A stretch of DNA of 64,000 nucleotides. Origin: Alphaproteobacteria bacterium (GTDB taxonomy: Bacteria; Pseudomonadota; Alphaproteobacteria; Acetobacterales; Acetobacteraceae). Below are positions 1-64,000 of this stretch, piece by piece. Positions within the stretch are counted from its first letter, which is position 1. Every line of letters starts with the position of its first letter. A model generated the notes under the pieces. The model was not told where the DNA came from, searched no databases, and worked only from the letters and a program-made list of their open reading frames with translations. The stretch spans positions 1-64,000 of the forward strand of contig VGDM01000016.1 in the NCBI GenBank assembly GCA_016869715.1. Reading direction: 5' to 3'. A program made the position numbers and the translations under genes.

Positions 1-1
1 A

Positions 2-475
2 TTGGCCTGGGCGCTTGGCGTGGGTTGGGGGGAGACCGCCGTGCCAGAACATGCGGTGGCAGCGCTCAGCCATTGGCCAACGATGCAATTGATGGATGAT
101 GGGCAGGAAGTGCTGCCGGGCATCACGGCGCACCTGTCGCCCGGCCATACGCCCGGCCATTTGCTGTTCCTGACTGAAGGCGCGCCACAAGCGGTGGTGC
201 TATTGCAGGATGCGGTAAAAAACCGTGTGGAACTCACCACGCGTACCACGGACATGACCTATGACCCGGCCGTCAGCCGCGCGACGATTGAAATGGTGTG
301 GGAGATTTGCCGCACCCATCCGGGCTGCGTGCTGATCCCAGGCCATGATGTGCCGGTGATGGTGGAAAATGGCGTACCCCGCGCGCTTTCCCGCCATAGC
401 GCCGGCATACGTTCCTGGTTCGGCAAGGATTTGCAGGATAGGACGATGTTTTCCCTGGCTGAACCTGCCGCCTGA
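2..475 (+). CDS. MBL-fold metallo-hydrolase, C-terminal part (cut by window start)
   Basis: The visible 157 residues are the C-terminal two thirds of a metallo-beta-lactamase-fold hydrolase. The HTPGH motif (about residue 49), a downstream Asp in LLQDAVKN and the late PGHD histidine match the second half of the binuclear zinc site. The HxHxDH motif expected earlier lies before the window. Lactonase-like or glyoxalase II-like subfamilies both fit, so no substrate can be named. It is followed closely by a CMD-family gene on the same strand, which suggests a shared small operon. The true start is outside the window. Confidence 0.8.
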   Translation: MAWALGVGWGETAVPEHAVAALSHWPTMQLMDDGQEVLPGITAHLSPGHTPGHLLFLTEGAPQAVVLLQDAVKNRVELTTRTTDMTYDPAVSRATIEMVWEICRTHPGCVLIPGHDVPVMVENGVPRALSRHSAGIRSWFGKDLQDRTMFSLAEPAA

Positions 476-502
476 ACACGGCACATCTTGAAGGACAGAA
501 TG

Positions 503-898
503 ATGGATCAACAGGAAGCCCATGATGTGCTCCGCGCCGAAGGCCGTGCGGTGATGCGTGAGGTGCTGGGCAGCGCTTACATTGAAAAGCGCGATGTCGG
601 CACCACCCCCTTCAACGCCGCGGTGCGCCGGCTATCCGAGGAATTCGCCTATGCCACGCTTTGGCAAAGGCCGGGGCTTGATCGGCGTGAACGCAGCCTG
701 ATCACGCTTGCCATGATCTGTGCGCTTAATCGCCCGCATGAGCTGCGCATCCATTTGGTGGCAGCGCTGAATAATGGCTGCACGGCTGCGGAGATTTCGG
801 AGATCTTCACCCATGCCGTCGCCTATTGCGGCTTTCCCGCCGCGATTGATGCGCTGCGCGTCGCTGAGGAAGTGTTGAAGGAACAGGGCAAGCTTTGA
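503..898 (+). CDS. Carboxymuconolactone decarboxylase (CMD) family protein
   Basis: A 131-residue single-domain protein. The central RRERSLITLAM segment and the following helices with conserved His residues (LRIHLVAALNNGCTAAEISEIF, then HAVAYCGFP) are typical of the PcaC/AhpD-like CMD fold. No CxxC pair is visible, so a PcaC-like role fits better than an AhpD-like peroxidase. ATG 503 is chosen because AAGGA at 491-495 gives normal spacing; ATG 500 is also possible. The 27-nt gap from the MBL gene suggests co-transcription. True 4-carboxymuconolactone decarboxylase activity is only one option, since no other pca genes are nearby. Confidence 0.8.
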   Translation: MDQQEAHDVLRAEGRAVMREVLGSAYIEKRDVGTTPFNAAVRRLSEEFAYATLWQRPGLDRRERSLITLAMICALNRPHELRIHLVAALNNGCTAAEISEIFTHAVAYCGFPAAIDALRVAEEVLKEQGKL

Positions 899-920
899 CG
901 CGCGCCGCTGTTTTGGCGCT

Positions 921-1730
921 TTAGTTGGGACTGCGGGGCGCGGTGTGCATCCCCCGCGCCACCAACCAAGCCCCCACCGCAATCATCGGCAGCGACAGCA
1001 ATTGCCCCATGGTCGCGCCGGCGAACAGAAACCCCAAATGCGCATCGGGCTGGCGGAAAAACTCGCCCGTAAACCGCGCCACACCGTAACCCGCCAGAAA
1101 CACGCCGGAGAGCACGCCGGCACGCGCGCGCACGCCGGGGCGGTAAACCAACACCATCAGCAGGATGAACAGGCACAAACCCTCAAGCCCCGCCTGGTAA
1201 AGCTGCGACGGGTGGCGCGGATCGGGCCCCGCGCCTGGAAAGACCATGGCCCAGGGCACATCACTCACGCGGCCCCAAAGCTCGCCATTGATGAAATTCG
1301 CCAAACGCCCCAGGAAAAGCCCAATCGGCACCACGCAAACCACGCGATCGGAAAAAGCCACCCAACCCAAGCCCTGGCGACGCGTGAAGAAAAACAGCGC
1401 CAAAATCACCCCAAGCGCGCCGCCATGGAAGGACATGCCGCCCTGCCACAAATAAAGGATCTCCCAAGGCGCCTGCAGGAAAATATCGGGGCGATAGAAA
1501 ATCACATAACCAAAACGCCCACCCAGAATAATGCCAAGCGTCACCCAGGTGACGAAAACATCCACCTGTTCGGGCGTCGCCACCTTCGGCCCCAGCACCA
1601 CCAGGCGTCGCGCAAGTCGCCAGCCCAGCACAATCCCGGCGATATAGGCCAAGGCATACCAGCGAATGGCAAAGGGCCCGATCTGCACCAGCACCGGGTC
1701 AATCATCGGAAAGGGCATCGCAAAGAACAT
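921..1730 (-). CDS. lgt: Phosphatidylglycerol--prolipoprotein diacylglyceryl transferase
   Basis: Lgt moves diacylglyceryl from phosphatidylglycerol onto the lipobox cysteine of prolipoproteins in the inner membrane. The 269-residue length is normal. Several hydrophobic segments are visible, together with the HGGALG motif (catalytic His region) and the signature GRLANFINGELWGR. The start overlaps the stop of hldD (TGATG-type overlap at 1728-1732), so the two genes are probably co-transcribed and translationally coupled. Internal Met codons at residues 5 and 9 are alternative starts. Confidence 0.96.
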   Translation of the reverse strand: MFFAMPFPMIDPVLVQIGPFAIRWYALAYIAGIVLGWRLARRLVVLGPKVATPEQVDVFVTWVTLGIILGGRFGYVIFYRPDIFLQAPWEILYLWQGGMSFHGGALGVILALFFFTRRQGLGWVAFSDRVVCVVPIGLFLGRLANFINGELWGRVSDVPWAMVFPGAGPDPRHPSQLYQAGLEGLCLFILLMVLVYRPGVRARAGVLSGVFLAGYGVARFTGEFFRQPDAHLGFLFAGATMGQLLSLPMIAVGAWLVARGMHTAPRSPN

Positions 1731-2713
1731 CAGGCAAAGGGATCCTCGGCCCGCAGCAGCACATCACGCACATAGGAGGCCACACCCGCTTCCAGCGTGA
1801 TCGGGTTCTTGCGAAAGCCGGCCGCGCGCAGGCGTTCCATGCGCGCTTCGGTAAAATACTGGTAATTCCCCTTCAGATCATCGGGCATCGGCACAAAGCG
1901 GATATCGGGCGCACGGTCCAAGGCCGCGTAAATGGCGCGCGCCAAGTCAAGAAAGCTCCGCGCCCGCCCGCTGCCGATATTGAACAGGCCGGAAGTGCCA
2001 GGATGGTCATGCAGCCACAGCAAAGCGGCTACACAATCATCCACATGCACGAAATCGCGCTGCTGTGCGCCATCCGCAATGCCTTCGCGGTCCGAAGCGA
2101 AAAGCGTCGCTGCCTCCCCGGCCAAAATCTGGCGGAATTTATGCAAGACCACACTTGCCATGCGGCCCTTATGGTGTTCATTCGGGCCATAGACATTGAA
2201 GAAGCGCAACCCCGCCCATTGTGGCGGTCGCGCCTGCCCGCGCGTCAGCATCTGCGCCACGCGCCGATCAAAAGCGAGCTTTGACCAGCCATAAAGATTC
2301 AAGGGCCGCAGCTTTGCCAATGCCGCTTCAGACGCATCATCATCAAAGCCAACCGCCCCATCGCCATAGGTCGCGGCGGAAGAAGCATAAATGAAGGGCA
2401 CGCCGCGCTTGGCGCACCAATCCCACAGGCGTTGCGACAGGGTGATATTCACTGAAGCTACCAGATCGCCATCATTTTCCGTGGTGGCACTGATCGCGCC
2501 CATATGGAAAACTGCCTCCACCGACGCGCCGGCGGTCAGGAAATCCCATAGTGCCTCAGGCGGGATCACGCCGGAAATCGGGTGCTTTGCCAAATTTCGC
2601 CACTTCACCCCTTGGCGCAGGCGGTCCACCACCATCACCTCCGCCCCGCGGGCGCAAAGCGCGGCAACCAGGTTGGAGCCGATGAAACCGGCCCCGCCAG
2701 TGACAATATGCAT
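1730..2713 (-). CDS. hldD: ADP-L-glycero-D-manno-heptose 6-epimerase
   Basis: A 327-residue extended SDR enzyme that epimerises ADP-D-glycero- to ADP-L-glycero-D-manno-heptose for the LPS core. The N-terminal Rossmann motif GGAGFIGSN starts at residue 5, and the Tyr-Lys pair sits in NLYGWSK after the YASSAATYG segment. These, the FFNVYGPNEHHKG block and the length match HldD (RfaD). ATG 2713 is used because the longer frame to 2803 adds 30 residues before the Rossmann fold and would run into the divergent ubiK upstream region. It precedes lgt with a 1-nt overlap. Confidence 0.93.
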   Translation of the reverse strand: MHIVTGGAGFIGSNLVAALCARGAEVMVVDRLRQGVKWRNLAKHPISGVIPPEALWDFLTAGASVEAVFHMGAISATTENDGDLVASVNITLSQRLWDWCAKRGVPFIYASSAATYGDGAVGFDDDASEAALAKLRPLNLYGWSKLAFDRRVAQMLTRGQARPPQWAGLRFFNVYGPNEHHKGRMASVVLHKFRQILAGEAATLFASDREGIADGAQQRDFVHVDDCVAALLWLHDHPGTSGLFNIGSGRARSFLDLARAIYAALDRAPDIRFVPMPDDLKGNYQYFTEARMERLRAAGFRKNPITLEAGVASYVRDVLLRAEDPFA

Positions 2714-2807
2714 AGGCGGTCTTTGCAACCTCGGCCTTGAGCGAACAGTCTCAAGCGTATAGGCCGTGGGAAGATGGACCGGCAAGCAAGGCCGAAAGGA
2801 CAAGGCG

Positions 2808-3098
2808 ATGAAGTATCAGGGTAGCAGGCGCGGGCGCATGATGGATGATTTGGCGGGCATGGCCGGCGGTGCCTTTTCGGTGCTGACCGGCATCCGCGCG
2901 GAGATTGAGGCCATCGCCAAAGCGCAGGTGGAAGCTGTGGTTCGGCGGTTTGATCTGGTCCGGCGGGAGGAATTGGACGCTGCCATGGATGTGGCGCGCC
3001 GCGCCCGGGAACAGGCGGAAGACCTTGCCGCCCGCGTGGAAGCGCTGGAAGCCCGCTCCAACCCGAAATCAAGCAGAAAATCCTCATCTAAAAACTGA
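2808..3098 (+). CDS. ubiK: Accessory factor UbiK (BMFP domain protein)
   Basis: A 96-residue helical protein. The pattern of an N-terminal amphipathic helix (DDLAGMAGGAFSVLTGIR), an Arg-rich middle (VVRRFDLVRREELDAAMDVA) and a C-terminal coiled coil (VEALEARS) matches the BMFP/YqiC family. UbiK helps the ubiquinone-biosynthesis complex under aerobic conditions and binds lipid. ATG 2808 is preferred over the frame start at 2766 because AAAGGA lies about 7 nt upstream. It is divergent from hldD with a short shared promoter region, and heads a set with a YbjN-domain gene and proC. Confidence 0.85.
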   Translation: MKYQGSRRGRMMDDLAGMAGGAFSVLTGIRAEIEAIAKAQVEAVVRRFDLVRREELDAAMDVARRAREQAEDLAARVEALEARSNPKSSRKSSSKN

Positions 3099-3231
3099 AG
3101 ACAGGATTGTAACCTATTCACCCTTGCGGTGGGATTCCGCACCTGCGTAATCTTCAACTTGTGGTCGCCGGCCCGATTCGCACACCAGATGTTGGGGTGC
3201 AGGCTGGCTGATCGGAAAGGGGGAGTTTCCG

Positions 3232-3735
3232 ATGTCAGCCTCACTACACACCGAAATTGATCGCGTTATCAATCCCTTGGACGTACTGGAACAGATCATC
3301 GCCGGCAATGAATGGGTGTTTGAACGCCGGTCCGATGAGGAAATGGCCGCCGAGGCACCGGGGAAATGGTGCGATTACGGGCTGCATTTCTCCTGGTCGT
3401 CCGAGATGAGCGCCATGGCCTTCAGCTGCGCCTTTGACCTGAAAGTGCCGGCGGCGCGGCGGGAAAAGCTGTATGAATTGCTCGCGCTTGCCAATGACAG
3501 GCTTTGGATCGGGCATTTCGGCATTGATACGGAAGAAGGCGTGCCGGTGTTTCGCCATTCCGTGCTGCTGCGCGGCGCACAGGGGGCCTCAGCCGAAAGC
3601 CTGGAAGATATGGTGGATATCGCACTCACCGAATGCGAGCGCTTTTTCCCGGCCTTCCAATTCGTACTCTGGGGCGGGAAAAGCCCAGCCGATGCGCTGG
3701 CCGCCGCCATGCTGGATTGCGTGGGCGAGGCATGA
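3232..3735 (+). CDS. YbjN domain-containing protein
   Basis: A 167-residue soluble protein of the YbjN / type III secretion chaperone-like fold. It shows an alternating alpha/beta pattern, a central dense hydrophobic stretch (AMAFSCAFDLKVP) and a C-terminal helix (DIALTECERFFPAFQFVLWGGKSPADAL) characteristic of this family in alphaproteobacteria. No catalytic motif is visible and the function is unknown. GGGGGAG at 3221-3227 gives a strong ribosome binding site. It is followed 55 nt later by proC. Confidence 0.8.
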   Translation: MSASLHTEIDRVINPLDVLEQIIAGNEWVFERRSDEEMAAEAPGKWCDYGLHFSWSSEMSAMAFSCAFDLKVPAARREKLYELLALANDRLWIGHFGIDTEEGVPVFRHSVLLRGAQGASAESLEDMVDIALTECERFFPAFQFVLWGGKSPADALAAAMLDCVGEA

Positions 3736-3790
3736 TTTGCCAAGCGCGCGGATGATTGCCCGCGCCTGATTTCGAAGGCAATCTAGGGGC

Positions 3791-4603
3791 ATGAGTGAAA
3801 AACTCCCCCCGATCCTTCTGATTGGCTGCGGCAAGATGGGCGGCGCCATGCTGTCCGGCTGGCTGGCGCAAGGTTTGTCTGATGCCGTGGTGGTGGAACC
3901 CCATGCGCCGGCGGTTGCCGCCTTTGCCGGGCGGGCGCGCGTGGTGGCGGATGCCGCCGCTATCCCGGCCGATTTCCAACCCGCCGCGGTGGTGGCCGCG
4001 ATCAAGCCCCAGGAAGCGCCAGCAAGCCTGCCGGCCTATGCGCACTTTGCCGGGCAGGGTGCCTTGTTTCTTTCCATCATGGCCGGGCGGTCCATTGCTT
4101 CCACGCAGGCAGCGCTTGGTGCTGGAACCGCCGTGGTCCGCGCCATGCCCAATACGCCAGCAGCGATTCGCCAGGGTTTTACGGCGGCCTTTGCCGGCCC
4201 TGGGGTAACACCAAAACAGCGCTCGCTGGCCGATGAGCTGCTCGCCGCCATTGGCGAAGTGGCCTGGGTGAATCAGGAAGATCAGCTCAATCCCGTCACC
4301 GCCGTCTCGGGCGGTGGTCCGGCCTATGTGTTTCTGCTGGCCGAGGTATTGGAAGCCGCGGCGGTGGAACAAGGCCTGCCGCGCGACTTGGCCAGGCGCA
4401 TGGCGCGCGCTACGGTCGCAGGGTCCGGTGCGCTGGTCGGCGCCAGCGAACAGGATGCTGCTGATCTGCGCCGCGCCGTGACCAGCCCCAAGGGCACCAC
4501 GGAGCGCGCTTTGGCCGTACTGATGGAACCAAATGCATGGCCCAGGGCAATGTCACGGGCGATCCAGGCCGCGACGGATCGGGCGCGCGAATTAGCGGGG
4601 TAG
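3791..4603 (+). CDS. proC: Pyrroline-5-carboxylate reductase
   Basis: ProC reduces 1-pyrroline-5-carboxylate to proline with NAD(P)H, the last step of proline synthesis. The 270-residue protein has the N-terminal dinucleotide-binding motif GCGKMGGAM, the NTP motif in MPNTPAAIRQG, and the conserved C-terminal block AVSGGGPAYVF ... RRAVTSPKGTTERAL. Length and domain order are normal. A perfect 9-bp inverted repeat begins at its stop codon. Confidence 0.96.
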   Translation: MSEKLPPILLIGCGKMGGAMLSGWLAQGLSDAVVVEPHAPAVAAFAGRARVVADAAAIPADFQPAAVVAAIKPQEAPASLPAYAHFAGQGALFLSIMAGRSIASTQAALGAGTAVVRAMPNTPAAIRQGFTAAFAGPGVTPKQRSLADELLAAIGEVAWVNQEDQLNPVTAVSGGGPAYVFLLAEVLEAAAVEQGLPRDLARRMARATVAGSGALVGASEQDAADLRRAVTSPKGTTERALAVLMEPNAWPRAMSRAIQAATDRARELAG

Positions 4604-4638
4604 CGCCAGGGTAGCCGCGCCCACAAAGCCCCTGGCGC
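4603..4638 (+). terminator. Stem-loop at the end of proC
   Basis: A perfect 9-bp inverted repeat (GCGCCAGGG at 4603-4611 and CCCTGGCGC at 4630-4638, 18-nt loop) starts on the last base of the proC stop codon. There is no T-tract after it, so it may be a rho-assisted terminator or an RNA-stabilising 3' hairpin rather than a classical intrinsic terminator. Confidence 0.5.
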
Positions 4639-4702
4639 ATCGCCGCGAAACCGATCAGTCTTCCGAATAGTGCTTGCTCGTTTTGGCAAAGGTTCTTTCG
4701 GC

Positions 4703-5632
4703 ATGCCGCGTGTTGTTTTTGCGCGCCCATTTCGCAGCAATGTTGTTTCTGGCGGTCAGAAGATGATCTACCAGGCCACCGGCATGCTGGTGTGCCATGG
4801 GGTGGATGCGATGGTCTGGCAGCGTCACGGGCGCCCTGCCTGCTTGGCATCCGACGCGCGGCATAGCCATGATCGTCCGCCACTTGGTGCCGATGACCTT
4901 GTTGTATTGCCCGAAGATGTCTCGGCTTCTGCGGCGCTGGAGTTGCTGGAAGGTGTCGCGCCGCGGCGCATTCTTTTCTGTCAAAACTCCTTTCATTACC
5001 TCAGGACCCGCCACGCTGACCCCACAGCTTTTGTTTGGGATGGCGCTATCACGGTTGGGGTGAACAATGCTCGTGTGGTACAGTGGATCAGTGGGGCATC
5101 CTGAGTTCATTTGGTCCAGATCGCTGTTGGCAACGAGATCTTTTGTCCCGGGGAAAGGAAGCTCCAGATTTGCGTCGTGCCGCGTAAACTGCCGAGGGAA
5201 TTCGAAGCCATCATCGGTAGCCTGCGCTTGCTTCATCCGACCTTTGTCGGCATCCCAACTCTACGCAGTGACAGCGTGCCCGAAACGCAAGTTGGTGCGA
5301 CGATGGCCGGTAGCGCCGTTTTTCTGAGCCTCTGCCATCGGGAGGCGTTGCCGGTTACGCCGATCGAAGCCATGGCATCAGGTTGCGCTGTTGTCGGCTA
5401 TCATGGCTGGGGCGGCCTGGACTACGCTAATGCCGCCAATGGCCGCTGGTTCGGCCATGATGAGATTGAAGGCGTTATTGATGCCCTGGCCGAGGTTTTG
5501 GAGGGGCTGCGCAAGAATGATCCCTTGATAACCTCTATGATCGCCGCCGGCCGCGAAACGGCTGCCGCCTATTCGCCCACGAAATCAGAGGCCGGCTTTA
5601 TTGCGGCTTTCCGTACTTTCGGGGCGCTTTGA
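4703..5632 (+). pseudogene. Glycosyltransferase-like gene interrupted by in-frame TGA
   Basis: Two open segments in the same frame (to 5104, and 5111-5632) form one protein-like sequence. The C-terminal part carries a GT4-like block, FLSLCHREALPVTPIEAMASGCAVVGYHGWGG, which resembles the nucleotide-sugar-binding region of family 1/4 glycosyltransferases. A TGA at 5102-5104 interrupts the frame. The short +1 frame across the stop reads HPEFIW, so two compensating indels are possible as well as a nonsense change. Start candidates are GTG 4670 and ATG 4703. A short protein from an alternative start (TTG 5111) would lack the acceptor domain. Low-GC patches suggest transfer. Confidence 0.6.
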
Positions 5633-5768
5633 TCTTTTTCAATAGCCTTTTGTCGGTGCAGAGGAAGCAAGTGCAGGTCGGGGCAAGTGAGCGCTTTCCC
5701 GCAACTCTGGCAAGCATCCCTTGATCCTCCTCTGGCGCGGAGTCACGGTTTTGGCTTATCTTCCCGCC

Positions 5769-6386
5769 ATGACCCAGCCTTCTCATGATGAACGTCTTGT
5801 CGCCGCACTCTGGGGCGTGATTGCCGCGCGTGGTTGGCCTGGGCTGACGATGCGCCGGCTCGCTGCCGAGGCGGGCGTGGAAGCCGCCAGCCTGCGCGAA
5901 CGCTTCCCCACCCGGCTGGAACTATTGCTGCTGCATGGCCGGGTGATGGATCAGGCCGTTTTGGCCGGTACCATTCCAGGCCAGGGCGGGTCTGCGCGGG
6001 ACCGGATTTTCGATGTGCTGATGCGCCGGCTGGATGCCATGCAGCCACATCGCGAAGGTATTTTGCGCCTGTTTGAGGATATGCGCCGCGATCCCTTGCT
6101 GGCACTGGCGCTCGCCCCCCATATCGGCATTGCCATGCGCTGGACACTGGAAGCGGCTGAGGTTGAGGCGAAAAGCTGCGAGGCAAGGTTGCTGGCTTTG
6201 GGCCTGACGGGTGTTTGGCTTGCCACCATGCGCGCCTGGGTGCGCGATGACAGCCCGGATATGGGGGCCACCATGGCCGCGCTCGACTCAGCGCTCGATC
6301 GGGCAGAACGCATGGCCCGCCCGCTTGGCCTATTGCGGGGTGAGGCCACGCCGCCACCGGCTGGGGAAGCCGCCGAAACTTGGTGA
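5769..6386 (+). CDS. TetR/AcrR-type transcriptional regulator
   Basis: A 205-residue protein with an N-terminal TetR-like helix-turn-helix (GLTMRRLAAEAGVEAASLRERFPTRLELL, about residues 25-53) and a helical C-terminal ligand domain. ATG 5769 is preferred; the frame extends 16 codons upstream without family similarity. The C-terminal part (TGVWLATMRAWVRDDSPDMGATMAALD) also resembles COQ9-like proteins, so a lipid-related role cannot be excluded. It lies 49 nt upstream of a phasin gene, which suggests control of or co-expression with polyhydroxyalkanoate granule proteins. Confidence 0.75.
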   Translation: MTQPSHDERLVAALWGVIAARGWPGLTMRRLAAEAGVEAASLRERFPTRLELLLLHGRVMDQAVLAGTIPGQGGSARDRIFDVLMRRLDAMQPHREGILRLFEDMRRDPLLALALAPHIGIAMRWTLEAAEVEAKSCEARLLALGLTGVWLATMRAWVRDDSPDMGATMAALDSALDRAERMARPLGLLRGEATPPPAGEAAETW

Positions 6387-6435
6387 TCTTCTACGCAGGC
6401 GGCCTATAATGGGGGCTCACCCCTGGAGATCCCTC

Positions 6436-6870
6436 ATGTCCGATCCCTTCAGCTTCAAGCCCAACCTCGACATCACCAAAATCATGGCCGAGTTCCGCAT
6501 GCCCGCCATGCCGGATATGACAGAACTCGCCAAGGCGCAGCAGAAGAATATGGAAGCCATCACGGCTGCCAATAAGGTGGCGCTGGAAGGGGCGCGAGCG
6601 GTTGCCGAACGGCATATGGAAATTGTCAAGCAATCGGTCGCGGAAATGCAGGACACGATGCGCAGCATGGCAAGCCCGGGCGATATGCGGGAACAGGCAG
6701 CGAAGCGCGCCGAAATGGCCAAGGCTGCCTATGAACGCGCGATCGGGCAGATGCAGGAATTGGCCGATCTGATCCAGAAATCAAGCGGCGAGGCGCTTTC
6801 AGTGCTGAATAAGCGCTTTTCCGAAGCGATGGAGGAGGTGAAGAACCTCTCCACCGACAAGAAGGCGTGA
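6436..6870 (+). CDS. Phasin family protein
   Basis: A 144-residue Lys/Glu/Ala-rich all-helical protein. The core NMEAITAANKVALEGARAVAERHMEIVKQSVAEMQDTMR and the C-terminal ELADLIQKSSGEALSVLNKRFSEAMEEVKNL match phasins, amphipathic proteins that coat polyhydroxyalkanoate granules. ATG 6436 follows CTGGAGATCC, an acceptable ribosome binding site. The gene is closed by a strong GC-rich hairpin. No pha synthase gene is in the window. Confidence 0.88.
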   Translation: MSDPFSFKPNLDITKIMAEFRMPAMPDMTELAKAQQKNMEAITAANKVALEGARAVAERHMEIVKQSVAEMQDTMRSMASPGDMREQAAKRAEMAKAAYERAIGQMQELADLIQKSSGEALSVLNKRFSEAMEEVKNLSTDKKA

Positions 6871-6877
6871 TCTGGTG

Positions 6878-6900
6878 GGCGCGGGGGCAGCCCCCGCGCC
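6878..6900. terminator. Bidirectional hairpin between convergent genes
   Basis: A perfect 10-bp stem GGCGCGGGGG / CCCCCGCGCC with loop CAG sits 7 nt after the phasin stop and 7 nt before the end of the convergent dienelactone hydrolase gene. It could terminate both transcripts. The flanking T-rich bases (GTTACTTT) are weak on the plus strand. Confidence 0.65.
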
Positions 6901-6907
6901 GTTACTT

Positions 6908-7573
6908 TCAGCCGAGATGCTTGGCGAAAAACGCCAACGTTCGCTCCTGCGCGCGTGCGGCCTCCTTCGCGACATAAGACCCGCGCTCATCACAGCCAAA
7001 GCCGTGGCCGGCGCCCATATAGAAGAAGATTTCCACTTCCTTGCGCGCAGCGCGAATGGCGTCCACGTCGCTTATGGGGATTGAGGCATCGGTTTCGCCG
7101 AAATGCAGTTGCGTCGCGCAATTCGGCACCTCATCCTTTGCCGCCGCAATGCCACCGCCATACCAGCCGACCGAGGCTGAAAAGGCGCTGGTGCGTGTGG
7201 CGCCATGCCAGGCGACGGTGCCGCCCCAACAATAGCCGACAATGCCGCGCTTGGCCTGGCAGGGCAGGGCGGCAGCGGCGGCCAGCACATCCAAAACGGT
7301 CTTGCCGGCATCAATCTTGCCGCGCAATTCACGCCCGCGCGCCAGATCGGCGGCGTCATAGCCAAGCTCCACATTATGCTCGGCACGGTCAAAAAGCTGC
7401 GGCGCGATGACCGCGTAACCAGCTGCGGCGAAATCATCGCAGAGCTTCCGGATATGGCGGTTTACGCCAAAGATTTCCTGCGTCACCACCATGGCGCGTG
7501 CGGCATCCTGCGGGCCGGTGCGATAGGCTTGGAGGCGAAAACCATCAGCAGCGGTGAGAGAGATCATGGGCAT
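6908..7573 (-). CDS. Dienelactone hydrolase family protein
   Basis: An alpha/beta hydrolase of 221 residues. The nucleophile elbow GYCWGG has the Cys typical of dienelactone hydrolases, followed by the late Asp (SDVDAIR region) and the His in GAGHGFGCDERGSY. In ortho-cleavage pathways this enzyme opens dienelactone to maleylacetate, but many paralogues have other esterase roles. Two Met codons at 7573 and 7567 share the ribosome binding site GGAAGGA. There is no catechol pathway neighbour, so the substrate is unknown. Confidence 0.88.
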   Translation of the reverse strand: MPMISLTAADGFRLQAYRTGPQDAARAMVVTQEIFGVNRHIRKLCDDFAAAGYAVIAPQLFDRAEHNVELGYDAADLARGRELRGKIDAGKTVLDVLAAAAALPCQAKRGIVGYCWGGTVAWHGATRTSAFSASVGWYGGGIAAAKDEVPNCATQLHFGETDASIPISDVDAIRAARKEVEIFFYMGAGHGFGCDERGSYVAKEAARAQERTLAFFAKHLG

Positions 7574-7614
7574 GGGCGTTTTCCTTCCGCGTGAGATGGG
7601 CTTATCCTGATGGC

Positions 7615-7785
7615 ATGGCTGAAATCGTCAACCTGAAGCGTGCCCGAAAGGCTAAGGCGCGCGATGCTGCGGCCGCCAACGCCGCCGAAAACCGCGCCAC
7701 ACACGGCCAGACCAAGGCCGAACGCGCGCGGCTGGCGTTAGAGCATGTTGCGTTCACATGGGTTCACGCAACCCGCTCTAGATGA
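7615..7785 (+). CDS. DUF4169-type small protein with C-terminus replaced by a repeat element
   Basis: The first 41 residues (AEIVNLKRARKAKARD ... NRATHGQTKAERARL) match small basic DUF4169 proteins of alphaproteobacteria, whose function is unknown. From codon 42 (TTA at 7738) the reading frame is made of the dispersed repeat at 7739-7843, which gives a foreign tail ending VHATRSR. The usual family C-terminus is not found downstream. ATG 7615 is chosen over the upstream TTG/ATG because the family starts with MAEIVNL. The product may still be made but is altered. Confidence 0.65.
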   Translation: MAEIVNLKRARKAKARDAAAANAAENRATHGQTKAERARLALEHVAFTWVHATRSR

Positions 7786-7843
7786 TTGTTTTTCGAGCAT
7801 CTTTGCACCTTCAGATTTTCCATCTGAAAGTGATCTGCTCTAG
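7739..7843. repeat. Structured dispersed repeat, copy A (about 105 bp)
   Basis: The element starts TAGAGC and ends GCTCTAG. Its first half folds as TAGAGC..GTTGCGT / ACGCAAC..GCTCTA and its second half as CAC.TTCAGAT / ATCTGAA.GTG, joined by a conserved GTTTTTCGAGCATCTT linker. Copy B at 48938-49043 is about 80% identical by eye, with changes that keep the stems. It encodes no protein and resembles non-autonomous palindromic elements (REP/MITE-like). Here it has entered the 3' part of the DUF4169 gene. Confidence 0.8.
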
Positions 7844-7902
7844 AAAAAGCCAAGCTGTGCGCCATCACCGACGGCGCGAAGAAAGGGGACTGAAGGGCTA
7901 CT

Positions 7903-8976
7903 TCACCCCTTGCGCACAATGCGCGTCCAGCCATGCGGGTCATTGCTGCGGCCATAATGCAGGCCGGTGATGGCATCATAAAGCCGGCGCGTGACATCGC
8001 CGATCTCACCACCGTTGATCAGCACATCCTCGCCCTTATAGCCGAGCGTCCCAACCGGCGAGACCACCGCCGCTGTTCCCGTGCCCCACATTTCCTTGAG
8101 CGTGCCGTCACGGCCAGCGGCCATGACTTCCTCAATCGCGATCTGGCGTTCGGTGACCTTAAGCCCCCAATCGCGCATCAATTGCATGGTGCTCGCGCGG
8201 GTCACGCCATCCAGGATGGTACCTGTAAGCGGTGGTGTCATCACCTCATCCCCGATGCGGAGCATGATATTCATGGTGCCAACCTCATCGAGGTATTTGC
8301 GATTGACGCCATCCAGATACAGCACCTGCGAATAACCCGCCTTCGCGGCATCGCGCTGACCAGCCAGGCTCGCGGCGTAATTGCCGGCGGTCTTGGCTTC
8401 CCCGGTGCCGCCCTTCACGGCGCGGACATGCGTGTCTGACGCCAGGATTTTCACCGGCTTGACGCCTTCCTTGTAATAGGTGCCAACGGGCGAGAGGATC
8501 AGGAAATACAGGTAATTATGCGCCGGATGCACGCCCAGCATCACATCGGTCGCGATAATGGTCGGGCGCAGGTAAAGCGCGGTGCCGGGCATGCGCGGCA
8601 CCCATTCATGTTCAAGCCCAACCAGCGCATCAAAGCTTTGGCGAATGATATCCACCGGCAATTCCGGCATGCACATGATTTGCCCAGAGCGATTGAAGCG
8701 TCCCGCATGGCGATCGGGGCGGAACAGGCGGATTTGGTCATCATCGCCGCGAAACGCCTTCAGGCCATCGAAAATCGCCTGACCGTAATGCAAAACCGAG
8801 GTCGCGGGATCCAGGCTGAGCGACCCATAAGGTACGATGCGCGGCGAATGCCAACCCTTGTCCTCCCGATAATCCATCAGGAACATGTGATCGGTCAGTA
8901 CCTTGCCGAAGGCCAATTCATCATCGGCGGGCTTCACCTTGGGGGTGGTGGTGCGGGTGATCGGGAAGGAAGCCAT
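7903..8976 (-). CDS. ilvE: Branched-chain amino acid aminotransferase
   Basis: A PLP fold type IV enzyme of 357 residues, the length of the eukaryote-like IlvE class common in alphaproteobacteria. It interconverts Leu/Ile/Val with their 2-oxo acids. The visible family blocks are FDGLKAFRGDDDQIRLFRP, MLGVHPAHNYLYFLILSPVG, the active-site Lys segment GGTGEAKTAGNYAASL, and EVGTMNIMLRIG. A perfect 7+7 inverted repeat lies 60 nt upstream of the start, within its promoter region. Confidence 0.94.
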   Translation of the reverse strand: MASFPITRTTTPKVKPADDELAFGKVLTDHMFLMDYREDKGWHSPRIVPYGSLSLDPATSVLHYGQAIFDGLKAFRGDDDQIRLFRPDRHAGRFNRSGQIMCMPELPVDIIRQSFDALVGLEHEWVPRMPGTALYLRPTIIATDVMLGVHPAHNYLYFLILSPVGTYYKEGVKPVKILASDTHVRAVKGGTGEAKTAGNYAASLAGQRDAAKAGYSQVLYLDGVNRKYLDEVGTMNIMLRIGDEVMTPPLTGTILDGVTRASTMQLMRDWGLKVTERQIAIEEVMAAGRDGTLKEMWGTGTAAVVSPVGTLGYKGEDVLINGGEIGDVTRRLYDAITGLHYGRSNDPHGWTRIVRKG

Positions 8977-9036
8977 TGCTGCGTATCCTCGAGGTTTTGA
9001 TTTCTTGCGTGAGATTAGCCTGGGGTGTAAAAAAAG

Positions 9037-9051
9037 GTAAGTAGTACTTAC
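9037..9051. promoter_or_regulatory. Inverted repeat upstream of ilvE, candidate operator
   Basis: GTAAGTA-G-TACTTAC is a perfect 7-bp inverted repeat around one central base. It lies 60 bp upstream of ilvE (minus strand) and overlaps the stop codon of the next gene upstream (9048-9050). It is AT-rich compared with its surroundings and has the size of a MarR or GntR-type operator. No regulator gene is adjacent, so the binding protein is unknown. Confidence 0.4.
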
Positions 9052-9803
9052 TTAGATTTCGCGTATTCTCCGGCCAGCAGGCGGGTAAGGTCCGGTCCCA
9101 GCCCGATTTGCGGCGCCTGCGCCACGCGGGCCGACACCCGGCCGCCCCGGCAGGCCATCACCAGCGCGCAATCCAGGCTATCCAGCACCGGCACCGGCAG
9201 CACGGCCGCGAGCTTCGGCGCCAAGCCAACCAGCCCGGCCCCGCCCAGCACCACCACGCCCGCGCCCGCCGCCATGGCCTGCCGCGCTTCTTCAGCGATT
9301 AGGCTCAGAGATTTTTCGGGCGCGCGCGCAATCATATCGCCGGTGGGTGGTACGGAGCGCACCTGAACGCGATCCGGCCCATGGCCGCGGATCAGTGCGA
9401 ATTCTTCCAGCATGGGCACCCAGGCGGCGCCACCCGTCAGCAGCGCGATGCGCGGTGCCTGTTCCAAGGCGAGCGTGATGGAGGCTTCCGCCATGCCAAT
9501 CACTGGAATGGGGAGCAATTCCCGCGCGGCTTCAACGGCGGGTTCGCCGAAACAGGCGATGATGGCGGCATCAAAACTTTGCGGATTATCCGCGCCAATA
9601 TGCTTTGCAAGGCCGGAGAGCATCGCGTGCCCGGCAATGGCTACTGCGGCGCGCGTCGCGACATAGCGCGCGCCAAAAGGGGCGGTGGCCGGCACCAGAT
9701 CGCAGGTGGGCAGGCCAAGCCGGGGCAGAGCCTCCTTTGCGCGGGCAGCAATCAGGGTGGTGATGGCGGGGTCGGTATTGCCGTTCAAAAGCAGGATGCG
9801 CAT
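9048..9803 (-). CDS. Asp/Glu/hydantoin racemase family protein lacking the second Cys
   Basis: A 251-residue protein with the family start MRILLLNGNTDPA, the first active-site region IACFGEPAVEAARE (Cys present), and the second region VVVLGGAGLVGLA. In hydantoin and Asp/Glu racemases the second region normally holds GCAG; here it is GGAG. A two-base racemase mechanism therefore seems unlikely. A decarboxylase or isomerase variant, or a decayed enzyme, is possible. ATG 9803 is preferred; the frame runs to 9839. It lies upstream of ilvE on the same strand. Confidence 0.75.
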   Translation of the reverse strand: MRILLLNGNTDPAITTLIAARAKEALPRLGLPTCDLVPATAPFGARYVATRAAVAIAGHAMLSGLAKHIGADNPQSFDAAIIACFGEPAVEAARELLPIPVIGMAEASITLALEQAPRIALLTGGAAWVPMLEEFALIRGHGPDRVQVRSVPPTGDMIARAPEKSLSLIAEEARQAMAAGAGVVVLGGAGLVGLAPKLAAVLPVPVLDSLDCALVMACRGGRVSARVAQAPQIGLGPDLTRLLAGEYAKSK

Positions 9804-10093
9804 GCCTCGCTTCTGCCGCTTTGTCGGCAGGGCTGGCAAGGGTGTGGCGCCATACGGCCCCCCCTATTGCGCCTTCCCGCGCGGCGCCCCATGGTCAGGC
9901 AGCGCCGCCGATAAAAAAGGCAGGGATGAATATCCCTGACCGCCAGACCGAGTCTGGGGGGTGGCACAGGCTTTGCTGCCTCCGGATACTGGCTTGGCGT
10001 CCGGGTCTAGGCCCTGGGGGCAGGCGAGGCGCGTAAATTCAAGCGGCAGTTTCGCCCGAAACTGCCAGAATGTGATGAAGGGAGAGTGACGCA
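9804..10093. other. Structured intergenic region (290 bp) between divergent genes
   Basis: This gap contains several strong inverted repeats. They are CAGGGAT/ATCCCTG (9921-9938), CCAGAC/GTCTGG just after it, and GGCAGTTTCG/CGAAACTGCC about 30 nt before the start of the ABC substrate-binding gene. Promoters for both divergent genes must lie here. The only frames are short and unconvincing (for example a 76-codon minus-strand frame). The palindromes suggest a structured RNA or a repetitive palindromic element. Confidence 0.5.
9911..9938 (-). terminator. Intrinsic-terminator-like hairpin on the minus strand
   Basis: Read on the minus strand, CAGGGAT-ATTC-ATCCCTG (9938-9921) is followed by CCTTTTTTAT, a classic stem plus T-tract. 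No annotated minus-strand gene ends here. It lies 108 nt upstream of the racemase-family gene and downstream of a highly palindromic intergenic stretch, so it could end a small RNA or act as an attenuator. Confidence 0.5.
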
Positions 10094-11710
10094 ATGCGAC
10101 CTAAGAAATTCCTGATAACCGCCTGTCTTGCGGCATTGCCGGTGCTAGGCGCGTCCATCGCGCAGGCACAGGGCACGCTGCGCATTGGCATGACGGCGGC
10201 GGATATTCCGCTTACCCATGGCCAGCCCGACCAGGGTTTTGAAGGCAACCGCTTCACCGGCATTCCGCTGTTTGACAGCCTGACCATGTGGGATTTGTCA
10301 GCCGCCGATAAGCCTTCCGTGGTCATCCCCGGCCTTGCGACGGAATGGGCCGTTGATGCCAATGACAAGACGCGTTGGGTGTTTCGTCTGCGGCGTGGTG
10401 TGAAGTTCCATGACGGGTCGGAATTCAACGCCGATGCCGTGGTCTGGAATGTGCGCAAGGTGCTCGATCGTGAAGCGCCGCATTATGACCCGCGCCAGGT
10501 TGGTGTGACCGCCACACGTATGCCAACGCTCCGCCGTGCGGAAAAGATTGATGACTATACCGTGGCGCTGGTCACCAGCGAACCGGATAGCCTGCTGCCG
10601 ATCAATCTGACCAATCTTTTCATGGCGAGCCCAATCCACTGGGATAAGCTGCGTGCAACCAGCGCCAATGCCGAAGCGGCATGGCTTGCCTTTGCGCGTG
10701 ATCCTTCCGGCACCGGCCCCTTCCGCCTAACGCGCTTTGTTCCGCGTGAACGTGTAGAATATGCGCGCAATGACGCCTATTGGGCCGACAAGGCAAAGCT
10801 TGAGCGTGTGATCCTGCTCCCGATCCCGGAAGCCAATGCGCGCACGGCAGCACTGCTGTCCAACCAGGTGGATTGGATTGAAGCGCCGTCACCTGATACC
10901 ATTCCACAGCTTCGCCAGCGTGGCATGGTCATCACCAGTAATGCGCAGCCGCATGTCTGGCCCTGGCAGCCCTGCTTTTCCGAAGGTTCGCCCATGACTG
11001 ATGTGCGCGTGCGCCGCGCGCTCAATCTCGCGATTGATCGTGAAGGCTTGCGCACACTTCTGGGTGGCATGATGTCGATCCCCGTTGGCACCGTGCCGCG
11101 CGGCCATCCCTGGTTCGGCAATCCGAGCTTCAATATCCGCACCGACAAGGCCGAAGCCCGTCGGCTGCTGGCCGAAGCTGGATATGGGCCGCAGCGTCCG
11201 TTGAATCTGAAGGTGCAAATTTCTGCCTCTGGTTCCGGTCAGATGCAACCTCTACCGATGAATGAGTTCCTGCAGCAGGATCTGAAGCAGGTTGGCGTGA
11301 ATGTCGAATTCGATGTTCTTGAATGGAACGCACTATTTGCTTCCTGGCGCCAGGGCTGCCGCGATCCTTCAGCGCGCGGTGCGCATATGACCAATGTGTC
11401 CTTCGCCGCGATGGACCCTTTCTTTGCCATGGTGCGCTTCTGGGATTCAAAAATGGTGCCGCCAGTTTCGAATAATTGGGGCTTCTTCAACAATCCGCGC
11501 TTTGACGCGATGATTGCTGAAGCGCGCAATGCCTTTGAACCGGCTGCGCGTGACGCAGCACTCGCCCGCCTGCACGCTGCCGGCGTGGACGAGGCGCTGT
11601 TCATCTGGATTGCGCATGACGTGTCCCCGCGTGCCATGAGCCCGCGTGTGCGTGGCTATGTGCAGCCGCAGAGCTGGTTTGTGGATCTGCGCCTGCCTTT
11701 CATTCAGTAA
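10094..11710 (+). CDS. ABC transporter substrate-binding protein, dipeptide/SBP_bac_5 family
   Basis: A 538-residue periplasmic binding protein with a Sec signal peptide (MRPKKFLITACLAALPVLGASIAQA, cleavage probably after AQA). The SBP_bac_5 pattern is clear: WVFRLRRGVKFHDGSEFNADAVVWN, DPSGTGPFRL, and VRRALNLAIDREGL near the middle. Family members bind peptides, nickel, opines or glycosides, and the ligand cannot be told from sequence. GGGAG at 10081-10085 is the ribosome binding site. It heads an operon with two permeases. Confidence 0.93.
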   Translation: MRPKKFLITACLAALPVLGASIAQAQGTLRIGMTAADIPLTHGQPDQGFEGNRFTGIPLFDSLTMWDLSAADKPSVVIPGLATEWAVDANDKTRWVFRLRRGVKFHDGSEFNADAVVWNVRKVLDREAPHYDPRQVGVTATRMPTLRRAEKIDDYTVALVTSEPDSLLPINLTNLFMASPIHWDKLRATSANAEAAWLAFARDPSGTGPFRLTRFVPRERVEYARNDAYWADKAKLERVILLPIPEANARTAALLSNQVDWIEAPSPDTIPQLRQRGMVITSNAQPHVWPWQPCFSEGSPMTDVRVRRALNLAIDREGLRTLLGGMMSIPVGTVPRGHPWFGNPSFNIRTDKAEARRLLAEAGYGPQRPLNLKVQISASGSGQMQPLPMNEFLQQDLKQVGVNVEFDVLEWNALFASWRQGCRDPSARGAHMTNVSFAAMDPFFAMVRFWDSKMVPPVSNNWGFFNNPRFDAMIAEARNAFEPAARDAALARLHAAGVDEALFIWIAHDVSPRAMSPRVRGYVQPQSWFVDLRLPFIQ

Positions 11711-11716
11711 CCCCTG

Positions 11717-11746
11717 ATCGCCGGGCGGCAACCACCGCCCGGCGAT
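11717..11746 (+). promoter_or_regulatory. Intercistronic 12-bp hairpin between SBP and permease
   Basis: ATCGCCGGGCGG / CCGCCCGGCGAT form a perfect 12-bp stem with a 6-nt loop directly after the binding-protein gene. There is no T-tract. Such hairpins commonly protect the abundant binding-protein mRNA from 3' decay and lower expression of the downstream permeases. That role here is inferred. Confidence 0.6.
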
Positions 11747-11759
11747 TGCCGGAGAGACA

Positions 11760-12713
11760 ATGTTCTTCTACCTGATCCGTCGCATCGCCTATGGCATTCC
11801 GATTGCGCTTGCAGTCGGATTTGTCTGTTTCATGCTGGTGCAGATCGCGCCCGGTGATCCCATCAACGCCATCGTGCCGCCCGATGCGCCGGGCGATGTG
11901 GTGGAACAGGTGCGGCGTGATTACGGATTGGATAAGCCGCTGCCCGTGCAATTCGGGCTTTGGCTGATGAAGGTGGTGCAAGGGGATTTGGGCCGGTCGC
12001 TCGCTTCTGGGCGCCCCGTCTGGTCTGATCTTTCAAGCGCCATCGGCAATACACTCATGTTGGCGACTTGCGCTTCCTTGCTTGGCTTTATCCTGGGCTG
12101 TGTCCTGGGTGGGCTTGCCGGCACTTTCCTCGGTACCTGGCTGGATCGTGCGGCGGTAACCTTGGCGGTGGGTGGCGTTTCCGTGCCGCATTACTGGCTG
12201 GGCATGGTGATGGTGGTGATTTTCTCCGTGCAATTGAATTGGCTGCCAGCCATGGGCGCCGGGCCGGGCGGTTCTTCCGATTGGGCGTGGGATTGGGAGC
12301 ATTTGAAGCATCTGATCCTGCCGACGGTGACCCTTTCAGTTATTCCCATGGGGATTGTGACGCGCACCGTGCGCGGCATTGTGGCCGAGATCATGAATCA
12401 GGAATTCGTCACCGCCTTGCGCGGCAAGGGCCTGACGCGCGGTGGTGTGTTTCTGCATGTGGTGAAGAATGCCGCGCCGACCGCGCTGGCGGTGATGGGC
12501 TTGCAGCTTGGCTATCTGATGGGCGGTTCGATTCTGGTAGAGACCGTGTTTTCCTGGCCCGGCACGGGCTTGTTGCTGAACAATGCCATCTTCCAGCGCG
12601 ATTTGCCGGTGCTGCAAGGCACCATCCTGGTGCTGGCCATGTTCTTTGTCATTCTCAATCTTTTGGTGGATCTGATGCAAACCGCGCTCGATCCGCGCAT
12701 CAAGCGGAATTGA
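11760..12713 (+). CDS. ABC transporter permease, DppB-like
   Basis: A 317-residue inner-membrane permease of the oligopeptide class. It has an N-terminal transmembrane helix (MFFYLIRRIAYGIPIALAVGFVCFMLVQIAPGDP), a periplasmic segment and five further hydrophobic segments. The EAA-loop is VTALRGKGLTRGGVFLHVVKNAAPTAL, where the ATPase docks. It follows the binding protein by 49 nt and the next permease by 4 nt. No ATPase gene follows, so the importer must borrow one encoded elsewhere. Confidence 0.94.
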   Translation: MFFYLIRRIAYGIPIALAVGFVCFMLVQIAPGDPINAIVPPDAPGDVVEQVRRDYGLDKPLPVQFGLWLMKVVQGDLGRSLASGRPVWSDLSSAIGNTLMLATCASLLGFILGCVLGGLAGTFLGTWLDRAAVTLAVGGVSVPHYWLGMVMVVIFSVQLNWLPAMGAGPGGSSDWAWDWEHLKHLILPTVTLSVIPMGIVTRTVRGIVAEIMNQEFVTALRGKGLTRGGVFLHVVKNAAPTALAVMGLQLGYLMGGSILVETVFSWPGTGLLLNNAIFQRDLPVLQGTILVLAMFFVILNLLVDLMQTALDPRIKRN

Positions 12714-12717
12714 CGCC

Positions 12718-13632
12718 ATGGCGGATAGCGCAACCACCCCATCCGCAGCGGAAGCTGAACTCGCCGTTCAGGCACGGCAGGCGCCAGAGCGTTCCACGGG
12801 CTATTGGGCCGGCGTCTGGAAGCGCGTGCGGCGTGATCCGGTGACCATCTTTTGCGCCGCGGTCCTGCTGCTGATGCTGCTCGCGATCGTATTTGCGCCA
12901 CTAATTGCGCCGCATGACCCTTATCAGGGCAGCATGATCCGCCGCCTGCGGCCCATCGGCACGCCGAATTACACTCTGGGCACTGATGAGCTTGGGCGCG
13001 ATATGCTGACGCGCCTTCTTTATGGCGGCAGGCTTTCCTGGTTCATGGGCATTACGCCGGTGGCACTTGCTTTCGTGATCGGTACGGTGCTTGGGGTGCT
13101 GGCGGGTTATGTTGGCGGCAAGACCAATATGGCGATCATGCGCGTGACGGATGTGTTCTATGCCTTCCCATCCGTTCTGCTGGCGGTGGCGATTTCAGGC
13201 GCCTTGGGTGCCGGCATCGTGAATGCAATCCTTGCGCTGACGCTGGTGTTCATCCCGCCCATTATCCGGGTGGCGGAAACCGTCACCACGGTTGTGCGCA
13301 ATCTGGATTTCGTGGATGCAGCGCGCGCCTCTGGCGCCAATGCTTTCACCATTGTGCGCGTACATGTGCTGGGCAATGTGCTGGGGCCGATCTTTGTCTA
13401 TGCGACATCGCTGATTAGCGTGTCGATGATTTTGGCTTCTGGCCTTTCCTTCCTGGGGCTTGGCACCAAGCCGCCGGAGCCGGAATGGGGGCTGATGCTG
13501 AATACCCTCCGCACCGCGATTTATGTGCAGCCTTGGATCGCGGTGTTGCCTGGGGTGTGCATTTTCGCCACCTCTATCTGCTTCAACCTGGTGAGTGATG
13601 GGCTGAGGCAGGCGATGGATGTGAAAGGGTGA
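12718..13632 (+). CDS. ABC transporter permease, DppC-like
   Basis: A 304-residue partner permease with the DppC N-terminal pattern (RRDPVTIFCAAVLLLMLLAIVFAPLIAPHDP), the segment LGTDELGRDMLTRLLYGGRLSW, and an EAA-loop at VDAARASGANAFTIVRVHVLGNVLGP. It is tightly linked to the DppB-like gene. It ends 2 nt before the convergent Mpo1-like gene, with no terminator visible between them. Confidence 0.94.
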   Translation: MADSATTPSAAEAELAVQARQAPERSTGYWAGVWKRVRRDPVTIFCAAVLLLMLLAIVFAPLIAPHDPYQGSMIRRLRPIGTPNYTLGTDELGRDMLTRLLYGGRLSWFMGITPVALAFVIGTVLGVLAGYVGGKTNMAIMRVTDVFYAFPSVLLAVAISGALGAGIVNAILALTLVFIPPIIRVAETVTTVVRNLDFVDAARASGANAFTIVRVHVLGNVLGPIFVYATSLISVSMILASGLSFLGLGTKPPEPEWGLMLNTLRTAIYVQPWIAVLPGVCIFATSICFNLVSDGLRQAMDVKG

Positions 13633-13634
13633 GA

Positions 13635-13964
13635 TTACCTGATGCCGAGGCGGTGAAGTTCTGCGCCAAGCCGCCCGGTGATGAAGCAGAAGAACATTCG
13701 AAAATCCGCGATCAGCGACCACAGCGGATGGCGAAAGGTGGCGGGGCGGTTTTTCTCGACAAAGTAATGCCCGATCCAGGCGGGGCCATAGCCGCAAATC
13801 AACGCCACCAGCAGCAGCCAGTATTCGACTGAAATCAGTGCCATAAAAGCCAATACAAGCCCCGCGCCCGTGCCAGCGAAGTGCAGCGCGCGCGTCGCAG
13901 GCTTGGCGTGCTCCCGCAAATAATAGGGCCAGAATTCCGAAAAGTTATTGAAACCCTCGCTCAT
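13635..13964 (-). CDS. Mpo1-like (DUF962) membrane protein
   Basis: A 109-residue protein with two or three hydrophobic helices. The family pattern is FWPYYLREHAKPATRALHFAGT, with the HxxxxxRxLHFxGT arrangement, followed by GYGPAWIGHYFVEKNRPATFRHPLWSLIADFRM. The conserved His residues are those proposed to bind iron in yeast Mpo1, a fatty-acid alpha-dioxygenase. The start overlaps the end of glnD by 4 nt (ATGA). The bacterial role is unknown. Confidence 0.88.
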   Translation of the reverse strand: MSEGFNNFSEFWPYYLREHAKPATRALHFAGTGAGLVLAFMALISVEYWLLLVALICGYGPAWIGHYFVEKNRPATFRHPLWSLIADFRMFFCFITGRLGAELHRLGIR

Positions 13965-16756
13965 CCCGCTGCCACCTTCACTTCCGCCGCGGGCGGCACC
14001 AGCGCGGCTTCAAGCGCGGCGCGCAGCCCAGAGAGCTTGCGTTCATTTTCAATCTTCAGGCCGAAAACATCCTTCACGTAAAATACGTCAATCGCGCGCA
14101 CGCCATAGGTGGTTATATGGGCTGACGCAATCTGCATGCCTTGATCGCTCATCGCTGCGGTCACATCATGCAATAGCCCCGGGCGGTCGCGTCCATTCAC
14201 CTCAATGACGGTGTGCGTATTGGAAGCGTGATTATCGATCACGACACGCGGCGGTACCGTCACGGCGCGCAGCCGGGCTGGTTCGCGTTTCAGTTTGCGG
14301 ATTTCATCACGAAGCCTGAGGCTCCCCGAAAGTGCCTGTTCCACCAATACGGAAAGCCGTGCCAGGCGATGCGGCGCATCCAAGGCGCCGCCCTGATAAT
14401 CCTGCACCCAGAAGCTATCGAGCGCCATGCCATCCGTCATGGTATGGATGCGCGCGTCAACAATGCTGGCCCCCGCCACGGCCAAGGCGCCGGCGATTTT
14501 GCTGAAAAGGCCGGGATGGTCGGTGCAATAAACGGTCACTTCCGTGACCGCACGGTTTTCCAAGACCCGTGTTTGCACCGTGAGCGGCGCCTTGGTGGCG
14601 CGCGCTTCCTCAATCATCGCCGCATGGCGCGCATGGGTCTCGGGATCAAAGGAAAGCCAATAGCCGGGATACCCAAGACCCAGGTAATGATCCACCGCAG
14701 CGCGCGAGTGCCCGGCCAGAAGCTTGGCTGCCGCATCCTTGGCGCGAGCCACGCGCACATCGCGTTCCGGCACGGAAAGACCCCCCGCCAGCACTTCAGC
14801 GACGCGCCAGTAAAGTTCGCGCAGCAGCGTTGCTTTCCAGCCATTCCAGACCTTGGCGCTGACCGCGCGCATGTCAGCGACCGTCAGCACCAGCAGCAAC
14901 CGAAGCCGTTCCGGGCTTTGCACAATCTCGGCAATATCCAGGATCGTCTTTGGGTCTTCGATATCGCGGCGGAAAGCGGTTTCGCTGATCAGCAAATGAT
15001 GCAGCACCAGCCAGGAAACTGTCTCAGTCTCCTCAGGTGTCAGTCCAAGGGCCGGGCAGATATGCAGCGCCAATTCCGCGCCCAATTCGGAATGATCGCC
15101 GCCGCGTCCCTTGGCAGCATCATGCAGCAGCATCGCGACATAAAGCGCGCGGCGGGATTGCACCTGGCCAATCAATTCACTGGCAACCGGGGCGATTTCC
15201 GTGAGCTCGCCCCGTTCCATCGCGCCGAGCACGCCAATCGCTTCAATGGTATGCTCATCCACCGTAAACACATGATAGGTATCGAATTGCATCAGCCCGA
15301 CAACGCGCTGCCAATTGGGCAAAAGTGCCGCGATCAGCCCGGCTTCATTCAACATGCGCAGCCAAATATGCGGTTCCCTGCCCGAGAGTATATCAAGGAA
15401 TTCCGCACTCGCCGCCGGGTCGCCACGCAGCCGAGCCAGATGCCGCGCATGGCGAATAATGGCACGGAAGGCGAGCGGATGGATGTCCAATCCCCGATCC
15501 CGCGCAAGGCGGAAGATACGCAGCATCAGCACCGGTTCAACGGTGAAATCAAAACCCGGTGCGGCGATGATCTTACCATCGGCCAGGCCGAAGCCCGCTT
15601 CAGTCAAAGCCTTGTCTGCCGCGGGCATCACGGCCGGGCGGCCAAGCGCGGCGCGCATGATGGCGGGTTCCAGAATGCGCGTGAAACGCGCCACGTCTCG
15701 CACAGTCAAAAAGAAATGCTTCATGAAGCGTTCAACGCCATCCTGAAGCCCGCGCCGCGTGTAGCCCATGCGGGCACCCACCACCGGCTGCAAGTCAAAG
15801 GTCAGGCGTTCTTCTGCGCGGCCCGTTACCAGATGCAAATGAAACCGCACCGTCCACAGGAAATCCCACACGCGACGTATGGCGCGCGCCTCGTTTGCTG
15901 TCAGCAGTCCACCACCCGCGCTATCGGGGCCAACCAATTCGGGCATGCGCTGCACATTGAAGGCATAACGCGCCAGCCAATAAAGCGTTTGCAGATCGCG
16001 GAGCGCCCCGCGCCCTTCCTTCACATGCGGCTCAACCACATAAGGGCTATCGCCATAGCGGCGATGGCGCTTCTGCCTTTCGGCAAGTTTCGCTTCCAGG
16101 AAGGGCTTGAGCCCGGTGCGGGCACGCGCGCTGCGAAATGCTTCGTCAAAGCGGGCGAAAATCGCCGGATCGCCTGCGACCAGCCGCGCATCCAAAATCG
16201 CGGTCATCACCGTTGCGTCGCGCTTCGCTTCCTGCAAGCATTCGCTGCGCGACCGCGTTGCATGCCCAACCTTGAGCCCAAGATCCCAAAGCAAATAGAG
16301 CATAAACTCCACTGCCTTCCTGCCGCGCGCGCCCATGCTGTTATCGGTCAAGAACAAAAGATCAATATCGGAAAAGGGTGCAAGCACACCGCGGCCATAA
16401 CCGCCCGTCGCCACCAAGGCATGAGGTTTCTCTCCACGATCCGGCGGGTGCAGCGCCTCGGTATAGCGGTGGATGCCAACCATCAGCGTATCGGTCAGCG
16501 CTGCCAACCAGCGTGCGGCAGCCAAGCCCGATAATTCGCGTGCTTCAAAGGCTTCCTGTACGCGCGCCTGAATGCGCCCCAAATGTCGGCGAAGCAGCGC
16601 CAGGGCCGCTTCGCGCGGAATGGGCTGGCTTTCCGGCAGCAATTCCACGAGCAAATGCGCCAGTACCAAGGGCTGTTCAGAAACAATACCAGGGTGCGGC
16701 GATCCACGCCGATGCGGCATGGAGGCGGTCTCGGGGGTTGCCTGGGTCAGACTCAT
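13961..16756 (-). CDS. glnD: [Protein-PII] uridylyltransferase / uridylyl-removing enzyme
   Basis: GlnD senses glutamine and uridylylates or deuridylylates PII. The 931-residue protein has the nucleotidyltransferase motif GGYGRGVLAPFSDIDLLFL (around residue 120), a GlnD linker, an HD domain (MLLHDAAKGRGGDHSELG) for the removing activity, and two C-terminal ACT domains (VTVYCTDHPGLFSKIAGAL and IEVNGRDRPGLLHDVTAAM) that bind glutamine. All four parts are intact. It is 2 nt downstream of mutS and overlaps the Mpo1-like gene by 4 nt. Confidence 0.97.
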   Translation of the reverse strand: MSLTQATPETASMPHRRGSPHPGIVSEQPLVLAHLLVELLPESQPIPREAALALLRRHLGRIQARVQEAFEARELSGLAAARWLAALTDTLMVGIHRYTEALHPPDRGEKPHALVATGGYGRGVLAPFSDIDLLFLTDNSMGARGRKAVEFMLYLLWDLGLKVGHATRSRSECLQEAKRDATVMTAILDARLVAGDPAIFARFDEAFRSARARTGLKPFLEAKLAERQKRHRRYGDSPYVVEPHVKEGRGALRDLQTLYWLARYAFNVQRMPELVGPDSAGGGLLTANEARAIRRVWDFLWTVRFHLHLVTGRAEERLTFDLQPVVGARMGYTRRGLQDGVERFMKHFFLTVRDVARFTRILEPAIMRAALGRPAVMPAADKALTEAGFGLADGKIIAAPGFDFTVEPVLMLRIFRLARDRGLDIHPLAFRAIIRHARHLARLRGDPAASAEFLDILSGREPHIWLRMLNEAGLIAALLPNWQRVVGLMQFDTYHVFTVDEHTIEAIGVLGAMERGELTEIAPVASELIGQVQSRRALYVAMLLHDAAKGRGGDHSELGAELALHICPALGLTPEETETVSWLVLHHLLISETAFRRDIEDPKTILDIAEIVQSPERLRLLLVLTVADMRAVSAKVWNGWKATLLRELYWRVAEVLAGGLSVPERDVRVARAKDAAAKLLAGHSRAAVDHYLGLGYPGYWLSFDPETHARHAAMIEEARATKAPLTVQTRVLENRAVTEVTVYCTDHPGLFSKIAGALAVAGASIVDARIHTMTDGMALDSFWVQDYQGGALDAPHRLARLSVLVEQALSGSLRLRDEIRKLKREPARLRAVTVPPRVVIDNHASNTHTVIEVNGRDRPGLLHDVTAAMSDQGMQIASAHITTYGVRAIDVFYVKDVFGLKIENERKLSGLRAALEAALVPPAAEVKVAAG

Positions 16757-16758
16757 CT

Positions 16759-19419
16759 CTATGACCCTATCGTGTCCGGCGGCGCTGCAACAGTCTCCAA
16801 AAGCGATTTAACGCGGTAGAGAAACTCCTGGGCTTCTCGCGGGCTGAGTGTATCGGGGTCAATTGTAGCAAGCGCTTCCAGCGCGGGATGAGATGGCGCG
16901 GCGGCAGGGCCGGGACTTGCGAAAAGCGGCAATACTTCCGCCAGGGGATCAAGCCCCTTGGCGCGGGCTTCAAACGAGGCCAGCACAGCCTCAGCTCGGC
17001 GCAGCACCTCACGCGGCACACCGGCGAGCTTCGCGACATGCAGGCCCCAGGATTTCTCGGCGGCACCGGGGCCGACACTATGGCAGAAAATCACCTGCCC
17101 GCGCCATTCACGCACCTGCATGGTCGCCAGCGCCAGTTCCGGTAATTTTGCGGCCAGTGACGTCAATTCATGGAAATGCGTGGCGAAGACGGTGCGGCAG
17201 CGGATGCGGTCATGCAGCGCTTCCAGCACCGACCAGGCAATCGCCAGCCCATCCCAGGTGGCAGTGCCGCGCCCGACCTCATCCAGCACCACCAGGGATT
17301 GCGCGCTGGCCTGGTTCAATATCGCTGCCGTTTCGGCCATTTCGACCATGAAGGTGGAGCGCCCGCCGGCAATGTCATCTGCTGCACCCACGCGGGAGAA
17401 AAGCCGATCCACCAGGCCAAGCCGCGCAGCTTCGGCAGGCAGAAAAAGCCCTGCTTGGGCCAAAATCACAAACAGCGCGTTTTGCCGCAAATAGGTGGAT
17501 TTCCCGGCCATATTGGGTCCGGTCAGCAGGCAAAGTCGCTGCCCCGCCGATAGATCACAATCATTCGGCACAAAGGCCGGACCGCGCGCGCGGGCAAGGG
17601 CGGCTTCTACCACCGGATGCCGCCCGGCCTTGATGGCAAAACCCGGCTTTTGCGTGATTTCCGGTCGGCACCAGCCGCCGTCTGCGGCCAATTCAGCGGC
17701 GGCGGCATGCACATCCAATTCCGCCATCGCCACTGCTGCCGCCGCGATGCCGGGCGCTGCATTCAGGCAGAGCTTGCGCAAATGCTGCGCGACCATGCGT
17801 TCCCGACGCGCCGCCTGATCCCCCGCTTCCGCCACCTTCCGGTCAAGCTCGGCCAGCGCTGGGCAGGTAAAGCGCATGGCATTTGACATGGTCTGCCGAT
17901 GGATCGGGCAATTGGGGCCTTCCGCGATGGCGGCGCGCAGCAATTTCTCGCCGGCAGCCAATGGCATTTCCGCAAGAAAGCCGAATTGCTGATGATGGCG
18001 GATACGGAGCGCCGCGACGCTCCAGGCCAAGGCCAGATCCAATTGCAGCGCCGCAATCTGATCCCGCCCGCCATCGCGCAATCGCCTGAGTGCATCCAAT
18101 TCGCCGTCATAGCCAGCCGCGATCAGCCCGCCATCTTCCAACCGCGCCGGCAGGGTTTCGGCCAAAGCGCGCTGCAATTCCGCCTGCAGTGAGGCTTCCG
18201 GCACCAGCGCGCCGCGTGCGGACTCTATCAAGGCGGGTTGCAGGCCACCTGCTGCGTCAAGCGCCGCCGCCATCGCCTCAGCGCGCGCGAGCCCATCGCG
18301 GATCGCGGCTAGATCACGCGGTGCGAAACGATCAAGCGATAGCCGCGCTAGCGCCCGCGCCATATCTGGCGAGCCCTTCAGCGCGGCCCTCAGCGCGGCA
18401 CGTTCGGAAGCTGCCGCGAGCATCCAGCCCACCGCCTCATGCCGCGCCAGAATCGGTGCGGCTTCAGCCAACGGCGAGGCAAGGCGCGCCGCCAATTCGC
18501 GCGCCCCTGCGGCGGTCACGGTGCGATCCACGGCGGCGAGCAGGGAATGGCGCGCCTCCCCCCTTTCGCTTTTCAGGATTTCAAGGCTGCGCCGCGTCGC
18601 GGCATCCATTTGCAAAAGGCCGCGCCCACCCATGGGGCTCGGCGGTGCCAGGCGCGGCAAGGCGCCCGCCTGGGTGGCCCGCACATACTCCAAGGCCATC
18701 GCTGCGGCGGCGAGCTCCTCGGCGCTGAAACTGCCAAAACCATCCAGGGTGGAGACATCAAACGCCTCGGCAAGGCGCCGCACAGCATCGCGGGGCGGGT
18801 CAAGCGGGGTGATGCGCGCCGCCACTTCGCCTTCGAATACGCCTTCCGGCGCCAGGATTTCGGCGGGTTCCAGCCGCGCGAGCAGGGCTTGGATATCCGC
18901 GCGTGGCAGGGTTTCCGTGCCAAAGGCGCCGGTCGAGACATCTAGCCAGGCGGCTCCCGCGCGGTCTTCCGAGGGCGCCAGCGCCAAAAGCCAAGCCGGG
19001 CGCGCCGCTTCAAGCAGGGTTTCTTCCGTGACCGTACCGGCAGTGACCAGCCGCGTGATATCGCGCCGGATCGTGGGCGCCTTGCGCGCCTTGGCCTGCT
19101 CTGGCGTTTCCATCTGATCGCAAATGGCAATTCGGAAACCCTGGCGGATCAGGCGTGCGAGATAGCTTTCATGCGCATGGGCCGGCACGCCGCACATGGC
19201 GACCTTCTGGCCACGATGCTCACCCCTGAAAGACAGCGCGATATCAAGCGCGGCGGCAGCGGCTTCGGCATCGGCGAAGAACAGCTCATAGAAATCGCCC
19301 ATCCGGAAGAACACCAGTGCATCCGGATGCGCGGCCTTGGCGGCGAACCATTGCGCCATGGCGGGCGTCGCGCCACTGGCATCGGGAATCGGGCTTGAGG
19401 GTGCTTGGGCGGGGGGCAT
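16759..19419 (-). CDS. mutS: DNA mismatch repair protein MutS
   Basis: An 886-residue mismatch-recognition ATPase. The mismatch-binding FxE motif is in FFRMGDFYELFF near residue 35. The Walker A is LLTGPNMAGKSTYLRQ, followed by the signature DDIAGGRSTFMVEMAETA, Walker B SLVVLDEVGRGTATWDG and the switch THFHEL. ATG 19419 is used; the frame continues 93 codons upstream without similarity and over the divergent gene. The mutS-glnD neighbourhood is common in alphaproteobacteria. Confidence 0.97.
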   Translation of the reverse strand: MPPAQAPSSPIPDASGATPAMAQWFAAKAAHPDALVFFRMGDFYELFFADAEAAAAALDIALSFRGEHRGQKVAMCGVPAHAHESYLARLIRQGFRIAICDQMETPEQAKARKAPTIRRDITRLVTAGTVTEETLLEAARPAWLLALAPSEDRAGAAWLDVSTGAFGTETLPRADIQALLARLEPAEILAPEGVFEGEVAARITPLDPPRDAVRRLAEAFDVSTLDGFGSFSAEELAAAAMALEYVRATQAGALPRLAPPSPMGGRGLLQMDAATRRSLEILKSERGEARHSLLAAVDRTVTAAGARELAARLASPLAEAAPILARHEAVGWMLAAASERAALRAALKGSPDMARALARLSLDRFAPRDLAAIRDGLARAEAMAAALDAAGGLQPALIESARGALVPEASLQAELQRALAETLPARLEDGGLIAAGYDGELDALRRLRDGGRDQIAALQLDLALAWSVAALRIRHHQQFGFLAEMPLAAGEKLLRAAIAEGPNCPIHRQTMSNAMRFTCPALAELDRKVAEAGDQAARRERMVAQHLRKLCLNAAPGIAAAAVAMAELDVHAAAAELAADGGWCRPEITQKPGFAIKAGRHPVVEAALARARGPAFVPNDCDLSAGQRLCLLTGPNMAGKSTYLRQNALFVILAQAGLFLPAEAARLGLVDRLFSRVGAADDIAGGRSTFMVEMAETAAILNQASAQSLVVLDEVGRGTATWDGLAIAWSVLEALHDRIRCRTVFATHFHELTSLAAKLPELALATMQVREWRGQVIFCHSVGPGAAEKSWGLHVAKLAGVPREVLRRAEAVLASFEARAKGLDPLAEVLPLFASPGPAAAPSHPALEALATIDPDTLSPREAQEFLYRVKSLLETVAAPPDTIGS

Positions 19420-19528
19420 TGCGGGGCACGATACAGGCGCGCGGCGCAAGCGCAAAACCCTGGGCTGGCACATTGGGGCAAGAGGCTTCAGACTGCCCAA
19501 GACAAGACCTGACAGGGAGGAACTTCCC

Positions 19529-21118
19529 ATGACAGCACCCGGTATCAGTCGCAGGTCCATGCTCGCGATGGGCGCCGCGGCGGCACTGCCCGCGCCTGTG
19601 GTAGCGCAAGATATGCGCGCGCAAACGCTTCGCTTCGTCCCGCAAGCCAATCTGAGCGTGCTGGACCCGGTTTTCACCACTGCCACCGTCACCGGCAATC
19701 ATGGCTGGCATGTGTTTGACACGCTTTATGGCGTGGATGCGGAGCTGAAACCAAAGCCGCAAATGGCCGAAGGGGCTGAAGTATTAGATGATGGCAAGCG
19801 CTGGCGCATCACGCTGCGCGAGGGGCTGCGTTTTCATGATGGCGAACCCGTGCGTGCGCGCGATTGCGTCGCAAGTCTCAAGCGCTGGTGCGCACGCGAA
19901 CCTTATGGGCAATTGCTGATACGTCAGGTGGATGAATGGCGCGCGGTGGATGACCGCACCATGGAAATCCGCTTGAAGCGCCCCTTTCCCTTGCTGCTGG
20001 ATGCTTTGGCGAAGCCCGATTCCGCCGTGCCCTTCATCATGCCAGAACGCCTGGCTGAGACCGATCCCAACCGCGGCGTGACGGAGATGATCGGCTCTGG
20101 GCCCTTTCGCTTCATTGCCGGCGAATATAATTCCGGCAGCCGCGTGGTCTATGAAAAATTCGATGCCTATCAGCTGCGCCAGGAAGCGCCTTCCTGGACA
20201 TCCGGGGCGAAGATTGCGCATTTCCGGCGCATTGAATGGCATATCCTGCCCGATCCCGCGACGGCAGCGGCCGCCTTGCAGAATGGCGAGGTTGATTGGT
20301 GGGAAAGGCCGCATCCGGATTTGCAGTCGCTTTTGGCGCGCGCGCGCGATGTGCGCCGTGAAGTGTCTGACACGGGCGGGCGAATGGCGGTGCTACGCAT
20401 GAATAACATGCACCAGCCCTTTGATGATGTGCGCATCCGCCGCGCCGTTCGGCTTTCTGTTTTGCAGGAAGATTACATGCGCGCGTCACGCGGAGATGAC
20501 CGCACCGATTGGAATCTCTGCCGCAGCCTTTGGCCGCGTGAGACGCCGTATTATGAGGATTTGGGTGAGGCGATGATGCCGGGCAGCCTGGACCGCGCGC
20601 GCGCCGCACTGCGTGAAGCGGGTTATGCCAATCAGCGCGTTGTCGTAATCAATCCGACGGATTTCCCGGATATCGGTCCGCTCGGGCAAGTGACTGCGGA
20701 TCGGCTGAAGCGGATCGGCATGAATATCGAATTGGCCGAGAATGATTGGGGTACTGTGGTGCAGCGCCGCAACAACCGCGAAACCGTTGATCGCGGCGGC
20801 TGGTCCATCCTGCATACCACGGGTGGGGCAACGGCCTGGGCCAATCCCGCTGTTTCCTTTCTGGTGCGCGGCCAGGGCACAGCGGGCTGGTTCGGCTGGT
20901 GGAAAAGTGATGAGGCCGAAGCCATGGCCGAAGCCTGGCTATTCGCGCCGAATGAGGCCGAGCAGAAGCAGATCGCGTCCGGCCTCGGGCGCCTCGCTTT
21001 GGAAGATGCGGCCTTCATTCCGCTCGGCCAATTCAGGATCAGGACCGCCTTCCGCCGCAATATCACCGGGATTTTGCAGGGATCATCGCCCTATCCCTGG
21101 AATGTCCGGCGGGTCTAG
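19529..21118 (+). CDS. ABC transporter substrate-binding protein (SBP_bac_5), orphan
   Basis: A 529-residue periplasmic binding protein. The signal peptide carries a twin arginine (ISRRSMLAMGAAAALPAPVVAQ), so Tat export is likely. The body shows KRWRITLREGLRFHDGEPVRARDCVASLKRW and DVRIRRAVRLSVLQEDYMRA, typical of this class. ATG 19529 has GGGAGG 9 nt upstream; the open frame upstream overlaps mutS. No permease or ATPase gene follows, so it may feed a transporter encoded elsewhere. Confidence 0.92.
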   Translation: MTAPGISRRSMLAMGAAAALPAPVVAQDMRAQTLRFVPQANLSVLDPVFTTATVTGNHGWHVFDTLYGVDAELKPKPQMAEGAEVLDDGKRWRITLREGLRFHDGEPVRARDCVASLKRWCAREPYGQLLIRQVDEWRAVDDRTMEIRLKRPFPLLLDALAKPDSAVPFIMPERLAETDPNRGVTEMIGSGPFRFIAGEYNSGSRVVYEKFDAYQLRQEAPSWTSGAKIAHFRRIEWHILPDPATAAAALQNGEVDWWERPHPDLQSLLARARDVRREVSDTGGRMAVLRMNNMHQPFDDVRIRRAVRLSVLQEDYMRASRGDDRTDWNLCRSLWPRETPYYEDLGEAMMPGSLDRARAALREAGYANQRVVVINPTDFPDIGPLGQVTADRLKRIGMNIELAENDWGTVVQRRNNRETVDRGGWSILHTTGGATAWANPAVSFLVRGQGTAGWFGWWKSDEAEAMAEAWLFAPNEAEQKQIASGLGRLALEDAAFIPLGQFRIRTAFRRNITGILQGSSPYPWNVRRV

Positions 21119-21209
21119 GGGGGCGCTTTGCTGCGCCTGCGAAGCGGGGGCCTCGCGGTGCGTGGCACAAACCGGCATGATGGGGTCGGTATGAGGAGTG
21201 GTGACTAGC

Positions 21210-23513
21210 ATGGATGACGCGAAAAAAACGTCGGTTGAGGATACGCGCACGGCGCGCGTCACCGCCGAAGAAGCGCTGGCGATGCACCGGGAAGGCAGGC
21301 CCGGCAAGCTTGAAATACGCCTGACCAAGCCGCTGATCACCGCGCGGGATTTGAGCCTGGCCTATTCGCCTGGTGTCGCCGAACCCTGCCTGCATATCCA
21401 TCGCGACCCGGCGCTTGCCTATGACTATACCTCCAAGGGCAATTTCGTCGCGGTGATTTCCAACGGCACGGCGGTGCTGGGGCTTGGCAATCTGGGCGCA
21501 TTGGCATCGAAGCCGGTGATGGAAGGCAAGGCCGCGCTTTTCAAGCGCTTTGCCGATGTCGATTCCATTGATCTTTGCGTCGATACTGAAGACCCCGACG
21601 CTTTCATCAATGCCGTGCGCTATCTGGGCCCAACCTTTGGCGGCATCAATCTGGAAGACATCAAGGCGCCGGAATGCTTTGTAATTGAACAGCGCTTACG
21701 CGAATTGATGGATATCCCGGTCTTTCATGATGACCAGCACGGCACGGCGATTGTCGCCGCCGCCGGCCTGATCAATGCCTGCCATTTGACCGGGCGCGAT
21801 TTGAAAACGACGAAGCTCGTGATCAATGGCGCGGGTGCCGCTTCCATCGCCTGTGCGGAATTGGTCAAAGCCATGGGCATGCGGCCCGAAAATGTGATCC
21901 TGTGCGACACCAAGGGCGTGATCTGGCGTGGTCGTCAGGAAGGCATGAACCAATGGAAATCTGCCCATGCGGTGACCACTTCCGCGCGCACCCTCACGCA
22001 AGCACTCGACGGCGCGGATGTGTTCTTCGGCCTTTCCGTGAAGGGCGCGCTTACGCCCGAGATGATCCGCGCCATGGCGCCAAAGCCGATCATTTTTGCC
22101 ATGGCCAACCCCGATCCAGAAATAACGCCGGATGAGGCGCGCGCCGCGCGGCCCGATTGCATCATCGCGACCGGGCGTTCGGATTATCCGAATCAGGTCA
22201 ATAATGTGCTGGGCTTTCCCTTCATCTTCCGTGGTGCGCTCGATGTGCGCGCTTCCACCATCAATGACGCGATGAAGATCGCGGCGGCTGAATCGCTTGC
22301 CATGCTGGCGCGCGAAGATGTGCCGGAGGAGGTTTCGGGTGCCGGTGCGGGAAAGGCGCTGCGTTTTGGGCCGGATTATATCATTCCCAATGCCTTTGAC
22401 CCTCGGCTGATTTCGCGCGTTTCTCCGGCAGTTGCAAAAGCCGCGATGGAAAGCGGTGTTGCGCGGAAGCCCTTGCCCGATTTGCAGCGCTATGCGCGGG
22501 ATTTGGCGAATAGGCTGGATGCCACCGTAGGCGCCTTGGAAGCCATTGCGGAAAGCGTGCGGCAGCACCCAAAACGCGTTGTATTCGCGGAAGGCGAGGA
22601 GGAAAAAGTGATTCGCGCCGCCATTGGCTTCCGCAATGCGGGCTATGGCACACCCATTCTAGTGGGGCGGGAGGATCGCATTATGGGGGTTGCCAATGCT
22701 ATCGGGATTCCTCTGCCCCTTGGCATTGAAATCCAGAACGCGCGGCTTTCGGAATCGACGCGCCACTACGCGGAATTTCTCTATGGCAAACGCCAGCGCC
22801 ATGGCTTTTTGCAACGCGATTGCCAACGCCTGGTGAATCAGGATCGCAATGTCTTCGCGGCCTGCATGGTGGCGACCGGTGAGGCGGACGCGGTCGTCAC
22901 CGGCACTACGCGTTCCTATTCCGCCGCACTTGAAGGCATCAGCATGGCGATTGACCCCGTGCCAGGGCGCGTGGCCTTCGGGCTTTCGATCATCATTTCG
23001 CGCCAAGCGGGAACGGTGCTGGTGGCGGATACCGCTATTCACGAAAGGCCAGATGCAGCCACACTCGCTGGCATTGCGCGCGGGTCGGCTGCCGCCGCAA
23101 GGGGCCTGGGCATGGAACCACGCGTTGCGTTCCTTTCCTTCTCGACCTTCGGCGACCCGCGCGGCACCATTCCTGGCAGCATTCGTGAAGCGGTGAAATT
23201 GCTGACCGAACGCGGCGCGGATTTTGAGTTTGATGGCGAAATGGCGGCAGATGTGGCGCTCGATCCGAAGCTGCGCGCGTCGCTCTATCCCTTCTGTCGC
23301 CTGAGCGGCCCAGCAAATGTTTTGATCATGCCCGGTATTCATGCGGCGCATATTCTGACGCGTGCCGTACCACAATTGACCAGTAGTACAGTGATCGGCC
23401 CGCTACTGACCGGGCTTTCGCATTCGGCGCAAATCGTGCCCATGCAGGCGGGCGTCAATCAGATTGTGGATGTGGCTTGCCTCGCCGCCCATGCCGCGGT
23501 GCCGCGCGAATAG
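21210..23513 (+). CDS. maeB: NADP-dependent malic enzyme, malic-phosphotransacetylase fusion
   Basis: A 767-residue MaeB-type enzyme that decarboxylates malate to pyruvate. The N-terminal malic enzyme half contains [22 protein letters not shown] and the NAD(P)-binding [15 protein letters not shown]. The C-terminal half (from about residue 440) is a phosphate acetyl/butyryltransferase-like domain usually regulatory and bound by acetyl-CoA. ATG 21210 is preferred, with GAGGAG at 21193-21198; two GTG codons just upstream are alternatives. Confidence 0.95.
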
Positions 23514-23610
23514 GGATGCCTGCGCTTTTTTCTTGACCTGGGCGCAGATTCAGGCAGCCTGCCCCTGAAAGATGCGGCGCGAAGACCACACCATTTAGGG
23601 GAGAAAGCCT

Positions 23611-24594
23611 ATGTTCAAACCAAGCCTCTTGCGCCGTACCGTTCTGGCTGGTGCCGGGTTTTTGGCCCTGCCCAATATCGCCCGCGCGCAAGCGGGTGAC
23701 TGGCCGCGCCGTCCAGTGCGCTACATCAGCCCCTTCCCCGCCGGTGGTTCCACCGATGTGCTGTCGCGCATCTATTGCGCGCGAATGTCGGAACTGACGG
23801 GGCAGAGCTTTGTGGTTGAAAATCGTACTGGCGCGGGTGGCAATGTTGGTGTGGATACAGTCGCGAAATCAGCGCCTGATGGCTACACGATCGGGCTTGG
23901 TGGGATCGCCTCCCATGCGATTGCACCAACACTTTACAGCAATCTGAATTTCGATCCGGAAAAGGATTTCACCTTTGTCACTGGGTTATGGCAATTACCC
24001 AATCTGCTTGGCGTTAATCTCGATCTGCCGGCGCGTAGCGTTCCGGAGTTGATTGCGCTACTGAAGGCCAATCCGGGCAAGTATTCCTTCGGCTCTGCCG
24101 GTTCGGGCACCACGCTTCATCTCTCTGGTGAGATGTTCAAGCACTTGGCCGGCGTTAATATGGAGCATATACCGTATCGCGGCGCAGCGCCTGGGCTTGT
24201 TGATCTGATGGCTGGGCGTATTCACATGATGTTCGACAATATGCCCTCCATCCTTGCGCTGTCACGGCAGGGCAAGGTGCGCGCGCTCGCGGTGACGAGC
24301 GAAAAGCGCAGCCCGATTGAGCCGGATTTGCCTGCCATTTCAGAGTTTTTGCCCGGGTTTGACGTGATTTCCTGGACCTGTGTTTGTGCGCCGGCCGGGC
24401 TTCCCAAGGATGTGACCGATAGAATGTCGCATTTCAGCAAGCAGGCGCTTGAACATCCCGATCTGGTGAAATCCTTCCGTGAACAAGGCGCCATGGCCTG
24501 GTACACCAGTATGGCGGACATCATCGCCTTTCGCGCGGCGCAGCAGGCGAACCTGGCACCCCTCATCCGCGCATCCGGGGCGAAGGTGGATTGA
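23611..24594 (+). CDS. Bug-family (TctC) tripartite tricarboxylate transporter binding protein
   Basis: A 327-residue periplasmic binding protein with a signal peptide (LLRRTVLAGAGFLALPNIARAQA). The family core is evident: WPRRPVRYISPFPAGGSTDVLSR, VVENRTGAGGNVGVDTVAKSAPDGYT, and FGSAGSGTTLHLSGEMFKHLAGV. Bug proteins bind carboxylates or amides and often lack adjacent membrane subunits, as here. The ligand is unknown. Confidence 0.93.
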   Translation: MFKPSLLRRTVLAGAGFLALPNIARAQAGDWPRRPVRYISPFPAGGSTDVLSRIYCARMSELTGQSFVVENRTGAGGNVGVDTVAKSAPDGYTIGLGGIASHAIAPTLYSNLNFDPEKDFTFVTGLWQLPNLLGVNLDLPARSVPELIALLKANPGKYSFGSAGSGTTLHLSGEMFKHLAGVNMEHIPYRGAAPGLVDLMAGRIHMMFDNMPSILALSRQGKVRALAVTSEKRSPIEPDLPAISEFLPGFDVISWTCVCAPAGLPKDVTDRMSHFSKQALEHPDLVKSFREQGAMAWYTSMADIIAFRAAQQANLAPLIRASGAKVD

Positions 24595-24663
24595 AGCACA
24601 CGCCTTGCCGGTAGCGCCGCTCTTCTGCGACAAGGGTGGCAGTATTTTCTTGTCGGAACCCGT

Positions 24664-25686
24664 ATGAAGTCGGCGCTGCCAGAAAACACGCACCCACCCA
24701 AAGGCGCCGAGCGCTTGGATGATTTCATGGTGCGCGCTGCCGCCGCCTATTATGCGGCGCGTGATCCGTTTCAGGATTTTACAACATCGCCTGAGATATC
24801 TCAGGTTTTCGGAGAATGCCTGGGACTTTGGGCTGCCGTGACATGGCAAGCCATGGGGCGGGCCGATCCAATTTTGTTGGTGGAATGCGGGCCAGGGCGC
24901 GGTAGCCTGATGGCGGATGCGCTGCGTGCGATTGCTGAAATGATGCCAGATTTTCGCGCCGCCTTGCGCGTGCATTTGGTGGAGACATCGCCACGTTTGC
25001 GCGAAGCACAAACGGCAAAGCTAGGTGCTGCTGCTGTTACATGGCATAAGAATGTGGCTGCATTGCCAGAAGCGCCGATGATCCTGCTGGCCAATGAATT
25101 TCTGGATGCTCTGCCAATTCGCCAATTCATTCGCCGAGGCGCTACATGGTGCGAACGCTTTGTTATGAACGGGAAATTTATCGAACTGCCCAGCAATGTC
25201 GGGTGGGGTCATGATGCACCGGAAGGTGCTGTGCGCGAGGTGAATGAGCCAGCACAGCATTTCGCAGCCTGGCTCGGTGCGCGGCTCGCCCGCCACGGCG
25301 GTGCTGCCTTGTTGATTGATTACGGACCGGCGGAAAGCGCTTTTGGCGACAGCCTGCAAGCCATGCGCGCGGGCCAGCCGGTTGATCCGCTGAGCGCAGC
25401 TGGTGAGGTGGACATCACCGCGCATGTGGATTTCGCGGCCTTTGCTGCTGCCGCGCGCGCCGCCGGCGCCATAGCGCATGGGCCACTGCCGCAAGGCGTT
25501 TTCCTGCAACGGCTTGGCTTCATGACACGCGCTGCCATGCTTGCCCGGCTTGATCCCGCCCGCGCCCAGGTGCAGCTTGCAGCTGCGCATAGGCTGACAG
25601 CGCCCGAAGCCATGGGCCGTCTGTTCAAGGCACTGGCTCTATGCGATTCAAGCTTGCCGTTACCCGCTGGATTCGAAACCGCATGA
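24664..25686 (+). CDS. Class I SAM-dependent methyltransferase, MidA/NDUFAF7 type
   Basis: A 340-residue protein of the DUF185 (MidA/NDUFAF7) family. The N-terminal YYAARDPFQDFTTSPEISQVFGE block and the SAM motif VECGPGRGSLMADALR (from about residue 77) are clear, followed by ILLANEFLDALPIRQF. The mitochondrial homologue dimethylates an arginine of complex I subunit NDUFS2, so a complex I assembly role is plausible. The stop overlaps the pgeF start (ATGA), indicating coupling. Confidence 0.92.
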   Translation: MKSALPENTHPPKGAERLDDFMVRAAAAYYAARDPFQDFTTSPEISQVFGECLGLWAAVTWQAMGRADPILLVECGPGRGSLMADALRAIAEMMPDFRAALRVHLVETSPRLREAQTAKLGAAAVTWHKNVAALPEAPMILLANEFLDALPIRQFIRRGATWCERFVMNGKFIELPSNVGWGHDAPEGAVREVNEPAQHFAAWLGARLARHGGAALLIDYGPAESAFGDSLQAMRAGQPVDPLSAAGEVDITAHVDFAAFAAAARAAGAIAHGPLPQGVFLQRLGFMTRAAMLARLDPARAQVQLAAAHRLTAPEAMGRLFKALALCDSSLPLPAGFETA

Positions 25687-26456
25687 GTGCTGAATTCCTG
25701 ACCGCCAATCCCTTGCAGCATCCGCGCCTGAGGCATGGTTTTTTCACGCGCAATGGCGGCGTTTCAACGGGCGCTTTCGCATCGCTGAATTGCTCGCTCT
25801 CCGGTAAGGATAACGCTGCCGCGGTGCGGGAGAATCGCGCGCGTGCGGCAGCGGCGCTTGGATTGCCGCATCAGGCGCTTTGCGTTCTCACGCAGGTGCA
25901 TGGCAAGCGCGTGGTGGTCGCCAAAGCGGCCTGGCCGGAAGACCAACGCCCCGAAGCTGATGCTATAGCAACACGGCGCGAAGGTCTGGCGCTTGCCATC
26001 GTTACCGGTGATTGCGCGCCGGTGCTTTTGGCTGATCGCCAAGCCGGCGTGATCGGCGGCGCCCATGCTGGCTGGCGTGGCGCAGTACTGGGTGTTTTGG
26101 AAGAAACAGTTTTCGCCATGGAGGGGCTGGGGGCCGCACGACGCGACCTTATAGCGGTCGTCGGCCCCTGTATTCACCAGCCATCCTATGAAGTCGCCGC
26201 AGATTTGCGCGATGCCGTTCTGGCGCGTGATCCTGCCGATGGTCGGTTTTTCGCAACCGGCAAACGCCAAGGCCGCTGGCAATTTGACCTTCCAGGCTAT
26301 TGCACAGCGCGGCTGGTAGCGCTTGGTGTTGCGGTCAGCGTCATGCCTCATGATACGCTGGCGGATGAGGCACGGTTTTTCAGCCATCGGCGCAATACGC
26401 TGGCTGGTGGCGGGCCAATCGGGCATCAATTATCGGCGATTGCGCTGACCGAGTGA
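25683..26456 (+). CDS. pgeF: Peptidoglycan editing factor PgeF (laccase-domain protein)
   Basis: A 257-residue YfiH/DUF152 protein. The motifs HGFFTRNGGVS, VTGDCAPVLLAD, GGAHAGWRGAVLGV and the conserved VGPCIHQPSYEV are visible, with metal-binding His/Cys residues intact. PgeF removes wrongly incorporated amino acids from peptidoglycan precursors, and homologues were also described as multicopper polyphenol oxidases. ATG 25683 overlaps the preceding stop by 4 nt; the frame start at 25641 lies inside the methyltransferase gene. Confidence 0.92.
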   Translation: MSAEFLTANPLQHPRLRHGFFTRNGGVSTGAFASLNCSLSGKDNAAAVRENRARAAAALGLPHQALCVLTQVHGKRVVVAKAAWPEDQRPEADAIATRREGLALAIVTGDCAPVLLADRQAGVIGGAHAGWRGAVLGVLEETVFAMEGLGAARRDLIAVVGPCIHQPSYEVAADLRDAVLARDPADGRFFATGKRQGRWQFDLPGYCTARLVALGVAVSVMPHDTLADEARFFSHRRNTLAGGGPIGHQLSAIALTE

Positions 26457-26483
26457 AGCCGTCGCCAGTACAAGGGAACCTCC

Positions 26484-27629
26484 ATGCATCAAGCCTTCAT
26501 CCCCGCCATTTTCATGCGCGGTGGTTCCAGCAAGGGTGTGTTTTTCCACGCCCGTGATTTACCACAGGACCGCGCGCAACAGGATGCGATTTTTCTGGCA
26601 GTGCTGGGCAGCCCTGATCCCTATGGGCGGCAATTGGACGGCATGGGTGGTGGCATTTCCTCATTGTCCAAAGCTGTGATCATCGGCCCGCCGACGCAGC
26701 CCGATGCGGATGTCGATTATCTGTTCGCGCAAGTCGCGGTGGATAGGCCTGTGGTGGATTGGTCCAGCAATTGCGGAAATCTTTCCTCGGCCGTCGGCCC
26801 CTTTGCGGTGGATGAAGGGCTGGTGCGCGTCGCGGATGGTGAGGCGCTGGTACGCATTCATCAGGTGAACACCAAGCGCATTATCCATGCGCGTTTTCCG
26901 GTGCGCAGCGGCAAGGCGGTAACCGCTGGCGATTTCTCAATGGCGGGCGTTTCAGGTTCCGGCGCGCGCATCAGGCTCGATTTTTTGGCGCCGGGCGGCG
27001 GTGCTACTGGCCGCCTTCTGCCCACCGGCAATGCGCGCGATATGCTGCATCACGAAGGCCGCGCTTATGCCGTAAGCCTGATTGACGCTGCCAATGCCTG
27101 CGTTTTTCTGGATGCGCGCGATTTGGGCCTGACCGGCAGCGAAAGCCCCGATGCGGTTGAAGCCGACTCCGTGCGAATGGCATTGCTTGATGCGCTTCGG
27201 CGCAAGGCTGGCGTAATGATGGGGCTGGCCGCAACACCGGAGGAAGTTGGCCTTGCATTGCCAAAAATTGCCGTGGTCGCGGCACCTGCTGCCTATCGCG
27301 CCTTGGATGGTGTATGCCTTGGCGTTGACACGCATGATATCGCGGTCCGCATGATTTCCATGGAACGCGCCCATCGCGCCGTACCGCTGACCGGCGCCAT
27401 GTGCCTCGGCGTCGCCAGCCGCATTTCGGGTAGCGTACCGCATCAATTGGCTCGGCCACTAGCACGGGCGGATGAAACGCGGGTCGCGAATCCTTCCGGC
27501 ATTCTTTCAGTTGGTGCCGAAGTCCGTGAATGTGCCGCTGGCTGGCATGCGGAAAGTGCGGTCGTCTATCGCAGCGCGCGGCGCCTGATGCAGGGGGCGG
27601 TTGCAGTGCCTGCCGCGCTGGGTGATTAG
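26484..27629 (+). CDS. PrpF-family isomerase (methylaconitate or oxalomesaconate type)
   Basis: A 381-residue protein with the family start AIFMRGGSSKGVFFHARDLP, the GMGGGISSLSKAVI segment and DWSSNCGNLSSAVGPFA. PrpF isomerises 2-methylaconitate, while GalD-type homologues tautomerise 4-oxalomesaconate in gallate degradation. The next gene resembles LigI (2-pyrone-4,6-dicarboxylate lactonase), which favours a protocatechuate/gallate-like pathway, but the assignment remains open. The start follows GGGAACC. Confidence 0.88.
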   Translation: MHQAFIPAIFMRGGSSKGVFFHARDLPQDRAQQDAIFLAVLGSPDPYGRQLDGMGGGISSLSKAVIIGPPTQPDADVDYLFAQVAVDRPVVDWSSNCGNLSSAVGPFAVDEGLVRVADGEALVRIHQVNTKRIIHARFPVRSGKAVTAGDFSMAGVSGSGARIRLDFLAPGGGATGRLLPTGNARDMLHHEGRAYAVSLIDAANACVFLDARDLGLTGSESPDAVEADSVRMALLDALRRKAGVMMGLAATPEEVGLALPKIAVVAAPAAYRALDGVCLGVDTHDIAVRMISMERAHRAVPLTGAMCLGVASRISGSVPHQLARPLARADETRVANPSGILSVGAEVRECAAGWHAESAVVYRSARRLMQGAVAVPAALGD

Positions 27630-27636
27630 GGCCACG

Positions 27637-28466
27637 ATGCGCAAACCTACCTTCATTCTGCCGCGGTACTTGTGATACGCATGTGCATATCTGGGGGGCC
27701 GTTTGATCGCTTCCCCCTGGCAAAGGGCGCACCCTATACGCCGCCAGAGCGCACCAGCAATGATTTGGTTGCATTGCATGAAAGGCTCGGCGTGGATCGC
27801 GCCGTGATTGTGCAAACCACCGTCTATAAATCTGACAATCGCGCCATGCTGGATGGTATTGTGCAGAGCAATGGCCGCTGGCGAGGTGTGGCCCTGATTG
27901 ATAAAAGCTTTGACGATGCCGCGTTTCGCGCCTTGCATGAAGGCGCCGTGCGCGGGGTGCGCTTTTGCTTTGTGAAGCATTTGGGCGGCGTGCCGGATTT
28001 GGCGCTGGTGCGGCGCACCGCGGCGCGCGTCGCGCCCATGGGTTGGCATTTTGTGCTGCATCTGGATGCCGGGAATGTTCCAGAATTCCTCGAGTTTTTT
28101 GGTGAATTCTCCCTGCCGGTGGTGGCGGATCATATGGGTCGCGTGCCGGTGCGCGATGGCCTGGACCAAGCCCCGTTTCGCCTTTTGCTGGAATTGCTGA
28201 AGCGCCCTAATTGGTGGGTGAAGGTATCCGGTGCGGAACGCATTTCCGAAACTGGCCTGCCCTTCGCGGATGCGATCCTCTTCGCACAACGGCTGATCGC
28301 CGCAGCGCCAGATGGGGTTCTATGGGGCACGGATTGGCCGCACCCCAATGTGCGCTGGGAGCCAGACGAGGCTGATCTGGTGGATTTGCTGCCGCGCTTC
28401 GCCGGTGCCGCCGCCTTCCAGCGGGTTCTGGTGGACAACCCCGCGCGGCTTTATGGATTCTCATGA
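27637..28466 (+). pseudogene. LigI-like 2-pyrone-4,6-dicarboxylate lactonase with frameshifted N-terminus
   Basis: The intact part (from about 27690) has the LigI-like blocks VVADHMGRVP, NWWVKVSGAERIS and GVLWGTDWPHPNV of amidohydrolase family 2. The expected N-terminus MRKPTFILP is encoded in frame 1 from ATG 27637, and TCDTHVHIWG, which holds the metal-binding HxH, is in frame 2. The remainder is in frame 3. The second shift coincides with a run of six G at 27693-27698 where five would restore the frame. As written, a product could only start at GTG 27672 or ATG 27681 and would lack the HxH. Either a decayed gene or sequence error. It overlaps the next gene by 4 nt. Confidence 0.75.
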
Positions 28467-29695
28467 CTGTGACAGGAAAAGTGCAAGACCAGATGAACGG
28501 ACCACTCGCGGGTATTCGGGTGCTCGATCTTTCCTCGGTGGTGGTGGGGCCGGTCTGCACCGGTGTTCTCGCAGAACATGGCGCTGAGGTGATCAAACTC
28601 GAAAGCCCCGGCGGCGATTTGCTGCGCCAGCTTGCCGGCAGGGGGCGTTCGCCAGGCATGAACGGCAAATTCCTCAATTTCAATCGCGGCAAGAAATCGA
28701 TTGCCCTTGATCTGAAGGCGCCGGCTGGGCTTGCCGTGCTCAAGCGCTTGGCGGCGACGGTGGATGTTTTTGTGAGCAATATCCGCCCAGATGCGCAAGC
28801 ACGGCTTGGCGTGGATGCCGCAAGCCTTCATGCGATCGCGCCGCGCCTGATCCATTGCGCCATTACGGGGTTTGGCTCAGGCGGGCCCTATGCCGGCAGG
28901 CCAGCCTATGACACGGTAATCCAAGGCGCTGCCGGTGTGGCGGGCTGTTTTGAAGCCTCCACCGGGGAGCCGCGCTATGTGCCGATACTGGTCGCAGATC
29001 ATACGGTTGGGCTGATTGCCGCGCAGACGATTGGCTTCGCGCTCTACCGACGCGAGAAAACCGGTGCGGGTGAGGCGATTGAAGTGCCCATGTTCGAAAA
29101 CATGGCGGCCTATGTGATGATGGAACACCTGGGCGCCATGTCCTTCCGCCCCGCGCTTGGCCCGCCTGGGGATCACCGGGTGCGCAGCCCCGATGCCCGG
29201 CCCTTGCCAACTTCTGATGGCTATATCTGCATCTCCGCCAATACGGATACGCAGGCGCATGCGTTTTTTGATGCAATTGGCCGACCTGAATTGAAGACTG
29301 ATCCGCGCTTCGTCACCATCGCTGGCCGCACCGCCAATACGCGCGATTACTTCGCCATTCGCGCTGGCGGGTTGAAGGGCAAGACCTCAGCGGAATGGCT
29401 TAAGATTTTTGATCGGCTTGATGTGCCAGCCTCTCCCTATAATACTATTGCGGGATTATTGGATGATCCGCATTTGCGTGTGGTCGGCATGGTGCAGGAA
29501 GAAGAACACCCGACCGAAGGTGCAACTTACGCCATCGGCCGACCCAATCGTTTTTCCGGCGGCAATGCGCCACCGGGCCGGCCAGCGCCGCGGCTTGCGC
29601 AGGATGGCGCGGCGCTATTGGCCGCTGCCGGCATGACCGAAACTGAGATCAACACACTCATACGCGATGGCGTTTTGCTCGAAGCGCCCCGATGA
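28463..29695 (+). CDS. CaiB/BaiF family CoA-transferase (first)
   Basis: A class III CoA-transferase of 410 residues. The family start GPLAGIRVLDLSSVVVGPVC is followed by HGAEVIKLESPGGDLLR. The catalytic Asp region is GAGEAIEVPMFENMAAYV, with FDRLDVPASPYNTIAGLLDDPHL near the end. It moves CoA between carboxylic acids; the substrate is unknown. ATG 28463 overlaps the upstream stop, while ATG 28493 matches the family start better. It is paired with a second family member 18 nt downstream. Confidence 0.92.
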   Translation: MTVTGKVQDQMNGPLAGIRVLDLSSVVVGPVCTGVLAEHGAEVIKLESPGGDLLRQLAGRGRSPGMNGKFLNFNRGKKSIALDLKAPAGLAVLKRLAATVDVFVSNIRPDAQARLGVDAASLHAIAPRLIHCAITGFGSGGPYAGRPAYDTVIQGAAGVAGCFEASTGEPRYVPILVADHTVGLIAAQTIGFALYRREKTGAGEAIEVPMFENMAAYVMMEHLGAMSFRPALGPPGDHRVRSPDARPLPTSDGYICISANTDTQAHAFFDAIGRPELKTDPRFVTIAGRTANTRDYFAIRAGGLKGKTSAEWLKIFDRLDVPASPYNTIAGLLDDPHLRVVGMVQEEEHPTEGATYAIGRPNRFSGGNAPPGRPAPRLAQDGAALLAAAGMTETEINTLIRDGVLLEAPR

Positions 29696-29713
29696 AAAAC
29701 CAAGGAAACACCC

Positions 29714-30901
29714 ATGACCCGTCCCTTTGAAGGCATCCGCATCGTTGACGCGACCCATGTGCTGGCCGGGCCCTTTGCGGCCTATCAACTTGGCCTGCTA
29801 GGGGCGGATGTGATCAAGATCGAACACCCTGAAGACCCGGATCAAAGCCGCGTAAGTGGCGGCGACTGGGATCTCAATCGTGCTGGCATGGGCAGCTATT
29901 ACCTGACGCAGGGATCGAACAAGCGCAGCATGACGCTTGATCTGAAGCAGGAAAAAGCGCGCGAGGTTTTTCGCAAGCTTATCGTGGGCGCTGATGTGCT
30001 GGTAGAGAATTTCCGCCCTGGCGCCTTCGCGGCTTTGGACTTGGGCTATGAGGATTTGCTGAAACTCAATCCACGCCTGATTTATTGTTCGATCTCGGCC
30101 TTTGGTCATAGCGGGCCGCGCGGAGAACAGACTGCTTATGATCACGTTATCCAAGCCACGTCTGGCATCATGTCCTGCACCGGTACGCCAGAGGTGAACC
30201 CGATCAAATTTGGCGCACCGGCGATTGATTACGCAACCGGCACCATGGGGGCTTTCGCGCTATCAGCGGCGCTGTTCCAACGTGAAAAAACCGGACGCGG
30301 TCAGCATATTGATCTTGCCATGTTGGATGTCGCGATGATGATGATGGCAAGTCATGTCACATCCTATGCGCGCAGCGGCAAGCCCGCACGCCCGCGCGGC
30401 AATGACCATGAATACGCAACGAATAGCTGCTATGGAACGGCCGATGGGCTGGTGATGATTGGCGCCAGCAATCTCCGCCAACAAAAGCGGCTATGGAACG
30501 CGTTGGGGCGACCCGATATGGCGAAGGACAGCAATGAAGCGCGCCATGCTGACCGAGCGCATGAAGCCGCGACGCTGGCCGAATTATTGAAAGCCAAGAC
30601 TGCCGCCGAATGGGAAAGCTATTTGCAGGCGCGCCATGTGCCGGCTGCACGCGTGCGCAATCTAGCGGAGTCGCTTGCCGATCCACAAATCAAGGGGCGG
30701 GGCGTGGTGCATCATTTTGAAGGCGCACCAGGTGTGACGGGATCTTTCTCTGTCCCCGTCGCCGCTTTTGGCTTTGCGCATGGCGGGCCGCGCGTGGATA
30801 CGCCGCCGCCGATTTTGGGGCGCGACAATGATACCATCCTGGCCGAGCTTGGCTATGATGATACTGCGCGCGCCAAGCTCCGCGCTACTGGCGCGATTTG
30901 A
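29714..30901 (+). CDS. CaiB/BaiF family CoA-transferase (second)
   Basis: A 395-residue class III CoA-transferase (FEGIRIVDATHVLAGPFAAYQLGLLGADVIKIE; AIDYATGTMGAFALSAALFQREKTGRGQHIDLAMLDVAMMMM). The catalytic Asp lies in QHIDLAMLD. It is divergent enough from its neighbour not to be a recent duplicate. The pair may act as subunits or serve two acids in the same pathway as the PrpF-like and hydantoinase-like enzymes. Confidence 0.93.
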   Translation: MTRPFEGIRIVDATHVLAGPFAAYQLGLLGADVIKIEHPEDPDQSRVSGGDWDLNRAGMGSYYLTQGSNKRSMTLDLKQEKAREVFRKLIVGADVLVENFRPGAFAALDLGYEDLLKLNPRLIYCSISAFGHSGPRGEQTAYDHVIQATSGIMSCTGTPEVNPIKFGAPAIDYATGTMGAFALSAALFQREKTGRGQHIDLAMLDVAMMMMASHVTSYARSGKPARPRGNDHEYATNSCYGTADGLVMIGASNLRQQKRLWNALGRPDMAKDSNEARHADRAHEAATLAELLKAKTAAEWESYLQARHVPAARVRNLAESLADPQIKGRGVVHHFEGAPGVTGSFSVPVAAFGFAHGGPRVDTPPPILGRDNDTILAELGYDDTARAKLRATGAI

Positions 30902-30915
30902 AACTGGGGGAAAAC

Positions 30916-31299
30916 ATGATCCAATTTACCTTCGACTACATCCATTTGCGCAGCCCCGATCCGGAAGCCACAGCGGTTTTTTATGAACGCATGTTCGGCG
31001 CCGAGGTACTGCGTTCCACGCAGCAGAGCGAACCGCGCGTGGATATTGGGCTTGGCGGGCAGATCAATGTCATTGCACCCATCAAGGGCGAGAACGTGGC
31101 GCCGCCGCCCAGCATGCCTTATCACGGGTTGGAACATATCGGCCTTGCCGTGACAGGGCCTGATCAGGTGGTGGCGGAATTGAAGGCAAAGGGCGCCGAT
31201 TTCACCATGGAACCAACTGCGATCTGCCCCGGCATTCGCATTTGTTTTCTGCGCGGGCTGGAAAATATCGCGATTGAACAACTGGAACGCAGCACCTGA
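30916..31299 (+). CDS. VOC family protein (glyoxalase/dioxygenase superfamily)
   Basis: A 127-residue vicinal oxygen chelate protein: FTFDYIHLRSPDPEATAVFYERMFGAEVLR in the N-terminal half and YHGLEHIGLAVTGPDQVVAELKAKGADF in the second. The metal-ligand His in each half (IHLR, EHIGL) and a late Glu (IAIEQLE) are present. ATG 30916 is chosen after GGGGGAAAA; the ATG at 30898 is less likely. Its stop overlaps the only possible start region of the following flavoprotein gene. Confidence 0.88.
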   Translation: MIQFTFDYIHLRSPDPEATAVFYERMFGAEVLRSTQQSEPRVDIGLGGQINVIAPIKGENVAPPPSMPYHGLEHIGLAVTGPDQVVAELKAKGADFTMEPTAICPGIRICFLRGLENIAIEQLERST

Positions 31300-32492
31300 G
31301 CGTTCTTGTCATTGGCGCCGGCCCCGCCGGCTTGATGGCTGCGGAAGCCGCAGCGCAGGCAGGTGCCGCGGTGGTGGTAGCGGATCATATGCCATCGCCC
31401 GCGCGCAAGCTGCTGATTGCCGGGCGAGGCGGTCTTAACCTGACACATTCGGAAATGCTGCCTGCTTTTCTGAAGCGCTACGCAACAGCTGAAGCGCATC
31501 TTACCCCCCATATCCGCGTCTTCCCGCCTGAAGCACTGATCGCCTGGGCCGCGGGGCTTGGTCAGGCTTGCTTCATTGGCTCCTCGGGCCGCGTTTTTCC
31601 GCGTGCCATGAGGGCATCGCCTTTGCTGCGTGCCTGGATGGCGCGACTATCCGCATTTGGTGTGCAACTACTCACGCGCCATCGCTGGCTTGGCTTTGCA
31701 GCGGATGGCGCCGCGCGTTTCGCGACACTGGGTGGCGAAACGCAGATCAAGGCTACAGCGATCGTGCTGGCACTCGGTGGCGCTTCCTGGCCGCGGCTTG
31801 GATCAGATGGCGCCTGGCCCGCGCTTCTGCCCGGCGTCGCGACGCGCCCCTTCGCGCCTTCCAATATGGGCTTTGCCATTTCCTGGTCTGATCATCTGCG
31901 CGTGCGTTTTGCCGGCACGCCGCTCAAGCGCATTGCGCTTTCCTTTGGCGGCATCACACAACGTGGCGAGGCCATGATAACCGAGGCCGGCATTGAAGGC
32001 GGCGCGGTCTATGCCTTGAGTGCCAGCATTCGCGAGGCTTTGAAACAGCATCCCAACGCCACTGTGCACCTCGATCTCTGGCCCGATCTTGATTTAGCTG
32101 ATCTTGCAGCGAAGTTGGCGGGGCGGCGCGGTAGCCTTTCGCTCTCCAATCATTTGCGGCGCAATGCGGGGTTGCCGCCGATTGGGATTGCGCTGGTCCA
32201 GGAAGCGCTAAAATCCAGCGTCGCAACACCGGACCTTGCCGGCCTGATCAAGGCGCTGCCACTGGGGGTGACGGGCGCCTTCCCAATCGCGCGCGCGATA
32301 AGCTCGGCCGGCGGGCTTTCCTGGACGGAATTGGATGAAAACCTGATGCTGCGCCGCTTGCCGGGCGTCTTTGCCTGTGGCGAAATGCTGGATTGGGAAG
32401 CACCGACGGGTGGCTATCTGCTGCAAGCCTGTTTCAGCACGGGCCGCGCTGCTGGCTTGGCGGCTGCGCGTTTGGAGGTTCTTCAATCTTAA
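31296..32492 (+). CDS. NAD(P)/FAD-dependent oxidoreductase (HI0933/BaiN-like flavoprotein), non-ATG start
   Basis: A flavoprotein of about 398 residues. The FAD-binding dinucleotide motif VLVIGAGPAGLMAAEAAAQAG is at the N-terminus, followed by PARKLLIAGRGGLNLTHSE, typical of HI0933-like proteins, and C-terminal VFACGEMLDWEAPTGGYLLQACFSTG. In frame, a TGA at 31275 precedes the motif, and no ATG, GTG or TTG occurs between it and the motif. CTG 31296, overlapping the VOC stop, is the only near-cognate codon; TTG 31332 would remove most of the motif. Translational coupling from VOC is likely. Confidence 0.85.
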   Translation: MSVLVIGAGPAGLMAAEAAAQAGAAVVVADHMPSPARKLLIAGRGGLNLTHSEMLPAFLKRYATAEAHLTPHIRVFPPEALIAWAAGLGQACFIGSSGRVFPRAMRASPLLRAWMARLSAFGVQLLTRHRWLGFAADGAARFATLGGETQIKATAIVLALGGASWPRLGSDGAWPALLPGVATRPFAPSNMGFAISWSDHLRVRFAGTPLKRIALSFGGITQRGEAMITEAGIEGGAVYALSASIREALKQHPNATVHLDLWPDLDLADLAAKLAGRRGSLSLSNHLRRNAGLPPIGIALVQEALKSSVATPDLAGLIKALPLGVTGAFPIARAISSAGGLSWTELDENLMLRRLPGVFACGEMLDWEAPTGGYLLQACFSTGRAAGLAAARLEVLQS

Positions 32493-32507
32493 TAACAGGG
32501 GATGACC

Positions 32508-33995
32508 ATGGCGGAATTTGATCTGGTGGTACGCGGCGGAGAGGTTGCGACTGGTTTCGGCACCACGCGCTGCGACGTCGGCGTGAAGGATGGGCGCATT
32601 GTGGCGCTTGGCGAAAAGCTTGCCGATGGCGCCCGCGTGGTGGATGCCGCCGGCACGCTGGTGCTGCCCGGCGGCGTGGATAGCCATTGCCATATCGAAG
32701 AACCTTCGCGCGGTGGCTATGCCAGCACTGGCTTGGCCGAACCGCCGTTGACAGTGAATGAGGAAAGCTTCGCCACCGCGTCCAACTCTGCATTTGCGGG
32801 CGGCACGACCTCGGTTGTTTGTTTCATTCCGCAATGGAAGGGCTATGGCGTCTGGGAACGCTATACGGATTATCGCGCCCGCGCCGCGCGTGGCATGATT
32901 GACCATTCCTTCCACCAGATCATCAGCGATCCAACAGAGACCGTGATGGATAAGGAAGTGCCGCGCCTGGTGGCGGAAGGGGTGCGCAGCCTCAAGGTTT
33001 TTCTCACTTATGAACCGCTCCATTTGAATGATGCGCAATATCTGCGCGTTCTGACGAAGGCACGCACGCTAGGTTGTTTAGTGACAGTGCATTGCGAGAA
33101 TTATGAGGCGATCAATTGGCGCACGCATGAATTGCTGAAGCATGGCATGACTGCGCCGAAATACCATGCCTGGGCGCGCCCGCCGGTGGTCGAGCGTGAA
33201 GCAACGCATCGCGCAATTGCGCTTGCAGAATTAGTGGATCAGCCGATTCAGATCTTTCATGTCTCCTGCGAAGAAGCCGCCGAGGAAATCGCGCGTGCCC
33301 AGGCGCGTGGCGTGAAGGTATGGGGCGAGACCTGCCCGCAATATGTCAATCTGACCGCCGCCGATATGGATCGCCCCGGTTTTGAGGGCGCGAAATTCAT
33401 GTGCAGCCCAGCACCGCGTAGCCGTACGGAACATGAACGTTTGTGGGAAATGATCCGGCGCGGCACGCTTGATGTGATTTCATCAGATCATTGCGCCTTT
33501 TCCTTCGAAGGTGACCGTGGCAAGCGGCAGAATGGTCCGGATGCCGTGTTCCGCGATATCCCGAATGGTATTCCAGGCTTTACCGCGCGCCTGCCGATTA
33601 TTTTCAGCGAGGGTGTTTCCAAGGGCCGCATCACCCTGGATGAATTCGTGCGCCTTACGAGCACCAATCCGGCGCGGCTGATGGGGCTGGCGCCGCGCAA
33701 GGGCGCCATTGCCATTGGTGCAGATGCGGATTTGGCGCTGTGGGATCCGAAGAAGAAAGTCACCATCACCAATGCGCTGATGCAGCACGCGATTGACTAC
33801 ACCCCCTATGAGGGGATGGAGGTCACGGGCTGGCCGGTCATGACCATTCGTCGTGGTGAGGTGGTGATGCGTGATGGCAAGGTGCAGGCAGAACCCGGCA
33901 CCGGGCACTTTCTGCCGCGTGGGCCTTACGCCATGATCAAGCCGCGCGGCATGACGCCCGACGGGTTCGATCCGGCGCCGGCGCCGGCAGCCTAA
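32508..33995 (+). CDS. Dihydropyrimidinase/hydantoinase-like amidohydrolase
   Basis: A 495-residue cyclic amidohydrolase. The binuclear metal site is visible: VDSHCHIEEP (HxH), the carboxylated Lys in SLKVFLTYEP, His in TVHCENYE and FHVSCEEAAEE, and Asp in ISSDHCAFSFEGD. The variant HCHIE instead of HTHLD suggests a substrate other than simple hydantoins. ATG 32508 is chosen because AGGGG lies at normal spacing; ATG 32502 has none. It ends the operon that begins with the PrpF-like gene. Confidence 0.9.
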   Translation: MAEFDLVVRGGEVATGFGTTRCDVGVKDGRIVALGEKLADGARVVDAAGTLVLPGGVDSHCHIEEPSRGGYASTGLAEPPLTVNEESFATASNSAFAGGTTSVVCFIPQWKGYGVWERYTDYRARAARGMIDHSFHQIISDPTETVMDKEVPRLVAEGVRSLKVFLTYEPLHLNDAQYLRVLTKARTLGCLVTVHCENYEAINWRTHELLKHGMTAPKYHAWARPPVVEREATHRAIALAELVDQPIQIFHVSCEEAAEEIARAQARGVKVWGETCPQYVNLTAADMDRPGFEGAKFMCSPAPRSRTEHERLWEMIRRGTLDVISSDHCAFSFEGDRGKRQNGPDAVFRDIPNGIPGFTARLPIIFSEGVSKGRITLDEFVRLTSTNPARLMGLAPRKGAIAIGADADLALWDPKKKVTITNALMQHAIDYTPYEGMEVTGWPVMTIRRGEVVMRDGKVQAEPGTGHFLPRGPYAMIKPRGMTPDGFDPAPAPAA

Positions 33996-34038
33996 GGCGC
34001 GCCTTGCACCCGCGCTGCCCCGTGCCCATCTCTGGCTC

Positions 34039-34926
34039 ATGGCAGGCAGCCTCATCATCCGCCCCAATCCCGCTGATCCGCACCTGACGCGCCGTGTCAC
34101 GGGGCGCGACCATACGGGTGTCGCGATTGAAGCCAGTGTCACGGTGGAACGCCCGCTCACGCTTTTTCTGAATGGTCAGGAAATCGTGACCATGATGACC
34201 ATCGGTGATCGGCCAGAGGATTTGGCGCTCGGCTATCTGCTCAATCAGGGCATGCTGCATACCGATGATAACGTCATTGGCGTTGATTATGATGGTGATC
34301 TGGCTGTCGTGATTGTGCGCACGGCGCGGCGGACAGATTATGAGGAGAAACTTCGTAAGAAAACCCTCACCTCCGGCTGCGCCCAGGGCACGGCCTTTGG
34401 AGATTTGATGGAAGGTTTTGCGGAGGCAATATTGCCACGCGCGGAACTCCGCACGTCTTGGCTGTATCGCCTGCTGCATCGGATCAATTCGCTGCCAACA
34501 CTTTATCTGGAAGCCGGTGCCATTCATGGCTGCGCGCTCTGCCGGCAGGATGAACCACTGGTCTACATGGAAGATGTAGGGCGCCATAATGCGGTGGATA
34601 AGATCGCGGGCTGGATGTTCCGCAACAAGGAAGCACCTGGCGACAAGATTTTTTACACCACCGGGCGCCTGACATCTGAGATGGTGATTAAGACCGTGCG
34701 TATGGGCATTCCCATTCTGGTGTCCCGTTCCGGCTTTACTGCCTGGGGCGTGGAACTGGCGCGCGAAGCGGGCGTGATGCTGATCGGGCGCTGCAAGGGC
34801 AAGCGCTTTGTCGCACTCGCGGGCGAGGATCGCATCATTTTCGATGCTGATCTCCGTTACGTCGAAGAAGAAAGTGCCAAGCATTGGCGGAAGAATAGCG
34901 CGGATGCGGAACGCGATGGCGGCTGA
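34039..34926 (+). CDS. fdhD: Formate dehydrogenase accessory sulfurtransferase FdhD
   Basis: FdhD transfers sulfur to the molybdenum cofactor of formate dehydrogenases. The 295-residue protein has [12 protein letters not shown], the TSGCAQGT segment with the conserved Cys (a single Cys rather than CxxC), and the C-terminal [28 protein letters not shown] block. It overlaps mobA by 11 nt and opens the formate dehydrogenase locus. Confidence 0.95.
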
Positions 34927-35548
34927 AACCCTGGGCCTGGTGCTGGCGGGCGGGCTCGCGCGGCGTATGGGGGGCGGGGATAAGCCGCTGCGCCTGCTTG
35001 GTGGGCGGCCCTTGCTGGATCATGTGCTGGCGCGCATCGCCCCGCAGGTCGCGGCCATGGTGCTGAATGCCAATGGTGATCCGGCGCGCTTTGCTGGTTT
35101 TGGCCTGCCCGTGGTGGCGGACTCGTTGCCGGATCACCCTGGGCCGCTTGCGGGGATTCTGGCCGGGCTCGATTGGGCGGCAGAGCATCGGCCTGATCTG
35201 GCCTGGGTTGCCTCGGTGCCCGGAGATTGTCCCTTCATCCCGGCGGATTTCGTGGCGCGGTTGCATGCCGCGCGGGAAGCGGCGGGGGTGCCGATGGCCG
35301 CGGCATCTTCGGGCGGGCAAAGCCATCCGCCGGCTGCACTTTGGCCTGTCGCCTTGCGCGGCGCATTGCGCGCCGCGCTTTTGGTCGGGGAGCGCAAGAT
35401 AGACCGTTGGACCGCGCATTTCGGCTGTGCCGAGGCCGCCTGGCCCGCCACGCCCCATGATCCCTTCTTCAACGCCAATGCGCCCGAGGATTTGGCGGAG
35501 GCCGAGGAAATCTTGCAAAAAAACCCTTTGCAGGTCATAGGTGCCTGA
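34916..35548 (+). CDS. mobA: Molybdenum cofactor guanylyltransferase
   Basis: MobA attaches GMP to molybdopterin to make the bis-MGD cofactor used by formate dehydrogenase. The 210-residue protein begins with the nucleotide-binding motif [19 protein letters not shown], and has [16 protein letters not shown] (metal-binding Asp). ATG 34916 is chosen; the frame upstream lies inside fdhD. Coupled to fdhD by overlap. Confidence 0.94.
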
Positions 35549-35573
35549 AAGCTAAGCTCCGGGGAGATCAGCA

Positions 35574-35699
35574 ATGAACGGCATTATCGGCGGCGTTTGC
35601 ATCGCCATCATCATCGCCATTGGTGCGGCCCTTTATCTTGACCGCAATGTCCAGCAAACCGCGGACGTCGCTTTCGCTACCACTGGCGTCCGGCTGTAA
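35574..35699 (+). CDS. 41-residue membrane microprotein
   Basis: A short frame, preceded by GGGGAG at 35561-35566, encodes a 41-residue protein. It has one hydrophobic helix (residues 4-20, IIGGVCIAIIIAIGAALYL) and a polar tail. Its stop overlaps the next ATG (TAATG), which supports real translation. It may belong to the formate dehydrogenase locus because it sits between mobA and the iron-sulfur protein gene. No family is recognised. Confidence 0.55.
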   Translation: MNGIIGGVCIAIIIAIGAALYLDRNVQQTADVAFATTGVRL

Positions 35700-36007
35700 T
35701 GTTCCGGCGCGGCGCCTTGGTCGCCGCCCTGGCGCTGGCTGCCTGCGCCAAAACACCAGCACCCGCGCCAGCCACAGCTTGAGCGCCGCGCGCGGCGTCA
35801 AGCCCGGCGCCGACGCCTTCTAATCTGCCCAACACTGGCGAGGCCGGGACGGAACGCGCCATGTCCACGCTGCAACAGCATTTGGACCAGGACCGCGCAA
35901 ATGAACGGCTTGAAGCGCTGGACCCGGAAGCGCCGCGCGGCGATATGTCGCCGCTCCTTACCCCTTACGAGATCGGCGGCAATACGCGGTTGCCGACGCG
36001 GCGTTAG
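35699..36007 (+). pseudogene. Small lipoprotein gene with in-frame TGA at codon 28
   Basis: The frame starts at ATG 35699 (overlapping the previous stop) with a lipoprotein signal and lipobox LALAAC at residues 11-16, then a Pro/Ala-rich linker. A TGA at 35780-35782 interrupts the linker. The same frame continues for 74 codons to TAG 36005 and reads as a plausible polar protein (RAMSTLQQHLDQDRANERLE, then a short acidic region). Either a nonsense mutation within the linker, a base error, or two products. The convergent iron-sulfur gene overlaps the end by 3 nt. Confidence 0.55.
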
Positions 36008-38058
36008 GTTTTGCTTTCGTCCCGCTTCGCCCGCTCCGCCTCGCGCAAATAATCCTCAGTCGTTTTTGTCACCGGCCTTGGCGCGCCGGCGTAAGGATCA
36101 ATCCCGCCATTGGTCGCTTCCAGCACGCGGCAATCCTCACATAATTCCAGCAAAGCCTGCCGCGCCGGGTCGGCGAACATCCAATGCGCCGCAAGCTTCC
36201 CCTTCACCCGCGCGATGGAAGCCTTGGTGCCGAACAGCTTATTGCAACGCGGGCAGGCGGCGGGTTCTTCGGCCTTCACCACCTGGGCCTGCGCCGCCTG
36301 GGGTGCTAAATTCAGGCGCGGTTCCAGCGTAATCACCCGCTCAGGGCAGGTCGCGGCGCATAGCCCGCATTGCACGCAGGCATCTTCCAAAAAGCGCAAT
36401 TCCGGCCGGTCAGGATTAGCGGTGAAGGCGCTGGTCGGGCAAACACTCGTGCAGGCAAGGCAGAGCGTACAGCCCGCCTGTTCCACCCGCGCCAGGCCAA
36501 AGGGCGCTTTTTCCGGCAGCGCGACCATTGCCGCCTGAGCCCGCGCCGCTTCGCGCAAGGCGCGGAAGCTCTGCTGCGCCATCTCCCGCGGACTGCCCAG
36601 CGCCTCGAACCGTGACGGGGCAAAGCCAAACGCTATGCGGGGCAGGGCGGCCAAAGCCTCGCCCATTGAGAAGGGATCATCCGTTTCCAGCAGTGCCGCG
36701 CGCGGGGCGTGGCCGTCAAGCCCAAGCCCTTCCAGCACTGCCGCCGTGTAATCAATGTTCCGCAAAACACCTTCTACGCCATGCCCGCGCCGCGCGGGTG
36801 CCAGCAGCCGCACCGCTGCCGCGCCCCAGGCAAAGGCGCCGGCGAATACCGCCAAATCAAGCGATAAAACCTCATTCACGCGCAGCGGCAGCACGCGTGC
36901 CGGCAAGCCATCGCCATGCCGGGCAAGCGCATCAATCAACGCCTCGCCATGGGCTTCATCATGGAACAGCACCACCGGCGCCTCGCCGCCCGCATCGGCA
37001 TAGATCAGCAGCAAGCGCCGGAGCCTGCGCAGCAGCGCCTGCGTCGGCGGCAGCGCATAGGTCGCGGCACCTGTTGGGCACACGGCGGCACAGGCGCCGC
37101 AGCCCGCGCAAATCTCCGCACTGATCACCACCTGGTCCTTGAGTGGACCGATGCCCGGCGTAATCGCCCCGGCCGGGCAAAGATCCAGGCAGCGCCGGCA
37201 GCCTTCGCGCTTGTTGCGCGCATGGGCGCAGAGCTTGCCATCAAAACTGACAAAACGCGGCTTGTCGAAACTGCCGACCAACTCGCCCGCTGCGACGATC
37301 GCGCGTTCCAAAGCGGCGCCGTCGGCGGGATCGGCGCGCAGATACCCCTGCCGCACCTCATGCGCCGGGAATAGCGGTACGGCGCCGGTCAGGTCCAGGA
37401 TGATATCCGCCCGGCTGATCGCGCCATCCTTGCCCTTGCCCCAGACATAGCCGGCGCGGGAAGAAGGGCTCGGCGCCGCCGCGCCATCCACGGTCACTTC
37501 GAATGAGCCAAGATAACCGCTTGCCGAGCGCGCCCGCCCGCGCATCACCGGAAAGGCCGCCTGACGCGGCGGCGCCACCGGCACATCCCCGCTCAGCAGC
37601 ACGGTGATGTCGAGCTTTTCCTGCAAGCGAGCAGCGGCGGCGATGGCTACCTCATCCCGGCCCAGCACCAGGGCGATGCCATTGCTTTCCAGGCTGACCA
37701 GGGGGATTTCCGGCATGGGCTCGGCGGCGGCGGCGATGAGCGCTGCCATTTTCGGCCCGGCCTGCTTGCCCTCAGCCGACCAGCCGGCGGTCTCACGGAT
37801 ATTGACGAAGATCGGGGTGGCGGCGCCAGCGGCCTCGGCTTCCTGGGCGAAAAGCGGCGCCTGGGCGGTGCAGGCAATGGAGAGTGGTCGGCCAGTGGCG
37901 AGTGCAGCTTCAAAGCGGTCAAGCTGTGCCAGGCAAAGCTGCTCGGCGCCGCGGATTTCAACGCCGGCGCCGCAACCGCGCGCGAGCGCCTTGCCATCCA
38001 GCAGCATGGTATCTTCGCAGCTGCACACCAGGGCGATGCGCCCCTTTTCCCCTGACAT
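36004..38058 (-). CDS. Multi-[4Fe-4S] ferredoxin-like protein of the formate dehydrogenase locus
   Basis: A 684-residue protein. Ferredoxin-type clusters are visible at GCRRCLDLCPAG, CAGCGACAAVCPTGA, CTLCLACTSVCPTSA and CVQCGLCAATCPERV, with a further CPRCNK near the end. The N-terminal third (RIALVCSCEDTMLL; Cys-rich) resembles heterodisulfide-reductase-like or electron-bifurcating accessory proteins. It is usually next to DUF3305/3306 and fdh genes in alphaproteobacteria. It may carry electrons during assembly or act as an alternative acceptor. ATG 38058 is preferred over 38115 because a divergent promoter occupies the gap. Confidence 0.85.
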   Translation of the reverse strand: MSGEKGRIALVCSCEDTMLLDGKALARGCGAGVEIRGAEQLCLAQLDRFEAALATGRPLSIACTAQAPLFAQEAEAAGAATPIFVNIRETAGWSAEGKQAGPKMAALIAAAAEPMPEIPLVSLESNGIALVLGRDEVAIAAAARLQEKLDITVLLSGDVPVAPPRQAAFPVMRGRARSASGYLGSFEVTVDGAAAPSPSSRAGYVWGKGKDGAISRADIILDLTGAVPLFPAHEVRQGYLRADPADGAALERAIVAAGELVGSFDKPRFVSFDGKLCAHARNKREGCRRCLDLCPAGAITPGIGPLKDQVVISAEICAGCGACAAVCPTGAATYALPPTQALLRRLRRLLLIYADAGGEAPVVLFHDEAHGEALIDALARHGDGLPARVLPLRVNEVLSLDLAVFAGAFAWGAAAVRLLAPARRGHGVEGVLRNIDYTAAVLEGLGLDGHAPRAALLETDDPFSMGEALAALPRIAFGFAPSRFEALGSPREMAQQSFRALREAARAQAAMVALPEKAPFGLARVEQAGCTLCLACTSVCPTSAFTANPDRPELRFLEDACVQCGLCAATCPERVITLEPRLNLAPQAAQAQVVKAEEPAACPRCNKLFGTKASIARVKGKLAAHWMFADPARQALLELCEDCRVLEATNGGIDPYAGAPRPVTKTTEDYLREAERAKRDESKT

Positions 38059-38106
38059 GATTGTTTCCCCTACCCCCGGCTGTGAAGTCGGCCGCGCGCG
38101 GCATAT

Positions 38107-38122
38107 ATGACACATAAGTCAT
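38107..38122. promoter_or_regulatory. ATGAC-N6-GTCAT inverted repeat in a divergent promoter
   Basis: The 75-bp gap between the divergent iron-sulfur gene (start 38058) and the ligase-like gene (start 38134) contains ATGAC ACATAA GTCAT and an adjacent TATAT. This is a plausible operator for a dimeric regulator controlling both halves of the formate dehydrogenase locus. The regulator is unknown. Confidence 0.35.
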
Positions 38123-38133
38123 GCTGACGAGGG

Positions 38134-38838
38134 ATGAAGCCAGAGGTGGTCGAGGATTTACCCGCATTGCCGAGCGTCTTCACGCCAATCATCGCGCTGC
38201 GCGAGGGCGGCGATGCGCTGCGCCATGCGTGTGCGCTGGCCCCGGAAAAGGGCGCGGGCACGCTGGTATGGGTGCGGTCCTGGGCGCGGGCGGAAGCTGC
38301 CCTGGTGCTGGAACCGGAAGAAGCCTTGCCCGCGGCGCGGCTTGCCTTGCATGCCGCCAGCATCGCTCTGGCGGATGCACTCGGCGCCTATGGCCCGCCC
38401 GATATTCCGCTGATTTTTGAATGGCCCAATACGCTCCGCTTGAATGGCGCTGTGGTCGGGCAGACCCGGCTTGGCCTGCCCCCTGGCCTTGCACCGGATG
38501 CCACGCCGCCTTGGCTCGTGGTCGGGATGGAGCTGCGCTTCGCCGAATATGCCGATGGCGAACCGGGCGAAAGACCGGACCGGACCTCCTTACTTGGCGA
38601 AGGCTATGATGATATAACGCCTACTTTGTTGGTCGCTGCCTGGGCGCGGCATTTCATGGCGACGGTCGCAGATTGGCAGGCGCGCGGGGTGAAGACGCTG
38701 GCGGAACGCTACCTCGCGCGGCTTGATCCCAAGCTTGGCGCCGGCGCCCGGCGCGGCATTGTGCCCGCCAGCGGCGACCTGGTGCTGGAAGGCGGGGCAG
38801 GGCACGAAACCCTATCGCTCGCGGAGGCTTTGGCATGA
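38134..38838 (+). CDS. Biotin/lipoate protein ligase-like protein (DUF4444)
   Basis: A 234-residue protein with the fold of the biotin/lipoate A/B ligase family. The segment LIFEWPNTLRLNGAVVGQTRLG corresponds to the substrate-lysine loop (WPNDLxxNGxKxxG), but the usual catalytic Lys is replaced by Val-Val. VVGMELRF follows. It is linked by a 4-nt overlap to the DUF6505 gene and belongs to the fdh locus. A catalytic ligase role is uncertain. Confidence 0.75.
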   Translation: MKPEVVEDLPALPSVFTPIIALREGGDALRHACALAPEKGAGTLVWVRSWARAEAALVLEPEEALPAARLALHAASIALADALGAYGPPDIPLIFEWPNTLRLNGAVVGQTRLGLPPGLAPDATPPWLVVGMELRFAEYADGEPGERPDRTSLLGEGYDDITPTLLVAAWARHFMATVADWQARGVKTLAERYLARLDPKLGAGARRGIVPASGDLVLEGGAGHETLSLAEALA

Positions 38839-39389
38839 CCCGGTTGCCCCGCACCATCCGGCTTGATGCCTCAGACACCGTGATTTTTGACCAGGCCGCC
38901 CTGCGCGGCGAATGGGCCGTGCCCGGTGGGTTTTGCTTCTGGGATGAAGACCCCGCGCAAATGTCCGGCAAGCGCCGGCAAGCCTTTCGCGGCGGCTTCC
39001 TTGGCCTTGGCAGCTTTGGCTGGGCCACCTTGGTGGAGGTCGCAGAAGCCAGCGCTGTCGAGTGTGAGGCCGCGCTCGCCGCGCTTGCCGCGCATATCCA
39101 TCTGGTCCATGGCGCGCCGGATGAGGCAGCGGCGCGCGCCGCTGCCAAGGAGGAATTGGCCTTTGCCGAACAGCTTTGTGATCACCCGCCCGGCACGGTG
39201 CTCGCCTTGACGCGCAGCATCGAAGGCGGCGAGCAGCGCGAACGCTTCCGCACGCTGCATCTGCGCGCGGAACAGTATCGCCGTTTTGAGAGCCTGCCGG
39301 TTTTCGCGAGTGTGGAGACCCATGGCGAGGAGGATGACGAACCCATCCTCCGCCCCGATCTGACAAAAATCGGCAAGCGCGACGCATGA
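38835..39389 (+). CDS. DUF6505 family protein (fdh-linked)
   Basis: A 184-residue soluble protein with recognisable pattern TIRLDASDTVIFDQAALRGEWAVPGGFCFW and FRGGFLGLGSFGWATLVEVAEA. I assign it to DUF6505 from its place in the conserved order ligase-like / DUF6505 / DUF6352 / DUF3305 / DUF3306. No catalytic motif is visible and the function is unknown. ATGA overlaps at both ends indicate one transcript with coupled translation. Confidence 0.65.
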   Translation: MTRLPRTIRLDASDTVIFDQAALRGEWAVPGGFCFWDEDPAQMSGKRRQAFRGGFLGLGSFGWATLVEVAEASAVECEAALAALAAHIHLVHGAPDEAAARAAAKEELAFAEQLCDHPPGTVLALTRSIEGGEQRERFRTLHLRAEQYRRFESLPVFASVETHGEEDDEPILRPDLTKIGKRDA

Positions 39390-40426
39390 GTGCCATTCTC
39401 TCCCCCGGCGATTTCTGGGTCGCGTCAGGGCATCATCTGTGTGAGGCCGCGCCGCATGGCCGGCTGCACGCGACTGCGGATTTGTGGCGCGCCTTCCTCG
39501 CCCGCACGGAATTGGTGCCACCGGAGGAAGCCTGCGCGGCGGAAGTGGCGCTGCATGCAGCCCTTCTGGCAGAACCCGAACAGGCAGTAGATGCCGCGCG
39601 CATTACTGCTCTTGCCGATGCCGACGCGCAGGAAAATTGGCGGCATTTTTTGGGGTTTCGCGATCGTGTGGCTGCCGCGCCAAGCCTGGAAGAAGCCTGG
39701 CTTGCACTGTATCGCGGTGACGTTGGCGGCATCCCGCCGATTTTTCTGCAAATGCTGACGCATCTGGTGGCCCGCGCGGCGATGGAGGGTGAAGGCAATC
39801 CCTTCGCACTCCGTGCCGCTGAGGTTTTCTATCGCCCGCAACGCGCCGCTATCAATCAGGGGTCACTGCTACTGGCGGATGAGGAAGTGCTGGACATGCG
39901 GGGCCGCGATGGCGGGTTTGGTGCGCTTGGCCAATTGCTGGTCGAAGCGGGCGCGCCGCCGCGCGAAGTTGAAATTGATGTGCTGTACGACATCAATGCC
40001 CATCTCTATCACGGGCGCTCGGATGCGCACGATTTTGCGCTGGATATCGCCGAGGGTCGCCCCGGCCAGCAGGGGCTGGCGCGCGCGATGGCGCGCTTCA
40101 TCCGACATTTGTTCGGAGAGGAAGTGACAATCCGCGCCGTGCCCACCATCGAAGATCGTGATTGGCGCTGGCATATTGGCCTCGATACGGAAGCGACTGC
40201 AATCACCAATGATCTTTGGCAGGGCAAGAAGGTGGTGCAGGCGCGGCTGGCGCGCATTCTGTGGCTCGGCGCTTTGGAATTCACCAATCCCGCGCGCGTG
40301 CTGCCGCGCGTCGCCGGCAAGCCGATTTATTTGGCACTTGCCATGGATGCGGCCAATCGGCTGCGCATGAAACCGCAAAACCTGGTGGCTGGTCTGCCGC
40401 TACTCCCACCGGAGAAGGGCGCATGA
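39386..40426 (+). CDS. DUF6352 family protein (fdh-linked)
   Basis: A 346-residue protein starting MSAILSPGDFWVASGHHLCEAAPHGRLHATADLWRAFLARTEL. The middle part (MREDEEVLDMRG-like LLADEEVLDMRGRDGGFGALGQLLVEAGAPP; DVLYDINAHLYHGRSDAHDFALDIAEGRPGQQGLARAM) is hydrophilic with several conserved His. A C-terminal RVLPRVAGKPIYLALAMDAANRLRM follows. Function unknown; it is always found beside formate dehydrogenase genes as far as I recall. Overlaps its neighbours by 4 nt on each side. Confidence 0.6.
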   Translation: MSAILSPGDFWVASGHHLCEAAPHGRLHATADLWRAFLARTELVPPEEACAAEVALHAALLAEPEQAVDAARITALADADAQENWRHFLGFRDRVAAAPSLEEAWLALYRGDVGGIPPIFLQMLTHLVARAAMEGEGNPFALRAAEVFYRPQRAAINQGSLLLADEEVLDMRGRDGGFGALGQLLVEAGAPPREVEIDVLYDINAHLYHGRSDAHDFALDIAEGRPGQQGLARAMARFIRHLFGEEVTIRAVPTIEDRDWRWHIGLDTEATAITNDLWQGKKVVQARLARILWLGALEFTNPARVLPRVAGKPIYLALAMDAANRLRMKPQNLVAGLPLLPPEKGA

Positions 40427-40935
40427 GGCTGATCATCCCCGGCACGGTGACAATCCCCGTGGGTGTCTTGGTGGAACGCCGCCCCGGTGTCACGAAATGG
40501 GCCGAATTCGCCTGGCGCTCGGTGGAAGTTTTGGAAGACGCGCCAAGCCTGCCGGCCTGGACGCTGATGCGCGAAGAAGCCGGGCGCAGCCTGTTCTTTG
40601 CCGGCAATGCCGAAGTGACGTTGCACCCGACCGATACCGATAATTATAAACACAATTTGGAAAGCTCCCACCCCAGCATCTGGGTCGTGCTGCGCCCGGT
40701 TGAGGCAGCGCCTGGCTTCGCCCTGCAACGCGTGACGGTGGATGCCGGTGAGGCACATCTTTATGCCGATTCGGGTTCTGACCTGATGGAGGCGGTGCCA
40801 ATCCCCCCCGGCATCCGCGCCGCGCTGGAAGCCTTTGTGGCAGAACACCATCGCGACCGCGGCTTTCATAAACGCAAGCGCGACAAGGCAGAGCTTGATG
40901 GGCTTGGCCGCCGTGGCCGGGTGGATGGCCCATGA
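40423..40935 (+). CDS. DUF3305 domain-containing protein
   Basis: A 170-residue protein. The start TVTIPVGVLVERRPGVTKWAEFAWRSVEVL and the following beta-rich part (FFAGNAEVTLHPTDTDNYKHNLESSHPSIWVVLRP) are typical of DUF3305, a family encoded with formate dehydrogenase genes. It may be involved in enzyme assembly, but this is not demonstrated in the sequence. It overlaps both neighbours by 4 nt. Confidence 0.82.
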   Translation: MRLIIPGTVTIPVGVLVERRPGVTKWAEFAWRSVEVLEDAPSLPAWTLMREEAGRSLFFAGNAEVTLHPTDTDNYKHNLESSHPSIWVVLRPVEAAPGFALQRVTVDAGEAHLYADSGSDLMEAVPIPPGIRAALEAFVAEHHRDRGFHKRKRDKAELDGLGRRGRVDGP

Positions 40936-41519
40936 GCGAGGAGAATGAGGGCTTCCTCGCCCGCTGGTCGCGCCGCAAGCGCGCCGTGGTGGAAGGCCTC
41001 GCGCCAGAGGAACTCACTCTGCCCGCGCCGCGTGAAGCCAAGCCCGAGGCCCCGCCCGCCGAGCCTGATGACGATTTCGACCTGAACAGCTTGCCGCCGA
41101 TTGATAGCCTGACGATTGAGAGCGATTTCAAGGCGTTCCTGCACCGCAAGGTGCCCCTGGAACTTCGCAGCGCTGCCTTGCGCCGCGCCTGGAGCCTTGA
41201 TCCCGCCATCCGGGATTTCATCGGCCCGGCGGATTACGCCTGGGATTTCAATGCGCCCGATGGCGTGCCGGGCTTTGCGCTGGAACTGGGAGGCGACGCG
41301 ATGAAGCTGCTGTCCCATGCGCTTGGCCTGGATGCGCCGGCGCCCAAGTCAGCAGCGGAGGCCCCGGACGAAGCGGCAGCCACGGCAGAGGCGCCAGCGC
41401 CGGAAGCGCTGCCCGAGCCCCCAAGCCTTGCCATTGCCGAGGCCGCACCCGAGGTCGAAGCGCCGTCCGACGCGCCCCTGGACCGCCGCCGCCGCCATGG
41501 TGGCGCCTTGCCCGTATAA
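40932..41519 (+). CDS. DUF3306 domain-containing protein
   Basis: A 195-residue protein. An N-terminal basic start (NEGFLARWSRRKRAVVEG) is followed by LNSLPPIDSLTIESDFKAFLHRKVPLELRSAALRRAWSLDPAIRDFIGPADYAWDFNAPDGVPGF, the DUF3306 core. The C-terminal third is low-complexity Ala/Pro/Glu-rich and probably disordered. The family occurs with DUF3305 in formate dehydrogenase loci. The last gene of the plus-strand transcript before a 214-nt gap. Confidence 0.82.
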   Translation: MSEENEGFLARWSRRKRAVVEGLAPEELTLPAPREAKPEAPPAEPDDDFDLNSLPPIDSLTIESDFKAFLHRKVPLELRSAALRRAWSLDPAIRDFIGPADYAWDFNAPDGVPGFALELGGDAMKLLSHALGLDAPAPKSAAEAPDEAAATAEAPAPEALPEPPSLAIAEAAPEVEAPSDAPLDRRRRHGGALPV

Positions 41520-41733
41520 ACTCATTTGGACCGTTTTGGCGTGAACTTGGCGTTTTTTTGGACCGCATATTGCCTTTTGGTGTAGTTTCAGAGTACAACG
41601 ATCAGGATAACTGATTGCGTCTGATTTCCTGCGCAGTAAAACAACCTCGGATCAGCACTGAAGTGTTTTTTTTGGTGAGCAGGCGGCAGATCCATAACAG
41701 GTTTTCATTGAGACATGAGGAGGCAGTGGCCGT
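41520..41733. promoter_or_regulatory. AT-rich leader upstream of torD/fdh genes with direct repeats
   Basis: This 214-nt gap is clearly richer in A/T than its surroundings. TTTGGACCG occurs at 41525-41533 and again at 41557-41565, exactly 32 bp apart (about three helical turns), which suggests a dimeric or tandem activator site. Poly-T stretches (41553-41559, 41668-41675) occur near both. A strong ribosome binding site GAGGAGG at 41717-41723 serves torD. It probably holds the main promoter for the fdh structural genes. Confidence 0.45.
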
Positions 41734-42342
41734 ATGCGGCCCATGATGCAGCAATCACAGGCAACAGATGGCATGGCCACGGAAAGGGCGCGGCTTTTCG
41801 CGCTGCTGGGGCGTTTACTGATTGCCGCGCCGGATGCGCATTTGCTGCGAGCCCTTGCCGCCCTATCGGGTGATGCCTCGCCGCTTGGCAAATGCTATCG
41901 CGCGCTTGCTGCCGCTGCCGCTGCCACCGATGCCTTGCGCGTTGAGCGTGAATTCCACGAGTTGTTCATTGGCCTCGGACGCGGCGAATTGCTGCCCTTC
42001 GCTTCTTATTACATCACAGGCTTTTTGCATGAACGCCCGCTTGCAGATTTGCGCGTCGACCTGGCGCGGCTTGGCATTGAACGCGCTGATGGCGTGGCCG
42101 AGCCCGAGGATCACATCGCGTCCGAATGCGAAAGCTTCGCCGGGTTGCTTTCCGGCGTATTCCCATTCCCAGGCGGTGCCGTGGCGGCTGAGGCGTTTTT
42201 TGCCCGCCACCTCCGCCCCTGGGCGGGGCGCTTTTTTGCAGATCTGGAAGCGGCGGAAGCCGCAGATTTTTACTGCGCCGTTGGCGCGCTGGGCCGCATG
42301 GCCGTTGAAGTTGAATTGGCGGCGCAGGAACTGCCCGTCTGA
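41734..42342 (+). CDS. TorD-like molecular chaperone for formate dehydrogenase
   Basis: A 202-residue all-helical protein of the TorD/DmsD family, which holds the molybdoenzyme subunit for cofactor insertion before Tat export. The core includes FHELFIGLGRGELLPFASYYITGFLHERPLADLRVDLARLGIER and the conserved ExDHIASECESFAGLL (PEDHIASE) motif. It precedes the Tat-signal protein and the catalytic subunit, its likely client. Confidence 0.9.
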   Translation: MRPMMQQSQATDGMATERARLFALLGRLLIAAPDAHLLRALAALSGDASPLGKCYRALAAAAAATDALRVEREFHELFIGLGRGELLPFASYYITGFLHERPLADLRVDLARLGIERADGVAEPEDHIASECESFAGLLSGVFPFPGGAVAAEAFFARHLRPWAGRFFADLEAAEAADFYCAVGALGRMAVEVELAAQELPV

Positions 42343-42366
42343 TATTTTCTGTTGGGAGGCATGGAT

Positions 42367-42606
42367 ATGAGTGCTGATGACAACCGAATGGCGCAACGCC
42401 GCGGCTTTCTGAAGACCCTGGGCCTCGCTGGCGGTGCCGCGGTGGCGACAACGGCGGTGGAAGCCTCAGCGCCACTCCGCGCTGATGCCGTGCCGGCAGG
42501 GACCGCGCGGCGGGAAGGCCAGGCGGATCGGCTGAAGGCCCGCTATCAGGCTAATAGCGCACATGTTCAGGCGTTTTACCGCACCAATCGTTCTGACGAT
42601 AAGTAA
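42367..42606 (+). CDS. Small Tat-signal protein of the formate dehydrogenase region
   Basis: A 79-residue protein with a twin-arginine signal (QRRGFLKTLGLAGGAAVATTAVEA) and a short basic tail (RREGQADRLKARYQANSAHVQAFYRTNR). This matches the family described as formate dehydrogenase region TAT target. ATG 42367 is preferred since GGGAGG (42354-42359) is too close to ATG 42361. It lies directly before the catalytic subunit gene. Its function is unknown. Confidence 0.8.
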   Translation: MSADDNRMAQRRGFLKTLGLAGGAAVATTAVEASAPLRADAVPAGTARREGQADRLKARYQANSAHVQAFYRTNRSDDK

Positions 42607-42620
42607 GAAGGGAAAAACCC

Positions 42621-45548
42621 ATGCTGATCAAACGCACTGATGGCAAGGCCGCGAAGCAGCGCCTTGCGTCCGCCTATCAGGGGCTTTCTGCCGGCGGGCT
42701 CGACCGTCGCGCCTTTTTGCGTCATGCCGGGCTTGGCGGGGCGGGGCTGGCGGCGCTTGGCGCCATTCCGCTTTCCACCATGCGTCCCGCCGAAGCGGGG
42801 CCGATGGATCACACGAAGCCCGTGCAGCACGTAAAAAATATCTGCACGCATTGTTCGGTCGGCTGCACTGTGATTGCCGAGGTGCAGAATGGCGTTTGGG
42901 TCGGGCAGGAACCGGCTTGGGAATCGCCGATCAATCGCGGCACGCATTGCGCCAAGGGCGCTTCGGTGCGCGAATTGGTGCATGGCGACCGGCGCCTGAA
43001 ATACCCGATGAAGCTGGTAAATGGCCAATGGGAGCGCATGTCCTGGGACAATGCGATGATCGAGATTGGCGACAAGCTGATGGAAACCCGGCAGAAAAGC
43101 GGCCCGGATTCGACCTTCTGGCTGGGCAGCGCCAAATTCTCCAATGAAGGCGCTTATCTCTATAGAAAATTCGCGGCCTTCTGGGGCACCAATAATGTGG
43201 ACCACCAGGCGCGCATTTGCCATTCCACGACCGTAGCCGGTGTTGCCAATACCTGGGGTTATGGCGCGCAGACCAATTCCTACAATGATATCCGCAATTC
43301 CAAAACCATGATCATAATGGGCGGCAATCCGGCGGAAGCGCATCCGGTCAGCCTGCAGCATGTACTGTCCGGCAAGGAACAGAACCGCGCCAATCTGATT
43401 GTGATTGACCCGCGCTTCACCCGTACCGCCGCGCATGCCACTGAGTATGTGCGCATCCGTCCGGGTACCGATATCCCCATCATCTGGGGCATGCTGCACC
43501 ATATCTTCGCCAATGGCTGGGAAGACAAGGAATTCATCCACCAGCGAGTGCATGGCATGGATGAGATCCGCGCCGAATGCGCGAAATGGACGCCCGCCGA
43601 AGTTGAACGTGTTTCCGGCGTGCCGGGCGCGCAGCTCCGCAAGGTGGCGGAAATGTTCGCAACGCAAAAGCCAGCGACGCTGATCTGGTGCATGGGGGCG
43701 ACGCAGAAAACCGTTGGCACCGCCAATGTGCGCGCCTTCTCGATCCTGCTACTCGCGACCGGCAATGTCGGGTCTGATGGTACGGGGGCGAATATCTTCC
43801 GCGGCCATTGCAATGTGCAGGGGGCGACGGATTTCGGGCTCGATGTCACCACGCTGCCGGCCTATTACGGGCTTGATGAAAATGCCTGGCGGCATTGGTC
43901 ACGCGTTTGGAATGTGCCCTATGAAAGCATGGTCGCGCGCTTCGACAGCCCAGCCATTATGGGCACGCCCGGCATTCCGACGACGCGCTATTTCGATGCG
44001 GTGACCCTGCCCAAGGATCAGGTGCAGCAGCGCGACAATCTGAAGGCTATGGTGGTGTTTGGCCATGGCGGCAATACTGTCACGCGCATGCCTGAGGCTG
44101 TGAAAGGGCTTGAGGCGCTTGATCTGCTCGTGGTGGCCGACCCGCATCCAACGACCTTCGCGGTGCTCGCCAATCGGCGCAATAATACCTACTTGCTGCC
44201 CATCGCCACGCAGTTTGAATGCGCGGGCAGCCGCACGGCGTCCAATCGTTCCGTCCAATGGGGCGATCAAGTGGTGAAGCCGATTTTCGAGAGCAAGAAT
44301 GATTATGAGGTGCTCTATCGCCTTGCAGGTGCTCTCGATAAGGCCGCCGAAAAGCGCAATATGCCGGTCCGGTTCCAGGCCGATTTATTCAAATCCATTG
44401 AGGTGAAGGGTCAGGAGCCAGTACCCGAGAGCATCCTCAGGGAAATCAATCGCGGCGCGATCAGCACTGGCTATACCGGCCAGTCGCCGGAGCGGCTTAA
44501 GGCGCATATGGCCAATCAGGACAAGTTCGATCTGGTGACGCTGCGCGCTAAGCCGGATGCGCCGGCCGAAATCAAGGACGATTTCTATGGCCTGCCTTGG
44601 CCCTGCTGGGGCACGGCAGAAATGCGCCATCCGGGCACGCATATCCTCTACAATACCAACCTGCACGTGAAGGAAGGCGGCGGCACCTTCCGTGCGCGCT
44701 TTGGCGTGGAACGCAACGGCGTTTCGCTGCTTGCGCAGGGTTCTTATTCCAAGGGCTCGGAAATCACCGATGGCTATCCGGAATTTACCACCGCGGTGAT
44801 GCAGCGCCTTGGCTGGGACGCTGAATATACGGATGCCGAGCGTGCTTCATTGGCGCGTCAGGGGGGCACCGCTTCTTGGGCGACCGATCTGTCCATGGGG
44901 ATCATTCGCATCACCATGAATCACGGCGTGATGGCTTACGGCAATGCCAAGGCGCGCGCTGTCGCCTGGAACCTGCCTGATCCCGTGCCGGTGCATCGTG
45001 AGCCGATCTATACGCCACGCACCGATCTGATCGCGCAATACCCAACCCTGCCGGATCGGCGCGGCTTCCGTCTGCCGCATCTGGGGCAGACGATGCAGAA
45101 CCGTTCGCATCAGGTGGCGAAGGATTTCCCGATCATCCTGTCTTCCGGGCGCCTGGTTGAATATGAAGGCGGCGGCGAAGAAACGCGGTCCAACAAATGG
45201 CTCGCGGAATTGCAGCAGGATATGTTTGTGGAAATCAACCCGCGTGATGCTGCCGCGCGCAATATCCGCGATGGCGCCTGGGTGCTGGTCTCCGGCCCGG
45301 AAATGCCGGCGGGCAAGGCAACGCGCATGAAGGCCCTGGTGACGGAACGTGTGGGGCAGGGCGTTGCCTGGATGCCCTTCCACTTCGCCGGCTGGTTCAT
45401 GCAGGAAGACCAAAGACGCAAATATCCGCAAGGCACGGACCCGATTGTGCTTGGCGAAAGCGTCAATGCAGTAACCACCTATGGCTATGACCCGGTGACC
45501 TTCATGCAGGAAACCAAGGTCACGCTTTGTCAGATCCGCGCGGCATAA
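42621..45548 (+). CDS. fdhA: Formate dehydrogenase catalytic subunit (Mo/W-bis-MGD, Cys type)
   Basis: A 975-residue periplasmic molybdoenzyme oxidising formate to CO2. A twin-arginine signal (LDRRAFLRHAG, residues 28-37) precedes a [4Fe-4S] motif with Cys75, Cys78, Cys82 and Cys110. The metal ligand is Cys200 in DHQARICHSTTVAG, so this is the Cys rather than the selenocysteine type. The following His201 is the conserved active-site partner. The downstream MoCo domains (NPAEAHP, MGATQKTVG, ADPHPTTFA, RLVEYEGGGEETRSNKWLAEL) are intact. Operon with the iron-sulfur and cytochrome b subunits. Confidence 0.95.
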   Translation: MLIKRTDGKAAKQRLASAYQGLSAGGLDRRAFLRHAGLGGAGLAALGAIPLSTMRPAEAGPMDHTKPVQHVKNICTHCSVGCTVIAEVQNGVWVGQEPAWESPINRGTHCAKGASVRELVHGDRRLKYPMKLVNGQWERMSWDNAMIEIGDKLMETRQKSGPDSTFWLGSAKFSNEGAYLYRKFAAFWGTNNVDHQARICHSTTVAGVANTWGYGAQTNSYNDIRNSKTMIIMGGNPAEAHPVSLQHVLSGKEQNRANLIVIDPRFTRTAAHATEYVRIRPGTDIPIIWGMLHHIFANGWEDKEFIHQRVHGMDEIRAECAKWTPAEVERVSGVPGAQLRKVAEMFATQKPATLIWCMGATQKTVGTANVRAFSILLLATGNVGSDGTGANIFRGHCNVQGATDFGLDVTTLPAYYGLDENAWRHWSRVWNVPYESMVARFDSPAIMGTPGIPTTRYFDAVTLPKDQVQQRDNLKAMVVFGHGGNTVTRMPEAVKGLEALDLLVVADPHPTTFAVLANRRNNTYLLPIATQFECAGSRTASNRSVQWGDQVVKPIFESKNDYEVLYRLAGALDKAAEKRNMPVRFQADLFKSIEVKGQEPVPESILREINRGAISTGYTGQSPERLKAHMANQDKFDLVTLRAKPDAPAEIKDDFYGLPWPCWGTAEMRHPGTHILYNTNLHVKEGGGTFRARFGVERNGVSLLAQGSYSKGSEITDGYPEFTTAVMQRLGWDAEYTDAERASLARQGGTASWATDLSMGIIRITMNHGVMAYGNAKARAVAWNLPDPVPVHREPIYTPRTDLIAQYPTLPDRRGFRLPHLGQTMQNRSHQVAKDFPIILSSGRLVEYEGGGEETRSNKWLAELQQDMFVEINPRDAAARNIRDGAWVLVSGPEMPAGKATRMKALVTERVGQGVAWMPFHFAGWFMQEDQRRKYPQGTDPIVLGESVNAVTTYGYDPVTFMQETKVTLCQIRAA

Positions 45549-45563
45549 AGGGGGGCAAGAACA

Positions 45564-46160
45564 ATGGCTCGTATGAAATTCCTGTTGGACGCGGAACGCT
45601 GCATCGAATGCAATGCCTGCGTCACCGCCTGCAAAAACGAACATGAAGTGCCTTGGGGCATCAATCGTCGCCGTGTGGTAACGATTAATGACGGCAAGCC
45701 GGGGGAGCGTTCAATCTCCATGGCCTGCATGCATTGCACGGATGCGCCCTGCGCCGCCGTCTGCCCGGTTTCCTGCTTCTACACCACGACAGATGCGGTG
45801 GTGTTGCATGACAAGGATCTGTGCATCGGCTGCGGCTACTGCTTCTACGCCTGCCCCTTCGGCGCGCCGCAATACCCGCGCCTAGGCAATTTCGGCTCGC
45901 GCGGGAAGATGGACAAGTGCACCTTCTGCGCCGGCGGCCCGCAGGCAGACAATACCCAGGCGGAATACATTCAATACGGGTCGAACCGTCTGGCCGAAGG
46001 CAAGCTGCCGCTCTGCGCTGAAATGTGCTCCACCAAGGCGCTGCTGGCTGGTGATGGCCAGATCATCGCATCGATCTATCGGGAGCGTGTGCAGCGCCGC
46101 GGCTATGGCACGGGAGCCTGGGGTTGGCGCACCGCCTATCGCGAAACCGTTGCGATCTAA
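45564..46160 (+). CDS. fdhB: Formate dehydrogenase iron-sulfur (beta) subunit
   Basis: A 198-residue ferredoxin-like subunit with four [4Fe-4S] clusters. They are bound by Cys13/16/19/23 (CIECNACVTACKNE), CMHCTDAPCAAVCP, CIGCGYCFYACPFG and CTFC ... CAEMC. It passes electrons from the catalytic subunit to the cytochrome b subunit. No C-terminal membrane helix is visible, so it is of the shorter Fdh3-like type. It follows the catalytic subunit by 15 nt. Confidence 0.94.
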   Translation: MARMKFLLDAERCIECNACVTACKNEHEVPWGINRRRVVTINDGKPGERSISMACMHCTDAPCAAVCPVSCFYTTTDAVVLHDKDLCIGCGYCFYACPFGAPQYPRLGNFGSRGKMDKCTFCAGGPQADNTQAEYIQYGSNRLAEGKLPLCAEMCSTKALLAGDGQIIASIYRERVQRRGYGTGAWGWRTAYRETVAI

Positions 46161-46174
46161 GGGGCGAGCACGTC

Positions 46175-47164
46175 ATGAAGTTCCGCATCCTTGCCCTGCT
46201 GGCCGCGCTCCTGGTGGGCGCGGCGGCACCCGTAATTGCGCAAACCGCACCGCGCGCCCTCTCCATGGCGGAAGAAATGGAAGTGCAGGCGCTACTGCGC
46301 GGCCATCAGATCCAGGGGCGCATCACCATTCCGGATGAGAGACTGGCCACACTCATTCAGCCCGTGGGCCATGATTGGCGCGGTTTCCACAATTATACCC
46401 TCGCCTGGGTGGGCGGCATCGCCCTACTGAGCATGATAGCACTGTTGGCAGTGTTCCGCCTGAAGAGGGGCCGAATCCCGATTGAGGCCGGGCTTGCCGG
46501 GCGCACCATTCTGCGCTTCAATACCCTGGAACGCGCCAATCACTGGATGGTGGCTTCCACCTTCATCATCCTGGGTCTGTCGGGGCTGAACCTGACTTTC
46601 GGGCGACATATCCTGTTGCCGATTGTGGGGCCCGAGGTTTTCACCGTAATCAGTCAATGGGGCAAATACGCCCATAACTTCCTGGCTTTTCCCTTCACGC
46701 TTGGCCTGGTGATCATGCTGCTGATCTGGGTGAAGGATAACATCCCGAATGCGCGTGATATTGCCTGGTTCAAGGCAGGTGGCGGGCTTATCGGCAACAA
46801 GCATCCGGAAGCCGGCCGTTTCAATGGCGGGCAGAAGGTGGTCTTCTGGGTCACAGTTCTGGGCGGCGCGCTGGTGGCAGTTTCCGGCTATTTGCTGATC
46901 TTCCCCTTCACATTCACCGATGTCGCGGGAATGCAACTCAGCCACGTCATCCACGGCCTGCTCTCGGTCCTTATGACTGCCGCTCTGCTTGCGCATATCT
47001 ACATCGGTTCGCTCGGTATGGAAGGCGCTTTCGATGCCATGGGCACGGGTCAGGTGGATTTGAATTGGGCCAAGCAGCATCACCCGCTTTGGGTACAGGA
47101 AGAAATGGCCAAGGGCCGCGCGGCGGAAGCGCCTACGGGCGCCAAGCCTTCTGGGGCAGACTGA
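46175..47164 (+). CDS. fdhC: Formate dehydrogenase cytochrome b (gamma) subunit
   Basis: A 329-residue inner-membrane subunit reducing quinone. A signal-like segment (MKFRILALLAALLVGAAAPVIAQ) is followed by a periplasmic part and a first transmembrane helix (YTLAWVGGIALLSMIALLAVF). Four helices with heme His residues follow (ERANHWMVASTF, GKYAHNFLAF, QLSHVIHGLLSVLM and ALLAHIYIGS), as in FdnI/FdoI. ATG 46175 is chosen; the frame upstream overlaps the beta subunit gene. Confidence 0.94.
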   Translation: MKFRILALLAALLVGAAAPVIAQTAPRALSMAEEMEVQALLRGHQIQGRITIPDERLATLIQPVGHDWRGFHNYTLAWVGGIALLSMIALLAVFRLKRGRIPIEAGLAGRTILRFNTLERANHWMVASTFIILGLSGLNLTFGRHILLPIVGPEVFTVISQWGKYAHNFLAFPFTLGLVIMLLIWVKDNIPNARDIAWFKAGGGLIGNKHPEAGRFNGGQKVVFWVTVLGGALVAVSGYLLIFPFTFTDVAGMQLSHVIHGLLSVLMTAALLAHIYIGSLGMEGAFDAMGTGQVDLNWAKQHHPLWVQEEMAKGRAAEAPTGAKPSGAD

Positions 47165-47171
47165 TTGCCGC

Positions 47172-47690
47172 ATGCGCGTGATCGGCCTCGCCGGCTGGAG
47201 CGGGGCCGGCAAAACTACCTTGATGGTGAAATTGATCCCCTGCCTGATTGGGCGGGGGATTGACATTTCTACGCTGAAACATGCGCATCATCGCTTTGAT
47301 GTGGATGTGCCGGGGAAGGATTCCTGGCAGCACCGCCAGGCCGGCGCGCAGCAGGTGATGGTGGCGTCAGGCGCGCGCTGGGCGCTGATGACGGAACTCC
47401 GCAGCGCCACTGAGCCACGCCTGCCGGAATTGCTCGCGCGCATGAATGCGGTTGATTTGGTGATAGTGGAAGGTTTTAAGCGCGACGCGCACCCAAAGAT
47501 AGAAGTGCATCGCGTTGTCAATGCCAAGCCCTGGATGCACCCGGATATGCCCGGCATTGTGGCGGTAGCATCCGACACGCTGCCCCCTTATGATCTGCCC
47601 CGCGCCGGGCTTGATGAGGTCGAAGCCATTGCCGATCTGGTGCTGGCCCATGCGCGCGTGATCAAGGACATTCCCTGGACGGAGGGGTAA
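47172..47690 (+). CDS. mobB: Molybdopterin-guanine dinucleotide biosynthesis protein B
   Basis: A 172-residue GTP-binding P-loop protein (GLAGWSGAGKTTLMVKLIPCL) with THK-like LKHAHHRFDVDVPGKDS and the VDLVIVEGFKRDAHPKIEV block. MobB helps MobA with cofactor handover. It overlaps moeA by 1 nt (TAATG). Its place after the fdh structural genes supports a shared transcript for enzyme and cofactor supply. Confidence 0.93.
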   Translation: MRVIGLAGWSGAGKTTLMVKLIPCLIGRGIDISTLKHAHHRFDVDVPGKDSWQHRQAGAQQVMVASGARWALMTELRSATEPRLPELLARMNAVDLVIVEGFKRDAHPKIEVHRVVNAKPWMHPDMPGIVAVASDTLPPYDLPRAGLDEVEAIADLVLAHARVIKDIPWTEG

Positions 47691-48940
47691 TGGCGCAGCT
47701 TTCGGATGATTGCTTCGCCTTCGGCGGCGCGCTGATGGCGGTGGAAGAAGCCCAGGCGGTGATCCTGGAGCGCGTCCCGCCCGCCACCGGCACCGAGATG
47801 GTGCCACTCGCCGCCGCGCGCGGGCGTGTGCTGGCCGCACCGCTGATGGCGCCCTTGCCCCTACCGCCCTTCTTCAATGCTGCCGTGGATGGCTGGGCAT
47901 TTCGCCATGCAGATTTGCTGCCTGGCGCCGAGACCGCGCTCACGGAGGTTGGCCGCATTGCCGCCGGACAAGCGCCATCGCGCGCTGTGGCCCCAGGTGA
48001 AGCGATGCGCGTTTTCACCGGCGCCCCCATGCCGCCCGGCGCCGATACCGCTGTGATGCAGGAGGATGTACGGCGCCAGGATACGACGATTTTCGTCCCC
48101 CCCGGCTTGAAGCTTGGGGCCAATGCGCGGCCTGCCGGTGAGGATATCGCCGCCGGGGCGCTTGCCTTGCCTGAGGGCAAAATTCTCGGCCCCGCCGAGA
48201 TCGGGCTGGCAGCCGCCTTGGGTCAGGCGCGGGTCTCGGTGCGCCCGCGCCTTAAGGTCGGTGTGTTTTCCTCCGGCGATGAATTGGCAAGCCCGGGCAG
48301 CGCGCTAGGCCCCGCGCAAAGCTATGACAGCAACCGCTTCACGCTACTGGCGTTATTGGCCGCGCTGCCGGTGGTAGCGCATGATCTTGGCATCCTGCCC
48401 GATGACAGCGCCGCCACCGAAGCCGCTTTGCATGAAGCCGCCGCCGACCATGATCTGCTGCTGACCAGCGGTGGGGTCTCAACGGGCGAGGAAGACCATG
48501 TGCGCGCCGCGATTGAAGCCGGCGGGCGCCTGGTGTTCTGGCGCCTGGCGGTGAAGCCTGGCCGCCCGGCGGCGATGGGCCTTGTGCGCGGTACGCCGGT
48601 GCTGGGCCTGCCGGGCAATCCCGTCGCCGCGGTGGTGACGTTTCTGCACCTGGCGCGGCCTTTGGTGCTGCGCCTGGCGGGAGCCTTGCCCGAGGCCCTG
48701 CCGCGCTTTGTGGCGGAAGCTGACTTCACCTATCGCAAAAAGGCTGGGCGGCGCGAATATGTGCGCGTAAGCTTGCAAGCCAAGGCTGGTCTGCCGCGCG
48801 CGCGAAAGTTTGCGCGCGAAGGGGCGGGCTTGCTGACATCACTCACGCAATCCGATGCCTTTGTGGAATTGGAGGAGGATGTGACGGCCGTCAGCCCCGG
48901 TGACAAGGTCGTGGTGCTGCCCTTTCGGGCGATATTCTAG
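47690..48940 (+). CDS. moeA: Molybdopterin molybdotransferase
   Basis: MoeA inserts molybdate into adenylylated molybdopterin. The 416-residue protein contains ALMAPLPLPPFFNAAVDGWAFRH, RVFTGAPMPPGADTAVMQED, the central FSSGDELASPGSALGPAQSYDSN and GGVSTGEEDHV motifs. The stop codon TAG at 48938-48940 is the first three bases of the dispersed repeat copy B, so the C-terminus may have been shaped by its insertion. Confidence 0.94.
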   Translation: MAQLSDDCFAFGGALMAVEEAQAVILERVPPATGTEMVPLAAARGRVLAAPLMAPLPLPPFFNAAVDGWAFRHADLLPGAETALTEVGRIAAGQAPSRAVAPGEAMRVFTGAPMPPGADTAVMQEDVRRQDTTIFVPPGLKLGANARPAGEDIAAGALALPEGKILGPAEIGLAAALGQARVSVRPRLKVGVFSSGDELASPGSALGPAQSYDSNRFTLLALLAALPVVAHDLGILPDDSAATEAALHEAAADHDLLLTSGGVSTGEEDHVRAAIEAGGRLVFWRLAVKPGRPAAMGLVRGTPVLGLPGNPVAAVVTFLHLARPLVLRLAGALPEALPRFVAEADFTYRKKAGRREYVRVSLQAKAGLPRARKFAREGAGLLTSLTQSDAFVELEEDVTAVSPGDKVVVLPFRAIF

Positions 48941-49043
48941 AGCGTGCTGCGTTCACACGGATTCGCGCAACTCGCTCCACCTCGTTGTTTTTCGAGCATC
49001 TTCACACGTTGAGACGATTCCATCTGAACGTGTTCTGCTCTAG
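48938..49043. repeat. Structured dispersed repeat, copy B (about 106 bp)
   Basis: Begins TAGAGC with its first TAG acting as the moeA stop codon, and ends GCTCTAG. The parts GCTGCGTTCACA..ATTCGCGCAAC, GTTGTTTTTCGAGCATCTTCA and ACGTT.AGA..TCTGAACGT align with copy A at 7739-7843. In both copies, the paired bases of the second hairpin change together (CTTCAGAT/ATCTGAAAG against CGTTGAGA/TCTGAACG). It fills most of the gap to the convergent Rieske gene and could also act as a bidirectional 3' structure. Confidence 0.8.
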
Positions 49044-49079
49044 CGGTGATGAGACGCTGCTTGGTTCGGCGGTGATCCC

Positions 49080-49586
49080 TCAAACCTCCAGTACCACAAA
49101 ATGCGCGTCAATTTTCACCGGGAAAGTTTCCGCCTGATATGGCCCTTCCACTACGCCTTCATCCATTGGCATGGATGGAGGCGCGGAGTCTTTTTCAGCC
49201 GCTGATTCATCGCTTCGGGTGTGCGCCTTGCGCGGATCGGACGCTAGCGTCGCCCCCGCTTCCACATGCGCCGGAAAGGCGCGCACCTTTGTGCGGCGCG
49301 GATCGAACCAGCTTTTGCCGGTGCGGATATCAAATTCCCAATTATGCCAGGGGCAGCGCAGCATTTCCCCAGCGCGGGAGAAATGATACCGCCCCGGTTC
49401 ATCACTCAGCGTCAGCCCGCACAATATGCCGCCCGACAGCGCGCTGCCTTGGTGCGGGCAACGATCCAGCAGCGCGAAGAACTCGCCACCCAGATTGAAC
49501 ACCACAATCTTCTTGCCATCCGCTTCCACCAGCTTCCGGCCACCGGGCGGGATTTCATCCACCGCCGCAACAATATGCCGCGCCAT
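49080..49586 (-). CDS. Rieske [2Fe-2S] ferredoxin-like protein
   Basis: A 168-residue soluble protein with one Rieske cluster, bound by CPHQG and CPWHNWEF (two Cys, two His). The C-terminal 50 residues are a polar extension (AHTRSDESAAEKDS). Proteins of this kind deliver electrons to oxygenases or act as nitrite-reductase small subunits. Its start overlaps the stop of the amidohydrolase gene by 1 nt, so it is the third gene of a minus-strand operon. No oxygenase subunit is nearby. Confidence 0.9.
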   Translation of the reverse strand: MARHIVAAVDEIPPGGRKLVEADGKKIVVFNLGGEFFALLDRCPHQGSALSGGILCGLTLSDEPGRYHFSRAGEMLRCPWHNWEFDIRTGKSWFDPRRTKVRAFPAHVEAGATLASDPRKAHTRSDESAAEKDSAPPSMPMDEGVVEGPYQAETFPVKIDAHFVVLEV

Positions 49587-50692
49587 TACAGCCGATAGAA
49601 GCCGCGCGCATTGCCGCCGAAAATCGCGGCGCGCTTTTCTGCCGGAATGAAGGACGGAATGGCGATGCGCGGATCGTCAAAATCCCAATGCGGATAATCG
49701 CTGGCATAGAGAATGCGATCCCAGCCGATCCATTCCATCGCATCCAGCAAATGCGCGCCCTTCGCAGGTTCTTCAATCGGCTGGGTCGAGACATAGACAT
49801 GTTCGCGCATATATTCGCTTGGTGCGCGCTTCAGATGCGGCACCTCATCACGCAGCCGCTTCCAATTATTGTCCAGCCGCCAGCCGAGGGAGGGCATCCA
49901 GCCAAAGCCGCATTCAATCATCAAAATCTTGAGCGTGGGGAAGCGTTCAAATACGCCTTCCACCACGAAGGATGCGACTTGTGCCTGCGCGCTGGTCGCG
50001 TGTTCCTGCACTTCTTCGACATAAAAGGAAGGCCAGCCGCCATTGGTCATGGCATTGCCGGAAAAACCAAAGGCATGAATGCCAATCGGCAGGCCCACTT
50101 CAGCTGCCGCCTCATAAATCGGCCAATAGCGCTTGCGCCCGAGCGGTTCTGCGGTGCGGCTCATCAGCAGCACCTGGCAGAAGCGGCCATCACCCGCATG
50201 GCTCCGGATTTCGGCGGCTGACGCTGCTGCATCCTCATAAGGTACCACGATGGAAGCGCGCAGCCGCGCATCATGATCCACCCAATGCGCCAATTGCCAT
50301 TCATTCACGGCATGGGCGAGTGCAATGGAAAGATCATCATTCACATCGCCCTGGCCTGATGGCTGCAGGGGGTTGAGCACGCCAATATCAAGCCCGTAAT
50401 GATCCAAAAATTGCTTTTGCACAAAGCCAAGATCGGAAGCGGGCGGCTGACCCTGCGGCCCCCAGGCATCACGCCGGCTGGCTAAGGGTGCGGCCTTCGG
50501 AAAGGGATAGCCCTTATGAAAACCATGCCGCGCATGAATGCCGTAAGTGGTCAGCCGGTGCCACATGGCCTCGCTCATGAAGGGCCGGTATTCACCCAAA
50601 TAAGCGCAGCGCGGATGGATATCGCAATCCACCAGCCCAAGCGTGGCAGCGGCGGGCCGCCCAGGGGCGGCGATGGGGCGGATGATGTTCAT
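49586..50692 (-). CDS. Amidohydrolase family 2 protein (ACMSD-like)
   Basis: A 368-residue TIM-barrel metal-dependent hydrolase or decarboxylase. The N-terminal motif is VDCDIHPRC (DxH, without the second His of the usual HxH), followed by GIHAFGFSG, WPSFYVEEV and the late Asp in YASDYPHWDFDDP. The family includes 2-amino-3-carboxymuconate semialdehyde decarboxylase and related resorcylate decarboxylases. It overlaps the upstream paralogue by 4 nt. Confidence 0.88.
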   Translation of the reverse strand: MNIIRPIAAPGRPAAATLGLVDCDIHPRCAYLGEYRPFMSEAMWHRLTTYGIHARHGFHKGYPFPKAAPLASRRDAWGPQGQPPASDLGFVQKQFLDHYGLDIGVLNPLQPSGQGDVNDDLSIALAHAVNEWQLAHWVDHDARLRASIVVPYEDAAASAAEIRSHAGDGRFCQVLLMSRTAEPLGRKRYWPIYEAAAEVGLPIGIHAFGFSGNAMTNGGWPSFYVEEVQEHATSAQAQVASFVVEGVFERFPTLKILMIECGFGWMPSLGWRLDNNWKRLRDEVPHLKRAPSEYMREHVYVSTQPIEEPAKGAHLLDAMEWIGWDRILYASDYPHWDFDDPRIAIPSFIPAEKRAAIFGGNARGFYRL

Positions 50693-51750
50693 GCCAATGC
50701 TCCTTCCCGTAACCTAGCATAAGTCGCGCGCGGATTATCCACCATGAATTTCTTGAGCAAGCCGGGATCAAGCCCCTGCGGCACGGTGGCGTCGCCCTCA
50801 AAATGCGCATGCGGCCAATCGGAGGACCAGAGCAGTAGTTCATCCGACCCCAAATGATCCATCAGACGCGCCATGGTATCGGCTTCTTCCGGCGCATCCA
50901 AGGGGCGGATGGAAAGCCGCACATGGTCGCGGACATATTCCGATGGCGGGCGATCCAGCCAGGGCACCTCAAAGCGCACGCCTTTCCATGCCTTCGCCAG
51001 CCGCCACAGGAAGGCCGGCAGCCAGGACACGCCGCTTTCCAGCAGCACGACCTTCAGCTTCGGGAATTTCACAAATACGCCCTCGGTGATCAGCGAAGCC
51101 AAGGAGGATTGAAACCCCATCGAATTGGCCGAGTATTCCTCAAGATAATAGGAAGGCCAGCCAACAGACGTCACCGGGTGGCGCCAATTGCTGCCGGCAT
51201 GGATGGCAAGCGGCATGTCATGGCGGCTGAGTGCCTCATAGACCGGCCACCACTCGCGCCGGCCGAGAGGGATTTCCCCCATGCACAGCGTCATGGCCTG
51301 CACAAAATGGTGATCGGGGGCGAGGCGCGTAATCTCGGCGACTGCTTCCTCAATGGCATTGGGCAGCAGGATGGCAGCGCGCAAGCGCTTGTCGCCATCC
51401 AGCCATTCGGTGCGGATCCAATCATTGGTGGCACGGGCAAAGGCGGCAGAGAGGTCTCGGCTGAAAGGAAGCTGCGCCGGGAAAAGCGGGTTGAGGATGC
51501 CGGTGCCAACCTGCCAGCGATCCAGTACCTGCGCTTGCAGGGTTTCAAGCTTGCAGGGCGCCTCCCCTTTCGGGCCGCGCCAATCGGCGCGCACGGTGGA
51601 AGGTGCCGCAGGCGGCCAGGACGCGCTTTCAAGCTGGAAAACGCCGCGTTCCTTGAGGCTGGTCCGCCAATACTGATCCATATAGGGGAACAGGCTTGCC
51701 ATAGAGGGCAGGCTCGGATGCAGATCGCAATCTATTGCCGCTTCGGTCAC
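50689..51750 (-). CDS. Amidohydrolase family 2 protein, paralogue
   Basis: A 353-residue paralogue of the neighbouring protein with the same arrangement: IDCDLHPSLP, AIHAGSNWRHP, WPSYYLEEYS, and LLWSSDWPHAHFEGD. The two probably form a heteromer or act in sequence on related substrates. It is the first gene of the minus-strand operon; a Liv-type importer and ribokinase lie upstream on the other side. Confidence 0.88.
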   Translation of the reverse strand: MTEAAIDCDLHPSLPSMASLFPYMDQYWRTSLKERGVFQLESASWPPAAPSTVRADWRGPKGEAPCKLETLQAQVLDRWQVGTGILNPLFPAQLPFSRDLSAAFARATNDWIRTEWLDGDKRLRAAILLPNAIEEAVAEITRLAPDHHFVQAMTLCMGEIPLGRREWWPVYEALSRHDMPLAIHAGSNWRHPVTSVGWPSYYLEEYSANSMGFQSSLASLITEGVFVKFPKLKVVLLESGVSWLPAFLWRLAKAWKGVRFEVPWLDRPPSEYVRDHVRLSIRPLDAPEEADTMARLMDHLGSDELLLWSSDWPHAHFEGDATVPQGLDPGLLKKFMVDNPRATYARLREGALA

Positions 51751-51812
51751 GGTCCCTCCTGCGCTTCATCCAGTGCAGCGCGGGCGGAGCATCCTCCCTT
51801 TTTCCTGGGGGA

Positions 51813-52700
51813 TCAATGGCCGGGAAGCGCCAGGATCGCCGCGCGATAGGGCAAGGAAGGCACGGCGCCTTCGCGCGTGCAGGCCAAGGCGCCCGCCGTC
51901 ACCGCCAGCCGCAACGTCTTCTCCGGCTTGAAGCCTTCCGTGCTGAAGGCCGCGAAGGCGCCAAGGAAGGCATCGCCCGCGCCAGTGCTATCGACAACCG
52001 TCACGCAGGGCGGCGCAGCACCAATCACCACACCATCCGGGCGCGCCCAAAAGGCACCGATGGCCCCGGCAGTCACGATCACATCCCGCATTGTCTCGGC
52101 AGCGAGCGCGAGCGCCAGGGCAGCGGGCTCGGCCTCACGCTGCGCCAGAATGGCGGCTTCGGTTTGATTCAGCACCAGCATATCCGTGACGGACAGAAGC
52201 TCTGGCGTGATCGGTGCCGCGGGGGCGACATTCAGAATGCGGCGCGCGCCTGTCAGGCTGCGAAACAGCGCGGCAGTGGCCGCTTGTGGCGTTTCAAGCT
52301 GGGCGAGCACCACCGCAATATCATCGGGTGGTGTGAAGCCGGGCGGTAGGGTCAGCGCCGCATTGGCACCGGGGATGATGATGATTTGATTCTCGCCTGA
52401 TGCATCAAGCAGAATCGTAGCGGCGCCGGTCGGGGCTTGGGTGGCTTGCACTGCCTCAGCGGCGATACCTTCCTCAGCCCAAAGCGCGCGCGCGGCCTGG
52501 CCCGCTGCGTCAGCACCAATGGCTGCGATCATCCCAACGCGCCCACCCGCGCGTGCTGCTGCCACCGCCTGATTGCTGCCCTTGCCGCCATGAAATTCGG
52601 CCACGCCAAGCGCAGTCATGGTCTCGCCAGGTACGGGAAAGCGTTCAAGCCGCAGCACCGTGTCGCGGTTATAGGATCCGATCGCCAAAACGCCGCCCAT
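51813..52700 (-). CDS. Ribokinase, PfkB family
   Basis: A 295-residue sugar kinase. The start LAIGSYNRDTVLRLERFPVPGET and the motif FHGGKGSNQAVAAARAGG fit the ribokinase N-terminus, and VVDSTGAGDAFLGAFAAF is the PfkB signature with catalytic Asp. Phosphorylation of ribose or another nucleoside-derived sugar is likely. ATG 52700 is preferred to TTG 52709. It is divergent from the Liv operon by about 140 nt. Confidence 0.9.
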   Translation of the reverse strand: MGGVLAIGSYNRDTVLRLERFPVPGETMTALGVAEFHGGKGSNQAVAAARAGGRVGMIAAIGADAAGQAARALWAEEGIAAEAVQATQAPTGAATILLDASGENQIIIIPGANAALTLPPGFTPPDDIAVVLAQLETPQAATAALFRSLTGARRILNVAPAAPITPELLSVTDMLVLNQTEAAILAQREAEPAALALALAAETMRDVIVTAGAIGAFWARPDGVVIGAAPPCVTVVDSTGAGDAFLGAFAAFSTEGFKPEKTLRLAVTAGALACTREGAVPSLPYRAAILALPGH

Positions 52701-52843
52701 GGAGGCCAAGCCTGCGGGGCTACGCTGCGCGGGTCAAGCCTTGGCGATTCGCCGCTTGCTAAGCGGGGCAAAACCACGGCTAGATGCAAGGGCAATGACT
52801 GCTCGATTTCGAAAAACCCAAAGGCAGCGTGTGGGGAGGAGAA

Positions 52844-52915
52844 ATGGCCAATACTCGCCATCCGGCGCGGGGTTTCAACGCAGATGACGGGCCAATCCGC
52901 CATGCCGCTGCTTGA
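52844..52915 (+). CDS. Possible 23-residue leader peptide overlapping livG start
   Basis: A perfect-looking ribosome binding site (GTGGGGAGGAG at 52831-52841) is placed 3 nt before ATG 52844. This frame encodes 23 residues and stops with TGA at 52913, inside the first codons of the ATPase gene, in a different frame. The ATPase start itself (52884 or 52902) lacks a good site. A leader peptide with coupled reinitiation is possible; a frameshift in the ATPase N-terminus is another explanation. Confidence 0.4.
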   Translation: MANTRHPARGFNADDGPIRHAAA

Positions 52916-53687
52916 AGTGCGCGATATCGTTGTGCGTTTTGGCGGCGTTACGGCTGTTGCTGGCGTTTCCTTCGATGTGGAAGCAGGCCAGATCTGCGGC
53001 CTGATCGGCCCCAATGGCGCTGGCAAGACCACGCTTTTCAATGTCATCAGCGGCATTTATCGCCCGAATGAGGGCGATGTGCGCTTTGACGGCAAATTCA
53101 CCACCAATGAACCGCGCCACTGCATGGCCCCGCTTGGCCTTGGGCGCACCTTCCAGAACCTGGCCTTGTTCAAATCCATGACAGTGCGGGAAAACATCCT
53201 GGCCGGTGCGCATTCCGCCGGCCGCGCGGGGTTTCTCGGCAATGCGCTGCGGCTGCCGCGGGCGCGGGCGGAAGACAAGGCAGCGCGTGAGCGTACAGCT
53301 GAACTGCTTGTACTGCTGCAATTGGAAGCGGTGGCTGATCTGCCGGTGATCGATCTGCCCTTTGGCACGCAAAAACGGGTCGAGATGGCGCGTGCCCTAA
53401 TCAGCCAACCCAAACTTTTATTGTTGGATGAACCTGCGGGCGGGCTCAATCACGGTGAGGTGCATGAATTGGCCAACCTGTTCCAGGAGGTGCGGGCAAG
53501 CTTCAAGCTCGCGATCGTGCTCGTGGAACATCACATGTCGCTGGTGATGCGCGTGTCGGATAAGGTGGTGGCGCTTGATTTCGGCAAGAAGATTGCCGAT
53601 GGCACGCCGGATGAGGTGCGGAGCAGCCCAGAGGTGATCCGCGCCTATCTGGGTGATGGCCATGCGGATGCGGCCCATGCTGCTTGA
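52902..53687 (+). CDS. livG: Branched-chain amino acid type ABC transporter ATPase
   Basis: A 261-residue LivG-type ATPase. Walker A GPNGAGKTTLFN, the Q-loop-adjacent GLGRTFQNLALFKSMTV typical of LivG, signature DLPFGTQKRVEMARAL and Walker B LLLLDEPAGGLNHGE are complete. The final DFGKKIADGTPDEVRSSPEVIRAYLG is typical. ATG 52902 (MPLLEVRDIVV) fits the family; ATG 52884 adds six residues. It overlaps livF by 20 nt. Confidence 0.92.
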   Translation: MPLLEVRDIVVRFGGVTAVAGVSFDVEAGQICGLIGPNGAGKTTLFNVISGIYRPNEGDVRFDGKFTTNEPRHCMAPLGLGRTFQNLALFKSMTVRENILAGAHSAGRAGFLGNALRLPRARAEDKAARERTAELLVLLQLEAVADLPVIDLPFGTQKRVEMARALISQPKLLLLDEPAGGLNHGEVHELANLFQEVRASFKLAIVLVEHHMSLVMRVSDKVVALDFGKKIADGTPDEVRSSPEVIRAYLGDGHADAAHAA

Positions 53688-54381
53688 AGTGAAGAACCTG
53701 CGCTCCGGTTATGGCCCAACACAAGTTTTGTTCGGGTTGGATTTCGCGGTGGCGGAAGGCGGTGTGACTGCGCTGCTCGGCGCCAATGGTGCGGGCAAGA
53801 CCACCACCTTGCGCGCTGTATCGGGCCTTATTCGCCTGGAAGGGGAGGTTCTGCTGGCCGGCCAGCGCATCACGGGGTTGATGACGGAATCCATCGCGCG
53901 GCTTGGTGTCGCGCATGTGCCCGATGGGCGCGGCACCTTCATGGAATTGACGGTGGAGGAGAATTTTCGCCTGGGCACCTATACGCGGCGTGATCCTGAT
54001 GTGGCGGCGGATTTCGCGCGCATGTGGGAATGGTTCCCGCGCCTGAAGCAACGCTGGCGGCAACAGGCGGGCACGCTTTCGGGCGGAGAGCAGCAAATGC
54101 TCGCCGTCGCGCGCGCCTTGCTGCTGAAGCCAAAGCTCCTGTTGCTAGATGAACCAAGCTTCGGTCTCGCGCCGCTGATCGTGCAGGATATCTTTGGCAT
54201 TCTGCGGCGTATTCGCGAAGAGAGCGGTGTTGGCATACTGCTTGTAGAGCAAAACGCCAATCTGGCGCTTGATCTGGCCGATCACGCCTATCTGCTTGAG
54301 ACCGGCCGCATTGTCATGTCGGGCCCCGCTGCCGAGATCAGGCAGGATGAGGCCATTCGCCGTTCCTATCTGGGATATTGA
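53668..54381 (+). CDS. livF: Branched-chain amino acid type ABC transporter ATPase
   Basis: A 237-residue LivF-type ATPase with MLLEVKNLRSGYGPTQVLFGLDF, Walker A GANGAGKTTTLRAV, the LivF-typical VAHVPDGRGTFMELTVEENF, signature LSGGEQQMLAVARAL and Walker B LLLLDEPSFGLAP. Several Met codons occur at 53656-53677; 53668 is a compromise. It overlaps livG and precedes livH by 3 nt. Confidence 0.92.
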   Translation: MRPMLLEVKNLRSGYGPTQVLFGLDFAVAEGGVTALLGANGAGKTTTLRAVSGLIRLEGEVLLAGQRITGLMTESIARLGVAHVPDGRGTFMELTVEENFRLGTYTRRDPDVAADFARMWEWFPRLKQRWRQQAGTLSGGEQQMLAVARALLLKPKLLLLDEPSFGLAPLIVQDIFGILRRIREESGVGILLVEQNANLALDLADHAYLLETGRIVMSGPAAEIRQDEAIRRSYLGY

Positions 54382-54384
54382 AGG

Positions 54385-55257
54385 ATGGAAGCCTTTCTTT
54401 TGCAATTGACGGCCGGCATTGCCACCGGGGGCATTTATGCCTCGGTCGCGCTGGCGATTGTCATGATCTATCAGGCGACGCATCATGTGAATTTCGCGCA
54501 AGGCGAAATGGCAACACTTTCGACCTTTATTGCGCTGACCATGATCCAGGCAGGCCTGCCCTATTGGGTGGCCTTTGTCGCAACGCTGGTCGTGTCCTTC
54601 GTTATTGGTGCCTTGGTGGAACGCCTGATCATGCGACCGGTGCAGCATGCGCCGATCCTGACGCATGTTGGCGTTTATATCGGCATGCTGCTGATTATTG
54701 GCAATCTGACTGGCTGGGTCTTTGGCTACACCACCAAGGTATTTCCCTCACCCTTTGAAGGGGGCGGGCCGATGCTGGCTGGGCTTTTATCGTCGCATCA
54801 GCTTGGCAGCGTTGGCGTGACGCTTGCGGTGCTGATCCTGGTCTATTTGTTCTTCACGAAAACATCGCTGGGGCTCGCCATGCGGGCCGCGGCCTATAAC
54901 CCGCGCTCTGCACGCTTGGTCGGCATTCGTGTGGATGTGATGCTGGCGCTAGGCTGGGGCCTCGCGGCGGCGATTGGGTCCGTCGCTGGCATGATGGTGG
55001 CACCCATAGTTTTTCTTGATCCGAATATGATGCTTGGCATTCTGCTTTATGCCTTTGCAGGGGCGCTGCTAGGCGGGATAGATAACCCGCCAGGGGCGGT
55101 AATAGGCGGCTTCCTTGTGGGTGTGCTGGAAAACCTGGCGGGCGCCTATATCGTCGGGACCGATCTGAAGCTGACCGTCGCATTGGTGATCATCATCGGT
55201 GTGCTCGTTCTGAAACCTTCCGGCCTTTTTGGTCGTGTCGTCTTCACGCGGGTGTAA
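54385..55257 (+). CDS. livH: Branched-chain amino acid type ABC permease
   Basis: A 290-residue membrane permease with about eight hydrophobic segments, including LTAGIATGGIYASVALAIVMIYQATHHVNFAQGEMATLSTF, the LivH signature. The EAA-like loop NPRSARLVGIRVDVMLALGWGLAAAIGSVAGM and the C-terminal LGGIDNPPGAVIGGFLVGVLENLAG are also typical. It is the third gene of the Liv operon, and ends 4 nt before livM. Confidence 0.93.
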   Translation: MEAFLLQLTAGIATGGIYASVALAIVMIYQATHHVNFAQGEMATLSTFIALTMIQAGLPYWVAFVATLVVSFVIGALVERLIMRPVQHAPILTHVGVYIGMLLIIGNLTGWVFGYTTKVFPSPFEGGGPMLAGLLSSHQLGSVGVTLAVLILVYLFFTKTSLGLAMRAAAYNPRSARLVGIRVDVMLALGWGLAAAIGSVAGMMVAPIVFLDPNMMLGILLYAFAGALLGGIDNPPGAVIGGFLVGVLENLAGAYIVGTDLKLTVALVIIIGVLVLKPSGLFGRVVFTRV

Positions 55258-55261
55258 AAGC

Positions 55262-56266
55262 ATGATGCTTTCACCCGCACGGTTTGGTCTTGTAGTGCTC
55301 GGCCTTGCGGCAGCACTCGTACCGCTTTTGGTGCTGGAAAGCTTTCATTTGTTCCAATTGACCATGGCGGTGATTATGGCGCTCGCCGTGCTTGGGCTTA
55401 ATATCGTCACGGGCTATAATGGGCAGATATCTTTGGGGCATGGCGCGTTTTTTGCCATTGGCGCCTATGTCACCTCCATCCTGATGGCGCAGGCGGATTG
55501 GTCCTTTTATGCGACACTTCCATTTGCAGCCACCATATGCGGCATGGTGGGCTATGCGGTCGGGCTGCCGGCGCTCCGTTTGGGTGGGCTTTATCTGGCG
55601 CTGGTGACGTTTTCGCTCGCGGTCGCGGTGCCGCAATTACTGAAGCACAAGGCCTTGGAAGCCTGGACCGGCGGCGTACAGGGGCTGTTTCTGATGAAGC
55701 CCGATCCGCCGCGCTGGCTGACTTCCCTGGTGCCACTCGATGCGGATCAATTCATGTATCTCAATGTGCTGATCGTCTCCGGCATTTGTTTTCTGCTCGC
55801 CTGGAATCTGATCCGCGGGCGGATTGGCCGCGCGCTGATGGCAACTCGTGATCACCCAACAGCCGCCGAGGCGATGGGCATGGATATTGCCGCACTCAAG
55901 ACCGGCGCCTTTGCCGCAAGCGCCATGATTACCGGCGTCGCCGGCGCGCTTTCCGCCGTGGCGGTGGAATTCGTGGCTCCTGATAGCTTCACCTTCCTGC
56001 TATCTATCACGCTATTTGTCGGCATGGTGGTGGGCGGGGTCGCTTCCATCCTGGGATCAATCTTTGGCGGGCTATTCGTGCTATTCGTGCCAAATATCGC
56101 GGAGAGCATCAGCCGCGCCGCGCCGGGCGTGATTTATGGCATGATCCTGATCGTGTTCCTGTTTGTTCTGCCGGAAGGCTTCGCCGGTTTGGTGCGGCGC
56201 CTTTTGGCGAAGCTTTCATCGCCTGCAAACCCACAAACCAAAAAAGCGGAGAGGAACTCACTATGA
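55262..56266 (+). CDS. livM: Branched-chain amino acid type ABC permease
   Basis: A 334-residue membrane permease. The signature VLGLNIVTGYNGQISLGHGAFFAIGAYVT and the EAA-like RDHPTAAEAMGMDIAALKTGAFAASAMITGVAGAL are clear. About nine hydrophobic segments are visible, with LGSIFGGLFVLFVPNIAE near the end. ATG 55262 and 55265 are both possible; neither has a strong ribosome binding site, which suggests coupling to livH. It overlaps livK by 4 nt. Confidence 0.93.
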   Translation: MMLSPARFGLVVLGLAAALVPLLVLESFHLFQLTMAVIMALAVLGLNIVTGYNGQISLGHGAFFAIGAYVTSILMAQADWSFYATLPFAATICGMVGYAVGLPALRLGGLYLALVTFSLAVAVPQLLKHKALEAWTGGVQGLFLMKPDPPRWLTSLVPLDADQFMYLNVLIVSGICFLLAWNLIRGRIGRALMATRDHPTAAEAMGMDIAALKTGAFAASAMITGVAGALSAVAVEFVAPDSFTFLLSITLFVGMVVGGVASILGSIFGGLFVLFVPNIAESISRAAPGVIYGMILIVFLFVLPEGFAGLVRRLLAKLSSPANPQTKKAERNSL

Positions 56267-57468
56267 CCATTTCACGTCGTCTTCTTCTGGCTGGCAGCGC
56301 AGGCGCGCTCGCCGCGCCGCAAATCGCTGCTGCGCAGGAAGCGCCGGGCGTCACCGCGACCGAAATCCATATCGGCAGCACCAATGCGCTGTCCGGCCCG
56401 GTTTCATCCTATTCGGTGATTTCGCGCTGCCTGGAAGCCATGTTCAAGCGGCTGAATGATGCCGGCGGTGTGGGCGGGCGCCGCCTCAAATTCACTGTCT
56501 ATGATGATGCCTATCAGCCGCCGCGCACCCTGGAACAAACCCGGCGCCTGGTGGAACGCGATCGTGTCGCCTTCCTGTTCAATCAGCTTGGCACGCCGAC
56601 CAACAGCGCGGTGCATCGTTACGTTAATCAACGCTCCGTGCCGCATCTGTTCCTGGCGACTGGTGCCGATAAATGGGCCAATCCGCGCGAATTCCCCTGG
56701 ACCATCGGCTGGCAGCCCAGCTACCGCGTGGAAGCGCAGATCTACACCAAATACGTGCTGGAACAGCGGCCAAATGCAAAGATTGCGCTGCTCTATCAAA
56801 ACGATGATTTCGGGCGCGATTATCTGCATGGCGTACAGGATGTGCTGAAGGATCGCTTCCGTTCCATGGTGGTCACCGCCACCAATGAAGCAACCGATCC
56901 TACAATTGATAGCCAGATCGTGCAGCTTCAGGCCGCCGGCGCGGATGTGCTGATTTGCGGCGTGGTGCCGCGCTTTGCCGCCCAGGCCATTCGCCGCGTG
57001 CATGATATTGGCTGGCGGCCCATGATGTTCATGACCAATGTGTCCGTTTCGGTCGGTGTGGTCATGCAGCCGGCCGGGCCGGAGAAGGGGATCGGGCTCA
57101 TCACCTCGGACTACCGTAAGGACCAATCCGATCCCGCCTGGGCGCAGGATGCGGGCATGAATGAATGGCGCGACTTCATGCGCCGCTTCATGCCGGATGG
57201 TGATTTGGGCGACAATAATTACACCTATGGCTACGGCGTTGGCCTGACCATGATCCAGGTGCTGCGCCAATGCGGCACTGATTTCAGTCGGGAGAATGTC
57301 ATGAACCAGGCGCGGAATATCCGCCCTATGGACATCGCGACCCTGCTTCCCGGGATCAAGGTGCAGTCCCAGCCCGATAATTACAACGTGATCCGCCAGA
57401 TGCAGTTGCAGCGCTGGAACGGGCAAAGCTGGGAGCGCTTTGGCAATGTGATCGAAGGGGCGGGGTAG
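56263..57468 (+). CDS. Liv-type ABC transporter substrate-binding protein
   Basis: A 401-residue periplasmic binding protein of the Leu/Ile/Val (peripla_BP_6) class. It begins with a signal SRRLLLAGSAGALAAPQIAAAQ, then EIHIGSTNALSGPVSSY, and FLFNQLGTPTNSAVHRYVNQRSVPHLFLATGADKW. Such proteins also bind aromatic acids and amides, so the ligand is unknown. The amidohydrolases across the divergent ribokinase gene may use an imported compound. Confidence 0.93.
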   Translation: MTISRRLLLAGSAGALAAPQIAAAQEAPGVTATEIHIGSTNALSGPVSSYSVISRCLEAMFKRLNDAGGVGGRRLKFTVYDDAYQPPRTLEQTRRLVERDRVAFLFNQLGTPTNSAVHRYVNQRSVPHLFLATGADKWANPREFPWTIGWQPSYRVEAQIYTKYVLEQRPNAKIALLYQNDDFGRDYLHGVQDVLKDRFRSMVVTATNEATDPTIDSQIVQLQAAGADVLICGVVPRFAAQAIRRVHDIGWRPMMFMTNVSVSVGVVMQPAGPEKGIGLITSDYRKDQSDPAWAQDAGMNEWRDFMRRFMPDGDLGDNNYTYGYGVGLTMIQVLRQCGTDFSRENVMNQARNIRPMDIATLLPGIKVQSQPDNYNVIRQMQLQRWNGQSWERFGNVIEGAG

Positions 57469-57475
57469 CCGCCCT

Positions 57476-57514
57476 CGGAAGCGGGCCGCCGGCCGCCATG
57501 GCGGGCGGCTTCCG
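57476..57514 (+). terminator. Hairpin after the Liv operon
   Basis: CGGAAGC (57476-57482) pairs with GCTTCCG (57508-57514) around a very GC-rich inner region that can extend the stem, followed by TCCAAAAACC. It sits 8 nt after the binding-protein stop. There is no T-tract, so efficiency is uncertain. Confidence 0.45.
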
Positions 57515-57526
57515 TCCAAAAACCCC

Positions 57527-57554
57527 TTGACGTCAGCCCGCGCTCGGGTAGGAA
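57527..57554 (+). promoter_or_regulatory. Candidate promoter of rpmG
   Basis: TTGACG (57527-57532) with a 16-nt spacer to TAGGAA (57549-57554) resembles a sigma-70 promoter with a good -35 and a weak -10. It lies 51 nt before the rpmG start, with a short untranslated leader. Confidence 0.45.
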
Positions 57555-57605
57555 GGGGCTTTAATGCCTGAGGCCCACCTGGCCTCGGGCTTGGAGTTTC
57601 GACAC

Positions 57606-57773
57606 ATGGCCAAGTCAAACACGATCCTCATTCGCCTCGTCAGCAGCGCGGAAACCGGGTATTTTTATGTGACGAAGAAGAACACGCGTAACATCACCGG
57701 CAAGATGGAAAAGAGGAAGTACGACCCGGTGGCGCGCAAGCACGTGGTCTTCCGGGAAGCAAAGATTAAGTAA
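57606..57773 (+). CDS. rpmG: 50S ribosomal protein L33
   Basis: A 55-residue basic protein matching L33: [28 protein letters not shown], then a [18 protein letters not shown]-terminus. It has no zinc-binding Cys pairs, so it is the C-minus form. ATG 57606 is the family start; the frame opening at 57564 is not conserved. A promoter and a terminator flank it, so it is a monocistronic unit. Confidence 0.97.
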
Positions 57774-57814
57774 TGCTTAGCGTCATGGCCGCGCTGCCTT
57801 GATGTAAGCGGCCG

Positions 57815-57836
57815 GGGCGGGATTTCCCGCCCTTTT
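57815..57836 (+). terminator. Intrinsic terminator of rpmG
   Basis: GGGCGGGA-TT-TCCCGCCC forms a perfect 8-bp stem followed directly by TTTT. It lies 42 nt after the rpmG stop, a classical rho-independent terminator. Confidence 0.8.
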
Positions 57837-57909
57837 GCGTTTGCGGTGGGTTTCCCGGTGACCGCGCATCCAAGCCGCAAGTCCCTCGGCCAAAGCCGTT
57901 AGGGTGCGG

Positions 57910-58531
57910 TCATACGGGGCGCCAATCCAACTCGCTCGCGGCTTCAACGCAGTTACGTCCGGAACCCTTGGCGCGGTACATGGCCGAATCGGCGGCGGCG
58001 ATCAGTGTCTCGGCTTCGGTTGTAAGGTCGGATAGGGTGCTACCGATACTCACCGTGACTGGTAGTTCGGCCTGGCCTAGATCAATCGGCCAATCGGCGA
58101 TGGCAGCGCGCAGCCTTTCCGCAATGACAGCGGTTTCCTCTGTGCCCGCGCCGGACATCACCACCAGGAATTCTTCCCCGCCATAGCGCGCCACAATATC
58201 GGAAGCGCGCACATGTTCGCGCAGCCGCACCGCCACTTCGTGCAAGGCAGCATCCCCCGCCGCATGGCCGTAATCATCACTGAGCGGCTTGAAGCGGTCC
58301 ACATCAATCATCAGCACGCCGCAGGCCGTGCTCGCGCGCAGCAGGGATTCCAAATGGCGAAAGACATAACGGCGATTGCGCAGGCCCGTGAGCCCATCGG
58401 AGACAGCAGGTTCCAGGGAACGATCAAACTCCGCGCGAAGGCGCGGCTGATATCGGCGTCACCTTACCTGATTGCGCGCGCGCGCGCAATTCTTCCTCAT
58501 TAATCGGGCGCAGCACGTGATCGGATGCGCC
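57910..58531 (-). pseudogene. Truncated pleD-like diguanylate cyclase (REC2 end, linker, GGDEF)
   Basis: The intact 3' part (57910-58353) encodes a GGDEF domain with the active site GGEEF and the I-site RASD five residues before it. Upstream on the minus strand, the frame still reads FDRSLEPAVSDGLTGLRNRRYVF, then an in-frame TGA (58459-58461), then ARNQVR. ASDHVLRPINEEELRARA, the end of a response-receiver domain, sits in another frame. The shift lies in a (GC)7 tract at 58474-58487, where one more dinucleotide would restore it. Earlier PleD domains are missing. A short GGDEF protein from TTG 58353 is conceivable. Confidence 0.7.
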
Positions 58532-58629
58532 CCTACCGCAACAGGGTGCGTGCCCAAATGGCGTTCCAGCCAGGCGGCGCCGGCTTCCAGCGTTAGGGCG
58601 CCAATCACAAGATGATCAATCTCAGCCAT
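58532..58629 (-). pseudogene. 5' remnant of a VOC (glyoxalase-like) gene
   Basis: From ATG 58629, about 33 codons read IDHLVIGALTLEAGAAWLERHLG, the start of a glyoxalase-like VOC protein. The rest of that protein is missing; the frame runs into pleD-derived sequence and ends at TGA 58459. This looks like a deletion joining two genes. Coordinates of the junction (about 58532) are approximate. Confidence 0.55.
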
Positions 58630-58630
58630 A

Positions 58631-58770
58631 TTACCCCCAGGCCTGCTCCAGTTTCTGGTGCGGCGCATGATCTCTGCCGAGTCCTGTCTCGGTCCCGCAG
58701 TGCTGCCAGCCAATGGCGTTCACGTGTTCAAAAGGATCAAGAAACCAATGCGCTCCACGTTCAGCAATGA
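58631..58770 (-). pseudogene. Possible 3' remnant of an unidentified gene
   Basis: On the minus strand, directly before the VOC remnant, about 45 codons ending in TAA (58631-58633) read as a plausible conserved C-terminus (GAHWFLDPFEHVNAIGWQH, then GRDHAPHQKLEQAWG). The 5' portion would lie under tadA and is not present. I cannot name the family. The left boundary is uncertain. Confidence 0.3.
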
Positions 58771-58812
58771 TTGACCCTGGACCAAAACACCAGGGCGCGG
58801 CAGGAAGGCACA

Positions 58813-59253
58813 ATGACGCCAATTGAAATCGCCCTGAACGAAGCCCGCGCCGCTGCCGCGCGTGGCGAAGCGCCGGTGGGGGCTGTCGTGACCGACAAGT
58901 CAGGCCAGGTGCTGGCGAGGGCAGGGAATGAGGTGGAAGCGCGCCATGATCCTTCCGCCCATGCCGAAATGCTCGCCTTGCGTGAAGCCGCCCAGCGCTT
59001 GGGCCAGACCAGACTGGCCGACTGCACGCTGACCGTGACGCTGGAACCCTGCCCCATGTGTGCCCAGGCGGCGTCCTTCTTTCGTATCGCGCGCGTGGTG
59101 TTCGGCGCCTATGATCCCAAGGGTGGTGGGGTGGTTCACGGGGCGCGGGTATTCGCGGCATCTTCCTGCCATCATCGCCCGGAAGTGGTAGGCGGCATGC
59201 GGGAAGCCGAAGCGGCTGCCCTGCTGCGCAGCTTTTTTGAGGCGAGGCGTTGA
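58813..59253 (+). CDS. tadA: tRNA adenosine(34) deaminase
   Basis: TadA converts A34 to inosine in tRNA-Arg(ACG). The 146-residue cytidine-deaminase-fold protein has the zinc and catalytic site HAEMLAL (His, Glu) and PCPMC (two Cys). ARDGEAPVGAVV-like RGEAPVGAVVTD at the N-terminus is also typical. ATG 58813 with AGGAAGG at 58802-58808 is chosen over 58771. It is an essential gene lying between decayed genes. Confidence 0.93.
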   Translation: MTPIEIALNEARAAAARGEAPVGAVVTDKSGQVLARAGNEVEARHDPSAHAEMLALREAAQRLGQTRLADCTLTVTLEPCPMCAQAASFFRIARVVFGAYDPKGGGVVHGARVFAASSCHHRPEVVGGMREAEAAALLRSFFEARR

Positions 59254-59312
59254 CGCCCGGCATGCACCGCAAGTAAGGCGCGCCGCGGTGGTCCCGAGTG
59301 GGAAGAAGCCGC

Positions 59313-59708
59313 ATGCGCCTGCTGAAGGGTTCTGAGCTGCTGCAAGGCTCGCATCACGAATTCATCCTGAGGATCTATCGGCAGATCTTGAACCGGGGTC
59401 CGGATGAATTCGGCTATCGCCATTTCCGTGACGTGCTGGAAGCAGATCCCGGCGCCGGGCAGCGCATTGCGGAAGATATGCTGACCAGCCATGAGGCCCG
59501 TCGCCTGGGGGAGGAGGTGCTGATCCTTTGTCAGGATGGCGCTTCCCTCGGCAGGGCGGTGGAGACGCTTTCGGCCGAAGCGCTGCTGGCCCTTTTTTTT
59601 CCGGCAAAATTCGAAAGGCTCGATCGCCCAGACCGCGTGCGCCTGGCAACCGCGCTCAAGGAGTGTTTGGCACTAGCCCGGAAGCGCCGCCGTTGGTGGC
59701 CCTTCTGA
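59313..59708 (+). CDS. DUF4214-like domain protein
   Basis: A 131-residue protein. The segment HHEFILRIYRQILNRGPDEFGYRHFRDVLE, followed by RIAEDMLTSHEARRLG, matches the DUF4214 repeat found in bacterial surface-layer and glycosylation-linked proteins. The rest is helical with a basic C-terminus (ARKRRRWWPF). The following DegT aminotransferase suggests a place in polysaccharide or glycan metabolism. ATG 59313 is preferred to GTG 59298. Confidence 0.7.
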   Translation: MRLLKGSELLQGSHHEFILRIYRQILNRGPDEFGYRHFRDVLEADPGAGQRIAEDMLTSHEARRLGEEVLILCQDGASLGRAVETLSAEALLALFFPAKFERLDRPDRVRLATALKECLALARKRRRWWPF

Positions 59709-59828
59709 GGCCGGCCGCATAATTTCACCTTGAAACAGGCGGAAAGGATTATTGATGGCCCAAGCCTTGGCATTCAGGCCTTTGGGGTTCAATTTCGCCC
59801 CTGAATTTTCGAAAGGGTCCCGTGCCTG

Positions 59829-60983
59829 ATGAGCGAACCTCGCCCGATTAAATTGTTTGACGTGATGGCGCAGCAAAAGCTGATCCGGCCAGAGCTTGAT
59901 CGGCGCATTGCTGCGGTGCTCGATTCGGGCCGCTTCATCATGGGCCCTGAGGTGGCGGAGCTTGAAGCCGGCCTCGCTGCCTTTGCTGGCGCGGCGCATT
60001 GCGTGGGTGTTTCATCGGGGACGGATGCGCTGCAAATCGCCATGATGGCGGAAGGGATCGGGCGCGGCGATGCGGTGTTCCTGCCCGCCTTCACCTATAC
60101 CGCAACCGCCGAGGTGCCGCTGGTGCTGGGGGCCACACCGGTTTTCGTGGATGTGGACAAAAACAGCTACACTATGGACATCGCAGACCTTGAACGGCGG
60201 ATTGGGGAAGTGAAGCGCCGCGGCTGGCTGCGCCCGCGTGCCGTGGTGGGTGTGGATTTGTTCGGCCTTCCCGCCTTGTGGCCGGCAATTGAAGCCATCT
60301 GTGCGCGCGAGGACATGTTCGCGCTAGATGACGCCGCGCAGGCTTTTGGCGCCAGCATCAATGGCAAGAAGCTTGGGCGTTGGGCGCATGCCACAGCGCT
60401 TTCCTTCTACCCCACCAAGACGCTCGGCGCTTATGGCGATGCGGGCGCCCTGATCACGGATAATCCCGCGCGGGCGGATGTGTATCGGAGCCTCCGCACG
60501 CACGGCGAAGGCAAGACGCGCTATGAAGTGGAGCGCACCGGCATGAATGGCCGGATTGATACGATCCAGGCGACCATCCTGGCCGCAAAGCTGCCGCTGC
60601 TGGCGGGCGAACTCGCCATGCGTGCGAAGATCGCGGCTGTCTATAACGCGGCTTTTGGCGCCAGGGTCGGCATCCAGGCCGCATGGGCGGAGGCCGTGAA
60701 TGCCTGGGGGCTTTATACCATTCGCCTGCGTGACAGTGACCAGCGGAGCAAGCTGCAGGCCGCGCTCACGGCAGAACGCATCGGCAGTGGCATATATTAC
60801 CCGAAACCCCTGCATCGCCAGCCCGCCTATGCTGCGCATCACGCCACGGCCTTCGCGGGTGAGGCACCGCCGCTTCCCATCAGTGAAAGGCTGTCAGGCC
60901 AGGTGCTGTCGCTGCCCATGCACGCCTATATGAGCGAAGAAGACGCCGCGCGTGTGACCAAGATTGTTCTGAAAAACTTGTAA
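59829..60983 (+). CDS. DegT/DnrJ/EryC1/StrS sugar aminotransferase
   Basis: A 384-residue PLP enzyme that makes amino sugars for surface polysaccharides. GVSSGTDALQIAMMAEGIGRGDAVFLPAFTYTATAE is the family core, and the PLP lysine is in SFYPTKTLGAYGDAG. Its 3' terminal 95 bp (60887-60981) recur at 62095-62189 with about 8 differences, bracketing the PEP-domain gene. The last residues before the stop are IVLKNL. It is intact. Confidence 0.92.
   Translation: MSEPRPIKLFDVMAQQKLIRPELDRRIAAVLDSGRFIMGPEVAELEAGLAAFAGAAHCVGVSSGTDALQIAMMAEGIGRGDAVFLPAFTYTATAEVPLVLGATPVFVDVDKNSYTMDIADLERRIGEVKRRGWLRPRAVVGVDLFGLPALWPAIEAICAREDMFALDDAAQAFGASINGKKLGRWAHATALSFYPTKTLGAYGDAGALITDNPARADVYRSLRTHGEGKTRYEVERTGMNGRIDTIQATILAAKLPLLAGELAMRAKIAAVYNAAFGARVGIQAAWAEAVNAWGLYTIRLRDSDQRSKLQAALTAERIGSGIYYPKPLHRQPAYAAHHATAFAGEAPPLPISERLSGQVLSLPMHAYMSEEDAARVTKIVLKNL
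60887..60981 (+). repeat. 95-bp direct repeat, copy 1 (3' end of the aminotransferase gene)
   Basis: Bases 60887-60981 align without gaps to 62095-62189 in the same orientation, with about 8 mismatches (near 92% identity by eye). The match starts at AAGGCTGTCA and ends at AAAAACTTGT, one base into the TAA stop. Similarity does not extend beyond these points. Confidence 0.85.
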
Positions 60984-60997
60984 GGTGCGTGCGCCAG

Positions 60998-62032
60998 TCA
61001 ATCCGAGGCCGTACCCCTCATGTGACCGGCGCGAGGCGTAAAAGCACTTCGAGTGGCCTCAAAATCCGCAATCATGCGTTTGGTCTTTTCCTCGATTGCC
61101 CGGAGGTTATGCTGCTCGGGCAAATTTGGGAACTCTCCCGGGAAAACGTCGTTTAGACTACTATAATGCAGTACCGTGTAATCAATCCCAATGTCGGCAG
61201 CCATCCGCAGGAACGGTCGGTCACTGTAACCGGCGACGGATCGCGTCACCTCGTATGCGGTCGTCTTTGCGCGCGCCATTGAGATCAGCTCCCGCATCGC
61301 GGGGTGTCTGAAACGTGCCTTATCTTTTCCCCGCTCAATTCCCAGCACCAGGCCCGTCAGATCATTCATCCCAATCAGCACGCATTTTACGCCCAGCTTC
61401 AGAAAGTCTTCCAGCCGCAGAATGGCGGCAGGTATTTCTGCCATCATGCCGAAAGGCGGTGATGCACCGCGGCGCCTGAGCTCTGTCTTGACGAAGGCGA
61501 CCTCGGAGGGGTCGCTTATGAAAGGCACGATCACACCGAGTTGTCTGTGTTCCCGCAGGCAAGGAAGGATGGCATCAATTTCTGCACCTAAGCTGTCCGC
61601 ATATCGCATGGCCCGCCTTACCCCACGCAAGCCAATAACCGGATTGCGCTCAACCGGCAGGACATGGTCCACCTCGGCAAAGGCATTCGCCTCGGCAACC
61701 TCCAATTCGCACAAACGATACCAGACGGGCTGCGACGGAAACAGTCGGCGCTCCTGTTCAAGATACGCTTTGATGACAGAGTTAGCTTGGGGGTGGGTGG
61801 AGAATATTCCGGCCTTCCTCAGGACATACTCGCCGCGCAACAAGCCGACGCCGGCAAATTCCTGCCAGACTTGGTCTCTGATATCTTTCGCGCTGAGTGC
61901 CAGTTGATACCGCTTCTTTGGATGGCCTCCGCAAGCCAACGGTGGTGACCAGGGGAATGCCTGGAACGGTTTCGCGATGGTTGGTGAAGTCAGGCCTTCC
62001 CCCGACTCGCCACGCGTCGCACCGAACCTCAC
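60998..62032 (-). CDS. Stand-alone PEP-utilising enzyme TIM-barrel domain, no catalytic Cys
   Basis: About 280 residues from FAGVGLLRGEYVLRKAGIF onward match the C-terminal PEP/pyruvate-binding barrel of PEP synthase and PPDK. The conserved Arg residues (LLRGEYV; NPVIGLRGVRR), the metal-ligand Glu (MMAEIPAA) and GMNDLTGLVLGIERG are present. The catalytic Cys (normally CGQ-type) is absent: the position reads RSVAGYSDRP. There is no ATP-binding or phosphohistidine domain, and the first 45 residues look non-homologous, so it may be a 5'-truncated fragment. It lies opposite to, and between, the two aminotransferase repeat copies, and its GC content looks lower. Confidence 0.7.
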   Translation of the reverse strand: MRFGATRGESGEGLTSPTIAKPFQAFPWSPPLACGGHPKKRYQLALSAKDIRDQVWQEFAGVGLLRGEYVLRKAGIFSTHPQANSVIKAYLEQERRLFPSQPVWYRLCELEVAEANAFAEVDHVLPVERNPVIGLRGVRRAMRYADSLGAEIDAILPCLREHRQLGVIVPFISDPSEVAFVKTELRRRGASPPFGMMAEIPAAILRLEDFLKLGVKCVLIGMNDLTGLVLGIERGKDKARFRHPAMRELISMARAKTTAYEVTRSVAGYSDRPFLRMAADIGIDYTVLHYSSLNDVFPGEFPNLPEQHNLRAIEEKTKRMIADFEATRSAFTPRAGHMRGTASD

Positions 62033-62241
62033 CTGACGGGAGCATCGCGGTTAGGGGCGAAGGATTATGCGTGACACGACTCGAAGCCCGCCGCAAGGCT
62101 GTCAAGCCAGGTGCTGTCGCTGCCCAGGCACCCCTATATGAGCGAAGAAGACACCGCGCGTGTGGCCGAAATTGTGCTGAAAAACTTGTGGAGCGCCAGG
62201 CGTTACGCCAGGATGGCAGCCTCCGTCACAAGGGGCGCGTC
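62033..62241. other. Intergenic stretch containing repeat copy 2
   Basis: Between the PEP-domain gene start and the DUF1194 gene there is no convincing gene. It contains the second 95-bp aminotransferase repeat (62095-62189) and a short segment before it (62033-62094) with no recognised feature. The plus-strand frame through the repeat runs on past the original stop position and is not coding. Confidence 0.6.
62095..62189 (+). repeat. 95-bp direct repeat, copy 2 (aminotransferase 3'-end remnant)
   Basis: It translates in the aminotransferase frame as PYMSEEDTARVAEIVLKNL but the stop is replaced by TGG. Its mismatches to copy 1 are mostly in third positions or conservative, as between alleles from related strains rather than a fresh copy. 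It is 52 nt upstream of the DUF1194 gene. Confidence 0.85.
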
Positions 62242-62937
62242 ATGCATCGTCGCAGGCTTTTGGCCGCCACAGGCGGCGCAGTTCTTGCCATCAGTACTCG
62301 GGTGCGTGCGAAAGAACCCGTTGATGTCGCGCTTGTGCTGGCGGTTGATGTCTCGCGCTCAATTGATGAGGATGAGGCGAAGCTGCAGCGCGAGGGCTAT
62401 CGCCATGCGCTCACCGATCCGGCGGTGCTGGCGGCAATTTGCGGTGGCATCATCGGCGCCATCTGCCTCGTTTACATCGAATGGGCGGGCATTGAATATC
62501 AGCGCACTGTGCTGCCCTGGACACGCATCGCAACCGAAGCCGATGCGCGTAAATGGGCCGAAGATCTCGCCCGGGCGCCGCGAGCATCATTGTCCTGGAC
62601 CTCCATTTCTGGCGCCATCATCCATGCAAGGCGCGAATTGGCGGCTTGCCCATTTGAGGCGACACGTCGCGTCATAGACATCTCCGGCGATGGGCTTAAC
62701 AATAGTGGCCCACCGGTCGCCGTGCTGCGCGATGAGGCCGTGGAGGAGGGCATTGTCATCAATGGCCTGCCGATTGTGAATGACCGACCAACCTTTGGCC
62801 GCCCACCACCGGCCAATCTCGATCTTTACTTCCGTGACTACGTTATTGGGGGACCAGGTGCCTTCTATATCGTCGCTGAGGGTTTCAACAGCTTCGGCCA
62901 GGCGGTGAAGCGCAAGCTGATCCGCGAGATTGCCTAA
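62242..62937 (+). CDS. DUF1194 (von Willebrand factor A-like) exported protein
   Basis: A 231-residue protein. A signal peptide (HRRRLLAATGGAVLAISTRVRA) is followed by a VWA-like fold: VALVLAVDVSRSIDEDEAKLQREGYRHAL has a DxSxS-type MIDAS motif, then TRRVIDISGDGLNNSGPPV. DUF1194 proteins are periplasmic with unknown function. ATG 62242 is chosen; the upstream frame is repeat sequence. A metal-dependent adhesion or binding role is inferred. Confidence 0.85.
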   Translation: MHRRRLLAATGGAVLAISTRVRAKEPVDVALVLAVDVSRSIDEDEAKLQREGYRHALTDPAVLAAICGGIIGAICLVYIEWAGIEYQRTVLPWTRIATEADARKWAEDLARAPRASLSWTSISGAIIHARRELAACPFEATRRVIDISGDGLNNSGPPVAVLRDEAVEEGIVINGLPIVNDRPTFGRPPPANLDLYFRDYVIGGPGAFYIVAEGFNSFGQAVKRKLIREIA

Positions 62938-62956
62938 GGGCGCACGCTCTGCGGCG

Positions 62957-63268
62957 CTACATCCGCCGGTCAATATGCGTGATGATGATCGTGCGCTCAC
63001 CGCGCGCGCGGGCCTTGCGGAGCCGGCACCAGAGCGTGGCGGCACCGATGGCGCCGGCGGTCAGCACGATTGGAAGCAAGACGCCAATCGCCAATAAGGC
63101 CAGGGCCGCCACCAAAAGGCCGCCCGTGGCGAGCGCCACTTGCATCGCCACGCCACCCAGTCGCGCCAGCACCAAAATTAAACCGCGCGACGCTGGGGGC
63201 GGCGGCGGATCGCGGAATTCGCCCTCAGGCGTCATGTCAATGATGATGGGCGGGTGCTTGTCGCTCAT
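62957..63268 (-). CDS. Small membrane protein, unknown family
   Basis: A 103-residue protein. A polar N-terminus with PPPPPASR (residues 21-28) is followed by two hydrophobic helices (about residues 30-53 and 57-80) and a basic tail (RLRKARARGERTIIITHIDRRM). It lies between the convergent DUF1194 gene and the host-attachment pseudogene. No family is recognised; the frame is open and has normal codon use. Confidence 0.6.
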   Translation of the reverse strand: MSDKHPPIIIDMTPEGEFRDPPPPPASRGLILVLARLGGVAMQVALATGGLLVAALALLAIGVLLPIVLTAGAIGAATLWCRLRKARARGERTIIITHIDRRM

Positions 63269-63316
63269 GGTAGGAGAGATGGGGCGCAGCCTGCCCCCGG
63301 ATCAAGGCCGCATTTG

Positions 63317-63802
63317 TTACAGACCATGTCGTATTGCATCCAGCCGTTCAAAAATATCGGCATGCGGCAGGCTGGTCAGGTCATGATGTTCCTGACCCGT
63401 CACAGCCTTGCGCGCGGGGGCGGGGAGATGGGCGGTAATGGCCTCAGCCACCCGCGCCGGGGCGATCACGGTCATGATTTCCATATCGCCGGTGTTCTGC
63501 GCCGAGGTCAAATCATGGGCCAGCGCTGCCAGTAATCGCGCCTGGCATGTTCCTTCGGGCTGTGATCCTTGCCATTACGTTCCACGGCGCAGCGATGTGT
63601 GGCGCCCGCACCAGCAAAGGCGCGGCCGGGCTTGTCTTCACCCAATTCCGCATCGCCGCGTGCGCGCTTCGGGCGCGTCTCAGGCGCGGGGCTGATCATA
63701 GCCGGAAGCCTCTCAGCGCTTCACATAGGCTTGTGCGCGGCTGCCATTGGCGAGGACAAACCAATGCTGGCGGGGATTGGTGCTGTGTGCGGCATTGGGC
63801 AT
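63317..63802 (-). pseudogene. Host attachment family protein, broken by two frameshifts
   Basis: Three minus-strand frames combine into one protein resembling the host-attachment (bHAt-like) family. They are RQHWFVLANGSRAQAYVKR (ATG 63802 after GGAGG), then GDAELGEDKPGRAFAGAGATHRCAVERNGKDHSPKEHA, then DMEIMTVIAPARVAEAITAHLPAPARKAVTGQEHHDLTSLPHADIFERL. The first break fits loss of one GC dinucleotide in CGCGC after VKR. The second fits a 1-nt deletion or 2-nt insertion near GGCGCGATTA. As written, no full-length product is possible. Confidence 0.65.
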
Positions 63803-63931
63803 GGTGGGGCTCCTCCAAATCATGCTGGCGTTCTGCCGCAGATCGCGGGCGGCACTTTTACGCCGGATCAAGAATGAAGCTGCCTGCGATGCCGGGTTGA
63901 CGTTGCTTGTCATGGTGCCCATTCGGGGGGC

Positions 63932-64000
63932 TTGAAGACCGATCTTTCCATCCTTCCGTTGCTTGCCTTGGCTGCTTTCGCAACCGGGGGTGGGATACGC
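63932..64000 (+). CDS. N-terminus of a probable MFS transporter (cut by window end)
   Basis: From TTG 63932 the first 23 codons read KTDLSILPLLALAAFATGGGIR, the first transmembrane helix pattern of a major facilitator superfamily protein. GGGGGG lies directly upstream. The gene runs out of the window, so the assignment rests on a short segment. Confidence 0.5.
   Translation, partial: MKTDLSILPLLALAAFATGGGIR

Follow-up and report, generated by a model that had tools for sequence, protein, structure and literature searches.

The closest described elements to the repeat analyzed here are the CIR, the CcrM-associated intergenic repeats of Caulobacter (Chen and Shapiro 2003, via Delihas 2007, PMC2229807). 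A CIR is about 110 bp long and consists of two hairpin arms and a linker, with GANTC at the loop of one arm and TA at its ends; this anatomy was described for repeats of Caulobacter and Brucella, and the elements are multicopy and abundant in alphaproteobacteria (PMC2229807). According to the same review, CIR are possibly regulatory and were not found inside genes, and the question of their duplication or mobility was left unresolved. A 2024 review describes them as strictly intergenic, and the term 'IS630' is absent from its text (PMC10969869). Related palindromic repeats of 103-106 bp, Bru-RS1 and Bru-RS2, are found in Brucella (PMC10800456, PMC2267715), and rhizobia carry intergenic repeats termed RIME (PMC2573895). 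In Streptococcus pneumoniae, RUP is a 107-bp MITE for which mobilisation by IS630 was proposed from shared ends and TA targets (PMC2229807, PMC3049150), and BOX of S. pneumoniae and QMITE2 of Coxiella were reported to encode stop codons or the C-terminus at gene ends (PMC3049150, PMC5896051). No literature linking CIR, RIME or Bru-RS to IS630 was found, a weak negative as the founding papers lay outside the search.

We analyzed two copies of a repeat, A and B, in a window of 64,000 nucleotides (the whole stretch of DNA under analysis), which corresponds to contig C16 of a draft genome assembled into 196 contigs with a total of 3.55 Mb. The closest named relatives of its moeA gene are from 'Roseomonas sp.' and other MAGs, and Neoroseomonas species are more distant. 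Our reading, to which we give a probability of about 0.75, is that both copies belong to a CIR-type MITE family, non-coding, two-armed and about 105 bp long, with an IS630-family transposase as its probable mover. IS630 transposases are of the Tc1/mariner type and duplicate TA. By comparison, each of the two copies was inserted at a TA inside a YTAR target, with TA now on both sides; the element would be moved in trans by an IS630-family transposase with similar transposon ends, as the ends described below suggest. The parts of the two copies are as follows.

7739-7842, plus strand: copy A, CIR-type element (outer TAs at 7739-7740 and 7841-7842)
7739-7780, plus strand: first hairpin of copy A, the TAGAGC...GCTCTA arm (from the fold and the family pair counts)
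7781-7794, plus strand: linker joining the arms of copy A (from the fold; class relatives show a similar linker)
7795-7840, plus strand: second hairpin of copy A, without GANTC (from the fold)
48938-49042, plus strand: copy B, CIR-type element (outer TAs at 48938-48939 and 49041-49042)
48994-49040, plus strand: second hairpin region of copy B, with GATTC (GANTC) at 49016-49020 (from the fold)

Both copies lie where the original prediction had placed them, except that their ends had been set at 7843 and 49043; the final G at each of these positions is flanking DNA and, outer TAs included, copy A measures 104 bp and copy B 105 bp. They are 81% identical across 105 bp (blastn). A model search of the window scored them at 121.5 and 112.1 bits, respectively, and the single remaining match at E <= 1 (16 bits, E 0.05) overlaps copy A. 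An Rfam scan of the whole window returned no family at gathering score. The two copies had also been predicted to fold into the same two hairpins with compensating base changes. Copy A, folded as a single sequence, does form both hairpins whichever strand is taken (z -4.2 and -6.5). Copy B by itself fails to adopt them cleanly: on the plus strand its minimum-energy fold pairs the two ends in a single long stem (z -2.5), and on the minus strand the second hairpin is the only clean one (z -3.3). The compensating changes were borne out for the family in a structure alignment of 29 copies (26 from the own genome and 3 from relatives). In the two-hairpin structure 91.6% of cells were paired, which 0 of 500 shuffles reached, and 9 of 32 pairs were altered on both sides, a number reached by 1 of 500 shuffles, which ignore relatedness.

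The genes at the two sites were compared with their counterparts in relatives. At copy A, the gene is a DUF4169 frame.

7615-7785, plus strand: DUF4169 frame in its present reading, 56 aa, with its last codons and TGA stop inside copy A
7843-7893, plus strand: displaced native C-terminal codons of DUF4169 and their TGA, 3' of the insertion (from orthologue comparison)

The frame matches positions 1-40 of 55 of the Pfam profile PF13770. Copy A gives it its final codons and its stop (TGA), as had been predicted, the codons numbering 14 and not 15. The C-terminus, thought to have been replaced, was displaced and not lost, and its native codons persist beyond the element. The nearest orthologue (genome G007) reads CTTTAGAAAAAGCC and the copy A locus reads GTTAGAGC[element]GCTCTAGAAAAAGCC; from this comparison, 15 native C-terminal residues have been displaced and a TA has been repeated, although the repeat can also be read as TAG or TAGA. 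As the left TA of copy A is preceded by T and the right TA by C, the duplication comprises TA and not the entire YTAR. The insert is absent from all nine DUF4169 orthologues of genus genomes that were aligned to copy A, and on sequence comparison copy A at DUF4169 is a true gene disruption. At two of the genus loci (L035, G028:C4; L039, G005:C16), a second partial DUF4169-like match lies ~900 bp downstream of the first.

Copy B lies at the end of moeA.

47690-48940, plus strand: moeA, 416 aa, with MoeA_N, MoCF_biosynth and MoeA_C domains (from the frame and Pfam domains)
48938-48940, plus strand: moeA stop TAG, consisting of the target TA and the first G of copy B (from the sequence and the relatives' empty sites)

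The first TAG of copy B is indeed the moeA stop. The idea that the element brings a new in-frame stop, which holds at DUF4169, does not apply here: the insertion point is the TA of the stop codon, so that the stop was regenerated and not newly supplied and, since this TA followed by the first G of the element reads TAG, the protein is unchanged. In 14 of the 15 relatives shown, moeA ends with TAA or TGA without an element at the stop. In one relative (L121) the moeA stop is a TAG provided by an element in the opposite orientation, and this insertion is an independent event. The distance from the stop TA to the next gene is 36 nt in relative L061 and 37 nt in the window with the element set aside. 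A third case of insertion concerns the stop of the gene preceding a gene that we take to be mobB-like: it is occupied in three relatives (L066, L068, L069), and the same stop is without the element in seven relatives and in the window. Empty alleles therefore exist at both DUF4169 and moeA, the comparison that the original prediction had proposed, and together with the copies they support its view that the element is palindromic, non-autonomous and mobile and that gene ends tolerate it.

The target was characterized on 91 copies with distinct flanks, 29 from the own genome and 62 from four genus genomes. Matches with fewer than 90 aligned bases and two copies with repeated flanks were left out, and 60 genus regions were drawn from the best-scoring rows of the genus model search, a choice that favours well-preserved copies. 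The base before the TA is C in 53 copies, T in 29, A in 6 and G in 3 (C or T in 82 of 91), and the base after it is G in 58, A in 29, C in 2 and T in 2 (A or G in 87 of 91). YTAR is present at 78 of the 91 insertions compared to 364 of 3547 neighbouring TA (p 3e-60). A terminal TA is found on the left in 82 copies, on the right in 70 and on both sides in 63. The target duplication had been expected to be CTAG; it is TA, duplicated within a YTAR target.

The position of the insertions relative to genes was then read from reconstructed empty sites. A stop was counted if it ended an open frame of at least 100 codons with coding-like third-position bias, and 4 of the 91 copies were left out for lack of a terminal TA or because of a short flank. 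The TA of a TAA or TAG stop is occupied by 35 of 87 copies; 12 of the remaining copies lie inside long frames and 40 elsewhere. As controls in the same flanks, a stop is hit by 113 of 2349 TA, by 36 of 246 YTAR and by 36 of 169 YTAR outside long frames, and even relative to this last set the excess persists (odds 3.2, p 1e-4, with crude gene calls). When copies were grouped by alignable flanks, 89 copies formed 88 groups, and stops accounted for 35 of 86. The YTAR target, together with the loss of insertions inside genes, explains much of the excess over all TA; the roughly threefold excess that remains could be inflated by crude gene calling or be explained by selection. Both ends of the element read TA-GAGC inward as an imperfect inverted repeat, so that an insertion into a TAA or TAG stop restores TAG whichever end the gene enters; among the 35 stop copies, genes enter the first end in 18, the other end in 12 and both ends in 5. 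By remaking TAG with its own G, the element would do little harm to such a gene. Outside stops it can truncate a frame, as the DUF4169 gene illustrates.

Selection on position is the core of a different account, in which the element is kept for a function, either as a structure at 3' ends that acts as terminator or mRNA stabiliser, or as a CcrM-methylated regulatory site. We consider this unlikely. It would fit the stop-codon excess over the YTAR controls and the conservation of the arms with compensatory changes, and there is a recurrent candidate site, as GANTC occupies one and the same loop in 45 of the 62 copies of the four genus genomes and in 15 of the 26 class loci, compared to 3% in shuffles. 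A RAMA domain, presumably as found in CcrM, is encoded in 27 of 28 genus genomes, the own genome included. However, a terminator scan detected no terminator-like sites near copy A or copy B and, as genes enter either end of the element, the bidirectional 3' structure (terminator) that had been envisaged finds no support. The loop GANTC is present in copy B, whose first arm holds another GATTC at 48960-48964, but in only 6 of 29 own copies, copy A not being one of them; copy A breaks a gene, and neither copy is found in relatives. The loop GANTC is missing from most own copies, 23 of the 29, although the RAMA domain is still encoded.

The repeat forms a dispersed family. With copy A as query, blastn found 38 places in the own genome at E < 1e-14, some of them partial, and the covariance model gave at least 53 matches; these counts, which had been suggested as a check, reveal a multicopy family and not only two copies. 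A few further matches in the own genome sit at contig ends. The element is present in all 29 genus genomes sampled, with at least 3 to at least 129 covariance-model matches each. In a survey of the class, with filters stricter than those of the genus survey, the element was detected in 38 of 387 genomes and thereby in 31 of the 264 genera sampled. Twenty genomes or plasmids were reached through loci, and 14 of them match the element, with 133 matches in N. soli, 134 in Paracraurococcus ruber and 79 in Crenalkalicoccus roseus; there were none in two Aurantimonas, two Bradyrhizobium, Chelatococcus albus and Rhodovarius crocodyli. The partial relatives that blast turned up on plasmids were confined to Sinorhizobium americanum and Komagataeibacter. 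In 27 relatives the elements keep the order YTAGAGC, arm, A-rich linker, arm, GCTCTA, with diverged arms and somewhat variable ends.

Two loci (L298, G005:C56:249810-250018; L318, G028:C1, ~93325) carry two elements head to tail with one shared TA; elements can nest at their ends because the terminal CTAG of the element is itself a YTAR target. In the own genome, a half element (L028, C81:4642-4708) is broken at an internal CTAG by an apparent insertion-sequence end, an arrangement like that reported for IS711 in Bru-RS1.

The link to IS630 comes from the ends. The left- and right-end consensuses of the element agree at 17 of 23 positions, and the left-end consensus was compared with the ends of IS630 copies. 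Matches to PF13358 (IS630-type) occur in 17 of 28 genus genomes; they are absent from the other 11, including G002, G009 and G021, which have at least 16-25 elements. The IS630 ends of G001 and G003, which are identical, match the element at 19 of 23 positions, those of G041 and G007 at 17, those of G008, G010 and a second G001 type at 15, and those of G005 and G042 at 13. In the G041 end, all differences from the element end are transitions. The top four ends (G001, G003, G041, G007) outscore all 2321 TA sites of the window, even with the TAGAGC prefix granted to these, and in the flanks of the copies only five 23-mers reach the G041 score, themselves evident ends of neighbouring elements; these five (>20 bits) were left out of the end-score background. 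The similarity search that led to the ends of G001, G003, G007 and G008 started from the G041 end, so that these four do not count as independent tests.

The best-matching IS630 ends belong to relics or to a rearranged 1447-bp derivative. In the latter (L238:1381-2827, G041:C14), inverted copies of one IS630 end flank an unrelated open frame. In G001 and G003 (L389, G001:C26; L383, G003:C31), the short IS630 terminus with the best element-end match is adjoined by an rve-type 342-aa transposase frame. This frame was considered as the autonomous partner and rejected, its best Pfam match being rve with DDE_3 below cut-off, and the IS630 end beside it is for the same reason read as a relic. Across the class, 20 element-bearing genomes were chosen, of which 16 gave PF13358 matches and 4 gave none. 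In at least 8 of those with matches, an IS630 copy is adjoined by a YTAGAGC end, and in four (G071, G119, G396, G402) both YTAGAGC ends are paired around IS630. The G071 type, with an intact transposase, occurs at six near-identical places. The 196-contig draft of the own genome yielded no intact IS630 whose ends match. Its single PF13358 match is a broken remnant with an end matching at 11 of 23 positions, so that the copies there may now be immobile; a past or unassembled IS630 partner is possible. The case for IS630 as judged from these ends is good but circumstantial.

Two other movers were weighed. A YTAR target alone cannot decide between movers, since IS711 of Brucella also duplicates TA at YTAR and was moreover found inserted in Bru-RS1 (PMC3163539). 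The element might then be mobile through an IS5-family (IS427/IS711-type) transposase with a YTAR target and TA duplication, a proposal that we regard as distinctly improbable. We take IS711 to be an IS5-type element, and PF13340 (IS5-type) has matches in 23 of the 29 genus genomes, where two copies, L183 and L184, have TAGAGC at their ends. Against it, the six IS5 ends tested, among which L183 was not included, were within background (best p 0.016), and PF13340 is absent from the own genome as well as from G002, G009, G021, G040 and G043, five genomes that carry at least 16-64 elements. Being short, palindromic and dispersed, the repeats could also be taken for REP-type elements spread by a REP-associated tyrosine transposase (RAYT); this can practically be set aside, as a single one of the 28 genus genomes, other than the own genome, contains PF01797 (RAYT), whilst the E. 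coli and Caulobacter control genomes match. Furthermore, insertion into YTAR with a TA on either side is not known as a feature of REP.

Combined, the comparisons argue for copies A and B being a real and mobile CIR-type MITE, ordinary in kind, in which the mobility link would be new and the stop-codon pattern that had drawn the original prediction is clearly accounted for. A testable mechanism of transposition for CIR-type elements follows from the duplicated TA, the empty alleles and the IS630-like ends. The stop-codon rule is a simple reason for their gathering at gene ends, and a caution against inferring regulation from position. With about even odds, the same may hold for CIR-type repeats across Alphaproteobacteria: these would be IS630-driven MITEs whose TA-GAGC ends make TAA and TAG stops self-repairing landing sites in both orientations, which would explain repeats at gene 3' ends class-wide.

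Compared to known systems, the present element is like CIR, by description and not by letters, in its length, its two arms and linker, the loop GANTC at the level of the family and its TA termini. It is unlike CIR as described in that copy A lies inside a gene frame, many copies are at stops, empty sites exist and there is a link to IS630; most copies of the own genome also lack the loop GANTC. We take 'intergenic only' as a reported tendency of CIR and not as a defining trait, and copy A departs from it. RIME and Bru-RS, likened by description, may be of the same broad kind, and a Sinorhizobium plasmid carries a copy of the present family. RUP shares the proposed mechanism and is a precedent for an IS630-driven MITE; compared by description, it differs in having an end-to-end stem without two arms and a linker, and it belongs to another phylum. 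Relative to BOX and QMITE2, the mechanism by which the present element would end a gene is explicit: the target TA and the G of the element make TAG at either end.
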